64,000 nt of DNA, taken from the NCBI GenBank assembly GCA_019637915.1, contig JAHBUV010000001.1, forward strand, positions 682,001 to 746,000. Reading direction: 5' to 3'. The stretch comes from Pseudobdellovibrionaceae bacterium (GTDB lineage Bacteria; Bdellovibrionota; Bdellovibrionia; Bdellovibrionales; Bdellovibrionaceae). The translations under genes and the position numbers were made by a program. Below, piece by piece: positions 1 to 64,000 of the stretch. A model generated the notes under the pieces. It did no database searches and was not told the DNA's origin. It worked only from the letters and a program-made list of their open reading frames with translations. Position 1 is the first letter of the stretch. Each line of letters opens with the position of its first letter.

Positions 1-1
1 G

Positions 2-859
2 GGGGCCTCGTTCAGTTTCGCCACGGCCAGCGTCGTTTACGCGCGCTTCTCGCAAAAGATCTCCCCTTTGTGGATGAACAGCACCAAGGCCCTCGTCTGC
101 TGGCTGGCCCTGGCGTTGACGCTGCTCCTCACCTCCACCTGGATCTGGCCGGAACAGCGCAGCCTGTACGGCCTCCTCGGCAGCGGCGCCTTGGGTTTGG
201 CGCTGGGCGATCTCTTCCTGCTCGGCGCGTTCGCCCGCATCGGCGCCTCCCGCACCTTGATGGTCTTCGGTTTTCAGCCCCTGATCATGACCATCGCCGG
301 CGCCTTGCTGTTCGGCCAGCCCCTGCACGGGGCCCAAGGCCTCGGCATTCTGTTTTTCATGGCCTGTTTGTTTTTCCTGAGCTTCGAGCGCTACCGCGAC
401 GAGGGCCGTTGGGAGTGGCAGGGTTTGGTGTTCGCTTTGATCGGCGTCCTGATGGACAACGCCGGCATCCTGCTCACGCGCTGGTCCTTCGACCTCTCGC
501 CGGCCCTCGAGGCGACGCAAGCCAACTTCCTGCGCGCCACCGGGGCCCTGATGTTTTTCGCCCTGCTGTCGCGCCTCCGTCCCATCGGTTTGATCAGGCA
601 CTTCCGCGCCCTGAACGCCCAGGAGCGCGGCACCGTCCTCTTCGCCTCCCTGGCCGGAACTTTTTTGTCCCTGAGCCTCTACCTGCAGGCGCTCAAGGTG
701 GGTCACCTCGCCTCGCTGTCGGCCATCGTCCTGACGGGGCCTTTTTACTCGGGCGCGATCGAGTGCTGGGTGCGGAAAAAAGCTCCCAGCCGTTTTCTGG
801 TGGCCTCCTTCGTCTGCTTGCTGGCGGGAATGTCCCTGGTTCTTTTTTCCCCGCACTGA
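2..859 (+). CDS. EamA/DMT-type permease, 5' truncated by window edge
   Basis: The reading frame is already open at the first bases of the window (GASFSFATASVVYARFSQ), so the true start lies upstream. The product is a chain of about nine hydrophobic helices with short loops. The first visible helix carries the small-residue pattern of the drug/metabolite transporter (EamA) family, and the duplicated half starts near KVGHLASLSAIV. Members export or import small metabolites across the inner membrane, and the substrate cannot be read from sequence. It is followed after about 40 bases by an unrelated membrane protein. The family call is fairly secure but the function is not. Confidence 0.7.
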   Translation, partial: GASFSFATASVVYARFSQKISPLWMNSTKALVCWLALALTLLLTSTWIWPEQRSLYGLLGSGALGLALGDLFLLGAFARIGASRTLMVFGFQPLIMTIAGALLFGQPLHGAQGLGILFFMACLFFLSFERYRDEGRWEWQGLVFALIGVLMDNAGILLTRWSFDLSPALEATQANFLRATGALMFFALLSRLRPIGLIRHFRALNAQERGTVLFASLAGTFLSLSLYLQALKVGHLASLSAIVLTGPFYSGAIECWVRKKAPSRFLVASFVCLLAGMSLVLFSPH

Positions 860-900
860 GGCATTGCCCGCGCCGGCGCTTTTGGTTATTTTAGATCCAC

Positions 901-2916
901 ATGTTCGCGCAACTTCGCCAATTCATCCGTCAGATCCAGGCCGGGGAAAAACTCGACCTCCCCTATATCATGCAAGGCGCCAACCCGGGCGCCCCCTTGG
1001 CCGCGAAGGTCGATTGGGCCGCCAGCCTCGTGGAATGGATCCGTTCCCCGGGGGATCAGAAAAGCCCCACGGTGCGGGTGCGTTTCATTCTGCAATTGCT
1101 CGAACGCCAGCCGGAATGGAAGAGCCGCAGCGCCCTTGTCCTGCGCAGCCTGCTGCGCGACACCCGTCACGTGCGCCTGTACACCGAAGTCGGCCTGCCG
1201 TCGCAACCGACGTTCACCAGCGAGTTCCGCCGCCGCCTGTTCAATGTCTTCGTGCCCCACTACGAGGACCCCGAGAACCTGGTGGGCGTGCAGGAAAAGA
1301 TCTTCTACCAGATCGACGACGCCACCTGGGTCGCCAATCTGCCCGAGGACCTGCTGAAAGACGTGGTCCAATGGCTGCGCACCGGCCTGCCCCCCGGGGA
1401 GGAACTCGTTCCGGGATGGCGGGCGCAGGTGCTGGACGCCATGCGGATCCTGTCGGCCCGCAGCCTCGCCATCGCTTACCGCGAGGATGTGGCGTTGCGC
1501 GCGCCCGAATTCGCCACCGCCAACCATCCGCTGTCGCAGCTGCATGACCGGCTCGGCGTTCTGCGCGGGCAGGTCCTGGCCGGGCATCGTTGCACCGCGG
1601 AGTTCGAGAACCTGCGCCAGGACCTCGCCGAATCCCGCCGCTTCCTGCAGGCGGTGCGCTCCCACCTCGAACAGTTCGGCGTCAGCGTCGACCTGGTTTT
1701 CCAGATGGACCGCATCCGCAACGACCTGGTCCGACTGAGCCGCCTGATGACCCTGCTGGAAACGGACCTGAGCGGGCGCGAGGTCCTTCCCGTGGCGCAC
1801 GGGCTGTGGTTCGAGCTCCTGCGCGGGCAGGAACGCGACAGCGATTTCAACGCGATCCTGCGCAAGAATTTCGGCATCCTGTCGCGCAAGATCGTCGAGC
1901 GCACCGGGCACACCGGAGAGCACTACATCACCCACAACCGCAAGGAGTATTACCACATGCTGATCCTGGCGGGCGGCGGGGGCGCGCTCACCGCGGTGAC
2001 GGCTTTCCTGAAGTACCTCTTCCCGACGGAATCCTGGCCCTTGTTTTTCGAATTCCTCTTTCAGGCCGCCAATTACTCGCTGAGCTTCCTGCTGATGCAT
2101 TTCGTGGGATTCAAACTCGCCACGAAGCAGCCCTCGATGACGGCCGCCGCCCTGGCCGGCCGCCTGAAGGACGACGACTCCGACAACGACCGCGAATTCG
2201 TCGACGAGATCGCCCGCATCTCGCGCTCGCAGTTCGCGGCGGTCCTGGGGAACATCCTCTTCGTGATCCCCGTCGCCTACGCCATCAACGCCGTCTACAT
2301 CGCGACCACCCAGCACAATTTCCTGAGCGCCCCCAAGGCCTTTTATTTCCTGGGCAGCATTCACCCGCTTTTTTCCGCCACCATCCTTTTCGCGTCGTTG
2401 ACCGGGCTGCTGCTGTGGCTGTCCAGCATGATCGCCGGCTGGGTGGAAAACGCCTCGGTGTACGGGCGCTTGCCCGACATCCTGCGCACCCATCCTTTGA
2501 TGGTGTGGATCTTCGGCGAAAAGCGCACGGCCCGCATCGCCGAGAGCTACATCGAAAACATCTCGGGCGTGGTCAGCTCGATCTCCCTCGGGGTTCTGCT
2601 GGCGGCGACGCCGGTCTTCGGCAAGTTTTTCGGCATCCCCCTGAACGCCCATCACGTCACCCTGTCCACCGGCGCCGCGACCTACTCCATGTCCGCCCTG
2701 GGCTGGAGCAACGTGCCCTGGGAGACTTACCTGTGGACGGGCCTCGGCATCATGATCATCGCGCTGCTGAATTTCGGCGTGAGCTTCATGATGGCCCTGA
2801 TGATCGCCCTGCGCGCCCGCGATCTGTCCCCGCAGCGGGTGAAGGCCATTTTTCGGCAGGCCGGACGCCGCCTGCTGCGCTCGCCGGGCGAATTCTTCCT
2901 GCCCAAATCCAAATGA
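901..2916 (+). CDS. Gcr-type 'site-specific recombinase' family membrane protein
   Basis: The 671-residue product matches the size and layout of the family annotated as site-specific recombinase Gcr (SpecificRecomb). It has a soluble, helix-rich N-terminal half (about 1-340) with the conserved HYEDPENLVGVQEKIFY stretch. The C-terminal half has about five or six membrane segments (near 352-400, 444-466, 480-513, 560-578, 610-637). No tyrosine or serine recombinase catalytic motif is visible, and the membrane segments argue that the historical name is misleading. There is no clear Shine-Dalgarno sequence before the ATG. A bidirectional hairpin terminator follows. Confidence 0.65.
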   Translation: MFAQLRQFIRQIQAGEKLDLPYIMQGANPGAPLAAKVDWAASLVEWIRSPGDQKSPTVRVRFILQLLERQPEWKSRSALVLRSLLRDTRHVRLYTEVGLPSQPTFTSEFRRRLFNVFVPHYEDPENLVGVQEKIFYQIDDATWVANLPEDLLKDVVQWLRTGLPPGEELVPGWRAQVLDAMRILSARSLAIAYREDVALRAPEFATANHPLSQLHDRLGVLRGQVLAGHRCTAEFENLRQDLAESRRFLQAVRSHLEQFGVSVDLVFQMDRIRNDLVRLSRLMTLLETDLSGREVLPVAHGLWFELLRGQERDSDFNAILRKNFGILSRKIVERTGHTGEHYITHNRKEYYHMLILAGGGGALTAVTAFLKYLFPTESWPLFFEFLFQAANYSLSFLLMHFVGFKLATKQPSMTAAALAGRLKDDDSDNDREFVDEIARISRSQFAAVLGNILFVIPVAYAINAVYIATTQHNFLSAPKAFYFLGSIHPLFSATILFASLTGLLLWLSSMIAGWVENASVYGRLPDILRTHPLMVWIFGEKRTARIAESYIENISGVVSSISLGVLLAATPVFGKFFGIPLNAHHVTLSTGAATYSMSALGWSNVPWETYLWTGLGIMIIALLNFGVSFMMALMIALRARDLSPQRVKAIFRQAGRRLLRSPGEFFLPKSK

Positions 2917-2953
2917 GGTTTCCGGCCGGGACGAAGCCCGGCGGAGAAATGAA

Positions 2954-2980
2954 AAAGCCCTGAGTCGTGATCAGGGCTTT
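2954..2980. terminator. Hairpin terminator between convergent genes
   Basis: A perfect 10-bp stem (AAAGCCCTGA / TCAGGGCTTT) with a 7-base loop lies between the Gcr-type gene (+) and the small secreted protein gene (-). The A and T ends of the stem let it act in both directions. Confidence 0.75.
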
Positions 2981-3016
2981 GGAGAAACGCTTCGCGCGGA
3001 AAACGGGAAAAGCGTC

Positions 3017-3349
3017 CTAACGTTCCTGCACGTCCATCACGGCGGCGGGCTGTTGTTGGGCGTCGGCGTTGTACCAGCCCCAGCCAGGACGATAACAGGC
3101 GCGACGGCAGGTGCGGCCGTAGTATCCGCCGTAACAACGGACGCGGCAGTAGCCCCGATAGCCCCCGCGGTAACCGCCGTAACCCCAACGGCCACCACGA
3201 TAATAGTAGTAGCTGTCCTGGACGTTGTCGGGCGTGGCTTGCTCTTCCATGTTCGGAGCGCTCATGGGATTCATGTCCTGCTCTTCAACCGCGTGGGCGG
3301 AAAAGGCCAGACAGAGCGGGAGCGCGGCGAGTAAGAATAACTTTTTCAT
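3017..3349 (-). CDS. Small secreted Cys/Gly/Tyr/Arg-rich protein
   Basis: This 110-residue protein starts with a clear Sec signal peptide (MKKLFLLAALPLCLAFSAHA, cleavage after AHA). An acidic linker (about 21-45) leads to a tail rich in Gly, Tyr and Arg (about 46-92) with four cysteines in two CxxxC-spaced pairs (CRVRC and CRRAC), likely forming disulfides in the periplasm or outside the cell. It has no domain I recognise. The composition resembles cationic structural or antimicrobial peptides, but that is only a resemblance. An AGGAGGAAACCCTT segment precedes the start. The XRE regulator lies just upstream on the same strand and may control it. Confidence 0.7.
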   Translation of the reverse strand: MKKLFLLAALPLCLAFSAHAVEEQDMNPMSAPNMEEQATPDNVQDSYYYYRGGRWGYGGYRGGYRGYCRVRCYGGYYGRTCRRACYRPGWGWYNADAQQQPAAVMDVQER

Positions 3350-3472
3350 AAGGGTTTCCTCCTCGGTTTTGTATGCCTCCGGCGAACATCGTCGGAATCA
3401 AGAAAACTGTGGCACAGAACCGGAGGGGAAACCCCTGAAGATTTGTTCGCGTTTCCGGGCGGAAAGCCGGAA

Positions 3473-3745
3473 CTAGCGCGAACGCTTGCGCTTGTTTTTG
3501 GGGTACAGGTAGGAGGCGATCTCTTGTTTTTGCTGCTCGACAACAACATCGAAGAACTCGTCGATGTTCAACTTATAGAGTTTCGCGAGACGCGCCAAAA
3601 TCTTCATGGAGGGCTGGCAAACGCCACGTTCGAAGTTCGAGATGTATTGCGCGGTCGAGTAGCCGAGATGACTGGCCACTTCGGACTGGGAAAGGCCGAT
3701 CACGGCGCGTTTCTGCTTCAGGTAAGAGCCCAAAATGCTTTCCAC
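3473..3745 (-). CDS. XRE-family helix-turn-helix regulator
   Basis: The 90-residue protein is essentially one Cro/CI-type HTH domain: GLSQSEVASHLGYSTAQYIS is the HTH core, then NFERG and a PS.K.L..LAKLYK helix. The tail is basic (PKNKRKRSR). I chose the GTG at 3745 because an AGGAG lies five bases upstream. A longer frame from an ATG at 3772 would place that ribosome-binding site inside the gene. It lies upstream of the small secreted protein on the same strand with about 120 bases between them, so it may regulate that gene or itself. The target is unknown. Confidence 0.75.
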   Translation of the reverse strand: MESILGSYLKQKRAVIGLSQSEVASHLGYSTAQYISNFERGVCQPSMKILARLAKLYKLNIDEFFDVVVEQQKQEIASYLYPKNKRKRSR

Positions 3746-3892
3746 ATGTACTCCTGGTTCAGATCGGATCAAAAAACTGAACCAAGTGTCTACACGCGTT
3801 TGGGCCTGAAAAACATTCTTTTGTTTTCATGACGGAAAAACATTTATTTTCTCAAGATTTATGCCGACAAAAGCGGCAAAATTCGCGAGGAA

Positions 3893-3915
3893 CCTTCGGA
3901 AGAAGCTCCCGAAGG
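3893..3915 (-). terminator. Possible weak terminator hairpin
   Basis: A 7-bp stem (CCTTCGG / CCGAAGG) with a 9-base loop lies just beyond the stop codon of the minus-strand haem-oxygenase-like gene. The downstream U-tract is poor, so termination is only possible. Confidence 0.4.
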
Positions 3916-3927
3916 CCTTGAATAAAA

Positions 3928-4551
3928 TCATTTTAGTTTAAACCAGAAGAGGGCCTCCATCAATTGGCAGGTTTGCATGAAGTTGGAGATCACCGCCGGC
4001 AACTCCGCTTCGGGCAGATGACGAATGCGATCCAGGCTGGCCTCCGCCAGGTACTGGGCCGAATCCACGACGGAACGGACGTAGTGCGAAGCTTCCTCCC
4101 CGTACAGAGTCACCACCAGATCCAGCAACTCCGAAAAGCGCATCACGGCCAGGTTTTCCCAGGCGAAAATAAAGCCCAAGGGGGCGCTCGGCTGCTGGAG
4201 GAGTTTCGTCAGCTGCGGTTCCCACAAGGCCGCGGCCAGGGGAAGCGTCACGCGGCTTTCGGGATTTCCGCCCAAAGCGCGCACGTCCCGGAAGGCCAGG
4301 TCGGCGCGGCCGGCCTCCTGCCGGATGTGGGCGTAAAAATCCCGCCACAAGCCGCCGGCGCGGCGGCGGCAGGCCTCTTCGGTCTGCGACAAAACCTGAC
4401 CGAAGGAGGACTGCACGTGAAAACAATGCACCAGGAAATCCATGTAGAAATCTTTTTCCGCCCAGGGCAGCTCGAAAAACCCCTCCTGCAGGGGCCGCAT
4501 GGTTTTCTCGATCAGGGCGTCGGAGAAAATCAGGGGCTTCGCGGTTTTCAA
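3928..4551 (-). CDS. Haem-oxygenase-like fold protein lacking metal ligands (putative)
   Basis: This 207-residue all-helical protein can be aligned by eye with the diiron-type haem-oxygenase-like protein at 12566-13228 of this window. Shared landmarks are FYAHIRQ.....LAFRDVRALGG against FLDHCQE.....LFLNDLKALGY, a central IF.WEN / IFYLEG helix and similar C-terminal helices. The metal-ligand positions of the other copy (EExHH and HxxEDxxH) are replaced here by QEAGR and VVDSAQYL. It may therefore be a non-catalytic binding or signalling protein. Its start overlaps the stop of the upstream hybrid kinase by four bases (ATGA), so the two are translationally coupled and probably work together. Function is inferred only. 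Confidence 0.6.
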   Translation of the reverse strand: MKTAKPLIFSDALIEKTMRPLQEGFFELPWAEKDFYMDFLVHCFHVQSSFGQVLSQTEEACRRRAGGLWRDFYAHIRQEAGRADLAFRDVRALGGNPESRVTLPLAAALWEPQLTKLLQQPSAPLGFIFAWENLAVMRFSELLDLVVTLYGEEASHYVRSVVDSAQYLAEASLDRIRHLPEAELPAVISNFMQTCQLMEALFWFKLK

Positions 4552-6299
4552 TGCAGCACCGCTTGCGCCATGTGGGACACCATGCGCACCAGGTGGTGGC
4601 GGTCGATGGGTTTCGCCAGATGGCTGTTGCAGCCGCTGGCGAGGCTTTTCTCAACTTCCTCTTTGAACGCGTGGGCGGTCAGCGCCACGATGGGAATCTG
4701 ATAACCTTTGCCGCGCAGAACGCGGCAAGCCTCGTAACCGTCCATGATCGGCATTTGGATGTCCATCAACACCAGATGATAGTCGCCCGTGAGGGCCTTT
4801 TGCACGCCTTCTTCTCCGTTCGAGGCCACTTCCACGTCCGCCCCGGCATGGGTCAGGAAATGTCTCACCAAAAACTGATTATCCGCAGAGTCTTCCACCA
4901 GCAAAAGACGCAGGCCGCGCAAACTCGGCGACGCCGCGAAGCCAGCGCCTCCCGCCGACACCACCCGCGTCACCTCGTCCAGAACGCCCATCCAGTCGTG
5001 ATCCCCCAGCGAGGCCACGCCCAGCGTGCACAGGAAACTCGTGCCCACCCCGGGTTCGGACTCCAGTAGAGTCACGTCCCCGTCCATCAAGCGGCACAAG
5101 TGCCGGGACAGGGAAAGCCCCAGTCCCGTGCCGCCGAAGCGGCGCGAATGACCGGAGTCCGCCTGCGTGAAGGGGCGGAACAAACGGCCGGCCTGATCTT
5201 CCGTCAAACCGATGCCGGTGTCCTGCACCAGGACCGCCAGTTGGCCGATGTCGCTGCGATAGGACAGCCGCACGTTCACCTCGCCCTTCTCGGTGAACTT
5301 CACGGCGTTGCCGATCATGTTCCACAGCACCTGCCGCAGGCGCGTCGGATCCGACTGCACCCAGCGCGGGATCGGCGTCTCCAAAGCCAGCGTGAGGCGC
5401 ACGGATTTGTGGCGGGTCAAAGGCGTGAAGCTCTGCGAGACGTCCTGCAGGAGCAGGCCGAGGTCGACGGGCTGGGGACAGATCTCCAGGTGCCCGGTCT
5501 CCACTTTGGAGAGATCCAGGATCTCGTTGATGAGCCCCAGCAGGTGCGTGCCGTTGGCGCGGATTTTCTCGCCCCAGAAACGGTAATTCTCGGAGCTGTC
5601 CGGGGCATGAAGGATCAGGTCGACGAAACCGAGCACGGCCCCCAAGGGCGTGCGGATCTCATGGCTCATGTTGGCGAGGAATTCCGTTTTGGCGCGGCTG
5701 GCGATCTCCGCGGTCTTTTTCGCCTCGACCAGACGCTGCTCGGTGATTTTCAGGTTTTCGTACAAACGCGCGTTGTCCAGAGCGACGGCGGCCCGTTGGG
5801 CGATCTCTTCGGCGATGACTCGGTCCTCCCCACTGAAGGCGGGACTGCCGGCGTTGCGGAGGAAAACCAGGACCCCGGCGGTGTCGTGGCGCAGGCGCAA
5901 AGGGCAAAAGAGCACGGAACTGACCCGCTGGCGGCGCAAAAACGCGAGCTGTTCCCCACCGCTCGAAAACTCGGTCCATTTTTCATCCGTCAGGTTTTCC
6001 AAAAGAACCGCGCGGCCCGAGCGCAGAACGGGCTCCATGCCGTTCTCGTGACCGGTTTCCGGGAACCGGCCCAGAGACGAAGGTGAGGAAGCCATATGCC
6101 GCAGAACGCTTTGATCCTCGAGCATCCACACCGAGGCGCTGTCGGCGAGTTCGGGAATCACCAACTGGAACAAAGACTCCAGAGTCTGGCGCCCGCAAAG
6201 GGAGGACCCGACTTCCGCCGTGGCTCTGGCGAAAATCGACAACATCCTCTCCATGGAGCTGAACTCCCCGGGAGATGGTGCGTAAGCCCCCTCTTGCAT
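4548..6299 (-). CDS. GAF-domain hybrid histidine kinase with C-terminal receiver
   Basis: This is a cytoplasmic sensor kinase of 583 residues. A GAF-like domain spans about 20-175, a short coiled coil leads to HisKA with the phospho-acceptor His in NMSHEIRTPLG (about residue 213). The HATPase domain has DPTRLRQVLWNMIGNAVKFT, DTGIGL and GGTGLGLSLS. A C-terminal receiver carries the phospho-Asp in LVLMDIQMPIMDG and the later TAH and KP signatures. No membrane segment is seen, so the signal is probably intracellular. The ATG at 6299 follows AAGGAG with five bases of spacing, which favours it over an upstream ATG at 6341. It is coupled to the haem-oxygenase-like protein downstream. Confidence 0.9.
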   Translation of the reverse strand: MQEGAYAPSPGEFSSMERMLSIFARATAEVGSSLCGRQTLESLFQLVIPELADSASVWMLEDQSVLRHMASSPSSLGRFPETGHENGMEPVLRSGRAVLLENLTDEKWTEFSSGGEQLAFLRRQRVSSVLFCPLRLRHDTAGVLVFLRNAGSPAFSGEDRVIAEEIAQRAAVALDNARLYENLKITEQRLVEAKKTAEIASRAKTEFLANMSHEIRTPLGAVLGFVDLILHAPDSSENYRFWGEKIRANGTHLLGLINEILDLSKVETGHLEICPQPVDLGLLLQDVSQSFTPLTRHKSVRLTLALETPIPRWVQSDPTRLRQVLWNMIGNAVKFTEKGEVNVRLSYRSDIGQLAVLVQDTGIGLTEDQAGRLFRPFTQADSGHSRRFGGTGLGLSLSRHLCRLMDGDVTLLESEPGVGTSFLCTLGVASLGDHDWMGVLDEVTRVVSAGGAGFAASPSLRGLRLLLVEDSADNQFLVRHFLTHAGADVEVASNGEEGVQKALTGDYHLVLMDIQMPIMDGYEACRVLRGKGYQIPIVALTAHAFKEEVEKSLASGCNSHLAKPIDRHHLVRMVSHMAQAVLH

Positions 6300-6430
6300 C
6301 ACTTCTCCTTCGCAGAGATTATTCTCTAGCTGAGGAAACAAATTCCCACAAGAAGGAAATGCACGTTCTCCGTGAAGAGATTCGGATTTCAGAACATTGA
6401 TAAAAACAAACTTTTAATATTTTTCTTTTC

Positions 6431-6446
6431 CGGCGAGGAATCGCCG
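6431..6446. terminator. Short GC hairpin downstream of ThiF-like gene
   Basis: A CGGCGA / TCGCCG stem with GGAA loop is followed on the plus strand by a run of seven T. Minus-strand transcripts from the ThiF-like gene would meet the hairpin with an upstream A-run and only a purine-rich tail, so termination in that direction is uncertain. Confidence 0.4.
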
Positions 6447-6454
6447 CCTTTTTT

Positions 6455-7291
6455 TCAGGCGGCTTTCCGCGCCGGCAGAGGCATCGGCAATTCGCGGGCG
6501 CGGTAGGACGCCTCGAAAACGCGGACCTGCTGCTGAACGGGATCGACGAAGATCCCCTCCGGGGCGCGCACCCGCCGTCCCAATCCCAAAATATTTTTGG
6601 CGATTTCGGAGGCCGCGAAAGCCGCCGAGATCTCCCCTCCGGGAGTGATGAACGGGATGTAAGTGGAGCGATCAAGCGACTTGACCACTTGCTCCAGCAT
6701 GTAAGACGGGACTTCCGGAGCGATGAAGCGGAAAAACCGCTCGAGATTCTGCGGCAAGGGCGCTTCCGGCGTCATGCCGGTGAGCTCGGCGAAGGACGGC
6801 GTTTTCGGATCGAACACCACCATGCAGCCCGTGAACCCCAGCGTGGCGCAGGACACCACCGGCAAGCCGCGGCGGCGGGCCTCGGCGTTCAGCGCCAATT
6901 TATCCGGTAGAGCGAACAGATCGACCACGTCCACGACCCAGTCGACGCCCGTGAGGAAGGATTCCACGTTGGCGGGCTTCACGCCGTCGCGGAACACCTT
7001 GATCTGCACGTCGGGATTCACCGCCTTCGCCTCCTCGATCAGGCAATCGTCCTTGCGGCGACCGATGGTGGTTTCTTTCGCGAGGCGCTGGCGGTTGATG
7101 TTGGTGCGTTCGTAAATGTCCGGATCGGCGATGTGGAATTTCTCGAATCCCATGCGCGCGAGGTTGATGAAAATCGACCCGCCCAAGCCGAGACCCGCCA
7201 CGGCCACCGTGGTGTTCTTGAATGTCGCCAACTGCGATTCGGTGAGGATGCCGATGCTGCGCAAATAACGTTCCTTGTAGTCGGGTTTCAT
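6455..7291 (-). CDS. ThiF/MoeB/HesA-like E1 adenylyltransferase-fold protein
   Basis: The 278-residue protein has the E1-like Rossmann fold. The glycine-rich nucleotide loop VAVAGLGLGGSIF is near residue 30, acidic D.DIYERTNINRQRL follows with the arginine finger, and VDVVD contains the Asp expected for ATP/Mg contact. The Zn-binding CxxC pairs of MoeB/ThiF are absent, so the substrate is probably not a canonical ThiS/MoaD carrier. The start at 7291 has GGAGG eight bases upstream, whereas the ATG at 7330 has none. It is divergent from a GNAT-like acyl-synthase candidate 90 bases away, so the pair may share a promoter region and pathway. The reaction is unknown. Confidence 0.75.
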   Translation of the reverse strand: MKPDYKERYLRSIGILTESQLATFKNTTVAVAGLGLGGSIFINLARMGFEKFHIADPDIYERTNINRQRLAKETTIGRRKDDCLIEEAKAVNPDVQIKVFRDGVKPANVESFLTGVDWVVDVVDLFALPDKLALNAEARRRGLPVVSCATLGFTGCMVVFDPKTPSFAELTGMTPEAPLPQNLERFFRFIAPEVPSYMLEQVVKSLDRSTYIPFITPGGEISAAFAASEIAKNILGLGRRVRAPEGIFVDPVQQQVRVFEASYRARELPMPLPARKAA

Positions 7292-7380
7292 GCCGATGAC
7301 CTCCGTGTTTTTGGGATGCGGTGACTTCATCGGTCGTTTGCCGGAAAAAATAAATTAAATCATTTTATCAATCCGCCGAA

Positions 7381-8127
7381 ATGTGTGGCATGAAAAACCT
7401 GAAGATCGTGACATTGGACGCGCCCTGCCGCATCTGGACCGAGACCGGGGTCGCGCCCCTCTTCCAAAGTTTGATCGGCCTGAAACTGCGAGGTTACGGG
7501 GCGGAATACCCGTCCGGCGTGCTGGCCGTCGACACGACGGATTTTTTCGCCACCCACACCATCGTCGGATTTGAAAACAGCCAGGGTTTCCATCCCGTCA
7601 TGGCCGGCAAGACCACGACCCTTTCGCGCTGCGAACTCCACCAACAGAACTTTCCAGGTTTAGGTCTGGTGCAGGCGGCCGCGGCCCCCCGGCACGTCGC
7701 CGCCGTCGAGGGGATCATGCGGCGCTGCCGGGCCGAAGGGCGGGAGCTCGCCTATTTCGGCAGCTGGACCGTGGATCCGATCGTGCGCCGCGACCGTCCG
7801 ATGATCCGCTCCCTCCTCCAGCTGTTCATGGGACTTTATCACCTGAGCCACGAGGGGATCGACGAGATCCTGCTCGGCGGGACTTTGCGCTTTAAAACCG
7901 AAAGGACGTTCTCCGACCTGGGCCACCGCCCCTTGAGCCTCGACGGCGAGGAGCTGCCGAACATCCGCGTGAAGCACCTGTTCGGGGAGGACGTGCAGGT
8001 CATGCACCTGCGGGAATGGACGACGCGGGCCCGGGAAGCCGCCGAGGAGGCGCGTCCCCTCTGGGAAAACCGCCGCGTGCTCGCGCCCGTGTCGGTTCAG
8101 GCCGAAAGGCTGCCGCGCGCGGCCTGA
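7381..8127 (+). CDS. GNAT-like N-acyl synthase candidate (LuxI/FeeM-type), putative
   Basis: The 248-residue protein has no confident domain by eye, but its layout resembles GNAT-fold acyl synthases. There is an N-terminal beta-rich segment with VDTTDFFATHTIVGF and a central ELAYFGSWTVDPIVRRDRPM strand-loop-helix. Next comes a helical region with DEILLGGTLRFKTERTF and a final strand near HLFGEDVQVMHL. The order parallels the protein at 11803-12507 (SNLSIDPNRRG.., ELEIDAMTGTMR.., VPVDLLAVHPL). The start could also be the ATG at 7390 (MKNLKIV), since neither has a clear ribosome-binding site. Its 3' end overlaps a convergent V4R-type regulator by 31 bases. Product and substrate are unknown. Confidence 0.5.
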   Translation: MCGMKNLKIVTLDAPCRIWTETGVAPLFQSLIGLKLRGYGAEYPSGVLAVDTTDFFATHTIVGFENSQGFHPVMAGKTTTLSRCELHQQNFPGLGLVQAAAAPRHVAAVEGIMRRCRAEGRELAYFGSWTVDPIVRRDRPMIRSLLQLFMGLYHLSHEGIDEILLGGTLRFKTERTFSDLGHRPLSLDGEELPNIRVKHLFGEDVQVMHLREWTTRAREAAEEARPLWENRRVLAPVSVQAERLPRAA

Positions 8128-8130
8128 ACC
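8094..8130. terminator. Inverted repeat spanning both convergent stop codons
   Basis: Arms GGTTCAGGCC (8094-8103) and GGCCTGAACC (8121-8130) are perfectly complementary with a 17-base loop that itself contains GCCGCGCGC. The stop of the minus-strand regulator (8097-8099) sits in the left arm and the stop of the plus-strand gene (8125-8127) in the right arm. It may terminate both transcripts, though it has no T-tract. Confidence 0.5.
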
Positions 8131-8984
8131 GGCGTCCGGGTTTCGATCAGGAGGCGGCAGGCGTCGTCGCCGCGATGCTCGCAGGACAGCCGCGTCACCT
8201 TGGCCATCGGCAAACCGATGTACGCCGGCAACGACGCCCACATCCCCGCCTTGAGATGGCAGATCTGTTCGCTGCCGACATGCCGCACTTCCAGCGCCTG
8301 GGCCACGTCGGGGATGGTTTTCGACGTCAACAGGCCCTGCCGGGGGCTCAGCTGCTCGTAATGATAATGACAGTTCCGTTCGAACAACCAAATCACTTCG
8401 TTGAAAAACCGCGTGTACAGCTCCTCGAGGCTTTCCACGTCGCGCAGCGACTGCGCCACGACCGAATGGCGGTTGCCCTCGTAGGAGTAAGCGCCCATGG
8501 CGAAAAAATCCTGCTCGCGGAACAGTCGTTTGTGCAGATGATCGCAGATTTGCGTGATCAAACGGATGCTGATCGGCGCGAAGGCGTCCTGGAGCGCCGC
8601 CGCGCCCACGCCGAAACGGCGCAAAAGGTCGTCCTTCAGGCGCCAGCCGAATTGCCCCTCGAGATACTCGAGGGAAGTGATCGTCGTGCGGCTGCGGCCG
8701 TGCGCGCCCACCAGGAACTCCTCGGGCATGCGCTGACGGGAGAAGTCCCTGATCAATTCCTTGAAATCGACTTTCCCCTCGACCAGGCTTTGTTCGTCCA
8801 GGCGGAAATAGCGCGCCATGCGCTCGTAGCTCTTGCCGGGCAGCGTGCGGGTGCCGGCCATGAAGCGGCGATAGCCGTGCCAGGACATCCCCAGCAAATC
8901 CAACCACTCCGCCTCCGACAAATCCGACACCGAGCGCAGGCGCTCGACCCGATCGATTTGCTCAAAGACAAAAGAAGTTTGCAT
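8097..8984 (-). CDS. HTH plus V4R-like domain regulator (putative)
   Basis: The 295-residue protein starts with an HTH-like region (about 15-70: LSEAEWLDLLGMSWHGYRRF..., similar to an XRE-type fold) and then a helical linker. Its C-terminal domain ends in SCEHRGDDACRLLIE, the Cys-x-His-x-Gly-Asp-x-x-Cys pattern typical of V4R / haem-NO-binding-like small-ligand domains. This architecture suggests a one-component regulator that senses a small molecule. An inverted repeat GCCTA-N5-TAGGC lies 14 to 28 bases upstream of the start and may be its own operator. It converges on, and overlaps, the GNAT-like synthase candidate, a plausible source of its ligand; this link is inference. Confidence 0.6.
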   Translation of the reverse strand: MQTSFVFEQIDRVERLRSVSDLSEAEWLDLLGMSWHGYRRFMAGTRTLPGKSYERMARYFRLDEQSLVEGKVDFKELIRDFSRQRMPEEFLVGAHGRSRTTITSLEYLEGQFGWRLKDDLLRRFGVGAAALQDAFAPISIRLITQICDHLHKRLFREQDFFAMGAYSYEGNRHSVVAQSLRDVESLEELYTRFFNEVIWLFERNCHYHYEQLSPRQGLLTSKTIPDVAQALEVRHVGSEQICHLKAGMWASLPAYIGLPMAKVTRLSCEHRGDDACRLLIETRTPVQAARGSLSA

Positions 8985-8997
8985 GGGGGTGATTTTT

Positions 8998-9012
8998 GCC
9001 TATTTTTTAGGC
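8998..9012. promoter_or_regulatory. Candidate operator upstream of the V4R-type regulator
   Basis: The inverted repeat GCCTA-TTTTT-TAGGC lies 14 bases upstream of the minus-strand start at 8984, in an AT-rich stretch. Its position suits autoregulation. A further AAGCCT half-site lies near 9050. Confidence 0.4.
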
Positions 9013-9066
9013 TCAGCACAAGGCGCGTCCGCCTGCATTGAAAAAATAAGCCTGATTGTCAAAAGA

Positions 9067-10086
9067 TCAGACGTTCAGGGAGTCTTCTTCGCGGCGCGGG
9101 AGGTTTTTCCCGGAATCCGCTTCTTTCCCCAGTGATTCAAAATATTTTCGCGGATAAACAAGAACAGGACAGGTCGCGCCGCGGATCACCCGCCGGGTCA
9201 GACTGCCCAGAATGGCCGAGATGACGGGACCGCTCTGGGCGGACATGACGATCAGGCTGATCTCCCGCCGGCGGCTGGCCTCCAGAATGGTGTTTTCAAC
9301 CCCCGCGCCGCTTTCATCGATCATGTAATCGGCGGCGATGCCGTCCCTCAGGGCCCATTCCGTCCAGGCCTCGGCGCGTTCCGTCTGATGTTTGATCTGA
9401 TCCTCCAGGATCTGGCGCAGGCTCACGAACTCGCCCTGGTACTCATAAAGCCGGGAGTGCGCCTCCAGATCCACTCCCCCCTCGATGGGCGGGGCGACGG
9501 CGTGGAACAGGGTCAGGTGGGCCCCCCACTGGTTCGACAGGCGCATGGTCTGGCGGAAGGCGCTTTTCGCGTGATCGCCGAAGTCCGTGGCCAGAAGGAT
9601 GTGCGGCTTGGCCGGCCATTTTTTCGCGTGGGCCCCGAAAACGAACACCGGGGTTTCCGAATGGAACAACAGGGACTCGGCGAAACTGCCGACGAAAAAG
9701 CGCTCGACCCCCGTGCGCCCGTGGCTGCGCACCACCAGGGCGTCGGCCCGCTGGGATTTGGCGTAGGAGGCGAAGAAGCTCACGGCCTCTTCGATGTTGG
9801 TCGCGGAGTGCACGATCACCTGGGGCTCCTCCAGGAAAGGCGCCCGCGATTTGTCGGGGAGGATCTCTTTCAAACGCCGCTCGGCGGCTTTGCGGACTTC
9901 CGGCATCCAGGCCGGATCGCCGTAGAGCCGTGGCAAAGGCAGGGCCGATTCCACCGGACCCAGGATGTAGACCGGAGTCACGCGGATGGGGGAAACCTGA
10001 GCCAGGGATTTCAAGCTCTCCAGCACCGCGCGATTTCCCGTCACCGGTTCTTCGAAGGCATCGACGGCCCAAATCAAGTGTTCCAT
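9067..10086 (-). CDS. Tandem universal stress protein (UspA family)
   Basis: The 339-residue protein consists of two UspA-like domains in tandem. The first (about 1-150) starts MEHLIWAVDAF and ends with ALVVRSHGRTGVERFFVGSF followed by SETPVFVFG. The second (about 155-315) starts HILLATDFGDHAKSAF and ends with SLIVMSAQSGPVISAILGSLTRR and CPVLVYP. The G-x2-G-x9-G-S/T ATP-binding pattern is recognisable in the first domain and degraded in the second. The start at 10086 is preceded by AAGGGG. Such proteins bind nucleotides or metabolites during stress. It is monocistronic as far as can be seen. Confidence 0.85.
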   Translation of the reverse strand: MEHLIWAVDAFEEPVTGNRAVLESLKSLAQVSPIRVTPVYILGPVESALPLPRLYGDPAWMPEVRKAAERRLKEILPDKSRAPFLEEPQVIVHSATNIEEAVSFFASYAKSQRADALVVRSHGRTGVERFFVGSFAESLLFHSETPVFVFGAHAKKWPAKPHILLATDFGDHAKSAFRQTMRLSNQWGAHLTLFHAVAPPIEGGVDLEAHSRLYEYQGEFVSLRQILEDQIKHQTERAEAWTEWALRDGIAADYMIDESGAGVENTILEASRRREISLIVMSAQSGPVISAILGSLTRRVIRGATCPVLVYPRKYFESLGKEADSGKNLPRREEDSLNV

Positions 10087-10178
10087 CACGCGGCCCCTTC
10101 TCATCAAGAAAATGGTAAACCGCGTGCCGGCACCGGGCACATGGAGAATTCACGAAATCCGCGGCCGGCGGCGGACCC

Positions 10179-11093
10179 TTAAAATTTGGCGATGATCGTG
10201 AGGCCCCAATCGATCGTGTCGAAAGCGAAGACCCGGGACTCCGCGGTGAACAGCGAGCCCGAGGCGTCCGCATGGCTCACGGAACTGATCATATAAGGGT
10301 TCAGCAACACGGAGCCGACCGTCCAGCTCGCGCCGACCTCGTGGTAAGCGCCGTTGATGGCGTCCGCGCGCCAGATCCCCCGCTGCGCGTCCGTGGAAGC
10401 CACGTCCGCGTAATAGGCGTAGTAGCCGCTCAGGCCGTCGCGGAAAGCGTAGTTCAAAGAGGGGATCAGCATGACACGGTAATATTCCGCGTCCGCACCG
10501 CGAGCCGTTTTCGGATTTTCACTGCTGTTCAACAGGACCCGCGACGACACCAGACCCCCCACGGACCAGCGCGGGCTCAGCATCCATTCCGTGGAGGTGT
10601 CCAGGCGGAACAGGCCGTTCTCTTTTTGCAGCTGCGCCACCCGGTCCGTCGGTGCGTAATACTGCAGGTCGAAAACGACCGGTTTGGAGCCGCCGAGAAC
10701 CACCTTGGATCCGTGGATCGCCCGCAGCATCAGGTCCGCCATCTCGATGGCGCCGTCATGGGCCAGGCGGGCCCGACCCGTCAGGCGCTCGTGATTGCTG
10801 GCGTACTCCATGCGGGGCCTGAGCTCGAAGGTGGTCGAGTCGGAAGCTTTGTAAATTAAACCGATTCCATTCACTGAGCGGACCGGGGCTTGCGCGCCCC
10901 ACTCATCCAGCGCTTTGGCGTTGGCCATGTTCTCCGAAATCAGGCTCACCGACCAACGGCGGGCCGCGGCGGGGTTTTCCATGATCAGACGGGCTTCCGC
11001 CGCCGGCAGCTCGGCGACCGAACTGTCCTCCTGGGCCCGCGCCATGGACGATACGACGGCAAAAGCCAGAAACAAGGCGCTTGGCAGCTTCAT
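10179..11093 (-). CDS. Outer-membrane beta-barrel protein
   Basis: The 304-residue protein has a signal peptide (MKLPSALFLAFAVVSSMARA) and then alternating amphipathic strands with aromatic girdles such as YYRVMLIPSLNYAFRDGLSGYYAYY. It ends in a terminal phenylalanine (GLTIIAKF), the usual C-terminal outer-membrane insertion signal. AGGGG precedes the ATG with suitable spacing. No enzyme motif is visible. It probably forms a barrel of 10 to 12 strands, and its role as porin, receptor or structural protein is unknown. Confidence 0.75.
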   Translation of the reverse strand: MKLPSALFLAFAVVSSMARAQEDSSVAELPAAEARLIMENPAAARRWSVSLISENMANAKALDEWGAQAPVRSVNGIGLIYKASDSTTFELRPRMEYASNHERLTGRARLAHDGAIEMADLMLRAIHGSKVVLGGSKPVVFDLQYYAPTDRVAQLQKENGLFRLDTSTEWMLSPRWSVGGLVSSRVLLNSSENPKTARGADAEYYRVMLIPSLNYAFRDGLSGYYAYYADVASTDAQRGIWRADAINGAYHEVGASWTVGSVLLNPYMISSVSHADASGSLFTAESRVFAFDTIDWGLTIIAKF

Positions 11094-11173
11094 TCGGATT
11101 CCCCTCCCGTTGAGCTTTGATGATGAGCCTTGTGAAAAGGCCCGCTCTTGTCAATGATGAATCGCCCCGGCGC

Positions 11174-11521
11174 CTATTCCTCCGAGGGAACGCGCAGGAC
11201 CGGCCGCGGGACCGGGGTGCCGATATCGCCTTCCGGCAGCTGGCGGATGCGGAAAAGGGGAACCCGGTGGAATTCCTCGTCCGCGCCGTGGGCGACGATG
11301 CAGGTGATGTCCTCCTCGACGGGGCCGGAGGTGAAAAACTCGTAAGTCAGGAACCAGCTGCCGTCGGAATAGCTGCGCAGCATGCGGAAACGCTCGCCCT
11401 GACGGCCGCGCAGTCCGGCGCGGTGGGAGGCCCGCTCCGGAATCGTTTTTTCGATGTATTGGATGACGTTGTCGGCGTAACCGCAGCCCAGCATCAAAGC
11501 CGCCGTGATGTAGGAAACCAT
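11174..11521 (-). CDS. Small exported hypothetical protein
   Basis: The 115-residue product starts with a short hydrophobic segment ending in LMLGCGYADN, which could be a lipobox (C13) or a signal peptide. The rest is soluble with mixed charge and holds one further cysteine (DITCIVAHG). The ATG follows GGAGG at ten bases. It is divergent from the GNAT-like gene at 11803 across a 280-base region. I do not recognise a family. Confidence 0.55.
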   Translation of the reverse strand: MVSYITAALMLGCGYADNVIQYIEKTIPERASHRAGLRGRQGERFRMLRSYSDGSWFLTYEFFTSGPVEEDITCIVAHGADEEFHRVPLFRIRQLPEGDIGTPVPRPVLRVPSEE

Positions 11522-11802
11522 TTTTCGTCAACCTCCAAACAAAAAATTGAGAATTGTCTCATTGCCGCCCGGAAAAATCCGGTCAGGAGAAAACTCCGTT
11601 GCTCGCGGATCATTAAATAACGTTTACCGGACAAGATCAAGTGGGCCAGGTCCAGGTGCGTCGTCTCAAAAAATGTTTGTAAACTTAATTCATGAAGTTT
11701 CCGACATGAACACAAAGAGACATGGATTTTCACGAAAACGAGCGCAGGTGGCGCTGGGTGCCCTCCCGCGCGCCGGTTCCACAACCCGAACAAGGAGCAC
11801 AA
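11522..11802. other. Divergent intergenic region (no gene seen)
   Basis: These 281 bases separate the small exported protein (-) and the GNAT-like gene (+). The stretch is AT-richer than its surroundings around 11670-11720 (AAAAAATGTTTGTAAACTTAATTCATG) and ends with AAGGAG five bases before the ATG at 11803. It probably holds both promoters. No strong inverted repeat was found. Confidence 0.4.
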
Positions 11803-12507
11803 ATGAAGAACGTCCTCTGTAAACTTGTGGTTCTGCCTGGGTCCAACCCAGATGAGTCCGTCAGACCTTATTATGAGCGCGCTTACACCCACTGGGAAAG
11901 CGTGTGGGGAGCGACCTTTCAGGAGCTTGACGGGAAAAGTCGGATTTTTTCCGACAATTTCACCCGCCAGCATGAAATCCATGCCCTTTTTGAAGACCTT
12001 AACTGCGTCGCCATGTGTGGACTGCGCTACTACGACTTCCGCACGACAACACCCCGCAAGGATTCCTACTTCGAAGCCTGGTCGGAGGACGCCTTGGACC
12101 AGCTGGTCCGTTATGGGAAACGTGTCGTGATCGCCAGCAACCTCTCCATTGACCCGAACCGCCGCGGCCGCGAAGCCACGGGCGGTCAATACAATCTTAA
12201 GGATCTGATCATCGCCACGACCTTGCGCCGGATCGGTGAACTTGAAATCGACGCCATGACCGGAACCATGCGCGTCGATAAAAACATGCAGGGCCTGATT
12301 TACCAGGCCGGCGGAGTCCCTATCCAACGCGAGGTCATTTATCACAACGTGCCGGTCGACCTCTTGGCCGTGCACCCCTTGCGGAAAAAACCCCTGTTGC
12401 CCTCGGGTCTCGATGAGATGACCCAGGAACTGTGGGACAACGCCCGTGGCACTGGCCCGCTGGATCACCTCCTGCTGCCGAAAACCGCCGCGCGTCGCGT
12501 GGCCTGA
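11803..12507 (+). CDS. GNAT-fold N-acyl synthase candidate (LuxI/FeeM-like), putative
   Basis: The 234-residue protein shows the layout of GNAT-fold acyl synthases of the autoinducer / N-acyl amino acid synthase type. FSDNFTRQHEIHALFEDL is followed by VAMCGLRYYDF, then DSYFEAW, a strand RVVIASNLSIDPNRRG, and helix DLIIATTLRRIGELEIDAM with a pantetheine-loop-like turn, ending in VPVDLLAVHPL. The start at 11803 is five bases after AAGGAG; a longer frame exists but lacks a site. It lies 58 bases upstream of an intact haem-oxygenase-like diiron protein on the same strand, suggesting that an acylated product is then oxidised. Family assignment is tentative. Confidence 0.55.
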   Translation: MKNVLCKLVVLPGSNPDESVRPYYERAYTHWESVWGATFQELDGKSRIFSDNFTRQHEIHALFEDLNCVAMCGLRYYDFRTTTPRKDSYFEAWSEDALDQLVRYGKRVVIASNLSIDPNRRGREATGGQYNLKDLIIATTLRRIGELEIDAMTGTMRVDKNMQGLIYQAGGVPIQREVIYHNVPVDLLAVHPLRKKPLLPSGLDEMTQELWDNARGTGPLDHLLLPKTAARRVA

Positions 12508-12565
12508 AGACTCCGCGAGGAATAAACTGAATCATCTTTACCAAAGAACTTTGAAGGAGCATCAC

Positions 12566-13228
12566 ATGTCGAAACCAAAAAAAGCCAGCGACCAACTGTT
12601 CACCACCCACGACGAACTGCTGACGACCCTGGACCGTATTTTCAAGGACTCTCCCTGGGAGGATCCGCGCTTTTACGCCCAATGGTGCGGGCAGTTCTTT
12701 TACTTCGTCGCCCATGCCACGCGTCTGTTGGCCGCCTCGGCCGCACGCCTGGATCTCACGAACGATCCTTTGCACATCCGCTTTCTTGATCACTGCCAGG
12801 AGGAAAAGCACCACGAACAGCTCTTCCTGAATGACCTGAAGGCTTTGGGCTACCGCATCGAGGATTTGCCGGAGTTCCCGATGACAGCGCAGCTTTATCA
12901 GTCGCAGTACTACCTGATCGACTACAAGGATCCCATCGCGCTCTTCGGCAGCATCTTCTATCTAGAGGGTATGTCGCTGACTTCAGGACCGGAGGTCTAT
13001 GAGCGCGTGAAGAAAGCGCATGGCGATGCCGCCACGACCTTCCTGCGCGTCCACGTCTCCGAAGACATGGATCACATTGAGAAGGCCAAGGCCGCTCTCC
13101 GGCAGTTGAGCGATCGTCAATTGGAAATCGTCGAATGGAGTCTGAAGCAAACGGCCTCGATCTACGAAGCCATCATGAAAGAAACGCTGGCGACTTATCA
13201 TCGCCTGGAAAACAAAAAGGCCGCTTGA
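12566..13228 (+). CDS. Iron-containing redox enzyme, haem-oxygenase-like diiron fold
   Basis: The 220-residue all-helical protein keeps the metal-ligand motifs of the haem-oxygenase-like diiron oxidase superfamily: DHCQEEKHHEQ (E-x-x-H type, about residue 75) and HVSEDMDHIEKA (H-x-x-E-D-x-x-H, about 170), plus a central FYLEGM helix. Known members oxidise or fragment amino-acid or fatty-acid-like substrates using O2. AAGGAG lies six bases before the ATG. It follows the GNAT-like synthase in what looks like a two-gene operon, so its substrate could be that enzyme's acylated product. The actual substrate is unknown. Confidence 0.75.
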   Translation: MSKPKKASDQLFTTHDELLTTLDRIFKDSPWEDPRFYAQWCGQFFYFVAHATRLLAASAARLDLTNDPLHIRFLDHCQEEKHHEQLFLNDLKALGYRIEDLPEFPMTAQLYQSQYYLIDYKDPIALFGSIFYLEGMSLTSGPEVYERVKKAHGDAATTFLRVHVSEDMDHIEKAKAALRQLSDRQLEIVEWSLKQTASIYEAIMKETLATYHRLENKKAA

Positions 13229-13936
13229 TCAGAGAAAGTGAACCGATTCTTTTCTGATTTCCGGTTCCTGATAAACTTTGGCTTTCTGGATCACCAGGAA
13301 GCCAAAGTACTTTTGAGGCCAAACAAACAACGGGAACATGTAGCGGAACTCAACCTGAAAAACGCCACGATCTTCGGAGAACAATTCGCGCATCAGATGC
13401 TTAGGGATATTCGAGACCGGTAGACCTTCATGCATATCCACCTCGGCGACGCGGCCGACGGCTTCGAACATCATACCGTTGATTTGCTGACTGCGTTCAT
13501 ACAGCTCATGGAACTCATGGGTCAAGAGCTCCAACAAAGTGTAATTACAGATACTCATGAAGCCCATGCCGCGATAAACCTGGACGAGATCCTTGCTATA
13601 AATCTCGATGATGTCATCTTTCTCAATGAGGGAATACACGGATTCGGAAATGATCAGATTCATGTTCCGGATCACTTGACGCAGCAAACGGGACTCACTG
13701 TTCAGCGCTTCCGGATCTGAGCTCAGGGCTCCCGAAACGAGCTCATAATAACCAGCCAACGCTTTCAATAGTTCTTGTTGTCGAGAAACTGCCAAGGATT
13801 TGAATTTGTCGTATCCACGCTGACTCCAAACTCGCTCCAAGGGGAGGCGATCACCGAATAAAGAAGAAAGTCGGCTCAATTCACCCACCAACTTCGCATC
13901 CGCTCCTGAATTTTGCATTTCTTCCACCAGCAACAT
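13229..13936 (-). CDS. Conserved-looking hypothetical protein, possibly sensory
   Basis: The 235-residue protein has no domain I can name. The first 90 residues are helical (LVGELSRLSSLFGDRLPLERVW...). The middle contains a hydrophobic helix pair around GFMSICNYTLLELLTHEFHEL. The C-terminal 100 residues alternate strands and helices (VSNIPKHLMRELFSEDRGVFQVEFRYMFPLFVW...FGFLVIQKA), which could be a degenerate GAF or PAS-like domain. GGAGG lies just upstream of the ATG. Its stop abuts the stop of the diiron enzyme gene. Codon use is AT-richer than in the neighbours. Confidence 0.55.
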   Translation of the reverse strand: MLLVEEMQNSGADAKLVGELSRLSSLFGDRLPLERVWSQRGYDKFKSLAVSRQQELLKALAGYYELVSGALSSDPEALNSESRLLRQVIRNMNLIISESVYSLIEKDDIIEIYSKDLVQVYRGMGFMSICNYTLLELLTHEFHELYERSQQINGMMFEAVGRVAEVDMHEGLPVSNIPKHLMRELFSEDRGVFQVEFRYMFPLFVWPQKYFGFLVIQKAKVYQEPEIRKESVHFL

Positions 13937-14239
13937 TCAACACCTCCGAGGCCTCGAACACTCGATATTTCTGGAGGACATTTTTAATGCGATGTCCCGT
14001 GAATTGCAACTCAATGAACTCCTGTCACTTTTATTGACATGGATTTTTCACTCGATGCCGAAGAGAGATTGACCAAGATCAGTTTTCCTTTTTGACCCTC
14101 TTTCACTCGCGGGCTAAGTTAAACATCCAGGAGTGCCGAGTGACGAACTTATGGACAGAAAGGGCGAGGCAAACCGGCCGGCCCGCCAAAGCCTTTTCCC
14201 CTTTTCCCTCCCGAACAAGCCCGGTATGGTTGAAGTCAC
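13937..14239. other. Intergenic region without recognised gene
   Basis: These 303 bases separate the divergent genes at 13936 (-) and 14240 (+). The left part is AT-rich and includes a TTGACA hexamer at 14034-14039 that could serve as a -35 element. The right part is GC-rich. No RNA gene or inverted repeat was identified. Confidence 0.35.
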
Positions 14240-14989
14240 ATGTGGCATAAAGAATTCCGTCTCCTTCTTCAGCAGAAGCTCGAGGCGGTGCAGAAAAAAA
14301 ACCCGTCTTTCACCCTGCGCTCCCTCGCCCGCCGCATCACCTTGAGCCCCGGGGCCCTGTCGGAAATCCTGCAGGGCAAGCGCCGCGTGTCCCTGCGCAA
14401 GGCCCATCAGATCCTCGAATCCATCCAGGCGACGCCCGAGGAAAAAGACCGCATCCTCGCGCCCGCCAAAGCCCTGAAGCAGAACAAACGGGCCGTTCTG
14501 CCACCCGAAGCCCGCGAGGGCCTGAACCGGTGGCATTATTTCGCCCTGCTGGCCGCCCATGAGATGATGCTGGAGCCGCCGCCGCCCGCGGGCGAGCTGG
14601 CGAAACGCTTGGATCTGCCGCTGAAGGACGTCGAACACGCTCTGCACTGGCTGCAAAGCCAGGGTCTGCTGCAGAAAGGGCCGAACGGCCGCTGGGTGTC
14701 TCAGGGGCCCGCCTGGGCGCCCGACAAGGACGCGCCCCTCGCCGTGCACCTGGACGGTCTGGCTCTGGCGGAAAAAGCCGCCCGGGAACTCCCCGGCCAG
14801 GCCTGTGAATTCTCGGCCCTGACCTTTCCCGCCGACGCGGAAAAGATGGAGCTGGCGCGGCGGGAAATCCAGCGCTTCCAGGACCGCATGGCCAAGCTCA
14901 TGTCGGCCTCCGAGCACGTGGACACGGTGTTTCGCCTGAGCCTGCAGCTCTTCCCCGTGGATCAATGGCACAAATTGAAACAACCCTGA
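14240..14989 (+). CDS. TIGR02147-family regulator (HTH plus DUF4423)
   Basis: The 249-residue protein starts MWHKEFRLLLQQKLEAVQKK, continues with an XRE-like HTH (FTLRSLARRITLSPGALSEI then LQGKRRVSLRKA), and carries the C-terminal winged region WHYFALLAAHEMM...LAKRLDLPLKDVEHALHWLQSQGLL. This is the standard layout of the TIGR02147 family, which is expanded in Bdellovibrio-like and Fibrobacter genomes. It lies directly upstream of, and in the same direction as, the TSP3 lipoprotein operon (gap about 75 bases), so it may control it. Confidence 0.8.
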   Translation: MWHKEFRLLLQQKLEAVQKKNPSFTLRSLARRITLSPGALSEILQGKRRVSLRKAHQILESIQATPEEKDRILAPAKALKQNKRAVLPPEAREGLNRWHYFALLAAHEMMLEPPPPAGELAKRLDLPLKDVEHALHWLQSQGLLQKGPNGRWVSQGPAWAPDKDAPLAVHLDGLALAEKAARELPGQACEFSALTFPADAEKMELARREIQRFQDRMAKLMSASEHVDTVFRLSLQLFPVDQWHKLKQP

Positions 14990-15063
14990 CGGCCTCTTCT
15001 CAATTCAGGACACGGGACCTTTTTATTCTTCTGTTTCGCAGGGGAAACCATTAACCTTTTCAT

Positions 15064-17229
15064 ATGGTGGGGAATACCAGTTCGATCTTGACGCGTTGGG
15101 CTAAACGTCTGTCGGTTGTGCTCTTTTTGTCCGTGCTGGTCATCGGCGGACAGCAGTGCAGCAACGTTCAATTGGAGAAATGGGAAGAGGTGGAGTTTCT
15201 CTCCCTCGGGAAAAACCCTTTTCGTCTCGATCCCCCCGTTGATTACCCGCAAATCCGCCGCCTCGTTTTTTTCGTCGATATGTCGCAGTCGATGATCTCC
15301 GGCCCTTGCATCCAGGACGTGGACGCCGGCATCGGTTTTTCGACGACCCCCGCCTACACGCCCTACGATCCGAACAAGGGCCTCGGCAACCCCAATGACC
15401 ACCGCGCCAGCGGCATCGATTGCCAGGTGGATCCGAGCCTCGCCATCGACCGTTCCTCCATCGTCAACACGCAACCGAACCTGCAGGCCAACCCGCCGGT
15501 GTTTTTCAAAACCCACCTGGGCATGGACCACGAGAAGAACCGCCTCGAGATCCTGCAGAAGTGGATCCTCGACGCCCGCGACAAGAACCCGCCCCTCCTG
15601 GTCAGCCGCACCAAGGTGATGGTGGTGCCGATCTCCGGCGGCATCTCGCAGAAAAAACTCAACGACAAATGGACCAAGCTCACCGGCCAGCCCTCGCCGA
15701 TCCGCTTCTTCGATCTGACCGACCCCTCGCTGCCGCGGGTCCTGCAGTGGCTGCGCGAGGAACAGGATCTGAACCTCGGTCTTTCCGAAAGCGACGACGT
15801 CTGGCGCTACGAGAACCGCACCATGGGCACCTCGGCCCCGGGCTCGCAGCTGGCTTCGCTGTACGACACCATCCAGAAGGACATGCGCTCGCTGAACCAA
15901 CAAGGCCTGTTGTCCTACACCGATTACCAGGTCATCCACCTGGGTGACGGCCTCCTCACGCCGGTGCAGAAGAACATCGAGGACGTGCTGAAGTTCTACT
16001 CGACCTGCGCCGCTTGCGCCGCCAAGCCGGAAACCTGCTCCGCCACCTGCGGCACCCTCGTGCAGCGCATGAACGACGCCTGGGGGTACGCGCAGGACCA
16101 GGATCTCAGCAAAATGGATTTCTACTACGGCCTGATGCAGACCCTGCCCTCCTACTTCGGCGCCGGCTACCTGCGCCTGGATTTCGTGCAGCTGCAGAAA
16201 AACCGCCTCGCCAAGGCCTATCCGGGCGAAGTCACCTTCTTCGAAAAACTGCGCCCTTATTTCAACGCCCGCTCCGCCCGCCTGTCGATCTGGCAGAGCG
16301 AAACGGCCGAAACGCCCTTCCGCCTCGTCGCCGACGCCACCAAGGCGAGCTCCTACAAAGTCACCCACATGTACATCCTGAACAGCAACGTGCGCGTCAA
16401 TAAGCAGAACGAAGTGAAGGTCGACTCCGACGGCGACGGCCTCTTCGACGAGGAGGAGGACCTGCTCGGCACCTCCGCCACCAATCCGCGCACCAACGGC
16501 TACTGCCTGGATTCCTTCATGGCCAACCCGGCCTTCTCCGAACGCTGCGCCGCCATGGCGAAAGCCCACTCCTGCGATCCGGCCCTGGATTCCGACGGCG
16601 ACGGCCTGAACGAGTGCGAGGAGTCCCTGCTCGGCACCAATCCCTTCGACTTCGACACCGACGGCGACGGCATCCCGGACTCCCTCGAGTGGATCTACGG
16701 CTACAACGCCCTGGCCAGCGACGAGGCCAAGGACACCGACGGCGACGGTTACCTGAACATGACCCAGTTCAACAGCGGTCTCGGCCCCATGCAATCCCTG
16801 AAGACGGCGCCGTCCTCCGCGATCACGCGCTACGAGCTCAACGCCCAAGGCAAAGAGACCATCTCGCACCCCGCCCTGGGCGACGTGCTGGTCGAACTCT
16901 TCGAGCTCATCGTGCACCACGTGCCGACCCGCCAGGGCCGCGCCGTCAACGCCGCCACCCTGCCGCCCATGTACCTGTCCCGCGTCGGCACCGACGCCGC
17001 GGCCCGCGAGAACAACCGCATCCCCTATGAACAGCAATTGCTGAGCGTCGTGCCCTCCCCGGACCGCAACACGGTGACGGCCCTGGCGCGCATGATCGAC
17101 ATCACCAATCCGGAACGCGCCTACTGGCGCATCTACAAATCCGAGATCCCGCTGACCAACGTCTATAAACAGCCGCGCCTGGATCTGTCGCTCTTCCGCA
17201 TGATCCGCGCCAACGATCGGAACGAATGA
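15064..17229 (+). CDS. Exported vWA-like protein with thrombospondin type 3 repeats
   Basis: The 721-residue protein has an N-terminal hydrophobic segment ending in GGQQC, a probable non-canonical lipobox. A von Willebrand A-like domain follows, with the metal-ion site DMSQS (DxSxS). Four calcium-binding thrombospondin type 3 motifs lie near residues 454, 508, 531 and 557 (DSDGDGLFD, DSDGDGLNE, DTDGDGIPD, DTDGDGYLN). A C-terminal segment of about 140 residues follows. It probably sits in the envelope as an adhesion or scaffold protein. Its stop overlaps the next start by four bases, beginning a tightly coupled operon. Confidence 0.75.
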   Translation: MVGNTSSILTRWAKRLSVVLFLSVLVIGGQQCSNVQLEKWEEVEFLSLGKNPFRLDPPVDYPQIRRLVFFVDMSQSMISGPCIQDVDAGIGFSTTPAYTPYDPNKGLGNPNDHRASGIDCQVDPSLAIDRSSIVNTQPNLQANPPVFFKTHLGMDHEKNRLEILQKWILDARDKNPPLLVSRTKVMVVPISGGISQKKLNDKWTKLTGQPSPIRFFDLTDPSLPRVLQWLREEQDLNLGLSESDDVWRYENRTMGTSAPGSQLASLYDTIQKDMRSLNQQGLLSYTDYQVIHLGDGLLTPVQKNIEDVLKFYSTCAACAAKPETCSATCGTLVQRMNDAWGYAQDQDLSKMDFYYGLMQTLPSYFGAGYLRLDFVQLQKNRLAKAYPGEVTFFEKLRPYFNARSARLSIWQSETAETPFRLVADATKASSYKVTHMYILNSNVRVNKQNEVKVDSDGDGLFDEEEDLLGTSATNPRTNGYCLDSFMANPAFSERCAAMAKAHSCDPALDSDGDGLNECEESLLGTNPFDFDTDGDGIPDSLEWIYGYNALASDEAKDTDGDGYLNMTQFNSGLGPMQSLKTAPSSAITRYELNAQGKETISHPALGDVLVELFELIVHHVPTRQGRAVNAATLPPMYLSRVGTDAAARENNRIPYEQQLLSVVPSPDRNTVTALARMIDITNPERAYWRIYKSEIPLTNVYKQPRLDLSLFRMIRANDRNE

Positions 17230-19046
17230 TGATGCGGCGTTGGAAGCTCCCGGAACTCATCGTCGTGGTGGGCGGCTTCGCGCTGCTGATGACCAGTTAT
17301 CAGAACTGCGCGAAAACCCCCCTGGAAAAAATCGAGCAGCCCTCGGTCATCAACGGCATGCCCTCCCTGGATCTGAAGAGCCACATCTGCTCGCAGGCCC
17401 GCTTCAGCGCCGGCGAGACCAGTAAGTTCGTCTTCATCATGGACCTGTCGGCCTCGAACTTCGGCAACTGGTACTCGCAGAACCAGGGCAACCAGAAGCT
17501 CTGGTACTGGGACCCCAGCAAGGCCACCGACGCCGCGGGCGCGCGCTTTGAGGCCGTCAAATTCTTCCTCGACAACTGCGGCAACCAGAACGGCGCGCAG
17601 TTCGCCTTCATCGGTTTCAGCCAGGCCGCCGGCGTGCTGGCGAACGGCAAGTTCTCCTGCGACAACGTCGCCTTCGGCTCCCGCGACCAGGTGAAATCCC
17701 ACATCGACGCCCTGAAGGCCCGCCAGGCCGTCGATGAGGCCTGGTACAAGCGCTGGGTCTACCCCAGCTACCTGACGGAAGCGCAGCCGGACTCGCTCAT
17801 CTACAGCGTCACCAGCTACACCAGCGCCAGCAAATGCCTCGAGAAACTCGTGGTCGACGACCTGACCCTGAACACCATGAACCAGGCCGACCGCTACAGC
17901 GTGTTCTTCATCTCCGACGGCCTGCCCGAGGACAAAGCCGGCACGGGCTGCAACCTCGCCAACATGACGCCCGAGCAGAAAACCGCCTGCTACCTGGAAA
18001 CCAACCTGAGTTCGGTCACCATGACCCGCACGGCCGCCTTCTCGAAGGCCAAGGACCTGCGCATCCAGGGCATCTACTACGGCGACGCCGGCGGCGAGGT
18101 TCCGGCGGTGCTGGACGCACTCTCCAAAGAGGGCGGGACCTCCGAGGTCGTGAAGCTGCAGAACTTCGCCGAGAACCAGAACGCCCTGTGCGAACTCGTG
18201 GTCACGCAGAACGCCATCGACTACCAACCGGACCTCTACACGGTCATCAACATGAACATGCGCCGCGAGAACGGCCGCCTGGTCGCCGACAGCGACATGG
18301 ACGGCCTGTCCGACGAGATGGAGGAGGCCCTCGGCTACGATCCGCGCAACGCCCGCAGCAGCGGCGTCAGCGGCATCCTCGACGGCATCTGCGAGCGCCT
18401 GGGCGGCAAAGCCGCCTGCGCCGCCCGCCGCGCGGCGATCACCTGCAACCCGAATTCCTTCGACACCCTGGGGCTCACCGAGTGCGACCGCAAGGCCTTG
18501 AACCTCGACAGCCGCCCCGGCGTCATCACGCCCGGCGCCGACTCCGACGGCGACGGCATGCCCGACTTCGTCGAGATCATCAAAGGCACCGATCCGGGCC
18601 GCGCCGACATGACCGACGACCCCGACAACGACGGCCGCACCACCCGCGAGGAGATCCTGCGCGGATCCGATCCGTTCCTGTCCGACAACGGCATCCTCGA
18701 GATCCTGCTGAACCGCAACTCGCTCACCTTCAAGGCGAACTCGGAAGCGAGCTCCTGCCAGCAGGGCGACTGGACCCTGTCCGTCGACCGCCTGCAGACG
18801 GTGCGCACCGAGCCCGTCGGCGCCCAGCCCGGCGACATGGCGGAATTGCGCCACGGGCGCGATGAACAGATCGTCCTCGTCGTCTACCGCCTGACGCCCA
18901 CCAACAGCCTGAACCCGGAGATCGAGTACTACGGCCGTTACGTGCGCGTGAAGGCGACGGGCCACGTCGGCGACGAAACCCTCGAGGCCACGCCGAGCCT
19001 GCTGAAACCGGAAGACTTCAAATCCATCGGGAAAATCAAGCCATGA
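17226..19046 (+). CDS. vWA plus TSP3-repeat lipoprotein
   Basis: The 606-residue protein begins with a hydrophobic segment ending in SYQNCAK, a Cys-containing lipobox variant. A vWA-like domain (about 60-340) has the MIDAS motif DLSAS. Residues 350-480 hold TSP3-type repeats (DSDMDGLSDEMEE, DSDGDGMPDFVE, DDPDNDGRTTREE). A C-terminal beta-rich domain starts near SCQQGDWTLSVDRL. The repeat plus C-terminal module is closely matched by the next gene, which lacks the vWA. It overlaps both neighbours by four bases. It is likely outer-membrane or periplasmic, calcium-stabilised and involved in protein contacts. Confidence 0.78.
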   Translation: MMMRRWKLPELIVVVGGFALLMTSYQNCAKTPLEKIEQPSVINGMPSLDLKSHICSQARFSAGETSKFVFIMDLSASNFGNWYSQNQGNQKLWYWDPSKATDAAGARFEAVKFFLDNCGNQNGAQFAFIGFSQAAGVLANGKFSCDNVAFGSRDQVKSHIDALKARQAVDEAWYKRWVYPSYLTEAQPDSLIYSVTSYTSASKCLEKLVVDDLTLNTMNQADRYSVFFISDGLPEDKAGTGCNLANMTPEQKTACYLETNLSSVTMTRTAAFSKAKDLRIQGIYYGDAGGEVPAVLDALSKEGGTSEVVKLQNFAENQNALCELVVTQNAIDYQPDLYTVINMNMRRENGRLVADSDMDGLSDEMEEALGYDPRNARSSGVSGILDGICERLGGKAACAARRAAITCNPNSFDTLGLTECDRKALNLDSRPGVITPGADSDGDGMPDFVEIIKGTDPGRADMTDDPDNDGRTTREEILRGSDPFLSDNGILEILLNRNSLTFKANSEASSCQQGDWTLSVDRLQTVRTEPVGAQPGDMAELRHGRDEQIVLVVYRLTPTNSLNPEIEYYGRYVRVKATGHVGDETLEATPSLLKPEDFKSIGKIKP

Positions 19047-19996
19047 AGAAGCTCGCCCGCCTCGCCCTCATCGGCACGGCCCTCGCGCTGCCCCTGCTGT
19101 ACCAGAACTGCGCCCGCGTGGAGCTGGAGCAGCCCTCCATCGAGGAGCCGCTGAAAATCTTCTCCGGCACCATGAAGCTCTGCCTGGACGGGTCCTATTC
19201 AACCAAAACAATTGAGTCGGCCTCCGCCTACAACCTCAACGTCGTCAACCGCGGCCGCGGTTACCAGCTGGACTCCGACGGCGACGGCCTCACCGACAAC
19301 GAAGAGCTGCGCTACGGCTTCGACCCCCGCAACCGCCGCAGCAACGGCAAGTACCTCGACAAGATCTGCCTGGACCTGTCGGGATCGAACGACTGCGGCG
19401 CGCTCAACACCACCTGCTCGAAGCAGCCCAACATGCTGGGCCTGTCGGATTGCGACTGGCAGATCCTCGGCTTGGACCTGGTCGGCACGAACCGCGACAA
19501 AGGTCTGGATTCCGACAACGACGGCATGACGGACCTGATCGAACTGTTGCGTGGCACGCAACCCAACGTGAAGGACGATCTCGACGATCCCGACCACGAT
19601 CTGGTGCGCAACTTCGACGAGATCCGCCGCGGCAGCAACGTGCTGTACTTCGACGAGCCCTTCTCCTCCCCCCTGGAGGTGAAATCCTCGCTGACCAAGA
19701 AAACCGGCGATCCGTCCTGCGCGGGCGAATCGTGGGAATTCCGCGTGGACCAGCTGACGCAGGTCAAAGCCCCCGCGGTCCGCGACGACCTGGAAGGCGG
19801 CATTCCGACGGGAGGCTTGACCTTCACCCGCGGTGAAGATGAAAATACAGCCGTGATCATCCTGAAATTGCAGCCTCAACCGGGCCAGACCGGCGAGGCC
19901 GAGATCCTGATCCGGCCGGTCATTCTCGGACCGGCCCTGGAGAATCTCGACGGCACGATGGCCGACTTCGTGTCCGCCGGACGGGTGGATCGCTAA
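19043..19996 (+). CDS. TSP3-repeat lipoprotein lacking vWA domain
   Basis: The 317-residue protein has a signal segment ending in LLYQNCAR. TSP3-like motifs follow near residues 76 (DSDGDGLTDNEE), 155 (DSDNDGMTDLIE) and 181 (DDPDHDLVRNFDE). The C-terminal domain begins SCAGESWEFRVDQL. Order and spacing copy the C-terminal half of the preceding protein (for example DPRNRRSNG against DPRNARSSG, RRGSN against LRGSDP), so it looks like a partial duplication that kept only the calcium-repeat and C-terminal module. It is coupled to the preceding gene by a four-base overlap. Confidence 0.75.
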   Translation: MKKLARLALIGTALALPLLYQNCARVELEQPSIEEPLKIFSGTMKLCLDGSYSTKTIESASAYNLNVVNRGRGYQLDSDGDGLTDNEELRYGFDPRNRRSNGKYLDKICLDLSGSNDCGALNTTCSKQPNMLGLSDCDWQILGLDLVGTNRDKGLDSDNDGMTDLIELLRGTQPNVKDDLDDPDHDLVRNFDEIRRGSNVLYFDEPFSSPLEVKSSLTKKTGDPSCAGESWEFRVDQLTQVKAPAVRDDLEGGIPTGGLTFTRGEDENTAVIILKLQPQPGQTGEAEILIRPVILGPALENLDGTMADFVSAGRVDR

Positions 19997-20016
19997 AAGA
20001 CCGAGGGGGGGCCTCA

Positions 20017-20703
20017 ATGAAAACGGCGGGATTCTTTTTCTCTCTCATTTTCGTTTTGTCGTTCGACGCGCAGGCGGCGCGCACGTTCCAGCAGTGCGAC
20101 GCCAAGGAGCCCGGCCGCACCGAGCTCGATCACTTCTGCCCGCGCGTGGAAGGCGTCCACCTGGAAGGCTGCTGCCCGCCCCTGTTCAAGGATCCGCCGA
20201 TCCAGTGCAAATACGCCGTGCCCGTCGAGCGCGGCCAGGCTTACCTCGCGAAATCCAGCTACACCGTCTGCCAGGGCGGCACCGAAGTCAGCGTGCCGTG
20301 CTGCCAGATCCGCCAGCGCGGCTGCTCGCGGGACCCCGTCACCCTCCCCTTCAAACAACGTTTGTTGTTCCGCCAGAAGACCTGCTGCTTCGAGGGCTGT
20401 CCCTCCGCCGATTACTGGCTGACGCCGCCGGCGGCCAGCGGCATCACCAAAGATCACGAACTCAATTCGCCCCTGGCGCAATGCACGGGCACAGTGATCG
20501 ACGAGTGCGACGCCGGCAACAGCGCCAACTGCCAGGCGAGCGACCCTTGCCCGGTGGTCCCGTCGCCGCCGAACCCGCCGAATCCCTCTCCTCCCGGCGT
20601 GCCGCCGCCCCCGGGTCCCACAGCGCCGCCGAATCCGTCGCCCCCGAACCCGCAGCCGCCGGCCCCACAACCCAAACCGCCGGTGAACCCCGGAGGGGCG
20701 TAA
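20017..20703 (+). CDS. Secreted Cys-rich protein with proline-rich tail
   Basis: The 228-residue protein has a signal peptide (MKTAGFFFSLIFVLSFDAQA). A compact domain of about 150 residues has many cysteines, often in CC pairs (GCCPP, PCCQI, KTCCFEGC), suggesting several disulfides outside the cytoplasm. The last 55 residues are a Pro/Asn/Gly-rich linker that could span peptidoglycan or act as a flexible tether. No known family is recognised. GGGGGGG lies just upstream of the ATG. It is fifth-to-last in the vWA/TSP3 operon, 20 bases after the previous gene. Confidence 0.65.
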   Translation: MKTAGFFFSLIFVLSFDAQAARTFQQCDAKEPGRTELDHFCPRVEGVHLEGCCPPLFKDPPIQCKYAVPVERGQAYLAKSSYTVCQGGTEVSVPCCQIRQRGCSRDPVTLPFKQRLLFRQKTCCFEGCPSADYWLTPPAASGITKDHELNSPLAQCTGTVIDECDAGNSANCQASDPCPVVPSPPNPPNPSPPGVPPPPGPTAPPNPSPPNPQPPAPQPKPPVNPGGA

Positions 20704-20704
20704 A

Positions 20705-21841
20705 ATGGGACGACGGTCGTCGCCCCTGGCGACGGCCCTTCCGCCCGCCGCGGAAGCCGTCGCCTCTCTTCAACCGAAAAGTTTTCTCTGGTCGGAATCC
20801 TTGGACGGCCTGGGCACGGGGATCGCCTCCCTCGTGCTCTTCGCCCTCGCCTTCTGCCTGATCGACAAGCAGGCCTCCACCAACTCGGTGGGATGGACGG
20901 CCTATTACCTGGGCTTTCTCGTCAACTGGCCGCACTTCGCGATGTCCTATCAATTGCTCTACGGCCGCGCGCGCGAATCTTGGCGCGACCCGCACTTCCT
21001 CTGGGCCGCGGCGATCTGTCCTCTGGCGCTCGTCATGGCTTTCGCGGCGATCTTCGTTCAGGCCGAAACCAAATGGATGGCGTGGATGACGCAAGCCATG
21101 TACTTCTTCGTCGGCTGGCACTACGCCAAGCAGACCTTCGGCATCACGCTCGTTTCCTGCCACGTGAAAAAATACCGGTTGTCGGCGGCCTTTAAAAACA
21201 GCATCAAGTTCAATCTCCTGGCCCTGTGGATGATGAACTGGATCTCCCTCAACACGACCCTTTCCGCCTACGACAATTACGGCTTCAGCTACACGCAGCT
21301 GGGTTTCCCGCAGCCCTTCGCCTGGATCGCCCAGGCGGCCTTCGTGGGGAGCCTGGCGATGGTGCTGCTGCAGGGCCTGCGCCACTACTTCGCGACCGGT
21401 GAAACGCCGCCCAAGGCCGCCCTGGGTTCATGGCTCGCCATGATGGTGTGGTACATCCCGGCCATGCACCATCCGGTGATGTTCCTCTTCATCCCGTTCT
21501 TCCACTCCCTGCAGTACATCCTCTTCGTCGCGGTTTACCGGCGCGGCAAAGTCCATCACGAGGAAACCGCGCGGCCCGTGGAGGCGCCCGTGGCCCGCCG
21601 CCGGACCTTCCGACGGCACGTCCTGTTCTTCGCTTTCTCCGCCGTGGCCGGCTACCTGATGTTCGAGGGCATCCCGCTTTTCCTGGACGGGCGCTTCCCG
21701 CAGGAGCATTTCGGCAAAGGCCAGTTTTTCATGGCCTCCTTCGTTTTGTTCATCAACATTCACCACTACTTCATCGATAATGTGATCTGGCGCCGCGGAT
21801 TCGGCGACATGCAGACGTATCTCACGCAGGAGGCCCGATGA
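20705..21841 (+). CDS. Polytopic membrane protein with conserved-looking histidines
   Basis: The 378-residue protein has about nine membrane helices. Several carry histidine-aromatic clusters on or near helices: NWPHFAMSYQLLYGR, FFVGWHYAKQTFG, PAMHHPVMFLFIPFFHSLQY and INIHHYFIDNVIWRRG. Such spacing is reminiscent of membrane enzymes or metal-binding proteins, but I cannot name the family. The start follows GGAGGGG and lies one base after the previous stop. The stop overlaps the next start by four bases. The operon context points to a role with the surface lipoproteins. Confidence 0.6.
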   Translation: MGRRSSPLATALPPAAEAVASLQPKSFLWSESLDGLGTGIASLVLFALAFCLIDKQASTNSVGWTAYYLGFLVNWPHFAMSYQLLYGRARESWRDPHFLWAAAICPLALVMAFAAIFVQAETKWMAWMTQAMYFFVGWHYAKQTFGITLVSCHVKKYRLSAAFKNSIKFNLLALWMMNWISLNTTLSAYDNYGFSYTQLGFPQPFAWIAQAAFVGSLAMVLLQGLRHYFATGETPPKAALGSWLAMMVWYIPAMHHPVMFLFIPFFHSLQYILFVAVYRRGKVHHEETARPVEAPVARRRTFRRHVLFFAFSAVAGYLMFEGIPLFLDGRFPQEHFGKGQFFMASFVLFINIHHYFIDNVIWRRGFGDMQTYLTQEAR

Positions 21842-22128
21842 GATTCCTTTCCCTGATCATGACCCTGGCGACCCTGGCCGCGCCGGCCGCCTTCGCCCAG
21901 GACGTGCAACTGCAAAACCGCGTCAACCTCGAGGACGTCAACATCCAGGGGGAAGCCAACAAGAACCGCAACCTGTTCATGAATCGCAATCGTTTCGGCC
22001 TGGATGACCGCGTGAAAGTGCGCCGTGATTTCCGCCGCGAGATGGAAGACGCCATCCCGCCCTCGTTCAAACAGCTTCCGGCGCCCCTGCTGGCCGAGCC
22101 GCCGAGTCGGGCTTCGGTTCAAAAATGA
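21838..22128 (+). CDS. Small secreted protein
   Basis: The 96-residue protein has a signal peptide (MRFLSLIMTLATLAAPAAFA) and a mature part rich in Asn, Arg and Val repeats of the kind LQNRVNLEDVNIQGEANKNRN. An AGGAGG site lies four bases upstream. It is the last gene of the plus-strand operon. Its final 62 bases overlap the end of the convergent TolR-like gene, so both mRNAs are complementary there. Family unknown. Confidence 0.6.
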   Translation: MRFLSLIMTLATLAAPAAFAQDVQLQNRVNLEDVNIQGEANKNRNLFMNRNRFGLDDRVKVRRDFRREMEDAIPPSFKQLPAPLLAEPPSRASVQK

Positions 22129-22681
22129 AGTTGATGACGTTCCAGCCCTCTTCCATCAGCACGCGCATCACTTTCTTCACCTGATCGGCGTCCATCATCT
22201 CATCGGCCTGGATGTTGACCTGGCCTTTGAATTTCTCCGTGCCGCCGATTTTTTCCTCGATCTCTTTGATCCGGCGCAATTCCTTGCGCAGGCGTTCGTT
22301 GACGCCGTCGTTCTTTTCCTCGATGTAAACGGCGCCCCGGCCCTTGTCGTTCTCGGGGGCCTCGAACATCACCTTTTCGCCCACCACGCTGATCAGCGGA
22401 TGGGAGGCCATGGGCACGCCCTTGGTGGCCTTCGGGATGGTGATCTGCTTGCCGACGAAAAACACCTCGCCGGAGGTGGAGAAGTTCATCAGCAGGAAGA
22501 TCACGAGCACGGAGAACATGTCCACCATGGGCGCGAGCTGCAAAGCGAAGTCTTTTTTGCCGCGTTTGCGCTCCTCCAGCACGTGGCGGAGGTGCTTCAG
22601 GTCGTAGCGCGGGTGAAGATGGTACCCTGGGGTTTCGATCAAACGCTTGGCCGAACCCCGGGTTTTACTGCTACTGGCCAA
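22067..22681 (-). CDS. TolR/ExbD-like biopolymer transport protein (AglS/AglQ-type)
   Basis: This is a TolR/ExbD-family protein. A short cytoplasmic N-terminus leads to one membrane helix with the conserved Asp in PMVDMFSVLVIFLL, the proton-coupled residue. A periplasmic domain follows, with a charged coiled coil (NERLRKELRRIKEIEEKIGG) and the final VKKVMRVLMEEGWNVINFIF fold. I prefer the TTG at 22681 because GGAGG lies six bases before it; the ATG at 22696 (five codons longer) has no site. It is last in a seven-gene operon and forms a motor with the TolQ-like protein. Confidence 0.85.
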   Translation of the reverse strand: MASSSKTRGSAKRLIETPGYHLHPRYDLKHLRHVLEERKRGKKDFALQLAPMVDMFSVLVIFLLMNFSTSGEVFFVGKQITIPKATKGVPMASHPLISVVGEKVMFEAPENDKGRGAVYIEEKNDGVNERLRKELRRIKEIEEKIGGTEKFKGQVNIQADEMMDADQVKKVMRVLMEEGWNVINFIFEPKPDSAARPAGAPEAV

Positions 22682-23144
22682 GGGCGGCCTCCTCATAGGG
22701 GCTGATCGCGACCTCGCTCCAGCCGAGCAGGTTGACCAGGTCGTACAGGCGGATCAGCTGCCCGTAAGTCGCCTGGTGCCCGCTGTTCAGGATCAACATC
22801 TGATCGGCCTTGAAGCGCTGACGCCAGTTCGAGACCAGCGCGGCCAAAGGTTCGCTGCGCACGACCAGGCCGTTCACCGGGAAGCTTTTTTCCAGCTGAT
22901 CCTCGCGGGCGATCACGCGGTCTTTGTGCAAGGTCAGCGTCAGTTTGACTTTTTTCTCCGGGGGCTCGGGCGGAGGCGGGACATCCGAAGCCACATCCGG
23001 GCTCAGCTTCGGTTTTTCCTCGATCTGGATCTGGAAAGATTCCAGCTGGATCCACGCGGCCGTCATCAAAAGAAAACAGATCAGCACCGAGAACAGATCG
23101 ATGAACGCCGTGAGGTTCGGTTCGTTACCACCACCGCCCGCCAT
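22671..23144 (-). CDS. TolR/ExbD-like biopolymer transport protein (second copy)
   Basis: This 157-residue TolR/ExbD-family protein has the conserved Asp in LTAFIDLFSVLICFLL (residue 16), a single membrane helix and a periplasmic domain. It differs from the following TolR-like protein by a proline-rich hinge (SDVPPPPEPPEKK). Two different TolR-type subunits next to one TolQ-type subunit is the arrangement of the Myxococcus AglR-AglQ-AglS motor. It starts three bases after the TolQ-like stop. Confidence 0.87.
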   Translation of the reverse strand: MAGGGGNEPNLTAFIDLFSVLICFLLMTAAWIQLESFQIQIEEKPKLSPDVASDVPPPPEPPEKKVKLTLTLHKDRVIAREDQLEKSFPVNGLVVRSEPLAALVSNWRQRFKADQMLILNSGHQATYGQLIRLYDLVNLLGWSEVAISPYEEAALGQ

Positions 23145-23147
23145 AGA

Positions 23148-23804
23148 TCAATGCCCCGATTCTTTGAAGATCTTGCTCTTGTTGGACAGGATGAAGTTCA
23201 GCGTCGACACGCTGGCTTCATGGACGTCATCGATCACTTTCGCGGACCAGGAGTTCAACCAACCCCAGGCGGCGAAGAGCAGGATGGACACGAGCAGACC
23301 GAAGCCGGTGGCGTTCAGGGCTTCGGCGATGGAGGAGGCCAGCACCTGGGCTTTTTCCGCCGGCGGCAGGGTCGCCACGGCGCCGAAGGCCGCGATCATC
23401 CCGCTCACCGTTCCGAGCAGACCGAGCAGCACGGCGACGTTGGCGAGGGCCGACAGCAGGTCGATGCGGCGGTTCAGGCGGGGGATCTCGCGCAGGGCGA
23501 CGGCGTCCATCGCGGTCTGCACCTCTTCCGCGTCGTTGCCGTTGGACACGGCGACGAGGCCGGCGCGGACGATGTTGGCGAGAGGGCCTTTGGTTTGCGA
23601 AACCGTGCTGACGGCGGATTGGATCTGACCCTGGATGCAGTAGGCCTGGATGAATTTCAGCAATTCATCCTTGTTGACGGCGCCGGCCGCTTTCAACGTC
23701 AAGGCGCGCTCGACGACGATGGCGATCCCGGCCGCCGAACAGATCGCGATGGGCATCATGATGTACCAGTGATCGATGAAAATCCGCCCGAATTCCTTGA
23801 GCAT
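23148..23804 (-). CDS. TolQ/ExbB/MotA-family proton channel (AglR-like)
   Basis: The 218-residue protein has the three-helix layout of TolQ/ExbB. The first helix is near 12-34 (WYIMMPIAICSAAGIAIVVERAL), a long cytoplasmic loop follows, and the last two helices carry LLSALANVAVLLGLLGTVSGMIAAFG and EALNATGFGLLVSILLFAAW, the family signature. It conducts ions with the TolR subunits to energise an envelope machine. GGAGG lies four bases upstream of the ATG. It is preceded by the FHA-TonB protein, likely its force-transmitting partner. Confidence 0.9.
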   Translation of the reverse strand: MLKEFGRIFIDHWYIMMPIAICSAAGIAIVVERALTLKAAGAVNKDELLKFIQAYCIQGQIQSAVSTVSQTKGPLANIVRAGLVAVSNGNDAEEVQTAMDAVALREIPRLNRRIDLLSALANVAVLLGLLGTVSGMIAAFGAVATLPPAEKAQVLASSIAEALNATGFGLLVSILLFAAWGWLNSWSAKVIDDVHEASVSTLNFILSNKSKIFKESGH

Positions 23805-23817
23805 GGTTCCTCCGTGA

Positions 23818-25608
23818 TTAGTTTCTTCCGAACGGGAAGCCGATCTTGGCGATCGTCGACTGCCCGTTTTTCGCCGCCGGGAATTTCATTTTCCGCAGCA
23901 ACGCGAGCACGCAGTTGTTCAACGAGTCCCCGCGGGCGATCTCACTGCGCTGCACGCGGGCCGAAATCACCGAACCCGGGGCGCCGATCTCCCACTCGTA
24001 CTCAACCCGTCCCGCCAGGGACGAATCTTCGAACAGTGCGCGTTCATAACATCTTTGCACATCACCCAGGTGTTTGTTGACGACTTTCATCACTTCTTCG
24101 TCGCTCAACCCTTGCGTCCGCCCGACCTTGGGCGAGAGGTCCGGCGTCCCGACGACGACGCCGCCGATGGCGCGCTTGCCGGTTTTGCCCGACAGGCTCT
24201 TGCCGGAGTAAGCGCCGCCCGAGCCGACTTTGAAGCCCGGTTCCGCCGTGCCGTGCACCTGGCCCGGAGGGGAGCTGGCGCCGGCCACGGCCGCGATGCC
24301 GCCGACCTTCATGCCGCCCGGAGCGATGCGGTCCTTGCTGATGAGAATGGGATTGCCCTTGTTGGCCGAGCCGCCGGAAGGGGGCGCGGGCAAGGAGCTG
24401 AGCAGGTTCGCCAGTTCTTGTTGCTCTTTTTCCTGGGCCGTCGGCTGCGGCGGCGCCTCCACGACCTTGGTCGGGGCGGGACGGGGCGAAGCCGGTTGCT
24501 TCGTCACGATCCGCTTGATCGGGTTCTTCGTCTTCGGCACCACGGCCGGCTTTTTCGGCGGCGGCGGAGGCTCGGGCTTTTTCTCCTCCGGCGGAGGAGG
24601 CGGCGGGGGCGGCGGCGGCTCCGGCGGTTTGGCCGCGAGCATCTGCGAAGGAGGCTCCACCAGGAGCTTGGCGATGCGCGGAGGGACGTTGTCGATCTGC
24701 GGGGCCGTGGTTTTCGGCGCCGACATCATCGCCACCAGGCTCACCAGCAAATGCACGGCCAAAGAGGCGCCGATGGCTTTTTTGAACTCCTCGCGGTTCT
24801 CGATGAGCGTGCGCTTCATCACGAAGCGCGGCGACTTCACGTAACGGAAATGCAGGGTCACGTTGCTGCTCAGGTCGATGCTGAGCACTTCGTTCAAACC
24901 CATCGTCACGACCTGGTTTTTACGGCTGTCCATGGTCAGCTTTTTTTCGCCGTTCAGCTGATCGAGGGTCACCGAATGCTTGTCGCGGTAAAGCTTCCAA
25001 TGCTGGCTCGGGCGAAGCCGGATCTTCGCGCCCTTGGAACCGAAGACGCCCATGTCCAGGCTCTCGGCGGTGATGGGCAGGTAGATCGGCGCGGTCTGGC
25101 TCGGACCGAGCATCAAACGCTCGCCGGGGGAATAATTGCGCACGTCATAAATGCCGTCCTGCCAGGTCACCACCCCTTGCAGGGCCAGGCGATCCGCCGG
25201 CACCTCGCTGATCCCGGGGATCGGCGCGATGCTGAAACGGATGCCGTCGCTCGGCGGCGGCTTGATGACGGTGATGGCGGTTTTCTCGACGTCGCGGGCT
25301 TCCTGACCCTCCAGCTCGAGGCGGATGTTCAGGTTGCGGATCTGAAAATCCAGGACCTTGGGGTTTTTCAGGCTCTGGACGCGCTTCCCGCCCTGGCTCA
25401 GGCCGTTCAAGGATCCAAGGTCGGTCACGATGATCTGATCGCGGTCCAGGCTGATCGAGCCGTGCACGCGGGACACGAAGTCCGAATCGCGCAGGCGCAG
25501 ATGGCACTCGGGATTGCGACCGAACAACACGGGGAAATCCCTGAAGGTCGCCTGGTGCAACACCTTCCCCGATTCGCTGATCTCCACTTTGAGCTTGGCG
25601 GCTTCCAT
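23818..25608 (-). CDS. FHA-domain protein with TM and TonB/AgmX-like C-terminus (GltG-like)
   Basis: The 596-residue protein has an N-terminal FHA domain (about 20-95; FGRNPECHLRLRDSDFVSRVHG and LGSLNG, a phospho-threonine reader). A second beta-rich cytoplasmic region precedes one membrane helix (AIGASLAVHLLVSLVAMM). A long Pro/Glu/Lys-rich periplasmic stalk (with PPPPPPPPPP) leads to a C-terminal TonB-like domain (VMKVVNKHLGDVQRCYERAL ... KMKFPAAKNG). This order matches Myxococcus GltG/PglI. It would connect the cytoplasm to the outer-membrane partners and be driven by the adjacent TolQ/TolR motor. Confidence 0.82.
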   Translation of the reverse strand: MEAAKLKVEISESGKVLHQATFRDFPVLFGRNPECHLRLRDSDFVSRVHGSISLDRDQIIVTDLGSLNGLSQGGKRVQSLKNPKVLDFQIRNLNIRLELEGQEARDVEKTAITVIKPPPSDGIRFSIAPIPGISEVPADRLALQGVVTWQDGIYDVRNYSPGERLMLGPSQTAPIYLPITAESLDMGVFGSKGAKIRLRPSQHWKLYRDKHSVTLDQLNGEKKLTMDSRKNQVVTMGLNEVLSIDLSSNVTLHFRYVKSPRFVMKRTLIENREEFKKAIGASLAVHLLVSLVAMMSAPKTTAPQIDNVPPRIAKLLVEPPSQMLAAKPPEPPPPPPPPPPEEKKPEPPPPPKKPAVVPKTKNPIKRIVTKQPASPRPAPTKVVEAPPQPTAQEKEQQELANLLSSLPAPPSGGSANKGNPILISKDRIAPGGMKVGGIAAVAGASSPPGQVHGTAEPGFKVGSGGAYSGKSLSGKTGKRAIGGVVVGTPDLSPKVGRTQGLSDEEVMKVVNKHLGDVQRCYERALFEDSSLAGRVEYEWEIGAPGSVISARVQRSEIARGDSLNNCVLALLRKMKFPAAKNGQSTIAKIGFPFGRN

Positions 25609-25624
25609 GTTTTCCTTGTTCCGG

Positions 25625-28600
25625 CTATTTCAACCACGGATGCAGGTCGGCCCCCGGCGTGCCGGACGAGCCTCCCTTGGCCATGTAGGTTTTGGCTTTG
25701 GCGGCGAATCCGAAAGCCCTCGAGATGCCCGCCATGCCCCGGTTCGCCAGGGGATCGGAGGGGTTCTTCGAAAGAGCCTGCTGGAAAGCGTTCTGCGCGT
25801 AACCGTATTGCTTCAGGTTCAGGTAGGCCACGCCCAAATAAGATTCATTGAGCGAATCATTGGGCGCGATCTCGGCGGCGCGGGACAGGACCAGCAAGGC
25901 CCGCGAGCTTTGACCGGAGCGGATCTCCGAAGCGGCCAGACGGCGCAACAGCTCCGGCGAGCGCGGATCCTTGCGCAGGCCCGCCGCCAGATCCGCCGGC
26001 ACGTTCGCCGGGGCGCGGGAGGACTTCGGCCAGGGCGTGAACTCGCTGGTCTCGGCGATGTCGTTGCGGGCGCGGCAACCTTGCACGTAGCCCGTGGGGA
26101 TTTCATTCTCTTCCGCCAGTTTCAGGCAGGTGGCGAAGTTTTCCTGGGCGACCTGCTCGTAGCCCTTCACCTGTCCTTGCACGAGCTGCTGCAACTGCGC
26201 GGGGGCCATGCCGGCCGGCGGGGCCGCGGCCTTCAGGAAATCCGCGAAGTCGCGGTTCAGGCGGCCGAGGTTGTAAAGCGCGCCGATGACCCAGCGGCCG
26301 CCGCCGCTGCCCACCGCCGCCTGCAGGTGCGCCGAAATTCCCTGGTACTGGCTGGCTTTCGATTGCAGCAAGGCGGCCGAGAAGGTCTGACCGCGGCCCT
26401 GGCTCTTGAAGGCCGCGAGTTCGGCTTCCGCCACCATGACCGCCGCGTGGGCCGTCATCTCCTTCTCGTCCGGCGACGATCCCGAGGACTCCGCCACGCG
26501 GCGGAGCAGGGACAGGCCCGCCTGCTGGTTGCCGCTGCGGAAGAGGGACATGCCCTGGTAATACTGGCCCGACAAACCCGACACGCTGGCGGCGGCTTTG
26601 TTCAGCTCCGCCCAATCGCCGAATTTGAACAGCATCTTGAGGGCGGCGTTGGAGTCGCCGGCCATCTGGTACGCCGTCATGGCCTCGCGGGTGGAACCGA
26701 GGTTCTCATAGATCTGCGCGGCCTGCAGGGCCATGGTGCGCGCGTTCGTGTCTTGCGGGTACTTCTGCGCGTAGGTCCCCATGTAAGAGGCCGCGCGCTG
26801 GTAGTCGAGCATGATCAGGGACAATTGCGACAAGGCCAGCAGCACCTCTTTGGCGCGCGGGTTCTTCTCGTAACTGGCGATGTACTCCTCACCGATGTCG
26901 TAGGCTTCGCGGCGGGCTTCCGCTTTCATCGAGGTGAAGGCCTCGTACAGGGCCTGCTCGCCCATGGCGGAGTTTTTGTTCTTTTTCGCGAACTCGCGGA
27001 ACTTCGTCGCGTAGTTCTTCGAACCGAAGTCCCCGGCCACGGAACGCAGGGCCTTCATCTCGGCCTGGCTCGAGGCTTTTTTCGCGGTGTCGAGCGCCGC
27101 CGCCGACAGGCCCGGAAGGGCCGCCACGCGTTTGCCCGCCGCCGCCATCTCCTTGGTCTGATCGCGCAAGTAGAAGCAATCGAGGTACAACAGCACCGCC
27201 GTCTTGCTTTCCTCGTGGGCGGGGTTCTTCTTCAGGAAATTCCACAGGGAATTCGCCGCCTCGTCAAAGCGCTGTTCATCGTAATAAGTCTTGGCGACGT
27301 TGAACTGGATGGCCGGCAGCTTGGCGTCCTGCGGGAAGCCCTTGCCGAACTGCGCGGCGACCTCGCGGTAACCGTCGCGGGATTGGAAACGATCCACCAG
27401 GGCCGCCGTTTCCGGCAAGGCCTTGTAGAAGGAATCCAGGGAGGACTCGAGCAGCTCCTTGCGGCGCTTGGGGCTCTTGATCTTCGCGGTGCGCACGATG
27501 TCGTAGTAGGATTGACCGGCCCTGGCGAATTCACCGGCCTGGAAGAGGGCCTCGGCGCGGTTCAGCTTCATCAGCGGGGACTTCGGGCTGCGCGGGTAAA
27601 TGGCGAGGTATTCGTCATAAGCCTGGGCGACGTCGCGCAGGTCGTCCTGGCGGCGGGTCGACACGGCGTTTTTGTTCATCACCGTGACCAGGTCGCGGAA
27701 GACGGCCTCGTACTTCACGACATCCTTCGGCATGTTCGGATCCGTCGTGTTGCGTTTCATCATCAGCAGGAGTTCGCGCAGCTCCGAGGCCATCCACACC
27801 GGGAAGTAGTCGGATTTCAGTTTTTTGAACTGCATGTAGGCGCTCTCGAAAGCGGCCTTCTTCTCCCCCAGGTCGTCGGACAGGCGGAAAAGCTCGAGGG
27901 ACGCCTCCGCGGCCTCGCGCTCGCGTTTCTTCAAGGTCAAACGCTGCGACAAACGGGTCAGCACGCGGCGGAAACGGGCTTTGTCCCCCGCCACCGAGCG
28001 ATAGTACTCGATCGGCTTCTGATAAGCCGGGCGTTTCAGGGTGTCCTGGGGCGAAAGCTCCAGCAACGGCCACACCGAGGCGACCAGGGCCTCCTCGCTC
28101 AAATCATCCTTGCCGCTCAGGGGCACGGCGTTCGCCGGGCGCATGTACACCTGCTCGAAGCTCTTCAAGCTCTCGAGCCACTTGTCGGAGTGGATCAGGG
28201 ACCAGCCGATTTTGTAGTTGGCGCTGGAACGGTCCGGCTCCACCGCTTTCGGCAGGGCCTTGCGGAACTGCCCGAGGGCGAACTCGTAGTCCTTGCGCGC
28301 GAAGAAGATGTCGCCGATCTCGATCAGGGATTTCACCGAATAGGTCGAATCCGGGAACTTTTCCGGGATCTTCTTCAGGTACACGAGGGCGTTCTGGTCA
28401 TCGTTCAGGGCCTTGTACTCCTGCGCGATGGTGTAGAGAACGCGGTCCAAAGCGGCGTACTGCGGATAACGGTCTTCGATGAGCTTGTAGTTCTCGATGG
28501 CTTCCGCGGTCAGGCGCTTTTCGGCGGTCAGGTCCATCTCGCCGTCGGGCGTGTTGGGGTTCTTTTCCTTTTTCAGCGAAGCGGACACGGCGGCCTTGTC

Positions 28601-28819
28601 GTGCAGGAGTTCCGCGAGCATGAAGTAAAGATCCGGCGCGAACTGCGTTTCCTTCTGCGATTTGATGCGCTGACGGGTCACCTCGATGGAGGCCTCCACT
28701 TTGCGCAGGTTCTCCTCGAGCTTCTTGACGGCGACCGGGTCGCGGCCCTTTTTGGCGGGGGCGTTTTGCGCCTGGGCGCTCACGGACAGCAGGCTGACGG
28801 CCAACAGGATCTTGATCAT
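25625..28819 (-). CDS. Large periplasmic TPR protein (GltD/GltE-like)
   Basis: The 1064-residue protein starts with a signal peptide (MIKILLAVSLLSVSAQAQ) and is built of tetratricopeptide-like helix pairs throughout, for example LYFMLAELLHDKA, ALVYLKKIPEKFPDSTYS and the last repeats ELLRRLAASEIRSGQSSRALLVLSRAAEIAPND / SYLGVAYLNLKQYGYAQNAFQQALSKNPSD. I chose the ATG at 28819 since GGAAAGAG lies upstream and the signal peptide then begins at once. It overlaps the upstream TPR gene by four bases. It probably scaffolds the periplasmic part of the motor complex. Confidence 0.8.
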   Translation of the reverse strand: MIKILLAVSLLSVSAQAQNAPAKKGRDPVAVKKLEENLRKVEASIEVTRQRIKSQKETQFAPDLYFMLAELLHDKAAVSASLKKEKNPNTPDGEMDLTAEKRLTAEAIENYKLIEDRYPQYAALDRVLYTIAQEYKALNDDQNALVYLKKIPEKFPDSTYSVKSLIEIGDIFFARKDYEFALGQFRKALPKAVEPDRSSANYKIGWSLIHSDKWLESLKSFEQVYMRPANAVPLSGKDDLSEEALVASVWPLLELSPQDTLKRPAYQKPIEYYRSVAGDKARFRRVLTRLSQRLTLKKREREAAEASLELFRLSDDLGEKKAAFESAYMQFKKLKSDYFPVWMASELRELLLMMKRNTTDPNMPKDVVKYEAVFRDLVTVMNKNAVSTRRQDDLRDVAQAYDEYLAIYPRSPKSPLMKLNRAEALFQAGEFARAGQSYYDIVRTAKIKSPKRRKELLESSLDSFYKALPETAALVDRFQSRDGYREVAAQFGKGFPQDAKLPAIQFNVAKTYYDEQRFDEAANSLWNFLKKNPAHEESKTAVLLYLDCFYLRDQTKEMAAAGKRVAALPGLSAAALDTAKKASSQAEMKALRSVAGDFGSKNYATKFREFAKKNKNSAMGEQALYEAFTSMKAEARREAYDIGEEYIASYEKNPRAKEVLLALSQLSLIMLDYQRAASYMGTYAQKYPQDTNARTMALQAAQIYENLGSTREAMTAYQMAGDSNAALKMLFKFGDWAELNKAAASVSGLSGQYYQGMSLFRSGNQQAGLSLLRRVAESSGSSPDEKEMTAHAAVMVAEAELAAFKSQGRGQTFSAALLQSKASQYQGISAHLQAAVGSGGGRWVIGALYNLGRLNRDFADFLKAAAPPAGMAPAQLQQLVQGQVKGYEQVAQENFATCLKLAEENEIPTGYVQGCRARNDIAETSEFTPWPKSSRAPANVPADLAAGLRKDPRSPELLRRLAASEIRSGQSSRALLVLSRAAEIAPNDSLNESYLGVAYLNLKQYGYAQNAFQQALSKNPSDPLANRGMAGISRAFGFAAKAKTYMAKGGSSGTPGADLHPWLK

Positions 28820-30291
28820 CTCGAACTCTTTCCGGAGCACCGGTCGTTCGCGAGAACCCGGTAATTCCTCAGTTCATCCAGCCAGTATTCATCGTCACGC
28901 ACCGGCCAGAACAAAGTTTTGTAATCTCCGCGCTCCGCTGTCGCCGCCGTGTAGTCGTCTTTTTCATAACCCTGGCGGATGCGGTAAGCGTCCAGACCCG
29001 ACAGGTATTCCACCAGTTGCACCTGGTCGGCCATTTCCAGCAGGCGTTGCGCCTCCTGGGACTGGCTGTCGCGCAAAAGGATCTCGGCATCCTCGCGCAG
29101 GGATTTCTCGGCGCGGTCGTAGATGCCTTTCAGTTCGTTCTGGAACGGCTTCGCCAAGGCGCTGCTCTCGAGCAGCCGGCGCTCCTCGCGGATCTGCGAC
29201 ACCGTCTGCACGTAGGGATCCAGTGAGGTGCGCATGAAACTCATGCGGCTCAGGCCGACGTTGTCGCTCAAGGGTTTGCGGGCGCGGATGTGCTCGATGC
29301 TGGCGTTGTAGATCTTGCGGAAATCGGCGGCCGGCTTCTTCACGCTCTCGAAGTGGCAGAGGCTGCGCAAGGCCAGCATCTCGAGGAAGAACACGTCGGG
29401 GTCCATGGCCTGCTGGAAGGTCGGGGCCTTCAGCGACTGCAGGAGGCCCAGGGTTTCCGCGTAATCCTTGCGGGCGAAGTGGACCCAGGCGCGCTCGCGC
29501 AGGATCTGACCCGAAGTGCGGTCCTGCAGGGGCAGGGACTCGTAGATCTTCAGGGCGGCGTCGTAGTCGGTGAGCTCGAATTTCAGGCGGGCGATCTGCA
29601 GGCGGATCTGCGCCTGCAGGCGCGGCTCCGAACCGGTTTCAATCTCGAGCGCCTCGAGGCGCTTCAGGCCGTCCATGGCGGTCTTGCGGCGGGCGTCCTC
29701 CAGGGCCGACAGGTAGGACCAGCGCCATCTCCAGTAATTGGCTTCGCCGATTTTTTTGACCGAAGCATCGATCCACGGCGTGAGCTTTTTGTCGGAGTTG
29801 TCGAGGGCCACGTAATAAGACACCATCGGCACCAGAACGTCCGGCACGTCCTTGAAGGACCCCGAATTGATCAGGCGCTGCACGTCTTTTTCCACGAAGG
29901 GAAAGGCCTTGATGCGACCCTCGAGGATTTCGAGAGCCTTCAGGGAGGGCATGGAACCCGGGAAATCCTGCGCCGTTTTCAGCGCGAAATGAAACGCGCA
30001 GTAAGGCATCTTCATGCGCACGCAAGCCTGGGCGAGAACGACGCGGGCCTCGCCTTCCTCGCTGGTGCCCTTGCGCTTGTCGCGCTGGCGCAACGCCAGC
30101 TCGACGACCTCCAGGTCCTCGCCCTTCGCGCCCAGCTCCTCCGTCTGGCGGAAGAATTCCTCCTGCAGGGGCAGGTAGCGCCAGTTGGCGATGGCCTGGA
30201 AATTCTGCGCGCTGGCGGACATGACGGCGCCGAGGGCGAGGCCCACGGCCACGATGACCGGCCAGGATTTTCTTCCGTGCTTCAGTTCCAT
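28816..30291 (-). CDS. Periplasmic TPR-like protein
   Basis: The 491-residue protein has an N-terminal signal or anchor segment (SWPVIVAVGLALGAVMSASA) and then helical repeats of TPR type, for instance RLQIARLKFELTDYDAALKIYESLPL and ERAWVHFARKDYAETLGLLQSL. Its first ten bases overlap the end of the upstream barrel gene and its last four overlap the next TPR gene, so all are coupled. By context it is a periplasmic partner of the Agl/Glt-like complex. Confidence 0.75.
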   Translation of the reverse strand: MELKHGRKSWPVIVAVGLALGAVMSASAQNFQAIANWRYLPLQEEFFRQTEELGAKGEDLEVVELALRQRDKRKGTSEEGEARVVLAQACVRMKMPYCAFHFALKTAQDFPGSMPSLKALEILEGRIKAFPFVEKDVQRLINSGSFKDVPDVLVPMVSYYVALDNSDKKLTPWIDASVKKIGEANYWRWRWSYLSALEDARRKTAMDGLKRLEALEIETGSEPRLQAQIRLQIARLKFELTDYDAALKIYESLPLQDRTSGQILRERAWVHFARKDYAETLGLLQSLKAPTFQQAMDPDVFFLEMLALRSLCHFESVKKPAADFRKIYNASIEHIRARKPLSDNVGLSRMSFMRTSLDPYVQTVSQIREERRLLESSALAKPFQNELKGIYDRAEKSLREDAEILLRDSQSQEAQRLLEMADQVQLVEYLSGLDAYRIRQGYEKDDYTAATAERGDYKTLFWPVRDDEYWLDELRNYRVLANDRCSGKSSR

Positions 30292-30920
30292 GGCTTGTTG
30301 TCACCCAGTTCGAAGGAAAGGCCGTAAGCGATGACCATGATCAAATCGGAGCTGCGGCCTTTCGACATATGATAGTGCACGCGCATATCGAGCTTCGAAG
30401 ACATCCGCTCCGAATGGAAAGCGCGCAGGATCAGCCCCGTCCCGATCATCGGGACTGTTTCACCGCCGGAGAAATTCACCATGCCGCCGCTGCCGACGAA
30501 GCTGAAAGAACCGTAGAGCAAGCTGCTGTTGAACAGCAGGTTCTTCGAATAGATCGGCGTGTAGATGGCGCTGGTCGACGCGTACCAGGTGATGTGCTCG
30601 AGAAGGCCTTGCGGACGGACCTTCCAATTCTCCATCAGATCGTTTTTCAGGCTCGTGTCGCTCTTGGAGCTGTAGTTGGCGTTGATGATTTCCCAGCTCC
30701 ACGACGAAGTGTAGGACTGCGTGTAGCTGACCCCCGCCGCGAAGCCTTTGTAGAAGGCGTCGAGGGGAAGGATGCTCAGCATCCCCGTCACGTCGTAGTG
30801 CGGATTGTAGGCCCGCGGCTCGACCGCGACGACTTGCGGAGCATCGAACACCTGATCCGGCGCCGCCGCATGCACCAACCCAGGAACCAATAAACAGGCC
30901 ATCAAGATGAAACGTTTCAT
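30282..30920 (-). CDS. Outer-membrane beta-barrel domain protein
   Basis: The 212-residue protein has a signal peptide (MKRFILMACLLVPGLVHAA) and about eight predicted amphipathic strands (for example FAAGVSYTQSYTSSWSWEII, MVNFSGGETVPMIGTGLILR, DLIMVIAYGLSFELGD). It resembles the 'outer membrane beta-barrel domain' family found with gliding-type operons in delta-proteobacteria-like genomes. It is the first gene of the seven-gene minus-strand operon and would provide the outer-membrane end of the complex. Confidence 0.72.
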   Translation of the reverse strand: MKRFILMACLLVPGLVHAAAPDQVFDAPQVVAVEPRAYNPHYDVTGMLSILPLDAFYKGFAAGVSYTQSYTSSWSWEIINANYSSKSDTSLKNDLMENWKVRPQGLLEHITWYASTSAIYTPIYSKNLLFNSSLLYGSFSFVGSGGMVNFSGGETVPMIGTGLILRAFHSERMSSKLDMRVHYHMSKGRSSDLIMVIAYGLSFELGDNKPWN

Positions 30921-31070
30921 TGTGGGATTCCCCTCTTGCCCAGTATGAGACAGTCACCGGGGCCCCAAAACCTCGTCTTTCCCGTTCCAGCGGAAAAGTG
31001 TTCCAAATCTCCCCTTTCGTCCAAACAACTATCCTTTCATCCTGGTAGGATTGAAGGTGGGGGAACAACC

Positions 31071-32876
31071 ATGAAGCTGAAGAGCTGGATCTTTGTCGTC
31101 GTGGCAATGGTGACGTTGTCTGTCGCGTTCAACAACTGTGCGAAGTCGGGCATGAAAGCGATGGACGGCTTCGAGCTGTCCTCCGCCTCGATCGGCGATC
31201 CTCTCGGAGACCCCAACTGCAAACTCTCCCCTCAAAAGGCCCGCGCCGCCAAAGCCGCGCAAAAAGTGGTGAACGCCCTGTCGAGCGGCACCCTCTCCCA
31301 GGCCTCCGAACTTCTCCTGGTCATCGACAACAACTGTTACAACGCCAGCGGCGGCAAAAGCTGGGTGACGCGCACGCTGAAAGAGCGCTCTCTGGTCACC
31401 AGCCGCGCTTTGACCACCACCACGTCCTTGGTCCTGGATCAGGACATGCCGGCCGCCGAACTGATGGACGCCGCCGGCAACGACGAGTGCATCCTGCGCA
31501 TCGACCGCGATCTGCCCCTGCAGTTGCACGCCCTGCCCAATGACCCCTACTACGCCGACAAACAGCCTTACCTGAAAACCATCAAGCACAACCTCATCGT
31601 CGAGAAGCTCTACAACGCCGCGAACGGCATCAATCAGACGATCAAGGTCGCCGTCATCGACACCGGCATCGATCCCAATCACCCGGATCTGAAAAACCTG
31701 ATCTCGCGCGACAGCCAGGGTCAGATCATCGGGCTGAACGGCATGGACAACAGCCGCGACGTCATCGACTCCGGCTTTCACGGCACCCACGTGACCGGCC
31801 TGATCGCGGCCATCGCCAACAACGGCATCGGCATGAGCGGCGTGATGGGTCAAAACGTCATCATCATGCCCGTCAAAGTGTCCGCCGACGGCCAGAGCAT
31901 CAAGACCTCCGCCGTCGTGAACGGCATCCGCTGGGCGGCCGACAACGGCGCGCAAGTGATCAACATGAGCCTGGGCGGCCCTTCGGACATGCCCGCCATG
32001 AAAGAGGCCATCGCCTACGCCATCGACAAAGGCGTCTTCATCGCCGCCGCCTCCGGCAACGACGGCAAGGTCCTCGGCAGCCAGATCAACGGCTACCCCG
32101 CCATGTACGGCGTCGATTTCGAGGGCATGATCTCGGTCGGCTCTTTCGACGCCGGCACGGGCGCGGTGAGCGATTTCTCCAACGTCTCCCCGACCTACGT
32201 GGATCTGCTCGCGCCGGGTTCGAACGGCACGACGGGGATCGTGTCCACGGTGCCGACCAACCTGTCCACGACGGGTTACGCCAACGCCATCGTCAGTGAC
32301 GGCAAGCAGGCCCCGATCCACGGCACGTCCATGGCGAGCCCGGTCGCCGCCGGCGCCGCCGCCATGATCATCGGCATGGCGCGCTCGCGCGGCTACGACG
32401 CCCTGCCCGCGCAGGTGGAGCAGATGATCATGAAGGGCTCGCCGACGAACTCGTCGCTGAACACGAAAGCCAACGGCGGCCGCAAGCTGGATCTGCAGAC
32501 GCTGACGGCCGCGGTCGACAGCGACACGCAACTGGATCTGGCCAGCGCCACCAGCCGCACGCAAGCCAAGGGCAACGTGACCATTTCGCAGCAGCCCCAG
32601 GGCCAGAAGGTGACGGCCGGTGCCTCCTTCAAGCTGAGCGTGGCCAAAAACGCCGCGTCGTCCATTTTGGTGAACTACCAATGGTACAAAGACGGGGTGA
32701 AAATCGGCGGCGCCAATCAGCCGACCCTGACCGTCGCCAACGCCTCCAGCGCCCACGTCGGCACCTACAAGGTGGAACTGACGGCGGGCCTCACGAAGGT
32801 GACCAGCGCCAACGCCGTCATCACCATGGACGGCACGGTCATCCCCGATCCCGGGACGGGCGGCGGCTGCCCTTAA
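31071..32876 (+). CDS. Subtilisin-like S8 serine protease, lipoprotein, with Ig-like C-terminus
   Basis: The 601-residue protein has a signal helix ending in VAFNNCAK (lipobox variant, Cys23) and then a pro-region to about 160. The S8 catalytic domain carries the triad Asp197 (AVIDTGID), His237 (FHGTHVTG) and Ser420 (HGTSMASP). It ends with an Ig-like domain of about 90 residues (YQWYKDGVKIGGANQPTLTV). The ATG at 31071 is preceded by a G-rich site; a frame opening at 30936 would put the signal peptide inside the protein. It is divergent from the barrel/TPR operon, and envelope location suggests processing of surface proteins. Confidence 0.88.
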   Translation: MKLKSWIFVVVAMVTLSVAFNNCAKSGMKAMDGFELSSASIGDPLGDPNCKLSPQKARAAKAAQKVVNALSSGTLSQASELLLVIDNNCYNASGGKSWVTRTLKERSLVTSRALTTTTSLVLDQDMPAAELMDAAGNDECILRIDRDLPLQLHALPNDPYYADKQPYLKTIKHNLIVEKLYNAANGINQTIKVAVIDTGIDPNHPDLKNLISRDSQGQIIGLNGMDNSRDVIDSGFHGTHVTGLIAAIANNGIGMSGVMGQNVIIMPVKVSADGQSIKTSAVVNGIRWAADNGAQVINMSLGGPSDMPAMKEAIAYAIDKGVFIAAASGNDGKVLGSQINGYPAMYGVDFEGMISVGSFDAGTGAVSDFSNVSPTYVDLLAPGSNGTTGIVSTVPTNLSTTGYANAIVSDGKQAPIHGTSMASPVAAGAAAMIIGMARSRGYDALPAQVEQMIMKGSPTNSSLNTKANGGRKLDLQTLTAAVDSDTQLDLASATSRTQAKGNVTISQQPQGQKVTAGASFKLSVAKNAASSILVNYQWYKDGVKIGGANQPTLTVANASSAHVGTYKVELTAGLTKVTSANAVITMDGTVIPDPGTGGGCP

Positions 32877-32894
32877 TCACGCCCAAAAAGAACA

Positions 32895-32934
32895 GGAATA
32901 CGGGTCTACCGGTTAACCGGTAGACCCGTATTCC
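32895..32934. terminator. Perfect 40-bp palindrome between convergent genes
   Basis: All 20 base pairs around the centre GGTTAACC match, with no mismatch and no loop. The centre lies between 32914 and 32915. It is placed between the ends of the protease (+) and response regulator (-) genes and has only short T/C ends. It probably terminates both transcripts, but a spacer-free palindrome could also be a protein-binding or cruciform site. Confidence 0.55.
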
Positions 32935-32956
32935 CGTTCGTTTCACCTTTGAGATC

Positions 32957-33643
32957 TTAGAAACTCTTCTTCGCGCGGATCCACAGGCGCAGCGGCATCA
33001 GCTCTTTTTCGCTCAAACCCACGAAATGGCTTTGCACCACGAAGTGCGGCTCGGGGGTCTTGTGCTCGTCGCAGGCGACGATGCGCAGGATGGGGCGCGG
33101 GATCCCGATCTCTTCGAACAAGGGGCTGTCGAGCTTCTGCAATGAACCCAGCGGCACGGCCAGGCCTGAGCGGATCGTCAAACCCAGTTCGGAGACGGAA
33201 ATGATCTCGGTTTTCGTGTCCCACACGCCCTTGGCGGCGGCCGGGGCTTCGGCGAAAGTCGTTTTCTGGTGCGCGCTCCTGTCCAGCAGGTGCGCGATCT
33301 TGGCGAAGAGGATCTCGGGGTCCACCGGCTTGACGATGTAATCATCCGCGCCCGACTGAATGCCTTTTTCCACGTCGGCCTTTTCGCGTTTTCCCGTCAG
33401 CAGCACGATCGGCAGTCGGCTCAACTTCGGATCCAGGCGCACGGTGCGGATCAACGCGTAACCGGTTTCACTGCCCGGCATGATGGCGTCGGTGATCATC
33501 AGGTCGAAAGGCTCCCGCGACAGGGCGTCGATGGCGTCGCGGCTGTTCTCGCGCGCGGTGACGACATGGCCTTCTTTGGAGAGCAACGCCTCCAGGGTCA
33601 GAAGGACGCTCTTCTGGTCGTCGACGATCAAGATCTTCGCCAT
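32957..33643 (-). CDS. Response regulator, REC plus PilZ-like domain
   Basis: The 228-residue protein has an N-terminal receiver: VDDQ acidic pair, phospho-acceptor Asp in LMITDAIMPGSE, the conserved Thr in VLLTGK and Lys in IVKPVDPE. The C-terminal part (about 135-228; KTEIISVSELGLTIRSGLAVPLGS) has the look of a PilZ-type barrel, which usually binds cyclic-di-GMP, but the RxxxR motif is not obvious. It lies 17 bases after the end of the large hybrid kinase on the same strand and is probably its partner. Confidence 0.8.
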   Translation of the reverse strand: MAKILIVDDQKSVLLTLEALLSKEGHVVTARENSRDAIDALSREPFDLMITDAIMPGSETGYALIRTVRLDPKLSRLPIVLLTGKREKADVEKGIQSGADDYIVKPVDPEILFAKIAHLLDRSAHQKTTFAEAPAAAKGVWDTKTEIISVSELGLTIRSGLAVPLGSLQKLDSPLFEEIGIPRPILRIVACDEHKTPEPHFVVQSHFVGLSEKELMPLRLWIRAKKSF

Positions 33644-33660
33644 GTCGTTCCCCCTTTCCC

Positions 33661-36162
<2,502 letters not shown>

Positions 36163-36249
36163 AGGCTTCCTATCGGAGAAAGGCCACGGGCGATTAACGG
36201 GACCACCGGACCAAGGTCCGGCGTTTCCGCTCTTCAAAGGCAAGATTTT

Positions 36250-36504
36250 TTACTGGAGATTCTCGGCGAAGACGCCTTCGATTTTATAACCGCCGCTGAC
36301 CTGGTTTTCGGTCAGCTCACCGAGCACGGCGCGGACTTCATAACCGTTGCTGGTCACGACCTCGCCGGCCACGGTGTCCGGGAAAGTGCGCGGTTTTTCA
36401 GGAACGATCTTCTCAATCACGGGATTCAGATCGATCAGGCTCGCGTCGATCCCGCAACCGCTCATGAAAAGGGCCATCGTCAGAAGAAAAAGACGAGTTC
36501 TCAT
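36250..36504 (-). CDS. Small lipoprotein
   Basis: The 84-residue protein starts MRTRLFLLTMALFMSGCGID, a good signal peptide with lipobox MSGC, so it is anchored by Cys17. The rest is a short soluble domain (TVAGEVVTSNGYEVRAVLGEL...) without known family. I placed the start at the ATG that begins the signal peptide, since an upstream extension would bury it. It ends about 90 bases before the hybrid kinase start on the same strand, so it may be co-transcribed and could be a periplasmic accessory. Confidence 0.65.
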   Translation of the reverse strand: MRTRLFLLTMALFMSGCGIDASLIDLNPVIEKIVPEKPRTFPDTVAGEVVTSNGYEVRAVLGELTENQVSGGYKIEGVFAENLQ

Positions 36505-36680
36505 ACATGTCTCTTCGGCATTTCCACGGCCGAAATGAAGCCGGAAAAAGAGGGCCCCATGGATCAATGGGACCGCGTTCCGACCCGTCCCAATCCGAGA
36601 ATCCGGGGCCCGCGGGGCGGCCGCCTTGTTTTGAGACAGAAACGCGCCCGCGACGCTCATGGCCGCGAGCCTCGAGAAAA

Positions 36681-36706
36681 AGATCTAGACAAAAATGTCT
36701 AGATCT
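36681..36706. promoter_or_regulatory. TetR-type operator, inverted repeat
   Basis: Perfect arms AGATCTAGACA (36681-36691) and TGTCTAGATCT (36696-36706) are separated by AAAA. The repeat lies 15 bases upstream of the preferred TetR start at 36722 and covers an upstream ATG at 36695, which argues that this ATG is not the start. It is probably the autoregulatory operator and may also act on the divergent lipoprotein gene. Confidence 0.65.
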
Positions 36707-36721
36707 GGCCGAATCAGATCC

Positions 36722-37366
36722 ATGACTGAAAAGGAACTTTCCGCCAAGGCCTCCCAGAGCCTGGAAACCAAGAGCCGCATTCTGAAGGCGGCTCTGAAGC
36801 TGTTCAATGAATCCGGCAGCGACGCGGTCACCACTCACGACATCGCGGAGCAAGCCCAGTTGAGCCCGGGGAATCTATACTATCACTTCAAAAACAAGAA
36901 CGCGATCATCCGTGCTTTGTTCTACGAGATCGAAATCTTCTCGGTCATGAAATGGCGGGAAAAAAGCCCCGCCCATCGGGAGGTGAGGTTCGCGGATTTT
37001 ATGAGCTTCTATTTCGGCGGCCTCGCCAAGCACAAATTCTTTTTCCGCGAACTCGCCTCGATCCTGAAAAACGACCCGATCCTCGCCCGCGAATGGCGGG
37101 GCGTTTATGAGCGTTTGTTCTCTGTCATGAAGGAATCACTGCAGGGATGGGTCAAACAGGGTTTGATCAAACCCTTCCGCCAGCCGGAGGAAGAGGACAT
37201 CTTCATCGAAACAATTTGGATTCTGGCCGGCTTTTCGCAGGTGCACCATGAGGCGAGGCACGGGTTCAAAAAGAACGTCTCGGAAGAAAGCCAGAGGCTG
37301 CTGGCGCGGTTTCTCTATCCTTATCACACGGAAAAAGGCCAGCGGGCGATCGAACTTTACTTGTGA
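36722..37366 (+). CDS. TetR/AcrR-family regulator
   Basis: The 214-residue protein has the TetR N-terminal HTH: TKSRILKAALKLFNESG, then TTHDIAEQAQLSPGNLYYHF with the typical GNLYYHFKNK recognition segment. The all-helical C-terminal domain should bind a ligand. The start at 36722 is chosen because the perfect inverted repeat at 36681-36706 covers the alternative ATG at 36695. The likely target is its own promoter and the divergent small lipoprotein. Its stop codon directly abuts the stop of the convergent gene. Confidence 0.82.
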   Translation: MTEKELSAKASQSLETKSRILKAALKLFNESGSDAVTTHDIAEQAQLSPGNLYYHFKNKNAIIRALFYEIEIFSVMKWREKSPAHREVRFADFMSFYFGGLAKHKFFFRELASILKNDPILAREWRGVYERLFSVMKESLQGWVKQGLIKPFRQPEEEDIFIETIWILAGFSQVHHEARHGFKKNVSEESQRLLARFLYPYHTEKGQRAIELYL

Positions 37367-38599
37367 TCAGTGGCTTCCGCCCCAGGACCAGCCGGCGTTG
37401 AGGCTCAACAATTGTTCTTTCATCTCCACGCGTTCGCCCAGCTGAGAGCTGTAACCATAGGCCACGTTCGTCAGAAAAGAACCCCAGGACCAATTCAGCC
37501 CGAGGCGCCCCCCGCCGCCGGCCGCGAGCTTTTCGCCTTCCGTCTTGGCGGGGGCGAGGACCTCCGCCGCGACGAAGGGGGACAAGCGATGGTTTCCCCA
37601 GGCCCAGGGGCTGAAGGAGTATTCCGCCTCCGCGTAAGGCAGAGTCATCGAACCCAGCTCCAGGTCAAAGCTGCCGTGGTGACCGTGAATGTGCACGCGC
37701 TGTTGCGCGCCCAGGGCCAGATGCCATCCCGAACCGCCTTCATTCTGGCGATGGAAAATCAGCGCGCCGCGATTGAGGTTGAAGCTCTCTTCGGAAAAAG
37801 CGTGGGCATTGCCTTCTGCCGGCGGCTGCAAGGCCAAATTCGTGAGGCCCACATCCACGCCGAAGGCCCCCAGGCCATCGAAGTGGCGCGTGACGCTGGC
37901 GGAAACCTGGGGACTCGGCTTCGAAGTCAGCTTGGATTGCGAGGCATTGGCGCGGTCTTTCCCTGACAGGCTCATGGACACCATGCCCGCCATCAATTTC
38001 CATTGGTAAAGCGAGTGCGGCTTTTCCGCCTCCGGCGCCGGTGCGGTCAAAGTGTTTTCCGCCAAGGGCGCCGCAGGTCCTGTGCTCGCCAACGGGTTAG
38101 GGCGGCCCGTGCTTTTCGCCAAGGTCGCGGCCGTGACCGGGGAACCGATTTTTTGCAAAGCGACGATCATGAAGTCCGTGCCCTGCTCTTCCGACAATTT
38201 CGGCGCGGTCTCGATGCGGAGTTTTTGACCGACTTTCAAATGATAGGGGGGCTTCAAGTCATTCCAGCGGATGATGTCGCCGTGGTGGCGGACGTCGCCG
38301 TAAAGATCCCGCGACACCATGTACACCGTGGTCGCCCGCGCGTTGACTTGATAGATCCAGGCGTCGCCTTGTTTTTCGATATGACGATGGCTCGGGGTCC
38401 CCGCCGGAATGTAAGGCGTCGGCGCCAGCGTCTCGGCGGGCAGCAGAGCTTCCGAGGCGGCGGCCGATGCCAAAGACGCCGAGGACGGGGCCGGTGATTG
38501 AGCTTCGCTCTTCACCGGCATCAACACGCCCAAAATGCTCAGCGTTAAAAGAGACTGAACAGCGCCCTTGAACAGAGTGTTTTTGTGACCTGTGCTCAT
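37367..38599 (-). CDS. LysM-like plus beta-barrel envelope protein
   Basis: The 410-residue protein starts with a signal peptide-like stretch (FKGAVQSLLTLSILGVLMPVKSEAQ) and a Pro/Ala-rich linker. A LysM-like segment follows at about 80-130 (DLYGDVRHHGDIIRWNDL then LKVGQKLRIE), which would bind peptidoglycan. From about 200 on it alternates strands typical of an outer-membrane barrel (VSASVTRHFDGLGAFGVDVG ... LSLNAGWSWGG). It therefore could link outer membrane and cell wall. The start at 38599 is set by the signal peptide. Confidence 0.68.
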   Translation of the reverse strand: MSTGHKNTLFKGAVQSLLTLSILGVLMPVKSEAQSPAPSSASLASAAASEALLPAETLAPTPYIPAGTPSHRHIEKQGDAWIYQVNARATTVYMVSRDLYGDVRHHGDIIRWNDLKPPYHLKVGQKLRIETAPKLSEEQGTDFMIVALQKIGSPVTAATLAKSTGRPNPLASTGPAAPLAENTLTAPAPEAEKPHSLYQWKLMAGMVSMSLSGKDRANASQSKLTSKPSPQVSASVTRHFDGLGAFGVDVGLTNLALQPPAEGNAHAFSEESFNLNRGALIFHRQNEGGSGWHLALGAQQRVHIHGHHGSFDLELGSMTLPYAEAEYSFSPWAWGNHRLSPFVAAEVLAPAKTEGEKLAAGGGGRLGLNWSWGSFLTNVAYGYSSQLGERVEMKEQLLSLNAGWSWGGSH

Positions 38600-38811
38600 A
38601 GGATCCCAGTTTAAATGAAGAACCGGGCGCGGGGGAAGGAGGCATGCCGGAGAAGGCATCGGTCACCGACAAAAGTCCGGGAATGTCGCCGCTTCCGGCG
38701 GCGAAAAAGTTTTCAGGCGGGCGCCAAGACCTTTCTCCTGGCCCTCGAGCGACCTCTCGTCCTATGATTTCCCTTCGAAAAGGCCCTGTTTTGCAAGAAG
38801 GAGACAACGAG

Positions 38812-39864
38812 ATGAAGCACAACTTCCGCCCCGGCCCCCGCAATCGCATCACCGACATCGAATCGATCCGCGTCGGACAAGCGGAAGATCACGAAGTGTG
38901 GACCGGAGTCTCCGCGATCCTTTTCGACTCCCCTGTCGTCGCCGCGGTGGACGTGCGCGGCGGGGCCCCGGGCACGCGCGACACCGATGCTTTGAACCCG
39001 AGCTGCCTCGTCGACCGCGTTGATGCCATCGTGCTGAGCGGTGGATCCGTTTTCGGTTTGGGCGCTTCCTCGGCCATCACCGATGCGCTGGCGGCCAAAG
39101 GCATCGGCTTCCCGATCGGGCCGGCGCGCGCGCCGATCGTGCCCAGCGCGGTGCTGTTCGATCTTTTGAACGGCGGCGATAAAAACTGGGGCGACAAATC
39201 CCCTTATGCGGACCTCGGTCGCCGCGCCCTCGAGCAAGCCACGCGGGATTTCGCGTTGGGGAATGCCGGCGCGGGTTTCGGCGCCAAGGCGGGACCCGTG
39301 AAAGGCGGCCTCGGCAGCGCCTCTTCGATTTCCGGCGATGGCTTGCAGGTCGGCGCTTTGGTCGCGGTCAACTGCGTGGGCAGTCCGGTGATGCCGGGAC
39401 AGTCTTGCCTGTGGGCATGGCCCTTTGAGCAAGCCAATGAGCTCGGCGGCCAACCGGTGCCGAGCGGCCCGATCAACTTCGACTCCCCGGAAGAAGCCTG
39501 GACAGGATCGCCCTTGGACAGCCTCACGAACCGCGCGGGGGAGAACACCACGATCGGCGTGGTCGCGACGAACGCCCGTCTGACGAAATCCGAAGCCTTG
39601 CGCGTGGCCATGATGGCGCAGGACGGTTACGCGCGTTCGATCCGCCCCATCCACACGCCCTTCGACGGCGACACCGTCTTCGCCGCCGCCACCGGCGTCT
39701 GGGGCCGGGACATCGAAAATCGCGCCGACCTCGTCAACCGCATTGGCTTGGTCGCCGCCGACTGCCTGGCCCGCGCCGTCGCCCGCGGCGTTTACGAAGC
39801 CAGCACCTTGGGCGACCTGCCGGCCTACCGCGAAGTGCACGGGAAGAATCTGCGGGTGAAGTGA
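38812..39864 (+). CDS. P1-family (S58) peptidase, NylC-like Ntn hydrolase
   Basis: The 350-residue protein matches the DmpA/NylC family in length and motifs: ITDIESIRVGQAEDHE at the N-terminus, VLSGGSVFGL, GGLGSAS and the self-cleavage site ENTTIGVVATNA. By analogy with NylC the precursor would cleave itself between Asn245 and Thr246, leaving the Thr as N-terminal nucleophile. Family members hydrolyse beta-amino-acid amides, D-peptides or nylon oligomers. The natural substrate is not known. AGGAG lies eight bases before the ATG at 38812. Confidence 0.85.
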   Translation: MKHNFRPGPRNRITDIESIRVGQAEDHEVWTGVSAILFDSPVVAAVDVRGGAPGTRDTDALNPSCLVDRVDAIVLSGGSVFGLGASSAITDALAAKGIGFPIGPARAPIVPSAVLFDLLNGGDKNWGDKSPYADLGRRALEQATRDFALGNAGAGFGAKAGPVKGGLGSASSISGDGLQVGALVAVNCVGSPVMPGQSCLWAWPFEQANELGGQPVPSGPINFDSPEEAWTGSPLDSLTNRAGENTTIGVVATNARLTKSEALRVAMMAQDGYARSIRPIHTPFDGDTVFAAATGVWGRDIENRADLVNRIGLVAADCLARAVARGVYEASTLGDLPAYREVHGKNLRVK

Positions 39865-39879
39865 GGAGCGGCTCCGCCC

Positions 39880-40653
39880 TCAATCCGCCCGGCTTCGTCG
39901 GCGCGGACGGCTGGGACCGCGGCGCCGCTCGGAGCGGCGGCGGGACCAAATCTCCGCGGGCGAAGTCGTCGTCTGATCGCGAAAGTCACAAATGGAATTC
40001 GGGAAGGGCCTGACCGGCAGCCGCAACGTCAACGTGGTGATGTGAACTTGGCCACGGGAGGTGACCCCCTTGGTTCCCCAGAACCTGAACGAGATTTTTC
40101 CCTTCATCTGGTCTCTCCAGAGCCAGGGGGGCACGGGATTCTCCGTTTTCCAGAGCCCCACGCGTTTGGTCTTCGCCCATCGTTCGAGTCGATCGAGCTG
40201 AATCCGCCGCTGCTTGGAAAGGTGGCCGTAATACTGGCGCATCACCCAAGCATGGCCCAACATCACCATGCGCTCGTTGACGTTGATCCACTTTGAATCC
40301 TGTTGAACGAAAATCGTCGCGACCGTGCGTTCGTAGACATCGGTCCCATGGGTTTCGATGCGCACGCGCCGGCCGCCGATCAGCTTGATCAGCCCGGCTT
40401 TCGCGATGTCTCCCCAGGGTTGCCCGTCCTCCGGGCAATCAATGGAACTCAGGCGGATCCGAATGTCGTATCCCGAATCCGAAACGATGACGGTATCTCC
40501 GTCGAGCACCTCGCGCACCTTCACTTCCAGCAAACGCACCGGCGGGACGAGCGGCGAACGAGCGTCTCGCTGACGGCTCTCCCGCGGGAGGCACACAACG
40601 CCTCTCAACAAACCGCAGAGTGAGCGCCATACAAACCTCAAGAGATTCGACAA
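39880..40653 (-). CDS. Staphylococcal-nuclease-like (SNase) domain protein
   Basis: The protein carries the SNase core. VLDGDTVIV has the acidic metal ligands, IRIRLSSIDCPE the catalytic Arg and Glu, and DVYERTVATIFV the second Arg. The N-terminus is hydrophobic (LRFVWRSLCGLLRGVVC), so it is probably exported. Behind the domain is an unusual Arg/Ser-rich tail of about 25 residues, maybe for nucleic-acid binding. I prefer the TTG at 40653, which follows AGGGGG; a GTG at 40707 is the longer alternative. It is convergent with the P1 peptidase. Confidence 0.72.
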   Translation of the reverse strand: MSNLLRFVWRSLCGLLRGVVCLPRESRQRDARSPLVPPVRLLEVKVREVLDGDTVIVSDSGYDIRIRLSSIDCPEDGQPWGDIAKAGLIKLIGGRRVRIETHGTDVYERTVATIFVQQDSKWINVNERMVMLGHAWVMRQYYGHLSKQRRIQLDRLERWAKTKRVGLWKTENPVPPWLWRDQMKGKISFRFWGTKGVTSRGQVHITTLTLRLPVRPFPNSICDFRDQTTTSPAEIWSRRRSERRRGPSRPRRRSRAD

Positions 40654-40915
40654 AATTCCCCCTCCGATTTTCTCCCTATCGGCAACCGCTCCCGTCGCCT
40701 CAAACACTGAAATCCTTTAGCCTCCTGAAGAAAAAATAAGCCCACACCGGTTCCGGAAGAAGAGGGAAACCCAAGTCGAATTTCCGTGACCGGCTTCAAC
40801 GAAAACCGGACGCCCAAGTCCGTGCATCTGACAAAATATCAAGTTATTTCATGTAGTTAAAATTTTATTTGATTTCAGCATCCTCCCGCCTTCATCTTTT
40901 TTCTCATGAAAAAAT
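40654..40915. other. AT-rich divergent intergenic region
   Basis: About 260 bases lie between the nuclease and the TetR/VOC operon. The part from about 40830 to 40900 is strikingly AT-rich (CAAAATATCAAGTTATTTCATG) and probably contains the promoter for the TetR gene, immediately before its palindromic operator. No further gene was seen. Confidence 0.35.
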
Positions 40916-40939
40916 TTAACATACCGATTAGTATGTTAA
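40916..40939. promoter_or_regulatory. TetR-type operator, inverted repeat
   Basis: Perfect arms TTAACATAC (40916-40924) and GTATGTTAA (40931-40939) flank CGATTA. The site ends two bases before the ATG at 40942. The core ACATACCGATTAGTATGT resembles known TetR-family operators. Binding here would block transcription or early translation of the regulator and the coupled VOC gene. Confidence 0.65.
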
Positions 40940-40941
40940 TA

Positions 40942-41589
40942 ATGAAGCCAACGAAGGCCCCAAAAAGAAGGACCAGGAACCTCGAGAAATCCCGCCGGGA
41001 GATTCTGGACGTCGCTTTTTTTGAGGTCTTCACCCGGGGTTTCCAAGGCGTGAGCGTGGATGACATCGTGAAAAAAACCAGCCTCACCAAAGGGGCTTTT
41101 TACCATCACTTCCCGACGAAGCTGGATCTCGGTTACGCCTTGGTCGAAGAGGTCGTCACGCCCATGATTCTGGACCGCTGGATCACGCCCCTGAAGGATT
41201 TCAAGAACCCTTTGGAGGGGATCCTGCAAAGGCTCGACACCCTGATCGGCCGCGCCGATCCCAAAGAGCTGCGCTGGGGCTGCCCCCTCAACAACCTCGT
41301 CCAGGAAATGGCCCCGGTGGACGCGGGTTTCCGCAAACGCCTGGAGCGGGCGTTGACTCTGTGGATCGACGAAATGGACCAACAGCTGCAGAGGGCGAGG
41401 AGGGACGGCTACCTGTCCCCGAACGTCCGCACCCGCGATGTCGCCCATTTCCTCGTGATGACCCATGAGGGTTTTTACGGCCTGCTCAAGGGCCTTCATG
41501 ACCCCAAGGCCTTCGATGTGCTTTACAGCTCTTTGAAAAGATATTTCCAGACGATCGAAACCCAACCCCTGACCAGGAGGAACTCATGA
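40942..41589 (+). CDS. TetR/AcrR-family regulator
   Basis: The 215-residue protein has a TetR HTH (SRREILDVAFFEVFTRGF, VDDIVKKTSLTKGAFYHHF) and a TetR C-terminal domain of the type with GCPLNNLVQEMAPVD. Three in-frame ATGs are possible (40906, 40933, 40942). The first two lie upstream of or inside the perfect palindrome at 40916-40939, so I favour 40942, although no Shine-Dalgarno sequence precedes it. Its stop overlaps the start of the VOC protein by four bases, so the two are co-regulated. Confidence 0.8.
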   Translation: MKPTKAPKRRTRNLEKSRREILDVAFFEVFTRGFQGVSVDDIVKKTSLTKGAFYHHFPTKLDLGYALVEEVVTPMILDRWITPLKDFKNPLEGILQRLDTLIGRADPKELRWGCPLNNLVQEMAPVDAGFRKRLERALTLWIDEMDQQLQRARRDGYLSPNVRTRDVAHFLVMTHEGFYGLLKGLHDPKAFDVLYSSLKRYFQTIETQPLTRRNS

Positions 41590-42077
41590 AACCGTTCGGA
41601 ATTTGCCTTTGGTTCGACACGGAAGCAGAGGAAGCCGCGAAGTTCTACACTTCCATTTTCAAAAACGGCCGCATCGGCGCGATCGCCCGCTTCGGCAAGG
41701 AGGGCTTCGAGTACCACGGCAAACCCGAAGGCTCGGTGATGACCGTCGAGTTCGAAGTCAACGGCCAGAAATTCGTCGCCGTGAACGGTGGCCCCCAGTT
41801 CAAATTCAACGAGTCGTTTTCCCTGATGGTGTCCTGCGAATCACAAAAGGAAATCGACGAGTACTGGGAAAAACTCCTCGCCGGCGGCGGTCAGCCTTCG
41901 CAATGCGGATGGCTGAAAGACCGCTTCGGATTTTCCTGGCAGGTCGTGCCGGCGGCGTTGGACGAAATGATGGCGTCCAAAGACCCGGAAAAGAAAAAAC
42001 GCGTGACGGCCGAGATGTTCAAAATGGTGAAGTTCGACATCGCCGCCCTTCAGCGCGCTTTCGACGGGATCCAATAA
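41586..42077 (+). CDS. VOC-superfamily protein (PhnB / 3-demethylubiquinone methyltransferase-like)
   Basis: The 163-residue protein starts KPFGICLWFDTEAEEAAKFY and has FNESFSLMVSCESQKEIDEYWEKLL and CGWLKDRFGFSWQVVP, the hallmarks of the PhnB-like group in the glyoxalase/VOC fold, often annotated 3-demethylubiquinone-9 3-methyltransferase. No methyltransferase SAM motif is present, so the enzymatic name is doubtful. AGGAGG lies five bases upstream of the ATG. It is translationally coupled to the TetR gene. Confidence 0.85.
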   Translation: MKPFGICLWFDTEAEEAAKFYTSIFKNGRIGAIARFGKEGFEYHGKPEGSVMTVEFEVNGQKFVAVNGGPQFKFNESFSLMVSCESQKEIDEYWEKLLAGGGQPSQCGWLKDRFGFSWQVVPAALDEMMASKDPEKKKRVTAEMFKMVKFDIAALQRAFDGIQ

Positions 42078-42082
42078 AAAAA

Positions 42083-42116
42083 GCCGGGCCCCCGCCTTCC
42101 TCGGCGGGGGCCCGGC
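42083..42116. terminator. Strong hairpin terminator between VOC gene and katG
   Basis: A 14-bp GC-rich perfect stem (GCCGGGCCCCCGCC / GGCGGGGGCCCGGC) with loop TTCCTC is preceded by A7 on the plus strand, i.e. a T-tract for the minus strand. It serves the convergent VOC and katG genes. Confidence 0.85.
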
Positions 42117-42130
42117 CTCTGTTCACGACA

Positions 42131-44419
<2,289 letters not shown>

Positions 44420-44465
44420 TCAGCTTTGCCCCATCATGATTCGAAAAATAAAATGAGATGTAAAG

Positions 44466-44482
44466 TTGATAGTTTCTATCAA
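44466..44482. promoter_or_regulatory. Candidate OxyR site in katG-oxyR intergenic region
   Basis: The palindrome TTGATAG-TTT-CTATCAA is centred in the 136-base divergent region. It contains ATAG and CTAT tetramers like those in OxyR boxes, though their spacing (3 bases) is shorter than the E. coli consensus. A further TGATTGA and ATCGATCAAA follow before the oxyR start. Confidence 0.55.
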
Positions 44483-44519
44483 TGATTGAAAAAATCGATC
44501 AAACATCCGGGAGGCCGCG

Positions 44520-45473
44520 ATGCCGAGCTTGGTTCAATTGGAGTATGTCGTCGCCGTTGCAAACATGAAACATTTTGGCCAGGCGGCGAAGGCCTGTTGC
44601 GTTTCGCAGCCGACCCTGAGCCTGCAAATCAAAAAAGTCGAGGACCAGATCGGCGTCGAGATTTTCGACCGGATGAAAAAACCGGTGATCATGACGCCCG
44701 AGGGCGAGATCTTCGTCCGCCAGGCGAGGCTTCTGCTGCGCGAGCACCGGATCCTGCGCAGTCTCTTCGAACAGCGCGGCAACGACGTGAGCGGCGAGTT
44801 CCGTTTGGGCGTGATCCCCACGCTCACGAACTCCCTCCTGCCGAGTTTCATTCACGAATTTTCCGAGCTCTACCCGGAAGTGATCCTGAAGATCGACGAA
44901 CTGCAAACGTCATCGATCCTGAAGGCTCTGGAGGAGGATCGTCTGGACGGAGCGCTCATGGCGACCCCTCTGGGGGTCGAGGGTCTGCACGAGGAACCGT
45001 TGTTCTACGAGACGTTTCAGGTTTACGCGGCGAAAGGGCATCGCCTGTTGAAGACGAAGAGCTGTCGTTTGAAGGACCTCGATCCCTCCGATTTATGGCT
45101 GCTGCAGGACGGGCATTGCTTCAAGGACCAGGTGGTGCAGCTCTGCCCCCTGGACGCGAAAAGCGAAGCGGGCCTGCCGCGGGTGCAATTCCAGGGCGGG
45201 AATCTCGACACCCTGCTGAGGCTGATCAAAAGAGGGCACGGCTATACCCTTCTGCCGTCCTTCATGACCCATCACATGGAGGAGAATGAAATCCAGGCCC
45301 ACGTGCGGAAATTCCAGAAGCCCTATCCAGCGCGGGAAATCAGCCTGGTCACGCGACGCACGCAATGGAAACGCAAGATCGCCGAAGCGATCAAGGAAAC
45401 GATCCAGCAGCACCTGCCGAAAACCCTGTCCCGGGAAAAGAACGAGGACCTGAACGTGCTGGAACTGTGTTAG
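44520..45473 (+). CDS. oxyR: LysR-type hydrogen-peroxide sensor OxyR
   Basis: The 317-residue protein has the LysR winged HTH (MPSLVQLEYVVAVANMKHFG, CCVSQPTLSLQIKKVEDQIG) and a regulatory domain with Cys200 and Cys209 in GHCFKDQVVQLC. Number and spacing are the same as the redox cysteines 199/208 of E. coli OxyR. Oxidation would form the disulfide that activates katG, which is divergent from it. GGGAGG lies five bases upstream. A damaged second copy of its last ~230 bases is found at 48466-48615. Confidence 0.92.
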   Translation: MPSLVQLEYVVAVANMKHFGQAAKACCVSQPTLSLQIKKVEDQIGVEIFDRMKKPVIMTPEGEIFVRQARLLLREHRILRSLFEQRGNDVSGEFRLGVIPTLTNSLLPSFIHEFSELYPEVILKIDELQTSSILKALEEDRLDGALMATPLGVEGLHEEPLFYETFQVYAAKGHRLLKTKSCRLKDLDPSDLWLLQDGHCFKDQVVQLCPLDAKSEAGLPRVQFQGGNLDTLLRLIKRGHGYTLLPSFMTHHMEENEIQAHVRKFQKPYPAREISLVTRRTQWKRKIAEAIKETIQQHLPKTLSREKNEDLNVLELC

Positions 45474-45512
45474 GTGGATTTTTGAAGGACGGTCGCGAGA
45501 TCACTTCCGGCG
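45244..45512 (+). repeat. Direct repeat A, copy 1 (oxyR 3' end and tail)
   Basis: The 3' end of oxyR plus about 35 downstream bases recurs at 48466-48640. The downstream part (GAAGGACGGTCGCGAGATCAC) matches the end of the convergent DUF2200 gene in copy 2, suggesting that DUF2200 originally followed here. The two copies enclose the accessory island. Confidence 0.75.
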
Positions 45513-45590
45513 CCGGAAGCGGCTTGATGAACGGATATGCCAAAGCGAAGGCAATCGTTTAAAAAACTAAGCATTGAATAACAATAGGCT

Positions 45591-45627
45591 ATTTCAATAT
45601 TATCCCCAATAGGGATAATATTGAAAT
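45591..45627. promoter_or_regulatory. Operator palindrome 1 of the MntA-HepT module
   Basis: Perfect 16-base arms (45591-45606 and 45612-45627) are separated by CAATA. Its central 25 bases are the exact reverse complement of the second palindrome at 45655-45679, with centres 58 bases apart. It is a likely target of the HTH domain of the MntA-type antitoxin. Confidence 0.7.
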
Positions 45628-45654
45628 TAACTAAGTGTTTTGGTTATTTACGTG

Positions 45655-45679
45655 ATATTATCCCTATTGGGGATAATAT
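45655..45679. promoter_or_regulatory. Operator palindrome 2 of the MntA-HepT module
   Basis: Arms ATATTATCCC and GGGATAATAT flank TATTG. The right arm runs into the start codon (ATG 45678-45680), so protein bound here would block initiation. The GGGGA inside it may double as ribosome-binding site. Confidence 0.7.
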
Positions 45680-46214
45680 GGGAAAATTGAATGAGCTCGC
45701 ACTCATCGGAGAGGCCTTAAAAGAAGAACGTCGTCTTTTAGGCATGACACAGGCGCAAGCGGCCCGTCAGTTTAAAATAAGCCTCAAGGCTCTGCGCAAT
45801 CTTGAGCAGGGATACGGAGGAGTGACCCTCGCCACGGCATCTCAAATCCTTGAGTATATGGGAAAGCAGCTGAGGGTTGGTGACATCATCGCCAGTCCGG
45901 CAAACCAGCCCATGAAGAGACCACGGCGGAAGCAAATTCTGGAAACACTTGAGCTGGTGAAGCCTGTCTTGCAGAAAAAGTTCTCCGTCGACAAGATCGC
46001 TTTGTTCGGAAGCTGCGCCCGCGATGAAGCAACTAAAAATTCCGATATTGATCTCGCGATCCATTTTTCAAAGCCGCCCACCTTCAGCTCCCTGGGAAGA
46101 CTCACGGTTTTTCTGGAGGCCCTCTTTGACGGAAGGAAAACGGACATCGTCGAATTCAAGAAGATGATTCCCGAAGTCGCCACCAAGGCAAAACGGGATT
46201 TCATCTATGTCTAA
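45678..46214 (+). CDS. mntA: MntA-type nucleotidyltransferase antitoxin with N-terminal HTH
   Basis: The 178-residue protein combines an XRE-like HTH (about 20-65; MTQAQAARQFKISLKALRNL) with a minimal nucleotidyltransferase domain with the GSx10DxD motif (GSCARDEATKNSDID, residues 111-125) and a third Asp in KTDIVEF. Such enzymes AMPylate their HepT partner and so neutralise it. The HTH probably binds the two palindromes upstream. I start at 45678, since upstream TTG 45621 lies inside the first palindrome region. It overlaps hepT by eight bases. Confidence 0.85.
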   Translation: MGKLNELALIGEALKEERRLLGMTQAQAARQFKISLKALRNLEQGYGGVTLATASQILEYMGKQLRVGDIIASPANQPMKRPRRKQILETLELVKPVLQKKFSVDKIALFGSCARDEATKNSDIDLAIHFSKPPTFSSLGRLTVFLEALFDGRKTDIVEFKKMIPEVATKAKRDFIYV

Positions 46215-46578
46215 ATCGAAGGAATACAAAGACAGCTCCGTTTACCTGCGGGAAATGCAAAGGGCCTGTCAAAAAATCAACGAATACGTGCAGCGAACCA
46301 CCGAAAAAGAGTTTCTCCAGTGTCTCGAGTCCTACGATGCTATCTGCATGCAATTCTCGCAGTTGGGTGAACAAGTGAGTTTGCTGGAGAAGCATACCGA
46401 CAAAATCATCTCTCATTTCCCGGATGAAGTGGATTGGCCCGCGATCAAAGCGCTCAGAAACAGAATTGATCACGCCTACGCCACAATCGACGCCGTGATG
46501 ATTTGGAATTTCGCCAAAGAGGACTTGGCTGAAATCGAGCATGCGGTGGCCCGAATTCTGAAGAAAAGATATGGGTAG
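46207..46578 (+). CDS. hepT: HepT-type HEPN toxin (DUF86)
   Basis: The 123-residue helical protein is of the DUF86/HepT type. The RNase motif Rx4HxY is present as RNRIDHAY (Arg84, His89, Tyr91), and the Tyr is the AMPylation target in studied HepT proteins. It would cleave RNA unless modified by the MntA partner. The start overlaps the antitoxin end by eight bases. Base composition is AT-richer than the flanking chromosome, consistent with transfer. Confidence 0.85.
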   Translation: MSKSKEYKDSSVYLREMQRACQKINEYVQRTTEKEFLQCLESYDAICMQFSQLGEQVSLLEKHTDKIISHFPDEVDWPAIKALRNRIDHAYATIDAVMIWNFAKEDLAEIEHAVARILKKRYG

Positions 46579-46616
46579 TCATGACGAATGAACAAAGTCA
46601 TTCAAACGACAATCCG

Positions 46617-46711
46617 TGAATCTCTTAATTGAAAGCGAAAACGAGCCCTGAAGGACTTCAACGGTCGTTTTCGATTGTTCGCTGGGATTTCCACTTGGAA
46701 AAAGTGGCGGG
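46617..46711. repeat. Direct repeat B, copy 1 (tRNA-Asp trailer copy)
   Basis: These 95 bases match 49107-49201, the region immediately 3' of tRNA-Asp. The last 68 bases differ by one substitution only. The repeat ends exactly where the tRNA acceptor stem begins; beyond it the sequence GTCGTATGGGACGAG resembles the tRNA end only weakly. Confidence 0.8.
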
Positions 46712-46866
46712 TCGTATGGGACGAGTTTAGAACTCAATATAGTGGCTAAACGTTTGAATAGCTTTAGAGGCAGATAAGAGCACCACGTACTCCTCTAATG
46801 CCTTACAATAAGCGTCAATATCAGCTATTGATGACTCTCCTATAAGTAAGCCCTATAGTTTTATTG
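46712..46866. other. AT-rich leader of the second MNT/HEPN pair
   Basis: This is AT-rich non-coding sequence between repeat B copy 1 and the MNT gene. It contains an imperfect T-arm-like hairpin (GAGTTTAGAACTC near 46724) and probable promoter sequence. No gene was recognised. Confidence 0.35.
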
Positions 46867-47187
46867 ATGGCCGTAGTTGACGAAAAACTCCAACACATTA
46901 TCCAAACTCTGAAACAAGAGTTTCAGCCAAAAAGGATTTTACTTTTTGGTTCCAGAGGACGTGGCGATCACCATGCTCATAGTGACTATGACCTCGTGTT
47001 GGTAGGGGCTATATCCTCTCTTTCTAAAATAGAAAGAATGCAGCGAGCTTCCGATCTTCTTTATCCCCTCGGCGTAACTGCCGACGTCTTTTTCTATTCC
47101 GAAGAAGAGTTCAATGATTGGAAGACCGAGTTCAGCTCTATTCCTGAAGTCGCCTCACGCGAAGGTCGGGAGTTGGATCTTGGCTAA
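46867..47187 (+). CDS. MNT-type minimal nucleotidyltransferase (antitoxin)
   Basis: The 106-residue minimal nucleotidyltransferase has the GSx10DxD motif (FGSRGRGDHHAHSDYDLVLV, Gly28-Ser29 and Asp40/Asp42) and a third Asp in TADVFFY. It has no HTH domain, unlike the first antitoxin. It is followed by a HEPN protein, so it should be the antitoxin of a second MNT/HEPN module. The ATG at 46867 is used, although a TTG three bases upstream is in frame. No clear ribosome-binding site is present. Confidence 0.8.
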   Translation: MAVVDEKLQHIIQTLKQEFQPKRILLFGSRGRGDHHAHSDYDLVLVGAISSLSKIERMQRASDLLYPLGVTADVFFYSEEEFNDWKTEFSSIPEVASREGRELDLG

Positions 47188-47575
47188 GTCAAAGATGGTA
47201 GATCTTTGGCTCAAAAAAGCGGGGCGTGATTTACGTTTCTCGAAAGCCGCAATGACTTTGGATGAACAGTTCTTTGATGAAATCGTTTTTCATTGCCAGC
47301 AGTCCGTTGAAAAATCCATCAAGGCGTTCCTCACTTTTCATAAAGAACCCTTTGGGAAAACTCATGACATCGGCGAGCTTTTATTATCGGTTGCCAAGAT
47401 CGACCCGAATCTTGCGCAGCTTTTAGATTCATCAAAAATTCTGTCCAAATACGCTGTCGCCATCCGCTATCCTGATGCCCAAGGATTGGATATCGTCATT
47501 GACGGCGAAACTGCAAATCAAAGCCTTACCCTTGCGGATGCCGTTTATGTGGAACTGAGCGCAAGAATTAAGTAG
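47180..47575 (+). CDS. HEPN-domain protein (toxin partner)
   Basis: The 131-residue helical protein is of the HEPN (PF05168-like) type: LAKSKMVDLWLKKAGRDLRF, FHCQQSVEKSIKAFLTFH, FGKTHDIGELL and AVAIRYPDA. The classical Rx4-6H motif is not obvious. The TTG at 47180 follows GGGAG with seven bases of spacing and gives an eight-base overlap with the antitoxin, as in the MntA/HepT pair; ATG 47195 is the alternative start. Likely a ribonuclease or nucleic-acid-binding partner. Confidence 0.75.
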   Translation: MAKSKMVDLWLKKAGRDLRFSKAAMTLDEQFFDEIVFHCQQSVEKSIKAFLTFHKEPFGKTHDIGELLLSVAKIDPNLAQLLDSSKILSKYAVAIRYPDAQGLDIVIDGETANQSLTLADAVYVELSARIK

Positions 47576-47639
47576 CTATGAAAATCGCCTTCATATTTTT
47601 TTAGTCTCCAAAATATGCCTTGCGAAAGACTGCTCACGA

Positions 47640-47771
47640 ATGAAGCCATTCAATCCGAATGGAAAGATCGCCAGCAAATTGACGAAGATATTTGCACAGG
47701 ATTTTGAAGAAGCTGTTAAAACCTGGCCTACCAATAGCACAGATGCATATTTCATCCGTGCTGAATTTTAA
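47640..47771 (+). CDS. Possible 43-residue small protein
   Basis: A short frame starts MKPFNPNGKIASKLTKIF and ends RAEF, only eight bases before a hairpin terminator. The composition looks protein-like (amphipathic, with Trp and Tyr), but there is no ribosome-binding site, and the frame is open further upstream without a start codon, so it could be a remnant of a longer gene. Confidence 0.35.
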   Translation: MKPFNPNGKIASKLTKIFAQDFEEAVKTWPTNSTDAYFIRAEF

Positions 47772-47778
47772 AAATAAA

Positions 47779-47803
47779 AAAGGAAGCCTTTCGGGCTTCC
47801 TTT
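47779..47803 (+). terminator. Hairpin terminator after the MNT/HEPN module
   Basis: A 10-bp stem AAAGGAAGCC / GGCTTCCTTT with loop TTTCG has flanking A and T runs and works in both directions. It ends the plus-strand MNT/HEPN transcript. Confidence 0.75.
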
Positions 47804-47913
47804 AATTATTCAATCATCGTGGGATTAGACCATCTGATTTTAAATCAAAATGGCGGACCACCCGCCAGCCAGGACAACCTTTTCCCTCCAGCGAATCCTC
47901 CTCAACATAGCAT

Positions 47914-48180
47914 CTATGCTGCTTCGATTGGGGACGTTGTTGAGAGCACCTTCGGCCTTTCGACTATATCGAGCTTGATGTAGAGGTCGTAAGCCTGAGC
48001 TCGAAGATCGCCGAGAATCATTGACAGTCCAATCGATGCGTCGTGTTCCTCTCGCGCCGAGCACTGGGACTCGGGTTGGTATCCCTCAAGCAAACGCTGA
48101 ATTCCGTGAAGCTTGTAAGACAAATCGAGCGCTGTGCTCTGAAGATCACTGTAATAGTCGTCATGGGTTTTCTCGGTCAT
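47914..48180 (-). CDS. Small hypothetical protein
   Basis: The 88-residue, mostly helical protein starts MTEKTHDDYYSDLQSTALDL. It has no recognised family and no membrane segment. It has an unusually good ribosome-binding site for this region (AAGGAGG six bases before the ATG), which is the main argument that it is expressed. It lies on the minus strand of the accessory island and is possibly cargo of the inserted element. Confidence 0.6.
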   Translation of the reverse strand: MTEKTHDDYYSDLQSTALDLSYKLHGIQRLLEGYQPESQCSAREEHDASIGLSMILGDLRAQAYDLYIKLDIVERPKVLSTTSPIEAA

Positions 48181-48465
48181 AGAATCCTCCTTTTATGAGA
48201 AGGAACCTACGCCCGCCGTCGACGATGAGAGTACTAATTTATTTACGTTGACGCCAAATTTGCAAACTGCACGAACGCTAAATGCGTCCGATATCTTTGA
48301 AGGTTTATCTTCGAGATAGAAGACCCAATGCCACTTGTTCGACATCTGATTCCCCATGCTGAATGTCGATCCGCAGTTTTTCAGCGGCTTCAGAGGACAG
48401 ATGAAACGAATTCTCGACAGGAGAATACCTCGCCGGAACACACCCAATACTCGACTATTATTTCG
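48181..48465. other. Remnant region of the island, uncertain coding
   Basis: On the minus strand a 50-codon frame (start near 48345, MSNKWHWVFYLEDKPSKISD, ends 48193) follows GGGGA and contains ISDAFSVRA, but the end looks frame-shifted and no family is clear. Otherwise nothing is recognised in this stretch. It may be decayed island cargo. Confidence 0.35.
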
Positions 48466-48615
48466 ATACCCTTCTGCCTTCCTTCATGACCCATCACATG
48501 GAGGAAAATGAAATCCAGGCCCACGTAAGGAAACGATCCAGCAGCACCTGCCGAAAACCCTGTCCCGAGAAAAGAACGAGGACCTGAACGTGCTGGAGCT
48601 GTGTGAGATGGGTTT
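48466..48615 (+). pseudogene. Truncated oxyR 3'-end copy
   Basis: The sequence repeats the last part of oxyR (from ATACCCTTCTGCC, coordinates 45244 onward) with scattered substitutions, an internal deletion of about 88 bases after CCCACGT, and loss of the stop codon (TGTGAG instead of TGTTAG). It has no 5' part and cannot make OxyR. It marks the right edge of the duplicated or inserted segment. Confidence 0.8.
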
Positions 48616-48640
48616 TGAAGGACGGTCGTGAGATCACTTT
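48466..48640 (+). repeat. Direct repeat A, copy 2
   Basis: This is the second copy of the oxyR 3' end plus tail, including GAAGGACGGTCGTGAGATCACTTT. Here the tail forms the 3' end of the DUF2200 gene. Confidence 0.75.
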
Positions 48641-49011
48641 CCAGGCGAATGTCGGTCATCCGACCCGCGCAAAATCTTTTCCATCGTTTTTCCCTTCGCC
48701 AGCTCATCGATCAATTTGTCCAGGTAGCGGATTTCCCGCATCGTCGGCTCTTTGATGTCTTCCACCCGGACGCCGCAAACGACCCCCTTGATCAGGGATC
48801 GCGAAGGATTCATCTCCGGAGCGGCCGCGAAGAAACTCTCGAAGTCGGTCTGCTTTTTCAGTTGGGATTCGAGCTGCTTTTGACTGTAACCGGTGAGCCA
48901 TCGGATGATCTCATCGACTTCCGCCTTCTGACGCCCTTTTTTCTCGGCTTTCGCGACATACAGCGGATAGACGCTTGCAAAGCTCATTGCAAAGATCGGA
49001 TGTTTTGCCAT
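48634..49011 (-). CDS. DUF2200 family protein
   Basis: The 125-residue protein starts [20 protein letters not shown] and has [20 protein letters not shown] and [20 protein letters not shown], the pattern of the DUF2200 family, cytosolic proteins of unknown function. GC content and codon use match the chromosome, not the island. Its last bases lie in direct repeat A copy 2, and a trace of this 3' end is left after the true oxyR gene. Confidence 0.85.
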
Positions 49012-49106
49012 GAATCGATCTTAATCCAAGAACTCTATGGATTCACCCTCATCCGTCAAACGACACCCCCTCTTTATCTGAGGGTCTCCAAACAGATCGA
49101 AGGCTC

Positions 49107-49201
49107 TGAATCTTTGATTGAAGCGAAAACGGAAGCCCTGAAGGACTTCAACGGTCGTTTTCGATTGTTCGCTGGGATTTCCACTTGGAGAAAGTGGCGG
49201 G
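49107..49201. repeat. Direct repeat B, copy 2 (tRNA-Asp trailer)
   Basis: This is the 3' trailer of tRNA-Asp, containing the hairpin CCACTT-GGAGA-AAGTGG and the CGAAAACG...CGTTTTCG stem. It is the probable parental copy of the repeat at 46617-46711. Confidence 0.8.
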
Positions 49202-49273
49202 GCAGACGGGACTCGAACCCGCGGCCTTCCGCGTGACAGGCGGACGTTATAACCAACTTAACTACTGCCCCGC
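49196..49273 (-). tRNA. tRNA-Asp (GTC)
   Basis: The minus strand folds as a cloverleaf. The acceptor stem GCGGGGC pairs with GCCCCGC, the D arm is AGTTAAGTTGGTTATAAC, the anticodon arm CCGCCTGTCACGCGG has anticodon GTC, and the T arm is GCGGGTTCGAGTCCCGT. The CCA end is not encoded. It is the only RNA gene found, and its 3' trailer is duplicated in the island. Confidence 0.93.
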
Positions 49274-49408
49274 TAAGTTCGAGAGTTGGTTCTAGGAGAT
49301 TTCCCACCCCCTTGCAACCACAAAATGTGCTGAATCTTTCGGCAAAATAGGTGGAAAGGCTTGTCCCGGGGCACCCATCGGTCGCAAAATCCCTGGCGGA
49401 GGTCTTTT

Positions 49409-49747
49409 ATGCGCGTTTTGAGCCTGATCATGACCCTGAGTCTGACCCTGCCCGCCTGGGCGGAAACCAAAGTCTACCAAGTCGAGGGCATGACCTGCGG
49501 CAGCTGCGTGAAGGCCATCAAAGCCCAGGTCTGCCAACTGCCCGGCCTGGAATCCTGCCAGGTGGAGCTGAACAAAGTCACGATCACCGCCCCCGCCGTG
49601 AACGACGACGTCGTCAAAAGCGCCATCGCCAAAGCCGGCGAGTACAGCGTCAGCAAAGTGGAGGGCGTCGATCCGACGGCCACCAAGAGCTCGTCCCTGC
49701 CCGGCGTCGACCACAAGAAAAAAACCACCCCGATCAAGACGCACTGA
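49409..49747 (+). CDS. Exported heavy-metal-associated (HMA) domain protein
   Basis: The 112-residue protein has a signal peptide (MRVLSLIMTLSLTLPAWAE) followed by one HMA domain with the metal-binding motif GMTCGSC (MxCxxC), like MerP or the CopZ-type metallochaperones but in the periplasm. A C-terminal His/Lys tail follows (DHKKKTTPIKTH). GGAGG precedes the ATG at 49409. Its stop shares bases with the orn start, so both are one transcript, although their functions differ. Confidence 0.85.
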   Translation: MRVLSLIMTLSLTLPAWAETKVYQVEGMTCGSCVKAIKAQVCQLPGLESCQVELNKVTITAPAVNDDVVKSAIAKAGEYSVSKVEGVDPTATKSSSLPGVDHKKKTTPIKTH

Positions 49748-50289
49748 TGAACAAGCTTCTCTGGATCGACATGGAGATGACCGGCCTCGAGGTCGAGCAC
49801 GAGGTCATCATTGAAGTCGCCGCCATCGTCACCGACCTGGATTTCCGCGAGCTCGACAGCCTCGACATCGTGGTGAAACAGCCGCAGCACTACCTCGACA
49901 ACATGGACGAGTGGAACACCGAGCACCACACCAAGTCCGGCCTGGCCGCCAAGGTCCCGAACGGCACCGATCCGGAGGTGGCGGAGGCGCGCCTCGTGGA
50001 CTTCGTGAAGAAACACTTCCCGAACCCCAAAGACAAGCCCATCCTGGCCGGGAATTCCATCCACCAGGACCGACTCTTCATCGACAAGTACATGCCGATG
50101 TTCGCCGAGAAGCTGCACTACCGCATGGTGGACGTGAGCTCCTGGAAAGTGATCATGCGCGAGAAACTGGGCTTCACCTACCAGAAACACAACCAGCACC
50201 GCGCCCTCGACGACATCCGCGAGAGCATCCAGGAACTGCGCACCTACGTGAGCTTCGTGCACATCCCGCCCGGCGACACGCCCTCCTGA
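49747..50289 (+). CDS. orn: Oligoribonuclease
   Basis: The 180-residue DEDDh exonuclease has the ExoI motif WIDMEMTGLE, GNSIHQDRLFIDKYM as ExoII and HRALDDIRESIQEL as ExoIII, full family length. It degrades 2- to 5-nucleotide RNA, including pGpG from cyclic-di-GMP turnover. The start overlaps the stop of the HMA protein gene by one base. A strong terminator follows. Confidence 0.95.
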   Translation: MNKLLWIDMEMTGLEVEHEVIIEVAAIVTDLDFRELDSLDIVVKQPQHYLDNMDEWNTEHHTKSGLAAKVPNGTDPEVAEARLVDFVKKHFPNPKDKPILAGNSIHQDRLFIDKYMPMFAEKLHYRMVDVSSWKVIMREKLGFTYQKHNQHRALDDIRESIQELRTYVSFVHIPPGDTPS

Positions 50290-50304
50290 ATTTTCACCGC
50301 CCGA

Positions 50305-50345
50305 AAAAAAGAAACGGGGCCTTCAAAAGGCCCCGTTTCTTTTTT
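50305..50345. terminator. Bidirectional terminator between orn and ahcY
   Basis: A 19-bp perfect stem (50305-50323 and 50327-50345) with a 3-base loop CAA has A and T runs at its ends, suited to both convergent genes. Confidence 0.9.
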
Positions 50346-50365
50346 CGAATTCCGCAAAGAGCCGC

Positions 50366-51802
<1,437 letters not shown>

Positions 51803-52564
51803 TTAAGCGAGGGTCAAAACTTCGTAGCCCGTGTCCGTCACGAGCACCGTGTGTTCAAATTGCGCCGACAGCTTTTTGTCCGCCGTCGTGTACCACTTGA
51901 TCGCCGAGCCCGGGATGTCGTGCTCGATGATCTCGTCGGTGCCTTCGTTCACCATGGGCTCCACGGTGATGCAGTGGAAAGGCACCAGGCGGTCGCCCTT
52001 GCCCTTTTTCCCCCAGGAGGGAACGAAGGGCTCCTCGTGGAAGATGCGCCCCACGCCATGGCCGCCGATCTCTTTGACGGCGGTGTAACCGCGGCGGGTG
52101 ACGATTTTGTTGGTCTCGAAACCGATGTCGCCAGTGCGGCCGCCGGGCGTGATGGCCTCGATGCCCTTTTCCATGGCGAGCTTCGCCACTTCGACGAGGT
52201 CACGAGCCTTGTCGGAGACATTGCCGATCAGGAAGGTGCGCGAGCTGTCGCCGTAAAAGCCGTCCAGTTTGGGGGTGACATCGACGTTGATGATGTCGCC
52301 GTCCCTCAGGATCTCGCCGCCGGGCAGGCCGTGGCAGATGACTTCGTTGATGGAGGTGCAAACCGACTTGGGGAAACCGTTGTAACCGAGCGGCGCCGGC
52401 ACGGCGCCACGGCTCAAGGTGAAGTCATGGACCAGCTTGTCGATCTCGTCCGTCGACAGGCCGGCGCGGATGTATTTTTCCACGTAATTGAGCGTCTCGG
52501 CCGCCAGACGGCAGGCGCGCTCCATTTTCCGGATTTCATCCTTGTTCAGAGGGACAATGGCCAC
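51803..52564 (-). CDS. map: Methionine aminopeptidase, type I
   Basis: The 253-residue metalloprotease removes the initiator Met. The metal ligands are in INVDVTPKLDGFYGDSSRTF (two Asp), GGHGVGRIFHEEP (His), TVEPMV (Glu) and FEHTVLVTD (Glu). The start is GTG, five bases after AAGGAG. It is transcribed with ahcY. A hairpin terminator separates it from the SWIB gene upstream. Confidence 0.95.
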   Translation of the reverse strand: MAIVPLNKDEIRKMERACRLAAETLNYVEKYIRAGLSTDEIDKLVHDFTLSRGAVPAPLGYNGFPKSVCTSINEVICHGLPGGEILRDGDIINVDVTPKLDGFYGDSSRTFLIGNVSDKARDLVEVAKLAMEKGIEAITPGGRTGDIGFETNKIVTRRGYTAVKEIGGHGVGRIFHEEPFVPSWGKKGKGDRLVPFHCITVEPMVNEGTDEIIEHDIPGSAIKWYTTADKKLSAQFEHTVLVTDTGYEVLTLA

Positions 52565-52648
52565 GTTTTCTCCTTCGGGATGCCCACAGGTCTAACAAGG
52601 AGAGGGCTGATTTGCAACGCTCAGGTCCCCGCCCAGGCGCCGGAATGA

Positions 52649-52676
52649 AAAAAGGCCCGCTTGCGCAGGCCTTTTT
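52649..52676. terminator. Hairpin terminator upstream of map
   Basis: A 9-bp stem AAAAAGGCC / GGCCTTTTT with a 10-base loop terminates the minus-strand SWIB transcript before map. Confidence 0.8.
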
Positions 52677-52722
52677 CACCGGCTCCGGGGAGCCGGCTTG
52701 AACAAATCGCTCAAGAACCGTC

Positions 52723-53082
52723 TTACGACAGGTGCTTGTTCACGATTTTGGTCATTTCGAACATGTTGACGACGGCTTTACCGAAAAGCTCTTTCAGTTT
52801 GGCGTCGGCGTTGATGTTGCGGCGGTTTTTGGAGTCTTGCAGGTTGTTCTTTTTGATGTAGGCCCACAGTTTTTTAACAACTTCCGTGCGCGGCATCGGG
52901 GAGTTGCCCACCACAGCGGCGAGTTTGGCGCTGGGGGTGAGAGCTTTCATGAAAGCCGGGTTCGGCTTGCGCTTGCTGGCAGCCTTTTTCGGGGCGGCTT
53001 TTTTCGTCGCGACTTTTTTGGTCGCTTTTTTCGGGGCCGCTTTCTTGGTCGCTTTCTTCGTGGCTTTTTTCGCTTTCGCCAT
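52723..53082 (-). CDS. SWIB/MDM2-domain protein with histone H1-like N-terminus
   Basis: The 119-residue protein starts with about 40 residues of Lys/Ala repeats (KKATKKAAPKKATKK), like a histone H1 tail. A SWIB domain follows (LTPSAKLAAVVGNSPMPRTE, VVKKLWAYIKKNNLQD, INADAKLKELFG, MFEMTKIVNKHL). It probably binds DNA and compacts or modulates the nucleoid. GGAGG lies upstream of the ATG. Such a fusion is rare outside Chlamydia-like and a few other bacteria. Confidence 0.9.
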   Translation of the reverse strand: MAKAKKATKKATKKAAPKKATKKVATKKAAPKKAASKRKPNPAFMKALTPSAKLAAVVGNSPMPRTEVVKKLWAYIKKNNLQDSKNRRNINADAKLKELFGKAVVNMFEMTKIVNKHLS

Positions 53083-53182
53083 TTTCCTTTTTCCTCCGTT
53101 AAACGGTTGGTTGTTTCGGATGAAGTCAGTGTAAGAGGGCTTTTTCTCCTTTGTCCATAGGGAAAATGAAGCGCGTCGCGTT

Positions 53183-53340
53183 TTTTCCCTCGAGAGAAAA
53201 GCCCTTTCCCTCGAGGCGAAAGGCGCTTCCCCTCGAGAAAGCGCTCCCGAACGGGGTTTTTCCCTCTGAAAAAGCCCCTTGTCCCCTCGGGAAAAACCGC
53301 CCGCTCCCCCTCGGGCAAAATCCGGACTCGAGAGGGAAAC
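53183..53340. repeat. Array of CCCTCGAG-type short repeats
   Basis: At least seven related copies of TTCCCTCGAG/CGGG followed by GAAAA occur at 53187, 53208, 53230, 53262 (degenerate), 53284, 53308 and about 53326 (inverted), spaced 21 to 30 bases. Two more, at 53540 and 53576, lie inside the following gene. Each core CTCGAG is palindromic. Function unknown. Confidence 0.7.
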
Positions 53341-53362
53341 GCCCCCATCCGATCAGTGACGC

Positions 53363-53812
53363 ATGAAACAAAACAGCAGTTTCCAGGAGATTCTCGAGGA
53401 GAAATTGGGCGCCGGACGCCCGACTCCCGAGACGGACTGGACTCTGTCCCCGGGGGAACCCGCCCATCTGGCCTATCTCCTGGGGCAGATCGGCGTCTTC
53501 CGCTTTCCGAAGCCCCGCCCCTCCCCGCCGCCGTCCTCCCCCTCGAGGGAAAAGCCCCGGCCCGCCGTCCCGGCGCCTCGAGCGAAAGGCCCGCCGCACG
53601 CGCTCAGCGAGCGTCAAAAAACCGCCATGGGCTGGTTCCAGGACCAGGGCGAGGCCCTGGCCGACGACTTCAACGAAAAAGAATTGAAAACGGCCTTCCG
53701 CCGTCTGGCGCGCCGTCTGCATCCCGACGTGCACCCTCAGGGCAATGACCTGTTCCTGACGCTGAAGACCCAGCACCGCTGTCTGGAAGAGATCTTCAAG
53801 CGCCCCGTCTGA
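53363..53812 (+). CDS. J-domain-like protein with C-terminal HPD
   Basis: The 149-residue protein has a variable N-terminal part with a Pro/Arg/Ser-rich linker (about 50-80, encoded by the same CCCTCGAG-type repeats as its upstream region). The C-terminal 60 residues are J-domain-like (LKTAFRRLARRLHPDVHPQG), with the HPD motif that stimulates DnaK-type ATPase. The J-domain at the C-terminus and the lack of G/F and zinc domains make it a type III co-chaperone. No ribosome-binding site is seen. Confidence 0.75.
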   Translation: MKQNSSFQEILEEKLGAGRPTPETDWTLSPGEPAHLAYLLGQIGVFRFPKPRPSPPPSSPSREKPRPAVPAPRAKGPPHALSERQKTAMGWFQDQGEALADDFNEKELKTAFRRLARRLHPDVHPQGNDLFLTLKTQHRCLEEIFKRPV

Positions 53813-55486
<1,674 letters not shown>

Positions 55487-55576
55487 TCGAACTCCTTGGC
55501 TGGGATGGCGGCGCGAAATTCTTTTTTATTCGACTTGCCAAGTGTTGGGAAGCGGATTTTAATTTTTCACCTCAGC

Positions 55577-55798
55577 ATGACGGACAACACGGACGACCAA
55601 AAGAAACCTTGGATGCAGATTCAGACGGACCTCAAGTCCGCCCTGGACTCGTGGACGGAACTCTCCGCCAAGGCCAAAAACCGCAAGACTCCCGAGGAAG
55701 AACAACTCGAGGAGATCCGCAAGCTGCTGGGCAACCTCCAGGATAAAATCAAACATTTCGAAGAAGACGACGGCACCGAAGGCCCCGGCCAGGCCTGA
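55577..55798 (+). CDS. Small acidic coiled-coil protein
   Basis: The 73-residue protein is hydrophilic and helical (LKSALDSWTELSAKAKNR, EEEQLEEIRKLLGNLQDKIK) with an acidic tail. It is divergent from ettA across 90 bases. The frame is open far upstream on the strand opposite ettA, but that part is antisense; the ATG at 55577 fits a real gene. There is no strong ribosome-binding site and the family is unknown. Confidence 0.55.
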   Translation: MTDNTDDQKKPWMQIQTDLKSALDSWTELSAKAKNRKTPEEEQLEEIRKLLGNLQDKIKHFEEDDGTEGPGQA

Positions 55799-55817
55799 GG
55801 GGATCCTCGGACGAGGA

Positions 55818-56396
55818 TCAAATTTTCTTGAGAAGCTCTTCCTTCTTGGCGTGATACTCGGCTTCTGAGAGGGCGCCCTGCTGGTAGAGCTTGTGCAGCT
55901 GCTCCAAGGCGGCCATGGCCGAAGCGGAGGTGGGCGAAACGGGCTCGTCCCCCGAGAAGTTGCCCCATCTCAGCAGAGCCTTCATCTGGCGCTTCCACAC
56001 GCCGACCCAATCCACGTCCATCGAGATGGCTTCCGGCAGGTGCAGCACGACCGTGCCCACCATCAGGTCATGAAAGGTCTGGCGCTTCGCCGTGAACAGG
56101 TTGAAAAGGTACCCGATGCACAGGCAAAGGCCCGAGATGTAAGACAGGAGGTGGCGGACCAGGGCCTGCTGGAAGGTCAGCCGGTTGCCGGCTTCCGTCA
56201 CCAGGCGCAGGCCCATGAACAAGCGGCCCGGCGTGCCCCGGGTTTCCGAGGAGTCAAAAACCGGGAAATAAAAAAGGCCCACCACGATGCCGCCCGCCAC
56301 CGGGATGAGGGACCCCAAGACCATCGTGGGAATGAGCAGGATCAAAGCATCGATGCACAAGGCGCCGAAGCGCCGCCAGAAGCCCGCGTAAACCAT
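55818..56396 (-). CDS. RDD-family membrane protein with SHOCT tail
   Basis: The 192-residue protein starts GFWRRFGALCIDALILLIP, the Arg-Asp RDD signature, with about four membrane helices and TRGTPGRLFMGLRLV. The cytoplasmic tail ends ALEQLHKLYQQGALSEAEYH, a SHOCT (short C-terminal) motif. Function of RDD proteins is mostly unknown, with transport proposed. It follows the BolA-like gene after three bases on the same strand. Confidence 0.85.
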   Translation of the reverse strand: MVYAGFWRRFGALCIDALILLIPTMVLGSLIPVAGGIVVGLFYFPVFDSSETRGTPGRLFMGLRLVTEAGNRLTFQQALVRHLLSYISGLCLCIGYLFNLFTAKRQTFHDLMVGTVVLHLPEAISMDVDWVGVWKRQMKALLRWGNFSGDEPVSPTSASAMAALEQLHKLYQQGALSEAEYHAKKEELLKKI

Positions 56397-56399
56397 CCG

Positions 56400-56729
56400 T
56401 CACTTCCTTTTGTCGTGTTTCGATCCGCCCCGGCAGGCCGGGGAAACCATTTCGAAATCGTCTTTGACCGCCTCCCACTCCGCGGGCGTCAGCACCCGCA
56501 GGGTCAGGGCGTGCAAACCCCGGGCGCGCTCCTCGTCGAAGAGCGCCATCACGCGGCGCTGACGGTCCACCCGTCCCACGCCCTCGAAAGCGGGGGAAAC
56601 CAGCACCAGGCGGAAATGGGTCTCCGCCCGCGGTCCCGTCGCGTGCATATGGCTCTCGTTCTCGATCTCCAGATGCACGGGGGCGAAGTGCCGGGTCAGC
56701 TTGTCTTGAAGGGACTCGCGGATCGTCAT
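56400..56729 (-). CDS. BolA/IbaG-family protein
   Basis: The 109-residue protein has the BolA fold pattern: ETHFRLVLVSPAFEGVGRVD with the conserved His, RVMALFDEERARGLHALTLR and LTPAEWEAV. Family members bind monothiol glutaredoxins and [2Fe-2S] clusters or act on transcription. It overlaps the upstream gene by four bases (ATGA) and is three bases from the RDD gene, so they form one operon. Confidence 0.88.
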   Translation of the reverse strand: MTIRESLQDKLTRHFAPVHLEIENESHMHATGPRAETHFRLVLVSPAFEGVGRVDRQRRVMALFDEERARGLHALTLRVLTPAEWEAVKDDFEMVSPACRGGSKHDKRK

Positions 56730-57277
56730 CGCTGCAAGCGCGTCCGGGCGTTTTCAAGCACCGACTTGGCGATGGACAGGACACCCGTTTCTTCCAGTTT
56801 CTGCTCGAGTTTCTTTTCCAGGTCCTTGGCTTTGCGGAAGCTCACCTGGGCGGCGAACTGCGCCAGGGGATGACCCACCGGCAGGCCCTCGAAACGGCCG
56901 TCGTTCACCCAGTCGTCGGCGACGGCCTCGGCGAACTCGAAAGCCTTCGGGGCTTTGGCGCGCAGGGTTTCGCTGCCGTAAAAATCCAGGTGCACTTTTT
57001 TGCGATCCGCGGCCGAGGCCGCTTCTTCCTCCATGTTCACCTCGACGGCGCCCACGGGCGGCACCTCCGAAGACAGGGTTTCCTGGGCGGCGCCGGGGGA
57101 TTCCTGAATGAAGCGCGCCTCTTCGGTGCGGGCTTTCACCTCGGGCGGCAGGCCGTTGCTTTCCACGTCCTGGTTCACGTCCAGGCCGAGGCTCGCCGGC
57201 TCCACGTCGGGAACGGCCTGATGCGCCGGTTGGCTGGTTTTGTGGGATTTCTTGGACTCATGTTTTTTTGTTGCCAT
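56726..57277 (-). CDS. Hypothetical protein, Lys/Glu-rich
   Basis: The 183-residue soluble protein starts MATKKHESKKSHKTSQPAHQ. Its N-terminal half looks unstructured and is rich in Glu, Ser and Pro. The C-terminal 80 residues are helical (AFEFAEAVADDWVNDGRFEG ... KDLEKKLEQKLEETGV) and could be a small domain. The start follows GGAGG with five bases. It heads the operon with the BolA-like and RDD genes. Family not recognised. Confidence 0.6.
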   Translation of the reverse strand: MATKKHESKKSHKTSQPAHQAVPDVEPASLGLDVNQDVESNGLPPEVKARTEEARFIQESPGAAQETLSSEVPPVGAVEVNMEEEAASAADRKKVHLDFYGSETLRAKAPKAFEFAEAVADDWVNDGRFEGLPVGHPLAQFAAQVSFRKAKDLEKKLEQKLEETGVLSIAKSVLENARTRLQR

Positions 57278-57405
57278 GACGACCTCCGGTTTTTCAGAGA
57301 GAAACAGCCCCTCTTGAATTCTCATAGAATGGTCATATCTTCAAGCTCGCGCCGGAATGAAATCATTTTGCGAATCATCGGGAAATCGCGACGCCCCGAA
57401 GGGGC

Positions 57406-59424
57406 TCAGATCTTCGGCGCGGGGCCGCGGGCTTGTAATTTCGCCAGGAAGCCGCTCACCAGATCGTCGCGTTCGCTGGCCGTGACCGGGCGGTAAGCGC
57501 CCTGGTGCTGCTGGAAAAGGCCCTGGGGGATGTCCAAGAGGAAGCGCGACGGCGCCACCGCCCGCTGGGCGCCGTGGCGTTTGCGGGTCTGGCAGCGGCA
57601 CAGGACGAGGCGCTGCTTGGCCCGGGTGAGGCCGACGTAGAACAAACGCCTCTCCTCGTCGTGGTCGGAGCCCAGGCTGCGGTGGGGCAGCAGGTCCTCC
57701 TCGATGCCGGCCAGAATGACATAGGGGAACTCCAGGCCCTTCGAGGCATGGAAGGTCATCAGCGAGACCTGGTTCTTCTCGCGCTCCTCCTCGTCGTCGT
57801 CCCGCAGGGTCATGGCGTCCAGGAAATCCCGCAGGGTTTCCTTGGTGCGCGTGCGCTTGGCCACGTAGGAATCCAGGATGCGGCCGGTGATCTCCACCAC
57901 GGCCCACTTCTTCTCCCCCGCCCCGGGCTGGGTCGCCGAGGCCATGACCTCCTGGCGGTAGCCGATGTCGGCGAAGAACTTCACCAGGGCCTCGCCCGGC
58001 GTGCCGGGCGACTCCAGAACCAGCCGCGGCAAGTCCTTCAGGGATTGGAAGAGGGCCTCAATGCCCTCCCCAGCCTTGTCGTGAAGGCCAGCCATCTGCC
58101 ATTGCTTGGCGGCCTCGATGAAGGAGATTTTCAGGTTCTTGCTGAAGTCGGCCAGGCGCTCCAGGCTGGTGTCCCCGACGCCCCGGGAGGGCACGTTCAG
58201 GATGCGGCGGAAAGCGATGTCGTTCGGCGACACCGCCGCCCGCAGGTAAGCCATCACGTCCTTCGCCTCTTTGCGGTCGAAGATCGAGGTGCCGCCCGAG
58301 ATCGAGTACTCGATGCGGTTGCGGCGGAGCGAGCTCTCGATCAGGCCGCCCTGCGTGTTCGAGCGGTAGAGCACCGCCATCTCTTTCCACTGAAAGCCCG
58401 CCTCGTGGGCGCGCTTGAGCTCGGCCGCGACGAATTCGGACTCCTCGTCCTCGTTCTCGAGCACGAAAAGCTCGGGCATCTCGCCCAGGCCGGCCGCGCC
58501 CTCGGGCTTCAGCACCTTGCCATGACGGCTCTGGTTGCGGGCGATGACTTCATTGGCGAGCTTCAGGATGTTGGCGCTCGAGCGGTAATTGCGCTCGAGC
58601 TTCACGACCTTGCAGCCCTTGTACTCCGAGGGGAAATTCAAAATGTTCGAGACTTGCGCGCCCCGCCAGCCGTAGATCGACTGGTCGTCGTCGCCGACGA
58701 CGGCGATGTTGCGCTGATCGCCCACCAGGGACTCGATCAACTTCATCTGCAGGCGGTTGGTGTCCTGGAACTCGTCCACCATCACCTGCTGGAACTGCTG
58801 GCGGACGCGATCGCGGATGTCGGGATGGTTTTTGAAGAGCTCCATGGGCTTCAGCAGCAAAGCCTCGAAATCGACCACGCCCAGCAGCTCCAGGCGCTTT
58901 TCGAATTTCGGCGCCAGCGCTTCGGCGAGCTCATGGTACTCGTCCGTGCCCTCGTGTTTTTTCGCCTGACCGGAACGGATGTCGTTCACCAGGTTCAGCA
59001 GGCGGTCGCTGTCGAAGCGGTCCTTGCCGCTCACCTTCACGTCCTTCATCAGGTCTTTCAGGATGGAGACGGCGTCGCTGGCGTCGATGATGGAAAAACG
59101 CGGGTGCAGGCCCGCCTGCTCGGAGTATTTTTTCAGCAGGAACAAGCCGAAGGAGTGAAAGGTCCCCGCCCACAAACCCTTGGCGGAGTCGCCGAGCTTC
59201 GCGGACACGCGGTGCTTGAGTTCTTTCGCGGCCTTGTTGGTGAAGGTCAGAACCAGGATGCCCGCGGCCGGGGCGATCCTTTCCTCGATCAAACGCCCCG
59301 TGCGGGACACCAGCACGGTGGTCTTGCCCGAACCCGCGCCGGCGAGAATGAGCAAGGGGCCGTGGTCGTGCAGGACGGCCTCCCTCTGCTCAGGATTCAA
59401 TCCCTGCAGCCAACGATTCGACAT
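57406..59424 (-). CDS. UvrD/PcrA/Rep-family SF1 DNA helicase
   Basis: The 672-residue superfamily 1A helicase has Q-motif LNPEQREAV, Walker A AGAGSGKTTVL, motif II VDEFQDTN, motif III GDDDQSIYGWRGA, motif IV LERNYRSS, motif V LMTFHASKGLEFPYV and motif VI LFYVGLTRAK. It unwinds DNA in repair or replication restart. It is slightly short; the Tudor-like C-terminal domain that binds RNA polymerase in PcrA/UvrD is not seen, but a similar segment is in the protein encoded 11 bases upstream. Confidence 0.93.
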   Translation of the reverse strand: MSNRWLQGLNPEQREAVLHDHGPLLILAGAGSGKTTVLVSRTGRLIEERIAPAAGILVLTFTNKAAKELKHRVSAKLGDSAKGLWAGTFHSFGLFLLKKYSEQAGLHPRFSIIDASDAVSILKDLMKDVKVSGKDRFDSDRLLNLVNDIRSGQAKKHEGTDEYHELAEALAPKFEKRLELLGVVDFEALLLKPMELFKNHPDIRDRVRQQFQQVMVDEFQDTNRLQMKLIESLVGDQRNIAVVGDDDQSIYGWRGAQVSNILNFPSEYKGCKVVKLERNYRSSANILKLANEVIARNQSRHGKVLKPEGAAGLGEMPELFVLENEDEESEFVAAELKRAHEAGFQWKEMAVLYRSNTQGGLIESSLRRNRIEYSISGGTSIFDRKEAKDVMAYLRAAVSPNDIAFRRILNVPSRGVGDTSLERLADFSKNLKISFIEAAKQWQMAGLHDKAGEGIEALFQSLKDLPRLVLESPGTPGEALVKFFADIGYRQEVMASATQPGAGEKKWAVVEITGRILDSYVAKRTRTKETLRDFLDAMTLRDDDEEEREKNQVSLMTFHASKGLEFPYVILAGIEEDLLPHRSLGSDHDEERRLFYVGLTRAKQRLVLCRCQTRKRHGAQRAVAPSRFLLDIPQGLFQQHQGAYRPVTASERDDLVSGFLAKLQARGPAPKI

Positions 59425-59435
59425 GGACGGGTCTT

Positions 59436-59885
59436 TTAGCGGCGGTTGTGAACGAGGTTGCGGACTTCGTCCTGGAACACGACTTCGATCTTATCCGGTT
59501 GCACCGCGCGGATGTAACCCAGACCGAAGGTCGGATGCTTCAGCTTCGTGTCTTTTTCGAAAGCGACCTTCATGCTGTAGGCTTTTTCCGGGGTGGACTC
59601 AAGGGACTTCGCCAGGTTTTCAAACTCCGCCGTGTGGGCGGCGCTGCGGGCGGCCGCGGCATTGGCCTTGGCCTTGGCGGCGGCGCCGCGGGGGCCAGAA
59701 GCCGTGGCTTTTTTCGGCGCGGCTTTTTTCCAGGTGCTCTTGGCTTTGCAGACTTCGCACTGCAGTTTGGCGCTGGTGTCGGTGGGGAGGGCCAAAACAG
59801 TGTGGTAACGATCGGTGTCGCACTTTTTGCAAAAAGCGTAGAAGGATTTTCCGACAACAGGCATTTCCACGGTTTCAGCTGACAC
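59436..59885 (-). CDS. Zn-ribbon protein with PcrA-Tudor/CarD-like C-terminus
   Basis: The 149-residue protein has an N-terminal zinc ribbon with two CxxC knuckles (FCKKCD and CEVCK), a Lys/Ala-rich linker, and a C-terminal beta-rich segment LKHPTFGLGYIRAVQPDKIEV. That segment matches the HPxFGxGxI pattern of the RNA-polymerase-binding Tudor domain of PcrA/UvrD and of CarD-like proteins. The start is GTG after GGAG. It lies 11 bases before the helicase gene, so it may be its partner. Confidence 0.7.
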   Translation of the reverse strand: MSAETVEMPVVGKSFYAFCKKCDTDRYHTVLALPTDTSAKLQCEVCKAKSTWKKAAPKKATASGPRGAAAKAKANAAAARSAAHTAEFENLAKSLESTPEKAYSMKVAFEKDTKLKHPTFGLGYIRAVQPDKIEVVFQDEVRNLVHNRR

Positions 59886-59930
59886 GGTCGCTCCCTTGTT
59901 CCCTCTTCCCGCGCCGCCGCGGCGAAGAAT

Positions 59931-60842
59931 TTAAAATATTTTTTTGGGCCGATAGATGGTGAGTTTTTCGCTCAAATCTTTGCCGGCGATTTCACTGGCA
60001 TTCAGGTAAAACGGCCCTTCATGACGCTCAATCTTGCGCTGAAGATCAATCATACTCTTTTGCTCGCGGGGATCAATCATGATTTCCGTCGGCTCGTAGT
60101 TTTCCAAGAAGGCCATGTCCTCTTCCCGCGTGAAAAACTTCTCCCAGCAGGCCGTGGAGATGTTGGCGCGGTAGGTTATGGTTTCCGCATGGGAGTGCAC
60201 CGGCGCGTAGGCCCCGACCACCTCGAGATAACCGAAATGCGAGTGCAATTTCAAAGCGGGGCTTCCCCACTGCGTAAAACCCGTGCACTGCTCCACGTTG
60301 GCGTACCACAGGCCGAAGGCCTTCGACAGAAAGCCCAGACCATAGAGCTGGTCGCTTTTGTCTTTCACCAGGGAGTTGATCGTGCAGAGATTGTGCGCCA
60401 CCCACTCGCCCTTGTGCATCGAGGGAATGATGATGAAAAGGCTCAAAGGGGTCCATTCACAGCCGGGACGCTCCGGCAAAATGGCGCGGAAGGCCGCCGG
60501 CAATTTCGAGGTGCGGCAGGCAAAGCCCGCCACGAAGCCCGGCACCACCGAGCAGTCGTAAAACACCCAGCGCGGCATGGCCATGTTCGAAGGACCGAAG
60601 GCCTTGCCCTCGATGTCGTAGATGTGCTCGGCGAAGGGCAATTCGTCCAGGCTCAGGGGATTTTTGTAAATCGGCTCGTGAATGAACCAATCCAACTGGT
60701 GACGCGCCCCGGGATTGGCGATGGAGTTTTCCGGGCGAACGAAGACATAGGGCCGGATATCCCCGGACTCCATCCACGACGCTTTTTGCAAAATCGGGTT
60801 CAGTTTCGCCACGCCCTCCCAGGGTAACGTGGCCTGCCTCAA
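59931..60842 (-). CDS. Hypothetical protein, unknown conserved family
   Basis: The 303-residue protein has no membrane segment or signal peptide and no motif I can name. It has well-defined hydrophobic strands and His-rich elements (PVHSHAETITYRANIS, KLHSHFGYLEV, GEWVAHNLCTINSL) and looks like an enzyme. A TTG start at 60842 is used, with AAGGA upstream. It is isolated between a zinc-ribbon gene and an ArsC/Spx-like gene. The fold resembles acetoacetate-decarboxylase-like barrels only loosely. Confidence 0.5.
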   Translation of the reverse strand: MRQATLPWEGVAKLNPILQKASWMESGDIRPYVFVRPENSIANPGARHQLDWFIHEPIYKNPLSLDELPFAEHIYDIEGKAFGPSNMAMPRWVFYDCSVVPGFVAGFACRTSKLPAAFRAILPERPGCEWTPLSLFIIIPSMHKGEWVAHNLCTINSLVKDKSDQLYGLGFLSKAFGLWYANVEQCTGFTQWGSPALKLHSHFGYLEVVGAYAPVHSHAETITYRANISTACWEKFFTREEDMAFLENYEPTEIMIDPREQKSMIDLQRKIERHEGPFYLNASEIAGKDLSEKLTIYRPKKIF

Positions 60843-60930
60843 AAAGGTATGTCCTTCCTGGCGCTAAAGCACTGCATTACCGACCGGCGGACGACGCTTG
60901 ACACTGATCAGCCCGAAGCGCGCGTCCCGC

Positions 60931-61278
60931 TCAAAACAGCCTCTTCCACTCGTCCTCTTTGAAGCCCACGACCCCCGAGGCACCGGTCAGCACGAAGGGG
61001 CGCTTCACCAGGCGGCCGTTGCCGGCCAGCAGGTCCAGGGCCTCATCCTCGCTCATGCCCTTCAGGCGGTCGGCGATCTTGAGCTCGCGGTACTGGACGC
61101 CCGAGGTGTTGAACAGGCGCTTCAGGTCGCCCTCATAAACTTTGAGCATTTTCTTGAGTTCGGCCTTGGAGGGCGGATTGACGGTGATGTCGACGCGGTC
61201 GTAACCGACCTTTTTGCGGTCGAGGAACTTCAGCGCCTTCACGCAGGTCGAGCATTTCGGGTATTCGTAGACTTTCAT
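60931..61278 (-). CDS. ArsC/Spx-family thioredoxin-fold protein
   Basis: The 115-residue protein has the ArsC/Spx/YffB fold: KVYEYPKCSTCVKALKFL with a CxxC, then NPPSKAELKKML, LKRLFNTSGVQYRELK and GRLVKRPFVLTG. The Cys12 position fits the glutathione-coupled arsenate reductase-like group, but the arsenate-specific residues cannot be confirmed. GAGG precedes the ATG. It follows fumC on the same strand with a 10-base gap. Confidence 0.85.
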   Translation of the reverse strand: MKVYEYPKCSTCVKALKFLDRKKVGYDRVDITVNPPSKAELKKMLKVYEGDLKRLFNTSGVQYRELKIADRLKGMSEDEALDLLAGNGRLVKRPFVLTGASGVVGFKEDEWKRLF

Positions 61279-61288
61279 CGTTCCGACC

Positions 61289-62680
61289 TCACATCTTCAA
61301 CGTGCCGACCATGTCTTCCGGGCGCACGTGCTGATCGAACTGCTCCGCCGTGAGCAGGCCCGACTTCACGGCCTCCTCCTTCAGGGTCGTGCCGTTTTTG
61401 TGCGCGGTCTTGGCGATCTTGGCCGCGTTGTCGTAGCCGATGTGCGGGTTCAGGGCCGTCACCAGCATCAGGGAATTGTCCAGGTGCTTCTTGATCTGGG
61501 CGCGGTTGGCCTCGATGCCCGACACGCAGTGATCGGTGAAGGATTCACAGGCGTCGGCCAGCAGGCGCACCGAGTTCAGCACGTTGAAAACGATCAGGGG
61601 CTTGAAGACGTTCAGCTCGAAGTGGCCGTTGGAACCGCCGATGGTGACGGCGACGTTGTTGCCCATCACCTGGGCGCAGACCATGGTCATGGCTTCGCTC
61701 TGCGTGGGGTTCACCTTGCCCGGCATGATCGAGGAGCCGGGTTCGTTCTCCGGCAGGTTCAGCTCGCCGATCCCGCAGCGCGGGCCCGAACCCAGGAGGC
61801 GGATGTCGTTGGCGATCTTCATCAGCGACACGGCCACCACGTTCAGGGCGCCGCTCACCTCCACCAGGGCGTCGTGGGTGGCCAGGGCCTCGAATTTGTT
61901 TTCGGCGCTGACGAAGGGCACACCGGTCTCGATGGCGATGGCGGCGGCCACCTCCTTCGCGAATTTCGGATGGGTGTTGAGTCCCGTGCCGACGGCGGTG
62001 CCGCCGATGGCGAGCTCATGCAGGTGCAGCAAGGTGTTTTTCACCCGCTGCACGCCGTGCTTCATCTGCATCACGTAGCCCGAGAACTCCTGACCCAGGG
62101 TCAAGGGGGTCGCGTCCATCAGGTGGGTGCGGCCGATCTTCACGATGTCCTTGAACTCTTCGGATTTTTTGGCCAGGGCCTTTTCGAGTTTCTCCATCAT
62201 CGGCAGCAGACGGTGGTGGATCTGATCGGCGACGGCGATGTGCATGGCCGTCGGGAAGGTGTCGTTGGAGCTCTGGCCCTTGTTGACGTCGTCGTTCGGA
62301 TGCACTTCCTTCGACGGCAGCTTGATGCCCTGCATGTCCATGGCGCGGTTGGCGATGACCTCGTTGGCGTTCATGTTCGTCTGCGTGCCCGAACCCGTCT
62401 GCCACACCACCAGGGGGAAGTGGGCGTCGAGCTTGCCGGCGATGACCTCGTCGGCGGCCTTGACGATGAATTCGGATTTCCTGCCGTCCAGAAGACCGAG
62501 CTTGGTGTTGGTCAAAGCGGCGCATTTCTTGAGCACGCCCAGGGCCTTGATCATCTCGCGGGGGAAGCGGTCGCCGCCGATACGGAAGTTCTGCGTCGAA
62601 CGCTGGGTCTGCGCGCCCCAGAATTTGTCCGCCGGAACCTGCACGTCGCCCATGGTGTCTTTTTCAGTCCGAAATGCCAT
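61289..62680 (-). CDS. fumC: Fumarate hydratase, class II
   Basis: The 463-residue homotetrameric class II fumarase is of full length. [19 protein letters not shown], the active-site region [24 protein letters not shown]-like [12 protein letters not shown], and the signature [13 protein letters not shown] are present. It hydrates fumarate to L-malate in the TCA cycle and needs no Fe-S cluster. AGGAG lies upstream of the ATG. Confidence 0.96.
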
Positions 62681-62704
62681 TGTACTTTCTCCTGTTTTAA
62701 AAAT

Positions 62705-63460
62705 TCATTTCAAAGGCCGATGGACCTGGCCGACCGCCGCCTGGTCCGTGGGGAAAATCACCAGCTCCTGAATGTCCACGTGGGCCGGTCGTTGCAAACA
62801 CCACTCGATGCTCTCGGCGATATCGTCCGCCGAAAGCGGCGTCATGCCCTGGTAAACCCGGTCCGCTTGCTCCCGCGTGCCGAAGCGCACGAGGGAAAAT
62901 TCCGTCTCCACCATGCCGGGCGCGATGTTGGTCACCCGCACGCCGGTGCCGGCGAGGTCCATGCGCAGGCCTTCGGTGAAGGCGCGCACCGCGAATTTGC
63001 TGGCGCAATAAACGGCGCCGCCGGGATAGACCCAACGGCCCGCCACCGAGCCCAGATTGACGATGTGACCGCGCCGGGAAATCAGAAACGGCAAAGCCAG
63101 GCGGCTCATCGCCATCAGGCCCTTGACGTTGGTGTCGATCATCTCGTCCCAGGCCTCGAGCCGGGCGTCCTGGGCTTTTTCCGTGCCGCGGGCGAGGCCG
63201 GCGTTGTTGACGAGCACCGTGAGATTCGCGAGACGGGCCTGTTCGCCTTGAAAAAAATCCTCGACGGCGCGGCGATCCCCGACGTCCAGGGACACAGTTT
63301 TCACCTCGACGCCGGCGCCGATCCCGCGCGCCAGTTCCCGCAAGCGGTCCTCGCGACGGGCCACCAGGATCAAATCAAAGCCGGCGCGGGCCAGCCGACG
63401 GGCCGTGGCCTCGCCGATCCCTGAGCTGGCCCCCGTGATCAGTGCTGTTTTTTTCGACAT
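62705..63460 (-). CDS. Short-chain dehydrogenase/reductase (SDR), YdfG-like
   Basis: The 251-residue classical SDR has the NAD(P) motif TGASSGIGEATARRLA, VNNAGLARG, and the catalytic YCASK (Tyr and Lys of YxxxK) with the serine in LGSVAGRWVYPGG. The RREDR after the second strand suggests NADP(H). It is similar to the YdfG type (NADP-dependent 3-hydroxy acid dehydrogenase). It ends 24 bases before fumC. Confidence 0.9.
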   Translation of the reverse strand: MSKKTALITGASSGIGEATARRLARAGFDLILVARREDRLRELARGIGAGVEVKTVSLDVGDRRAVEDFFQGEQARLANLTVLVNNAGLARGTEKAQDARLEAWDEMIDTNVKGLMAMSRLALPFLISRRGHIVNLGSVAGRWVYPGGAVYCASKFAVRAFTEGLRMDLAGTGVRVTNIAPGMVETEFSLVRFGTREQADRVYQGMTPLSADDIAESIEWCLQRPAHVDIQELVIFPTDQAAVGQVHRPLK

Positions 63461-63524
63461 GCCGGGATCTCAACGCAGTTCCCGACCCTTGTCAAAAGCC
63501 CACGCATCGCAGAGAATGCCCGCC

Positions 63525-63989
63525 ATGGCGAAAAAGCACTGGCTGATGAAATCCGAACCGGATGTTTATTCTCTGGATCATTTGCTCAAGGACAAAACCA
63601 CTTGGTGGGAAGGCGTGCGCAATTACCAGGCGCGTAATTTCATGATGAAGGAGATGTCCGTCGGCGACGAGGTGCTCTTCTACCATTCGAACGCCGAACC
63701 GCCGGGGGTGGCGGGCCTCGCGCAAATCACCCGCGCGGCCGAACCGGATGCCCTGCAATTCCAGAAGTCCTCGGAGTACTTTGATCCCAAGGCCAAAAAA
63801 GATCAGCCCGTCTGGTACTGCGTGCAGGTCGGCGGCGCGAAGAAATTCAAAAACTTCATCTCCCTCGAGGATCTGCGCCGCCACAAGGACCTGCAGGACA
63901 TGCTGGTGCTGAAACGCGGCCAGCGCCTGTCGATTCAGCCCGTGACGAAAAAAGATTTCGACCTGATCAAAAAACTCGGGGGCCTGTGA
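63525..63989 (+). CDS. EVE-domain protein
   Basis: The 154-residue protein starts KHWLMKSEPDVYSLDHL and has WWEGVRNYQARNFMMKEMSV, EVLFYHSNAEPPGVAGLAQI and KDQPVWYCVQV, the EVE-domain pattern of PUA-like modified-base readers. The ATG at 63525 is preferred; an ATG at 63516 is three codons earlier. It is divergent from the SDR gene and probably binds modified RNA or DNA bases. Confidence 0.9.
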   Translation: MAKKHWLMKSEPDVYSLDHLLKDKTTWWEGVRNYQARNFMMKEMSVGDEVLFYHSNAEPPGVAGLAQITRAAEPDALQFQKSSEYFDPKAKKDQPVWYCVQVGGAKKFKNFISLEDLRRHKDLQDMLVLKRGQRLSIQPVTKKDFDLIKKLGGL

Positions 63990-64000
63990 GCGCCCCGCCC

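Follow-up and report, generated by a model that had tools for sequence, protein, structure and literature searches.

Two neighbouring acyltransferase gene modules, putatively for acyl signals, in a Pseudobdellovibrionaceae genome

Introduction

Two genes for GNAT-type acyltransferases lie close together in a 64,000-nucleotide stretch of a Pseudobdellovibrionaceae genome (contig JAHBUV010000001.1, positions 682,001 to 746,000; hereafter the window), accompanied by genes for an E1-like adenylyltransferase, a haem-oxygenase-like diiron protein and a V4R regulator. This arrangement raises the question of whether the four protein types form a single small-molecule signalling pathway, as proposed in a sequence-only reading of the locus. 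The evidence presented here makes it somewhat probable that the genes constitute two independent modules for acyl signals, or at least acyl metabolites, which are neighbours by happenstance and each of which would consist of a synthase, a tailoring enzyme and a sensor. No published description of these gene sets was found in the literature searched, nor any report on V4R proteins with acyltransferases, on haem-oxygenase-like enzymes or N-acyl amino acids in Bdellovibrio, or on an acyl signal in predatory Bdellovibrio and its relatives.

Results and Discussion

Organization and conservation of the locus

Every gene named in the sequence-only reading was found where it had been placed, and the FeeM/LuxI-type acyltransferases, the intact diiron-type protein, the E1-like enzyme and the V4R regulator all occur in conserved neighbourhoods. 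Module B (3928-8984) comprises, at its periphery, a second haem-oxygenase-like protein recognized by iterated profile search (P0006; 3928..4551, minus strand), a hybrid histidine kinase of GAF, HisKA, HATPase and receiver domains according to Pfam (4548..6341, minus), a ThiF/E1-like adenylyltransferase (6455..7330, minus), the FeeM-like acyltransferase GNAT1 (7381..8127, plus) and an HTH-V4R protein (8097..8984, minus). Module A (11803-13936), located 2.8 kb away, comprises the acyltransferase GNAT2 (11803..12507, plus), the diiron protein (12566..13228, plus) and X7, a predicted PAS protein of 235 aa (13229..13936, minus). The genes for X7, the hybrid kinase and the ligand-less P0006 did not figure in the earlier reading.

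Gene sets related to both modules recur throughout Bdellovibrionota. Among 241 genomes of the phylum, GNAT2 is present in 85, the X7 family in 78 and the GNAT1 family in 52. A diiron gene lies within 3.5 kb of 83 of the 106 GNAT2 matches, and an X7 gene of 68; reciprocally, 84 of the 93 best matches to the diiron protein in the phylum are near a GNAT2 gene. At 22 GNAT1 loci the neighbours include a V4R regulator (20/22) and ThiF (12/22), while the UspA, outer-membrane barrel and small exported genes that lie between the modules in the window are not recurrent partners in these neighbourhoods. Since each acyltransferase is accompanied by a distinct, conserved set of partners across many genomes, clustering exceeds what is expected by chance; the gene-neighbourhood check suggested with the earlier reading thus revealed co-occurrence, and a lack of it was not seen.

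These partners, however, are for the most part not shared. Other genomes separate GNAT2, the diiron gene and the PAS gene from GNAT1 and HTH-V4R (often with ThiF), contrary to the proposal of one pathway. In its fullest form, in which all six or more genes cooperate and the synthases act on each other's products, that proposal draws on the closeness of the modules in this genome. Yet in other genomes examined they are apart, as in genome G002, where GNAT1-ThiF-V4R (near 323 kb) and GNAT2-diiron-X7 (near 1.82 Mb) occupy distant positions on the same contig, and at most loci one module is found without its counterpart. A single pathway is therefore largely refuted, and we consider it highly improbable.

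Components are also exchanged. Among 14 named Bdellovibrionota loci, 12 have GNAT2 with the diiron gene and two a GNAT1-type synthase instead, and at three loci (L021, L065 and L098) GNAT1-type synthases occupy the diiron/PAS module. This recombination of synthase types, tailoring enzymes and sensors suggests that their roles are separable.

Promoter-like sites did not exceed their frequency in shuffled sequences, terminator-like sites, scored by consensus only, were slightly above them (19 versus 13 +/- 3.6), and the ThiF-GNAT1 intergenic regions of six genomes contained no conserved operator-like dyad or shared repeat.

The acyltransferases

The AlphaFold2 model of GNAT2 (pLDDT 86) retrieved solved acyl-signal synthases as its top Foldseek matches, namely BjaI (E 6e-7), FeeM (E 7e-7), RpaI, EsaI and LasI. 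GNAT1 is a homologue of GNAT2 on the basis of profile-profile alignment (hhalign probability 95.8 over 199 columns). A GNAT fold, whose absence would have counted against the earlier reading, was recovered for GNAT2 from its predicted structure and is indicated for GNAT1 solely through the profile comparison with GNAT2. Searches of the PDB with either protein singly, or with profiles, returned chance matches only, leaving fold comparison as the only informative approach of the three. Neither GNAT2 nor any of 40 relatives matches the Pfam FeeM model, and direct matches of the GNAT1 family are weak (GNAT1, E 0.076 and 13.2 bits against a cut-off of 27; one of 24 relatives, E 0.0066). As both proteins fall under the cut-off, they are best termed FeeM-like by fold rather than FeeM proteins. 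The start of GNAT1 is probably at 7390. Viral contigs searched with GNAT2 yielded nothing.

Tailoring enzymes

The diiron protein matches Pfam Haem_oxygenas_2 (E 2e-12), and its six-ligand His/carboxylate set (E81, H84, E135, H164, D168 and H171) is invariant in 32 relatives, in agreement with the earlier description of a diiron enzyme with intact ligands directly after the second GNAT gene. By this ligand set it belongs to the haem-oxygenase-like diiron family, with putative iron binding and O2 activation. P0006, whose gene overlaps that of the hybrid kinase by 4 bases, departs from the family at four ligands (H84 to R, H164 to V, D168 to A and H171 to L) and keeps E81 and E135. Relatives of the diiron protein are also encoded beside another FeeM-family GNAT (L077) and, in an Oxalobacteraceae locus (L073), between the genes of a kinase resembling RpfC and a synthase resembling RpfF. 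These occurrences suggest that the family acts as signal modifiers in at least three contexts.

The module B adenylyltransferase matches Pfam ThiF (E 1e-33), and six close homologues retain all of its adenylation residues, D134 and D137 among them. Its only cysteines are at positions 96, 161 and 169 and hence form no CxxC zinc pair, bearing out the view of an E1-like protein without Zn cysteines. Comparison with homologues places its start probably at 7291. ThiF genes divergent to GNAT1 also occur at L020 and L086-L089 (58-67% identity). The enzyme's best-ranking relative beyond Bdellovibrionota, a FeeM-ThiF-nitroreductase fusion from Nitratidesulfovibrio, ties this ThiF clade to FeeM synthases. 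Adenylating E1 proteins can also serve other pathways.

Candidate sensors

The AlphaFold2 model of X7 (pLDDT 85) consists of a helical N-terminal domain and a PAS-like domain. Nearly all of its top 50 Foldseek matches are PAS/LOV domains (probability 1.00, best E only 2e-3), and X7 is therefore predicted to have a PAS fold. The family has no Pfam match and no recognisable DNA-binding or output domain. X7 is usually convergent on the synthase/oxidase pair, and 51 of 69 GNAT2-X7 pairs are encoded on opposite strands. In addition, 78 stand-alone X7 genes were found, up to five per genome, which would fit receptors outnumbering synthases; their sites share no common neighbour partner. Pairwise divergences give no specific indication that synthase and sensor co-evolve, the signal being weak and not confined to these two proteins (partial correlations of 0.17 for GNAT2-X7 versus 0.23 for diiron-X7, with distances near saturation).

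In module B, the product of 8097-8984 appears to combine a V4R domain (E 2e-4 in the window protein, below the Pfam cut-off; found at E <= 0.01 in 7 of 18 relatives) with a DNA-binding domain, its family profile matching XRE-type HTH chains (3op9, E 1e-6). It is the only V4R match in the whole genome, and its gene converges on GNAT1 as previously noted, with an overlap of 31 bases. The hybrid kinase is a possible further sensor. GAF or other kinases of its BLAST group are near GNAT1 in 14 of the 22 loci; this group is linked via kinase domains, making the co-occurrence weaker evidence than that of V4R.

Under an alternative reading, the modules produce natural products of the N-acyl amino acid type (antimicrobial, predation-related or surface-active), and the V4R protein, the PAS protein and the kinase are common pathway regulators with another cue, for example stress or metabolic state. 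The extra genes present at some GNAT1 loci, which encode a methyltransferase, acyl-CoA dehydrogenase, alpha/beta-hydrolase or PLP enzyme, do resemble a biosynthetic cluster, and the closest chemistry (stieleriacines, thalassotalic acids and tyrazolones) consists of metabolites, some of them antimicrobial, with no receptor shown (PMC12479983, PMC12856293). Nevertheless, the two synthase clades are accompanied by two different types of sensor, some genomes have more stand-alone sensors than synthases, and the same tailoring family is present at a DSF-type locus and at FeeM-type loci. We regard natural-product synthesis as rather unlikely.

C-terminal tails of the enzymes

A C-terminal (K/R)xAA motif, similar to a ClpXP degron, is common among the enzymes of modules A and B but is not a feature of the sensors. 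In the window the tails are RKAA (ThiF), PRAA (GNAT1), RRVA (GNAT2) and KKAA (diiron protein). AA endings occur in 18 of 24 GNAT1, 14 of 40 GNAT2, 16 of 32 diiron and 4 of 6 ThiF proteins, compared with none of 36 X7 or 18 V4R proteins and 48 of 806 other ORFs. The key ClpXP element is a terminal Ala-Ala (PMC7652416), and the genome's own tmRNA tag, ANDNYALAA, ends in LAA. Features of a ClpXP-type C-degron are thus present, both in the terminal Ala-Ala enrichment and in a flexible GNAT2 tail in the model (pLDDT <50 at residues 225-234). Judging from these endings, synthases and tailoring enzymes, but not sensors, are probably short-lived through a Clp-type protease, which would allow production to stop quickly. 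The shared tail may also help, as a simple marker, to identify additional enzymes in pathways of this kind. Given that module A enzymes bear the tail without any ThiF, we rejected the notion that the AA tails are targets of ThiF in the way that ubiquitin-like tails are.

Rapid enzyme turnover would be ill-suited to bulk lipid synthesis, and this applies to the alternative that the modules make structural acyl-amino-acid membrane lipids of the ornithine-lipid type under stress-linked control. GNATs of related folds do make lipids, UspA is encoded nearby, and a Hyphomicrobiaceae relative of the synthases weakly matches the ornithine N-acyltransferase model (E 2e-4). That match, however, scores 20.8 bits against a cut-off of 320, and a second, OlsA/GlsA-type acyltransferase was not observed in the module. 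Membrane-lipid synthesis is accordingly improbable.

Proposed roles of the two modules

Under the favoured reading of two independent modules, each LuxI/FeeM-fold GNAT would use acyl-CoA or acyl-ACP as donor and transfer the acyl chain to an amino acid or amine. The ThiF-like enzyme of module B may then adenylate the N-acyl product at its carboxylate and thereby lead to cyclisation, by analogy with TyzB and TrzS, giving an oxazolone-like compound without an accompanying flavin oxidase. The sensor of this product would be the convergently encoded one-component regulator HTH-V4R, with the GAF hybrid kinase as a possible second one. The diiron protein of module A could oxidise the acyl product by desaturation, hydroxylation or oxidative cleavage, and X7 would sense the result and, as it has no DNA-binding domain, act via a partner.

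If the signalling reading holds, it provides a defined chemical-communication gene set for predatory Bdellovibrio and its relatives. A broader version, which we advance only tentatively, is that of phylum-wide acyl-signal systems in Bdellovibrionota, in which LuxI/FeeM-fold synthases combine with tailoring enzymes that can replace one another (diiron oxidase or ThiF cyclase) and with two receptor types (X7 or HTH-V4R) newly linked to synthases of this kind, with the enzymes timed by a shared C-terminal degron. Were this true, acyl-oxazolone-type compounds would gain a receptor as well as a function, which might lie in the switch between attack and growth phases. Their role is a major unresolved question according to their discoverers (PMC12856293), and the consistent pairing of a FeeM-like synthase and ThiF with a one-component regulator means that a signalling role can be tested within a single genome.

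Comparison with known systems

The synthase fold is that of the LuxI/LuxR and BjaI/RpaI acyl-homoserine-lactone systems, and, in common with these, the synthase adjoins a candidate ligand sensor. No LuxR-type regulator was identified beside the synthases described here, whose neighbours are the HTH-V4R protein and a PAS sensor without a DNA-binding domain, and tailoring enzymes are added. The RpfF/RpfC diffusible-signal-factor systems resemble the locus through the Oxalobacteraceae diiron relative between RpfC-like and RpfF-like genes; neither protein was identified in the window modules, whose synthases are GNATs. The diiron protein of module A shares with MboA (mangotoxin) and 3dde a profile match, both being retrieved from the PDB, and the complete conserved ligand set, but differs in its setting with LuxI/FeeM-fold synthases and a PAS protein.

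The stieleriacine, thalassotalic acid and kyonggic acid loci have an N-acyl amino acid synthase with ThiF nearby, as in module B, and those of S. neptunia and S. maiorica also a methyltransferase, as at some GNAT1 loci; they carry a nitroreductase, and the available portion of the source reports no V4R/PAS sensor or diiron gene there (PMC12479983).

The modules are akin to the acyl-oxazolone loci OxzAB, TyzACB and TrzAS (PMC10404671, PMC12856293), in which a FeeM-like N-acyltransferase adjoins a ThiF-type enzyme as it does in the window and at L020 and L086-L089. In tyz the two genes are on opposite strands, as in module B; the ThiF adenylation core is the same, and relatives fuse FeeM, ThiF and nitroreductase into one protein. 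A flavin-dependent oxidase of the nitroreductase superfamily is neither adjacent nor fused at the present locus, the genome's three nitroreductases (open frames of 202-275 aa) all being distant; stand-alone FDOs are about 340 aa (PMC10404671). The modules thus differ in the absence of the flavin oxidase and in the types of sensor: where the Oxz, Tyz and Trz loci carry that oxidase, module B has a conserved HTH-V4R regulator instead.

Organization of the window locus

Two gene sets lie within positions 3928-13936 of the window, in a genome of 3.3 Mb. Module A (11803-13936) consists of the proposed acyl synthase GNAT2 (11803-12507), a haem-oxygenase-like diiron protein (12566-13228) and, on the opposite strand to both, X7 (13229-13936), a 235-residue predicted PAS sensor. 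Module B (3928-8984) comprises a second synthase, GNAT1, a ThiF-type E1, an HTH-V4R regulator, a GAF hybrid histidine kinase and a further haem-oxygenase-like protein (3928-4551) from which most metal ligands are gone. The gene for the latter overlaps that of the kinase by 4 bases, and its product is possibly a pseudoenzyme that binds a ligand or has a regulatory role. UspA, beta-barrel-like and small exported genes separate the two sets and do not belong to the recurrent gene families. Elsewhere in the window, the segment 46001-48000 has a GC content of 45% (about 60% in the remainder) and is possibly acquired DNA.

Structure and distribution of module A

The proposal of the sequence-only reading that these loci encode acyl synthases was supported by the fold search that it had named as a test: the GNAT2 model, built with its own relatives (pLDDT 86), has BjaI, FeeM, RpaI, EsaI and LasI as its nearest solved structures (E near 1e-6), confirming a GNAT fold. 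The diiron protein matches 3dde and MboA, and its residues E81, H84, E135, H164, D168 and H171 are kept in 32/32 relatives. No Pfam match was obtained among 36 X7 members; the X7 model (pLDDT 85) is helical in its N-terminal half and PAS-like in its C-terminal half, and PAS or LOV domains make up nearly all of its PDB matches (probability 1.00, but E-values only from 2e-3).

GNAT2 was found by genome search in 34 of 60 relatives. In most of the 40 loci taken around GNAT matches (38 around GNAT2, 2 around GNAT1) the diiron gene and X7 adjoin the synthase, usually in the order synthase, oxidase and converging X7, with 4-base overlaps. A search of genome contigs for the diiron protein gave 18 loci, 14 of them from Bdellovibrionota; all 14 have an acyl synthase beside the diiron gene and 13 also X7, the remaining one being cut by a contig end. 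A survey of 241 genomes from the phylum detected X7 in 78 of them, GNAT2 in 85 and diiron family members in 116. The 106 GNAT2 matches in these genomes have the diiron gene no more than 3.5 kb away in 83 cases and X7 in 68, and GNAT2 accompanies 84/93 best diiron matches. Examples include Bdellovibrio bacteriovorus kdesi, Bdellovibrio sp. qaytius and plasmid pBdHM1 of Bdellovibrio sp. HM001, which carries a complete module with synthase, oxidase and X7 all annotated as hypothetical; module A is therefore able to move between strains. One genome (G043, locus L040) has four genes of each family, and two complete modules in it are separated by 3 kb. Also, a 770-residue protein in locus L120 (5065-7377) fuses a GNAT2-like region to an FAD-binding (FAD_binding_4) region.

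Module B and its relation to module A

GNAT1 and GNAT2 are distantly homologous (hhalign probability 95.8, E 7e-9), and the GNAT1 family occurs in 52/241 genomes of the phylum. Comparison of 22 GNAT1 loci (window, L020 and L086-L105) revealed an HTH-V4R gene in 20, which mostly converges on and slightly overlaps GNAT1, and ThiF in 12. V4R is rare, the window gene being the sole match in its genome. In L020 and L086-L089, ThiF shares 58-67% identity with the window protein and is likewise divergent from GNAT1. GAF-type histidine kinases are frequent around these loci; L020, L086, L088 and L089 have an additional PLP-dependent enzyme, and others methyltransferase, acyl-CoA dehydrogenase or hydrolase genes. 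Given these V4R, ThiF, kinase and enzyme neighbours, module B has the character of a biosynthetic locus that carries its own regulators.

The genes noticed in the sequence-only reading are real, yet its idea of a single pathway was not supported. In genome G002 some 1.5 Mb of a single contig separates the two modules, and in three loci (L021, L065, L098) a GNAT1-type synthase is found with the diiron gene and X7 in place of V4R. Synthases, tailoring enzymes and sensors thus recombine, and the closeness of the modules in the window is not conserved. Most likely, these are two acyl-signal or acyl-metabolite modules of one phylum-wide family.

C-terminal Ala-Ala tails

Many of the enzymes end in AA (GNAT1 18/24, GNAT2 14/40, diiron 16/32, close ThiF 4/6), counts that derive from homologous, non-independent sequences, most sharing only 15-40% identity. 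The same ending occurs in 48/806 other ORFs of these loci, which were called mechanically and may include non-genes, and in none of 36 X7 or 18 V4R proteins; less than 1% is expected from alanine content. Like endings occur on three unrelated folds, with position weights (K/R)-(K/I/R)-A-A, and the tail is disordered in the GNAT2 model. In substrate recognition by ClpXP, the chief determinant is a terminal Ala-Ala (PMC7652416), and bacterial aldehyde decarbonylases bear an experimentally shown natural degron of this type (PMC7325246). The tmRNA tag of the window genome is ANDNYALAA. Judging from sequence, the tails of the synthases and tailoring enzymes are likely degrons.

Signal or regulated metabolite

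Several observations favour signalling. Sensors are consistently paired with synthases, the enzymes bear likely degrons, and 78/150 X7 genes, up to five per genome, have no synthase nearby and resemble orphan receptors. Diiron relatives also adjoin signal-type genes in other bacteria. In a Hyphomicrobiaceae MAG (L077, 5797-7456) the gene immediately after one of them encodes a FeeM-family GNAT that exceeds the Pfam cut-off, and the two proteins end in RRRAA and MAA, respectively. In Oxalobacteraceae (L073, 3184-7913; also L074 and L075) another has an RpfC-like hybrid kinase on one side and an RpfF-like crotonase of diffusible-signal synthase type on the other; in L073 this crotonase ends in LAAA and matches the RpfF model at E 1e-72, below that model's cut-off. 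However, synthase-sensor distances correlate no more than other pairs and X7 has no output domain, both of which count against signalling. A regulated metabolite without signalling role is a serious rival. Genus g6 (L112, L113; G177, G206, G234 and relatives) has as many as seven X7 genes in a genome, some of which form tandem pairs, but only one to three synthases.

Comparison with known acyl amino acid systems

Within the plasmid collection, the best ThiF relative outside Bdellovibrionota is a 989-residue Nitratidesulfovibrio protein in which a FeeM domain (E 5e-44), a ThiF domain (E 6e-49) and a nitroreductase domain are fused. In mycobacteria, N-acyl amino acids are made by TyzA and TrzA, cyclised in an ATP-dependent manner by the ThiF-type TyzB or the ThiF domain of TrzS, and desaturated by a flavin oxidase (PMC10404671, PMC12856293). 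By homology the window has the acyltransferase and ThiF functions but not the corresponding flavin oxidase, suggesting that module B may yield a cyclised acyl amino acid, either oxazolone-like or of another kind. On the most likely reading, the phylum-wide family has a synthase similar to those of LuxI- and oxazolone-type systems, combined with different tailoring enzymes and sensors.
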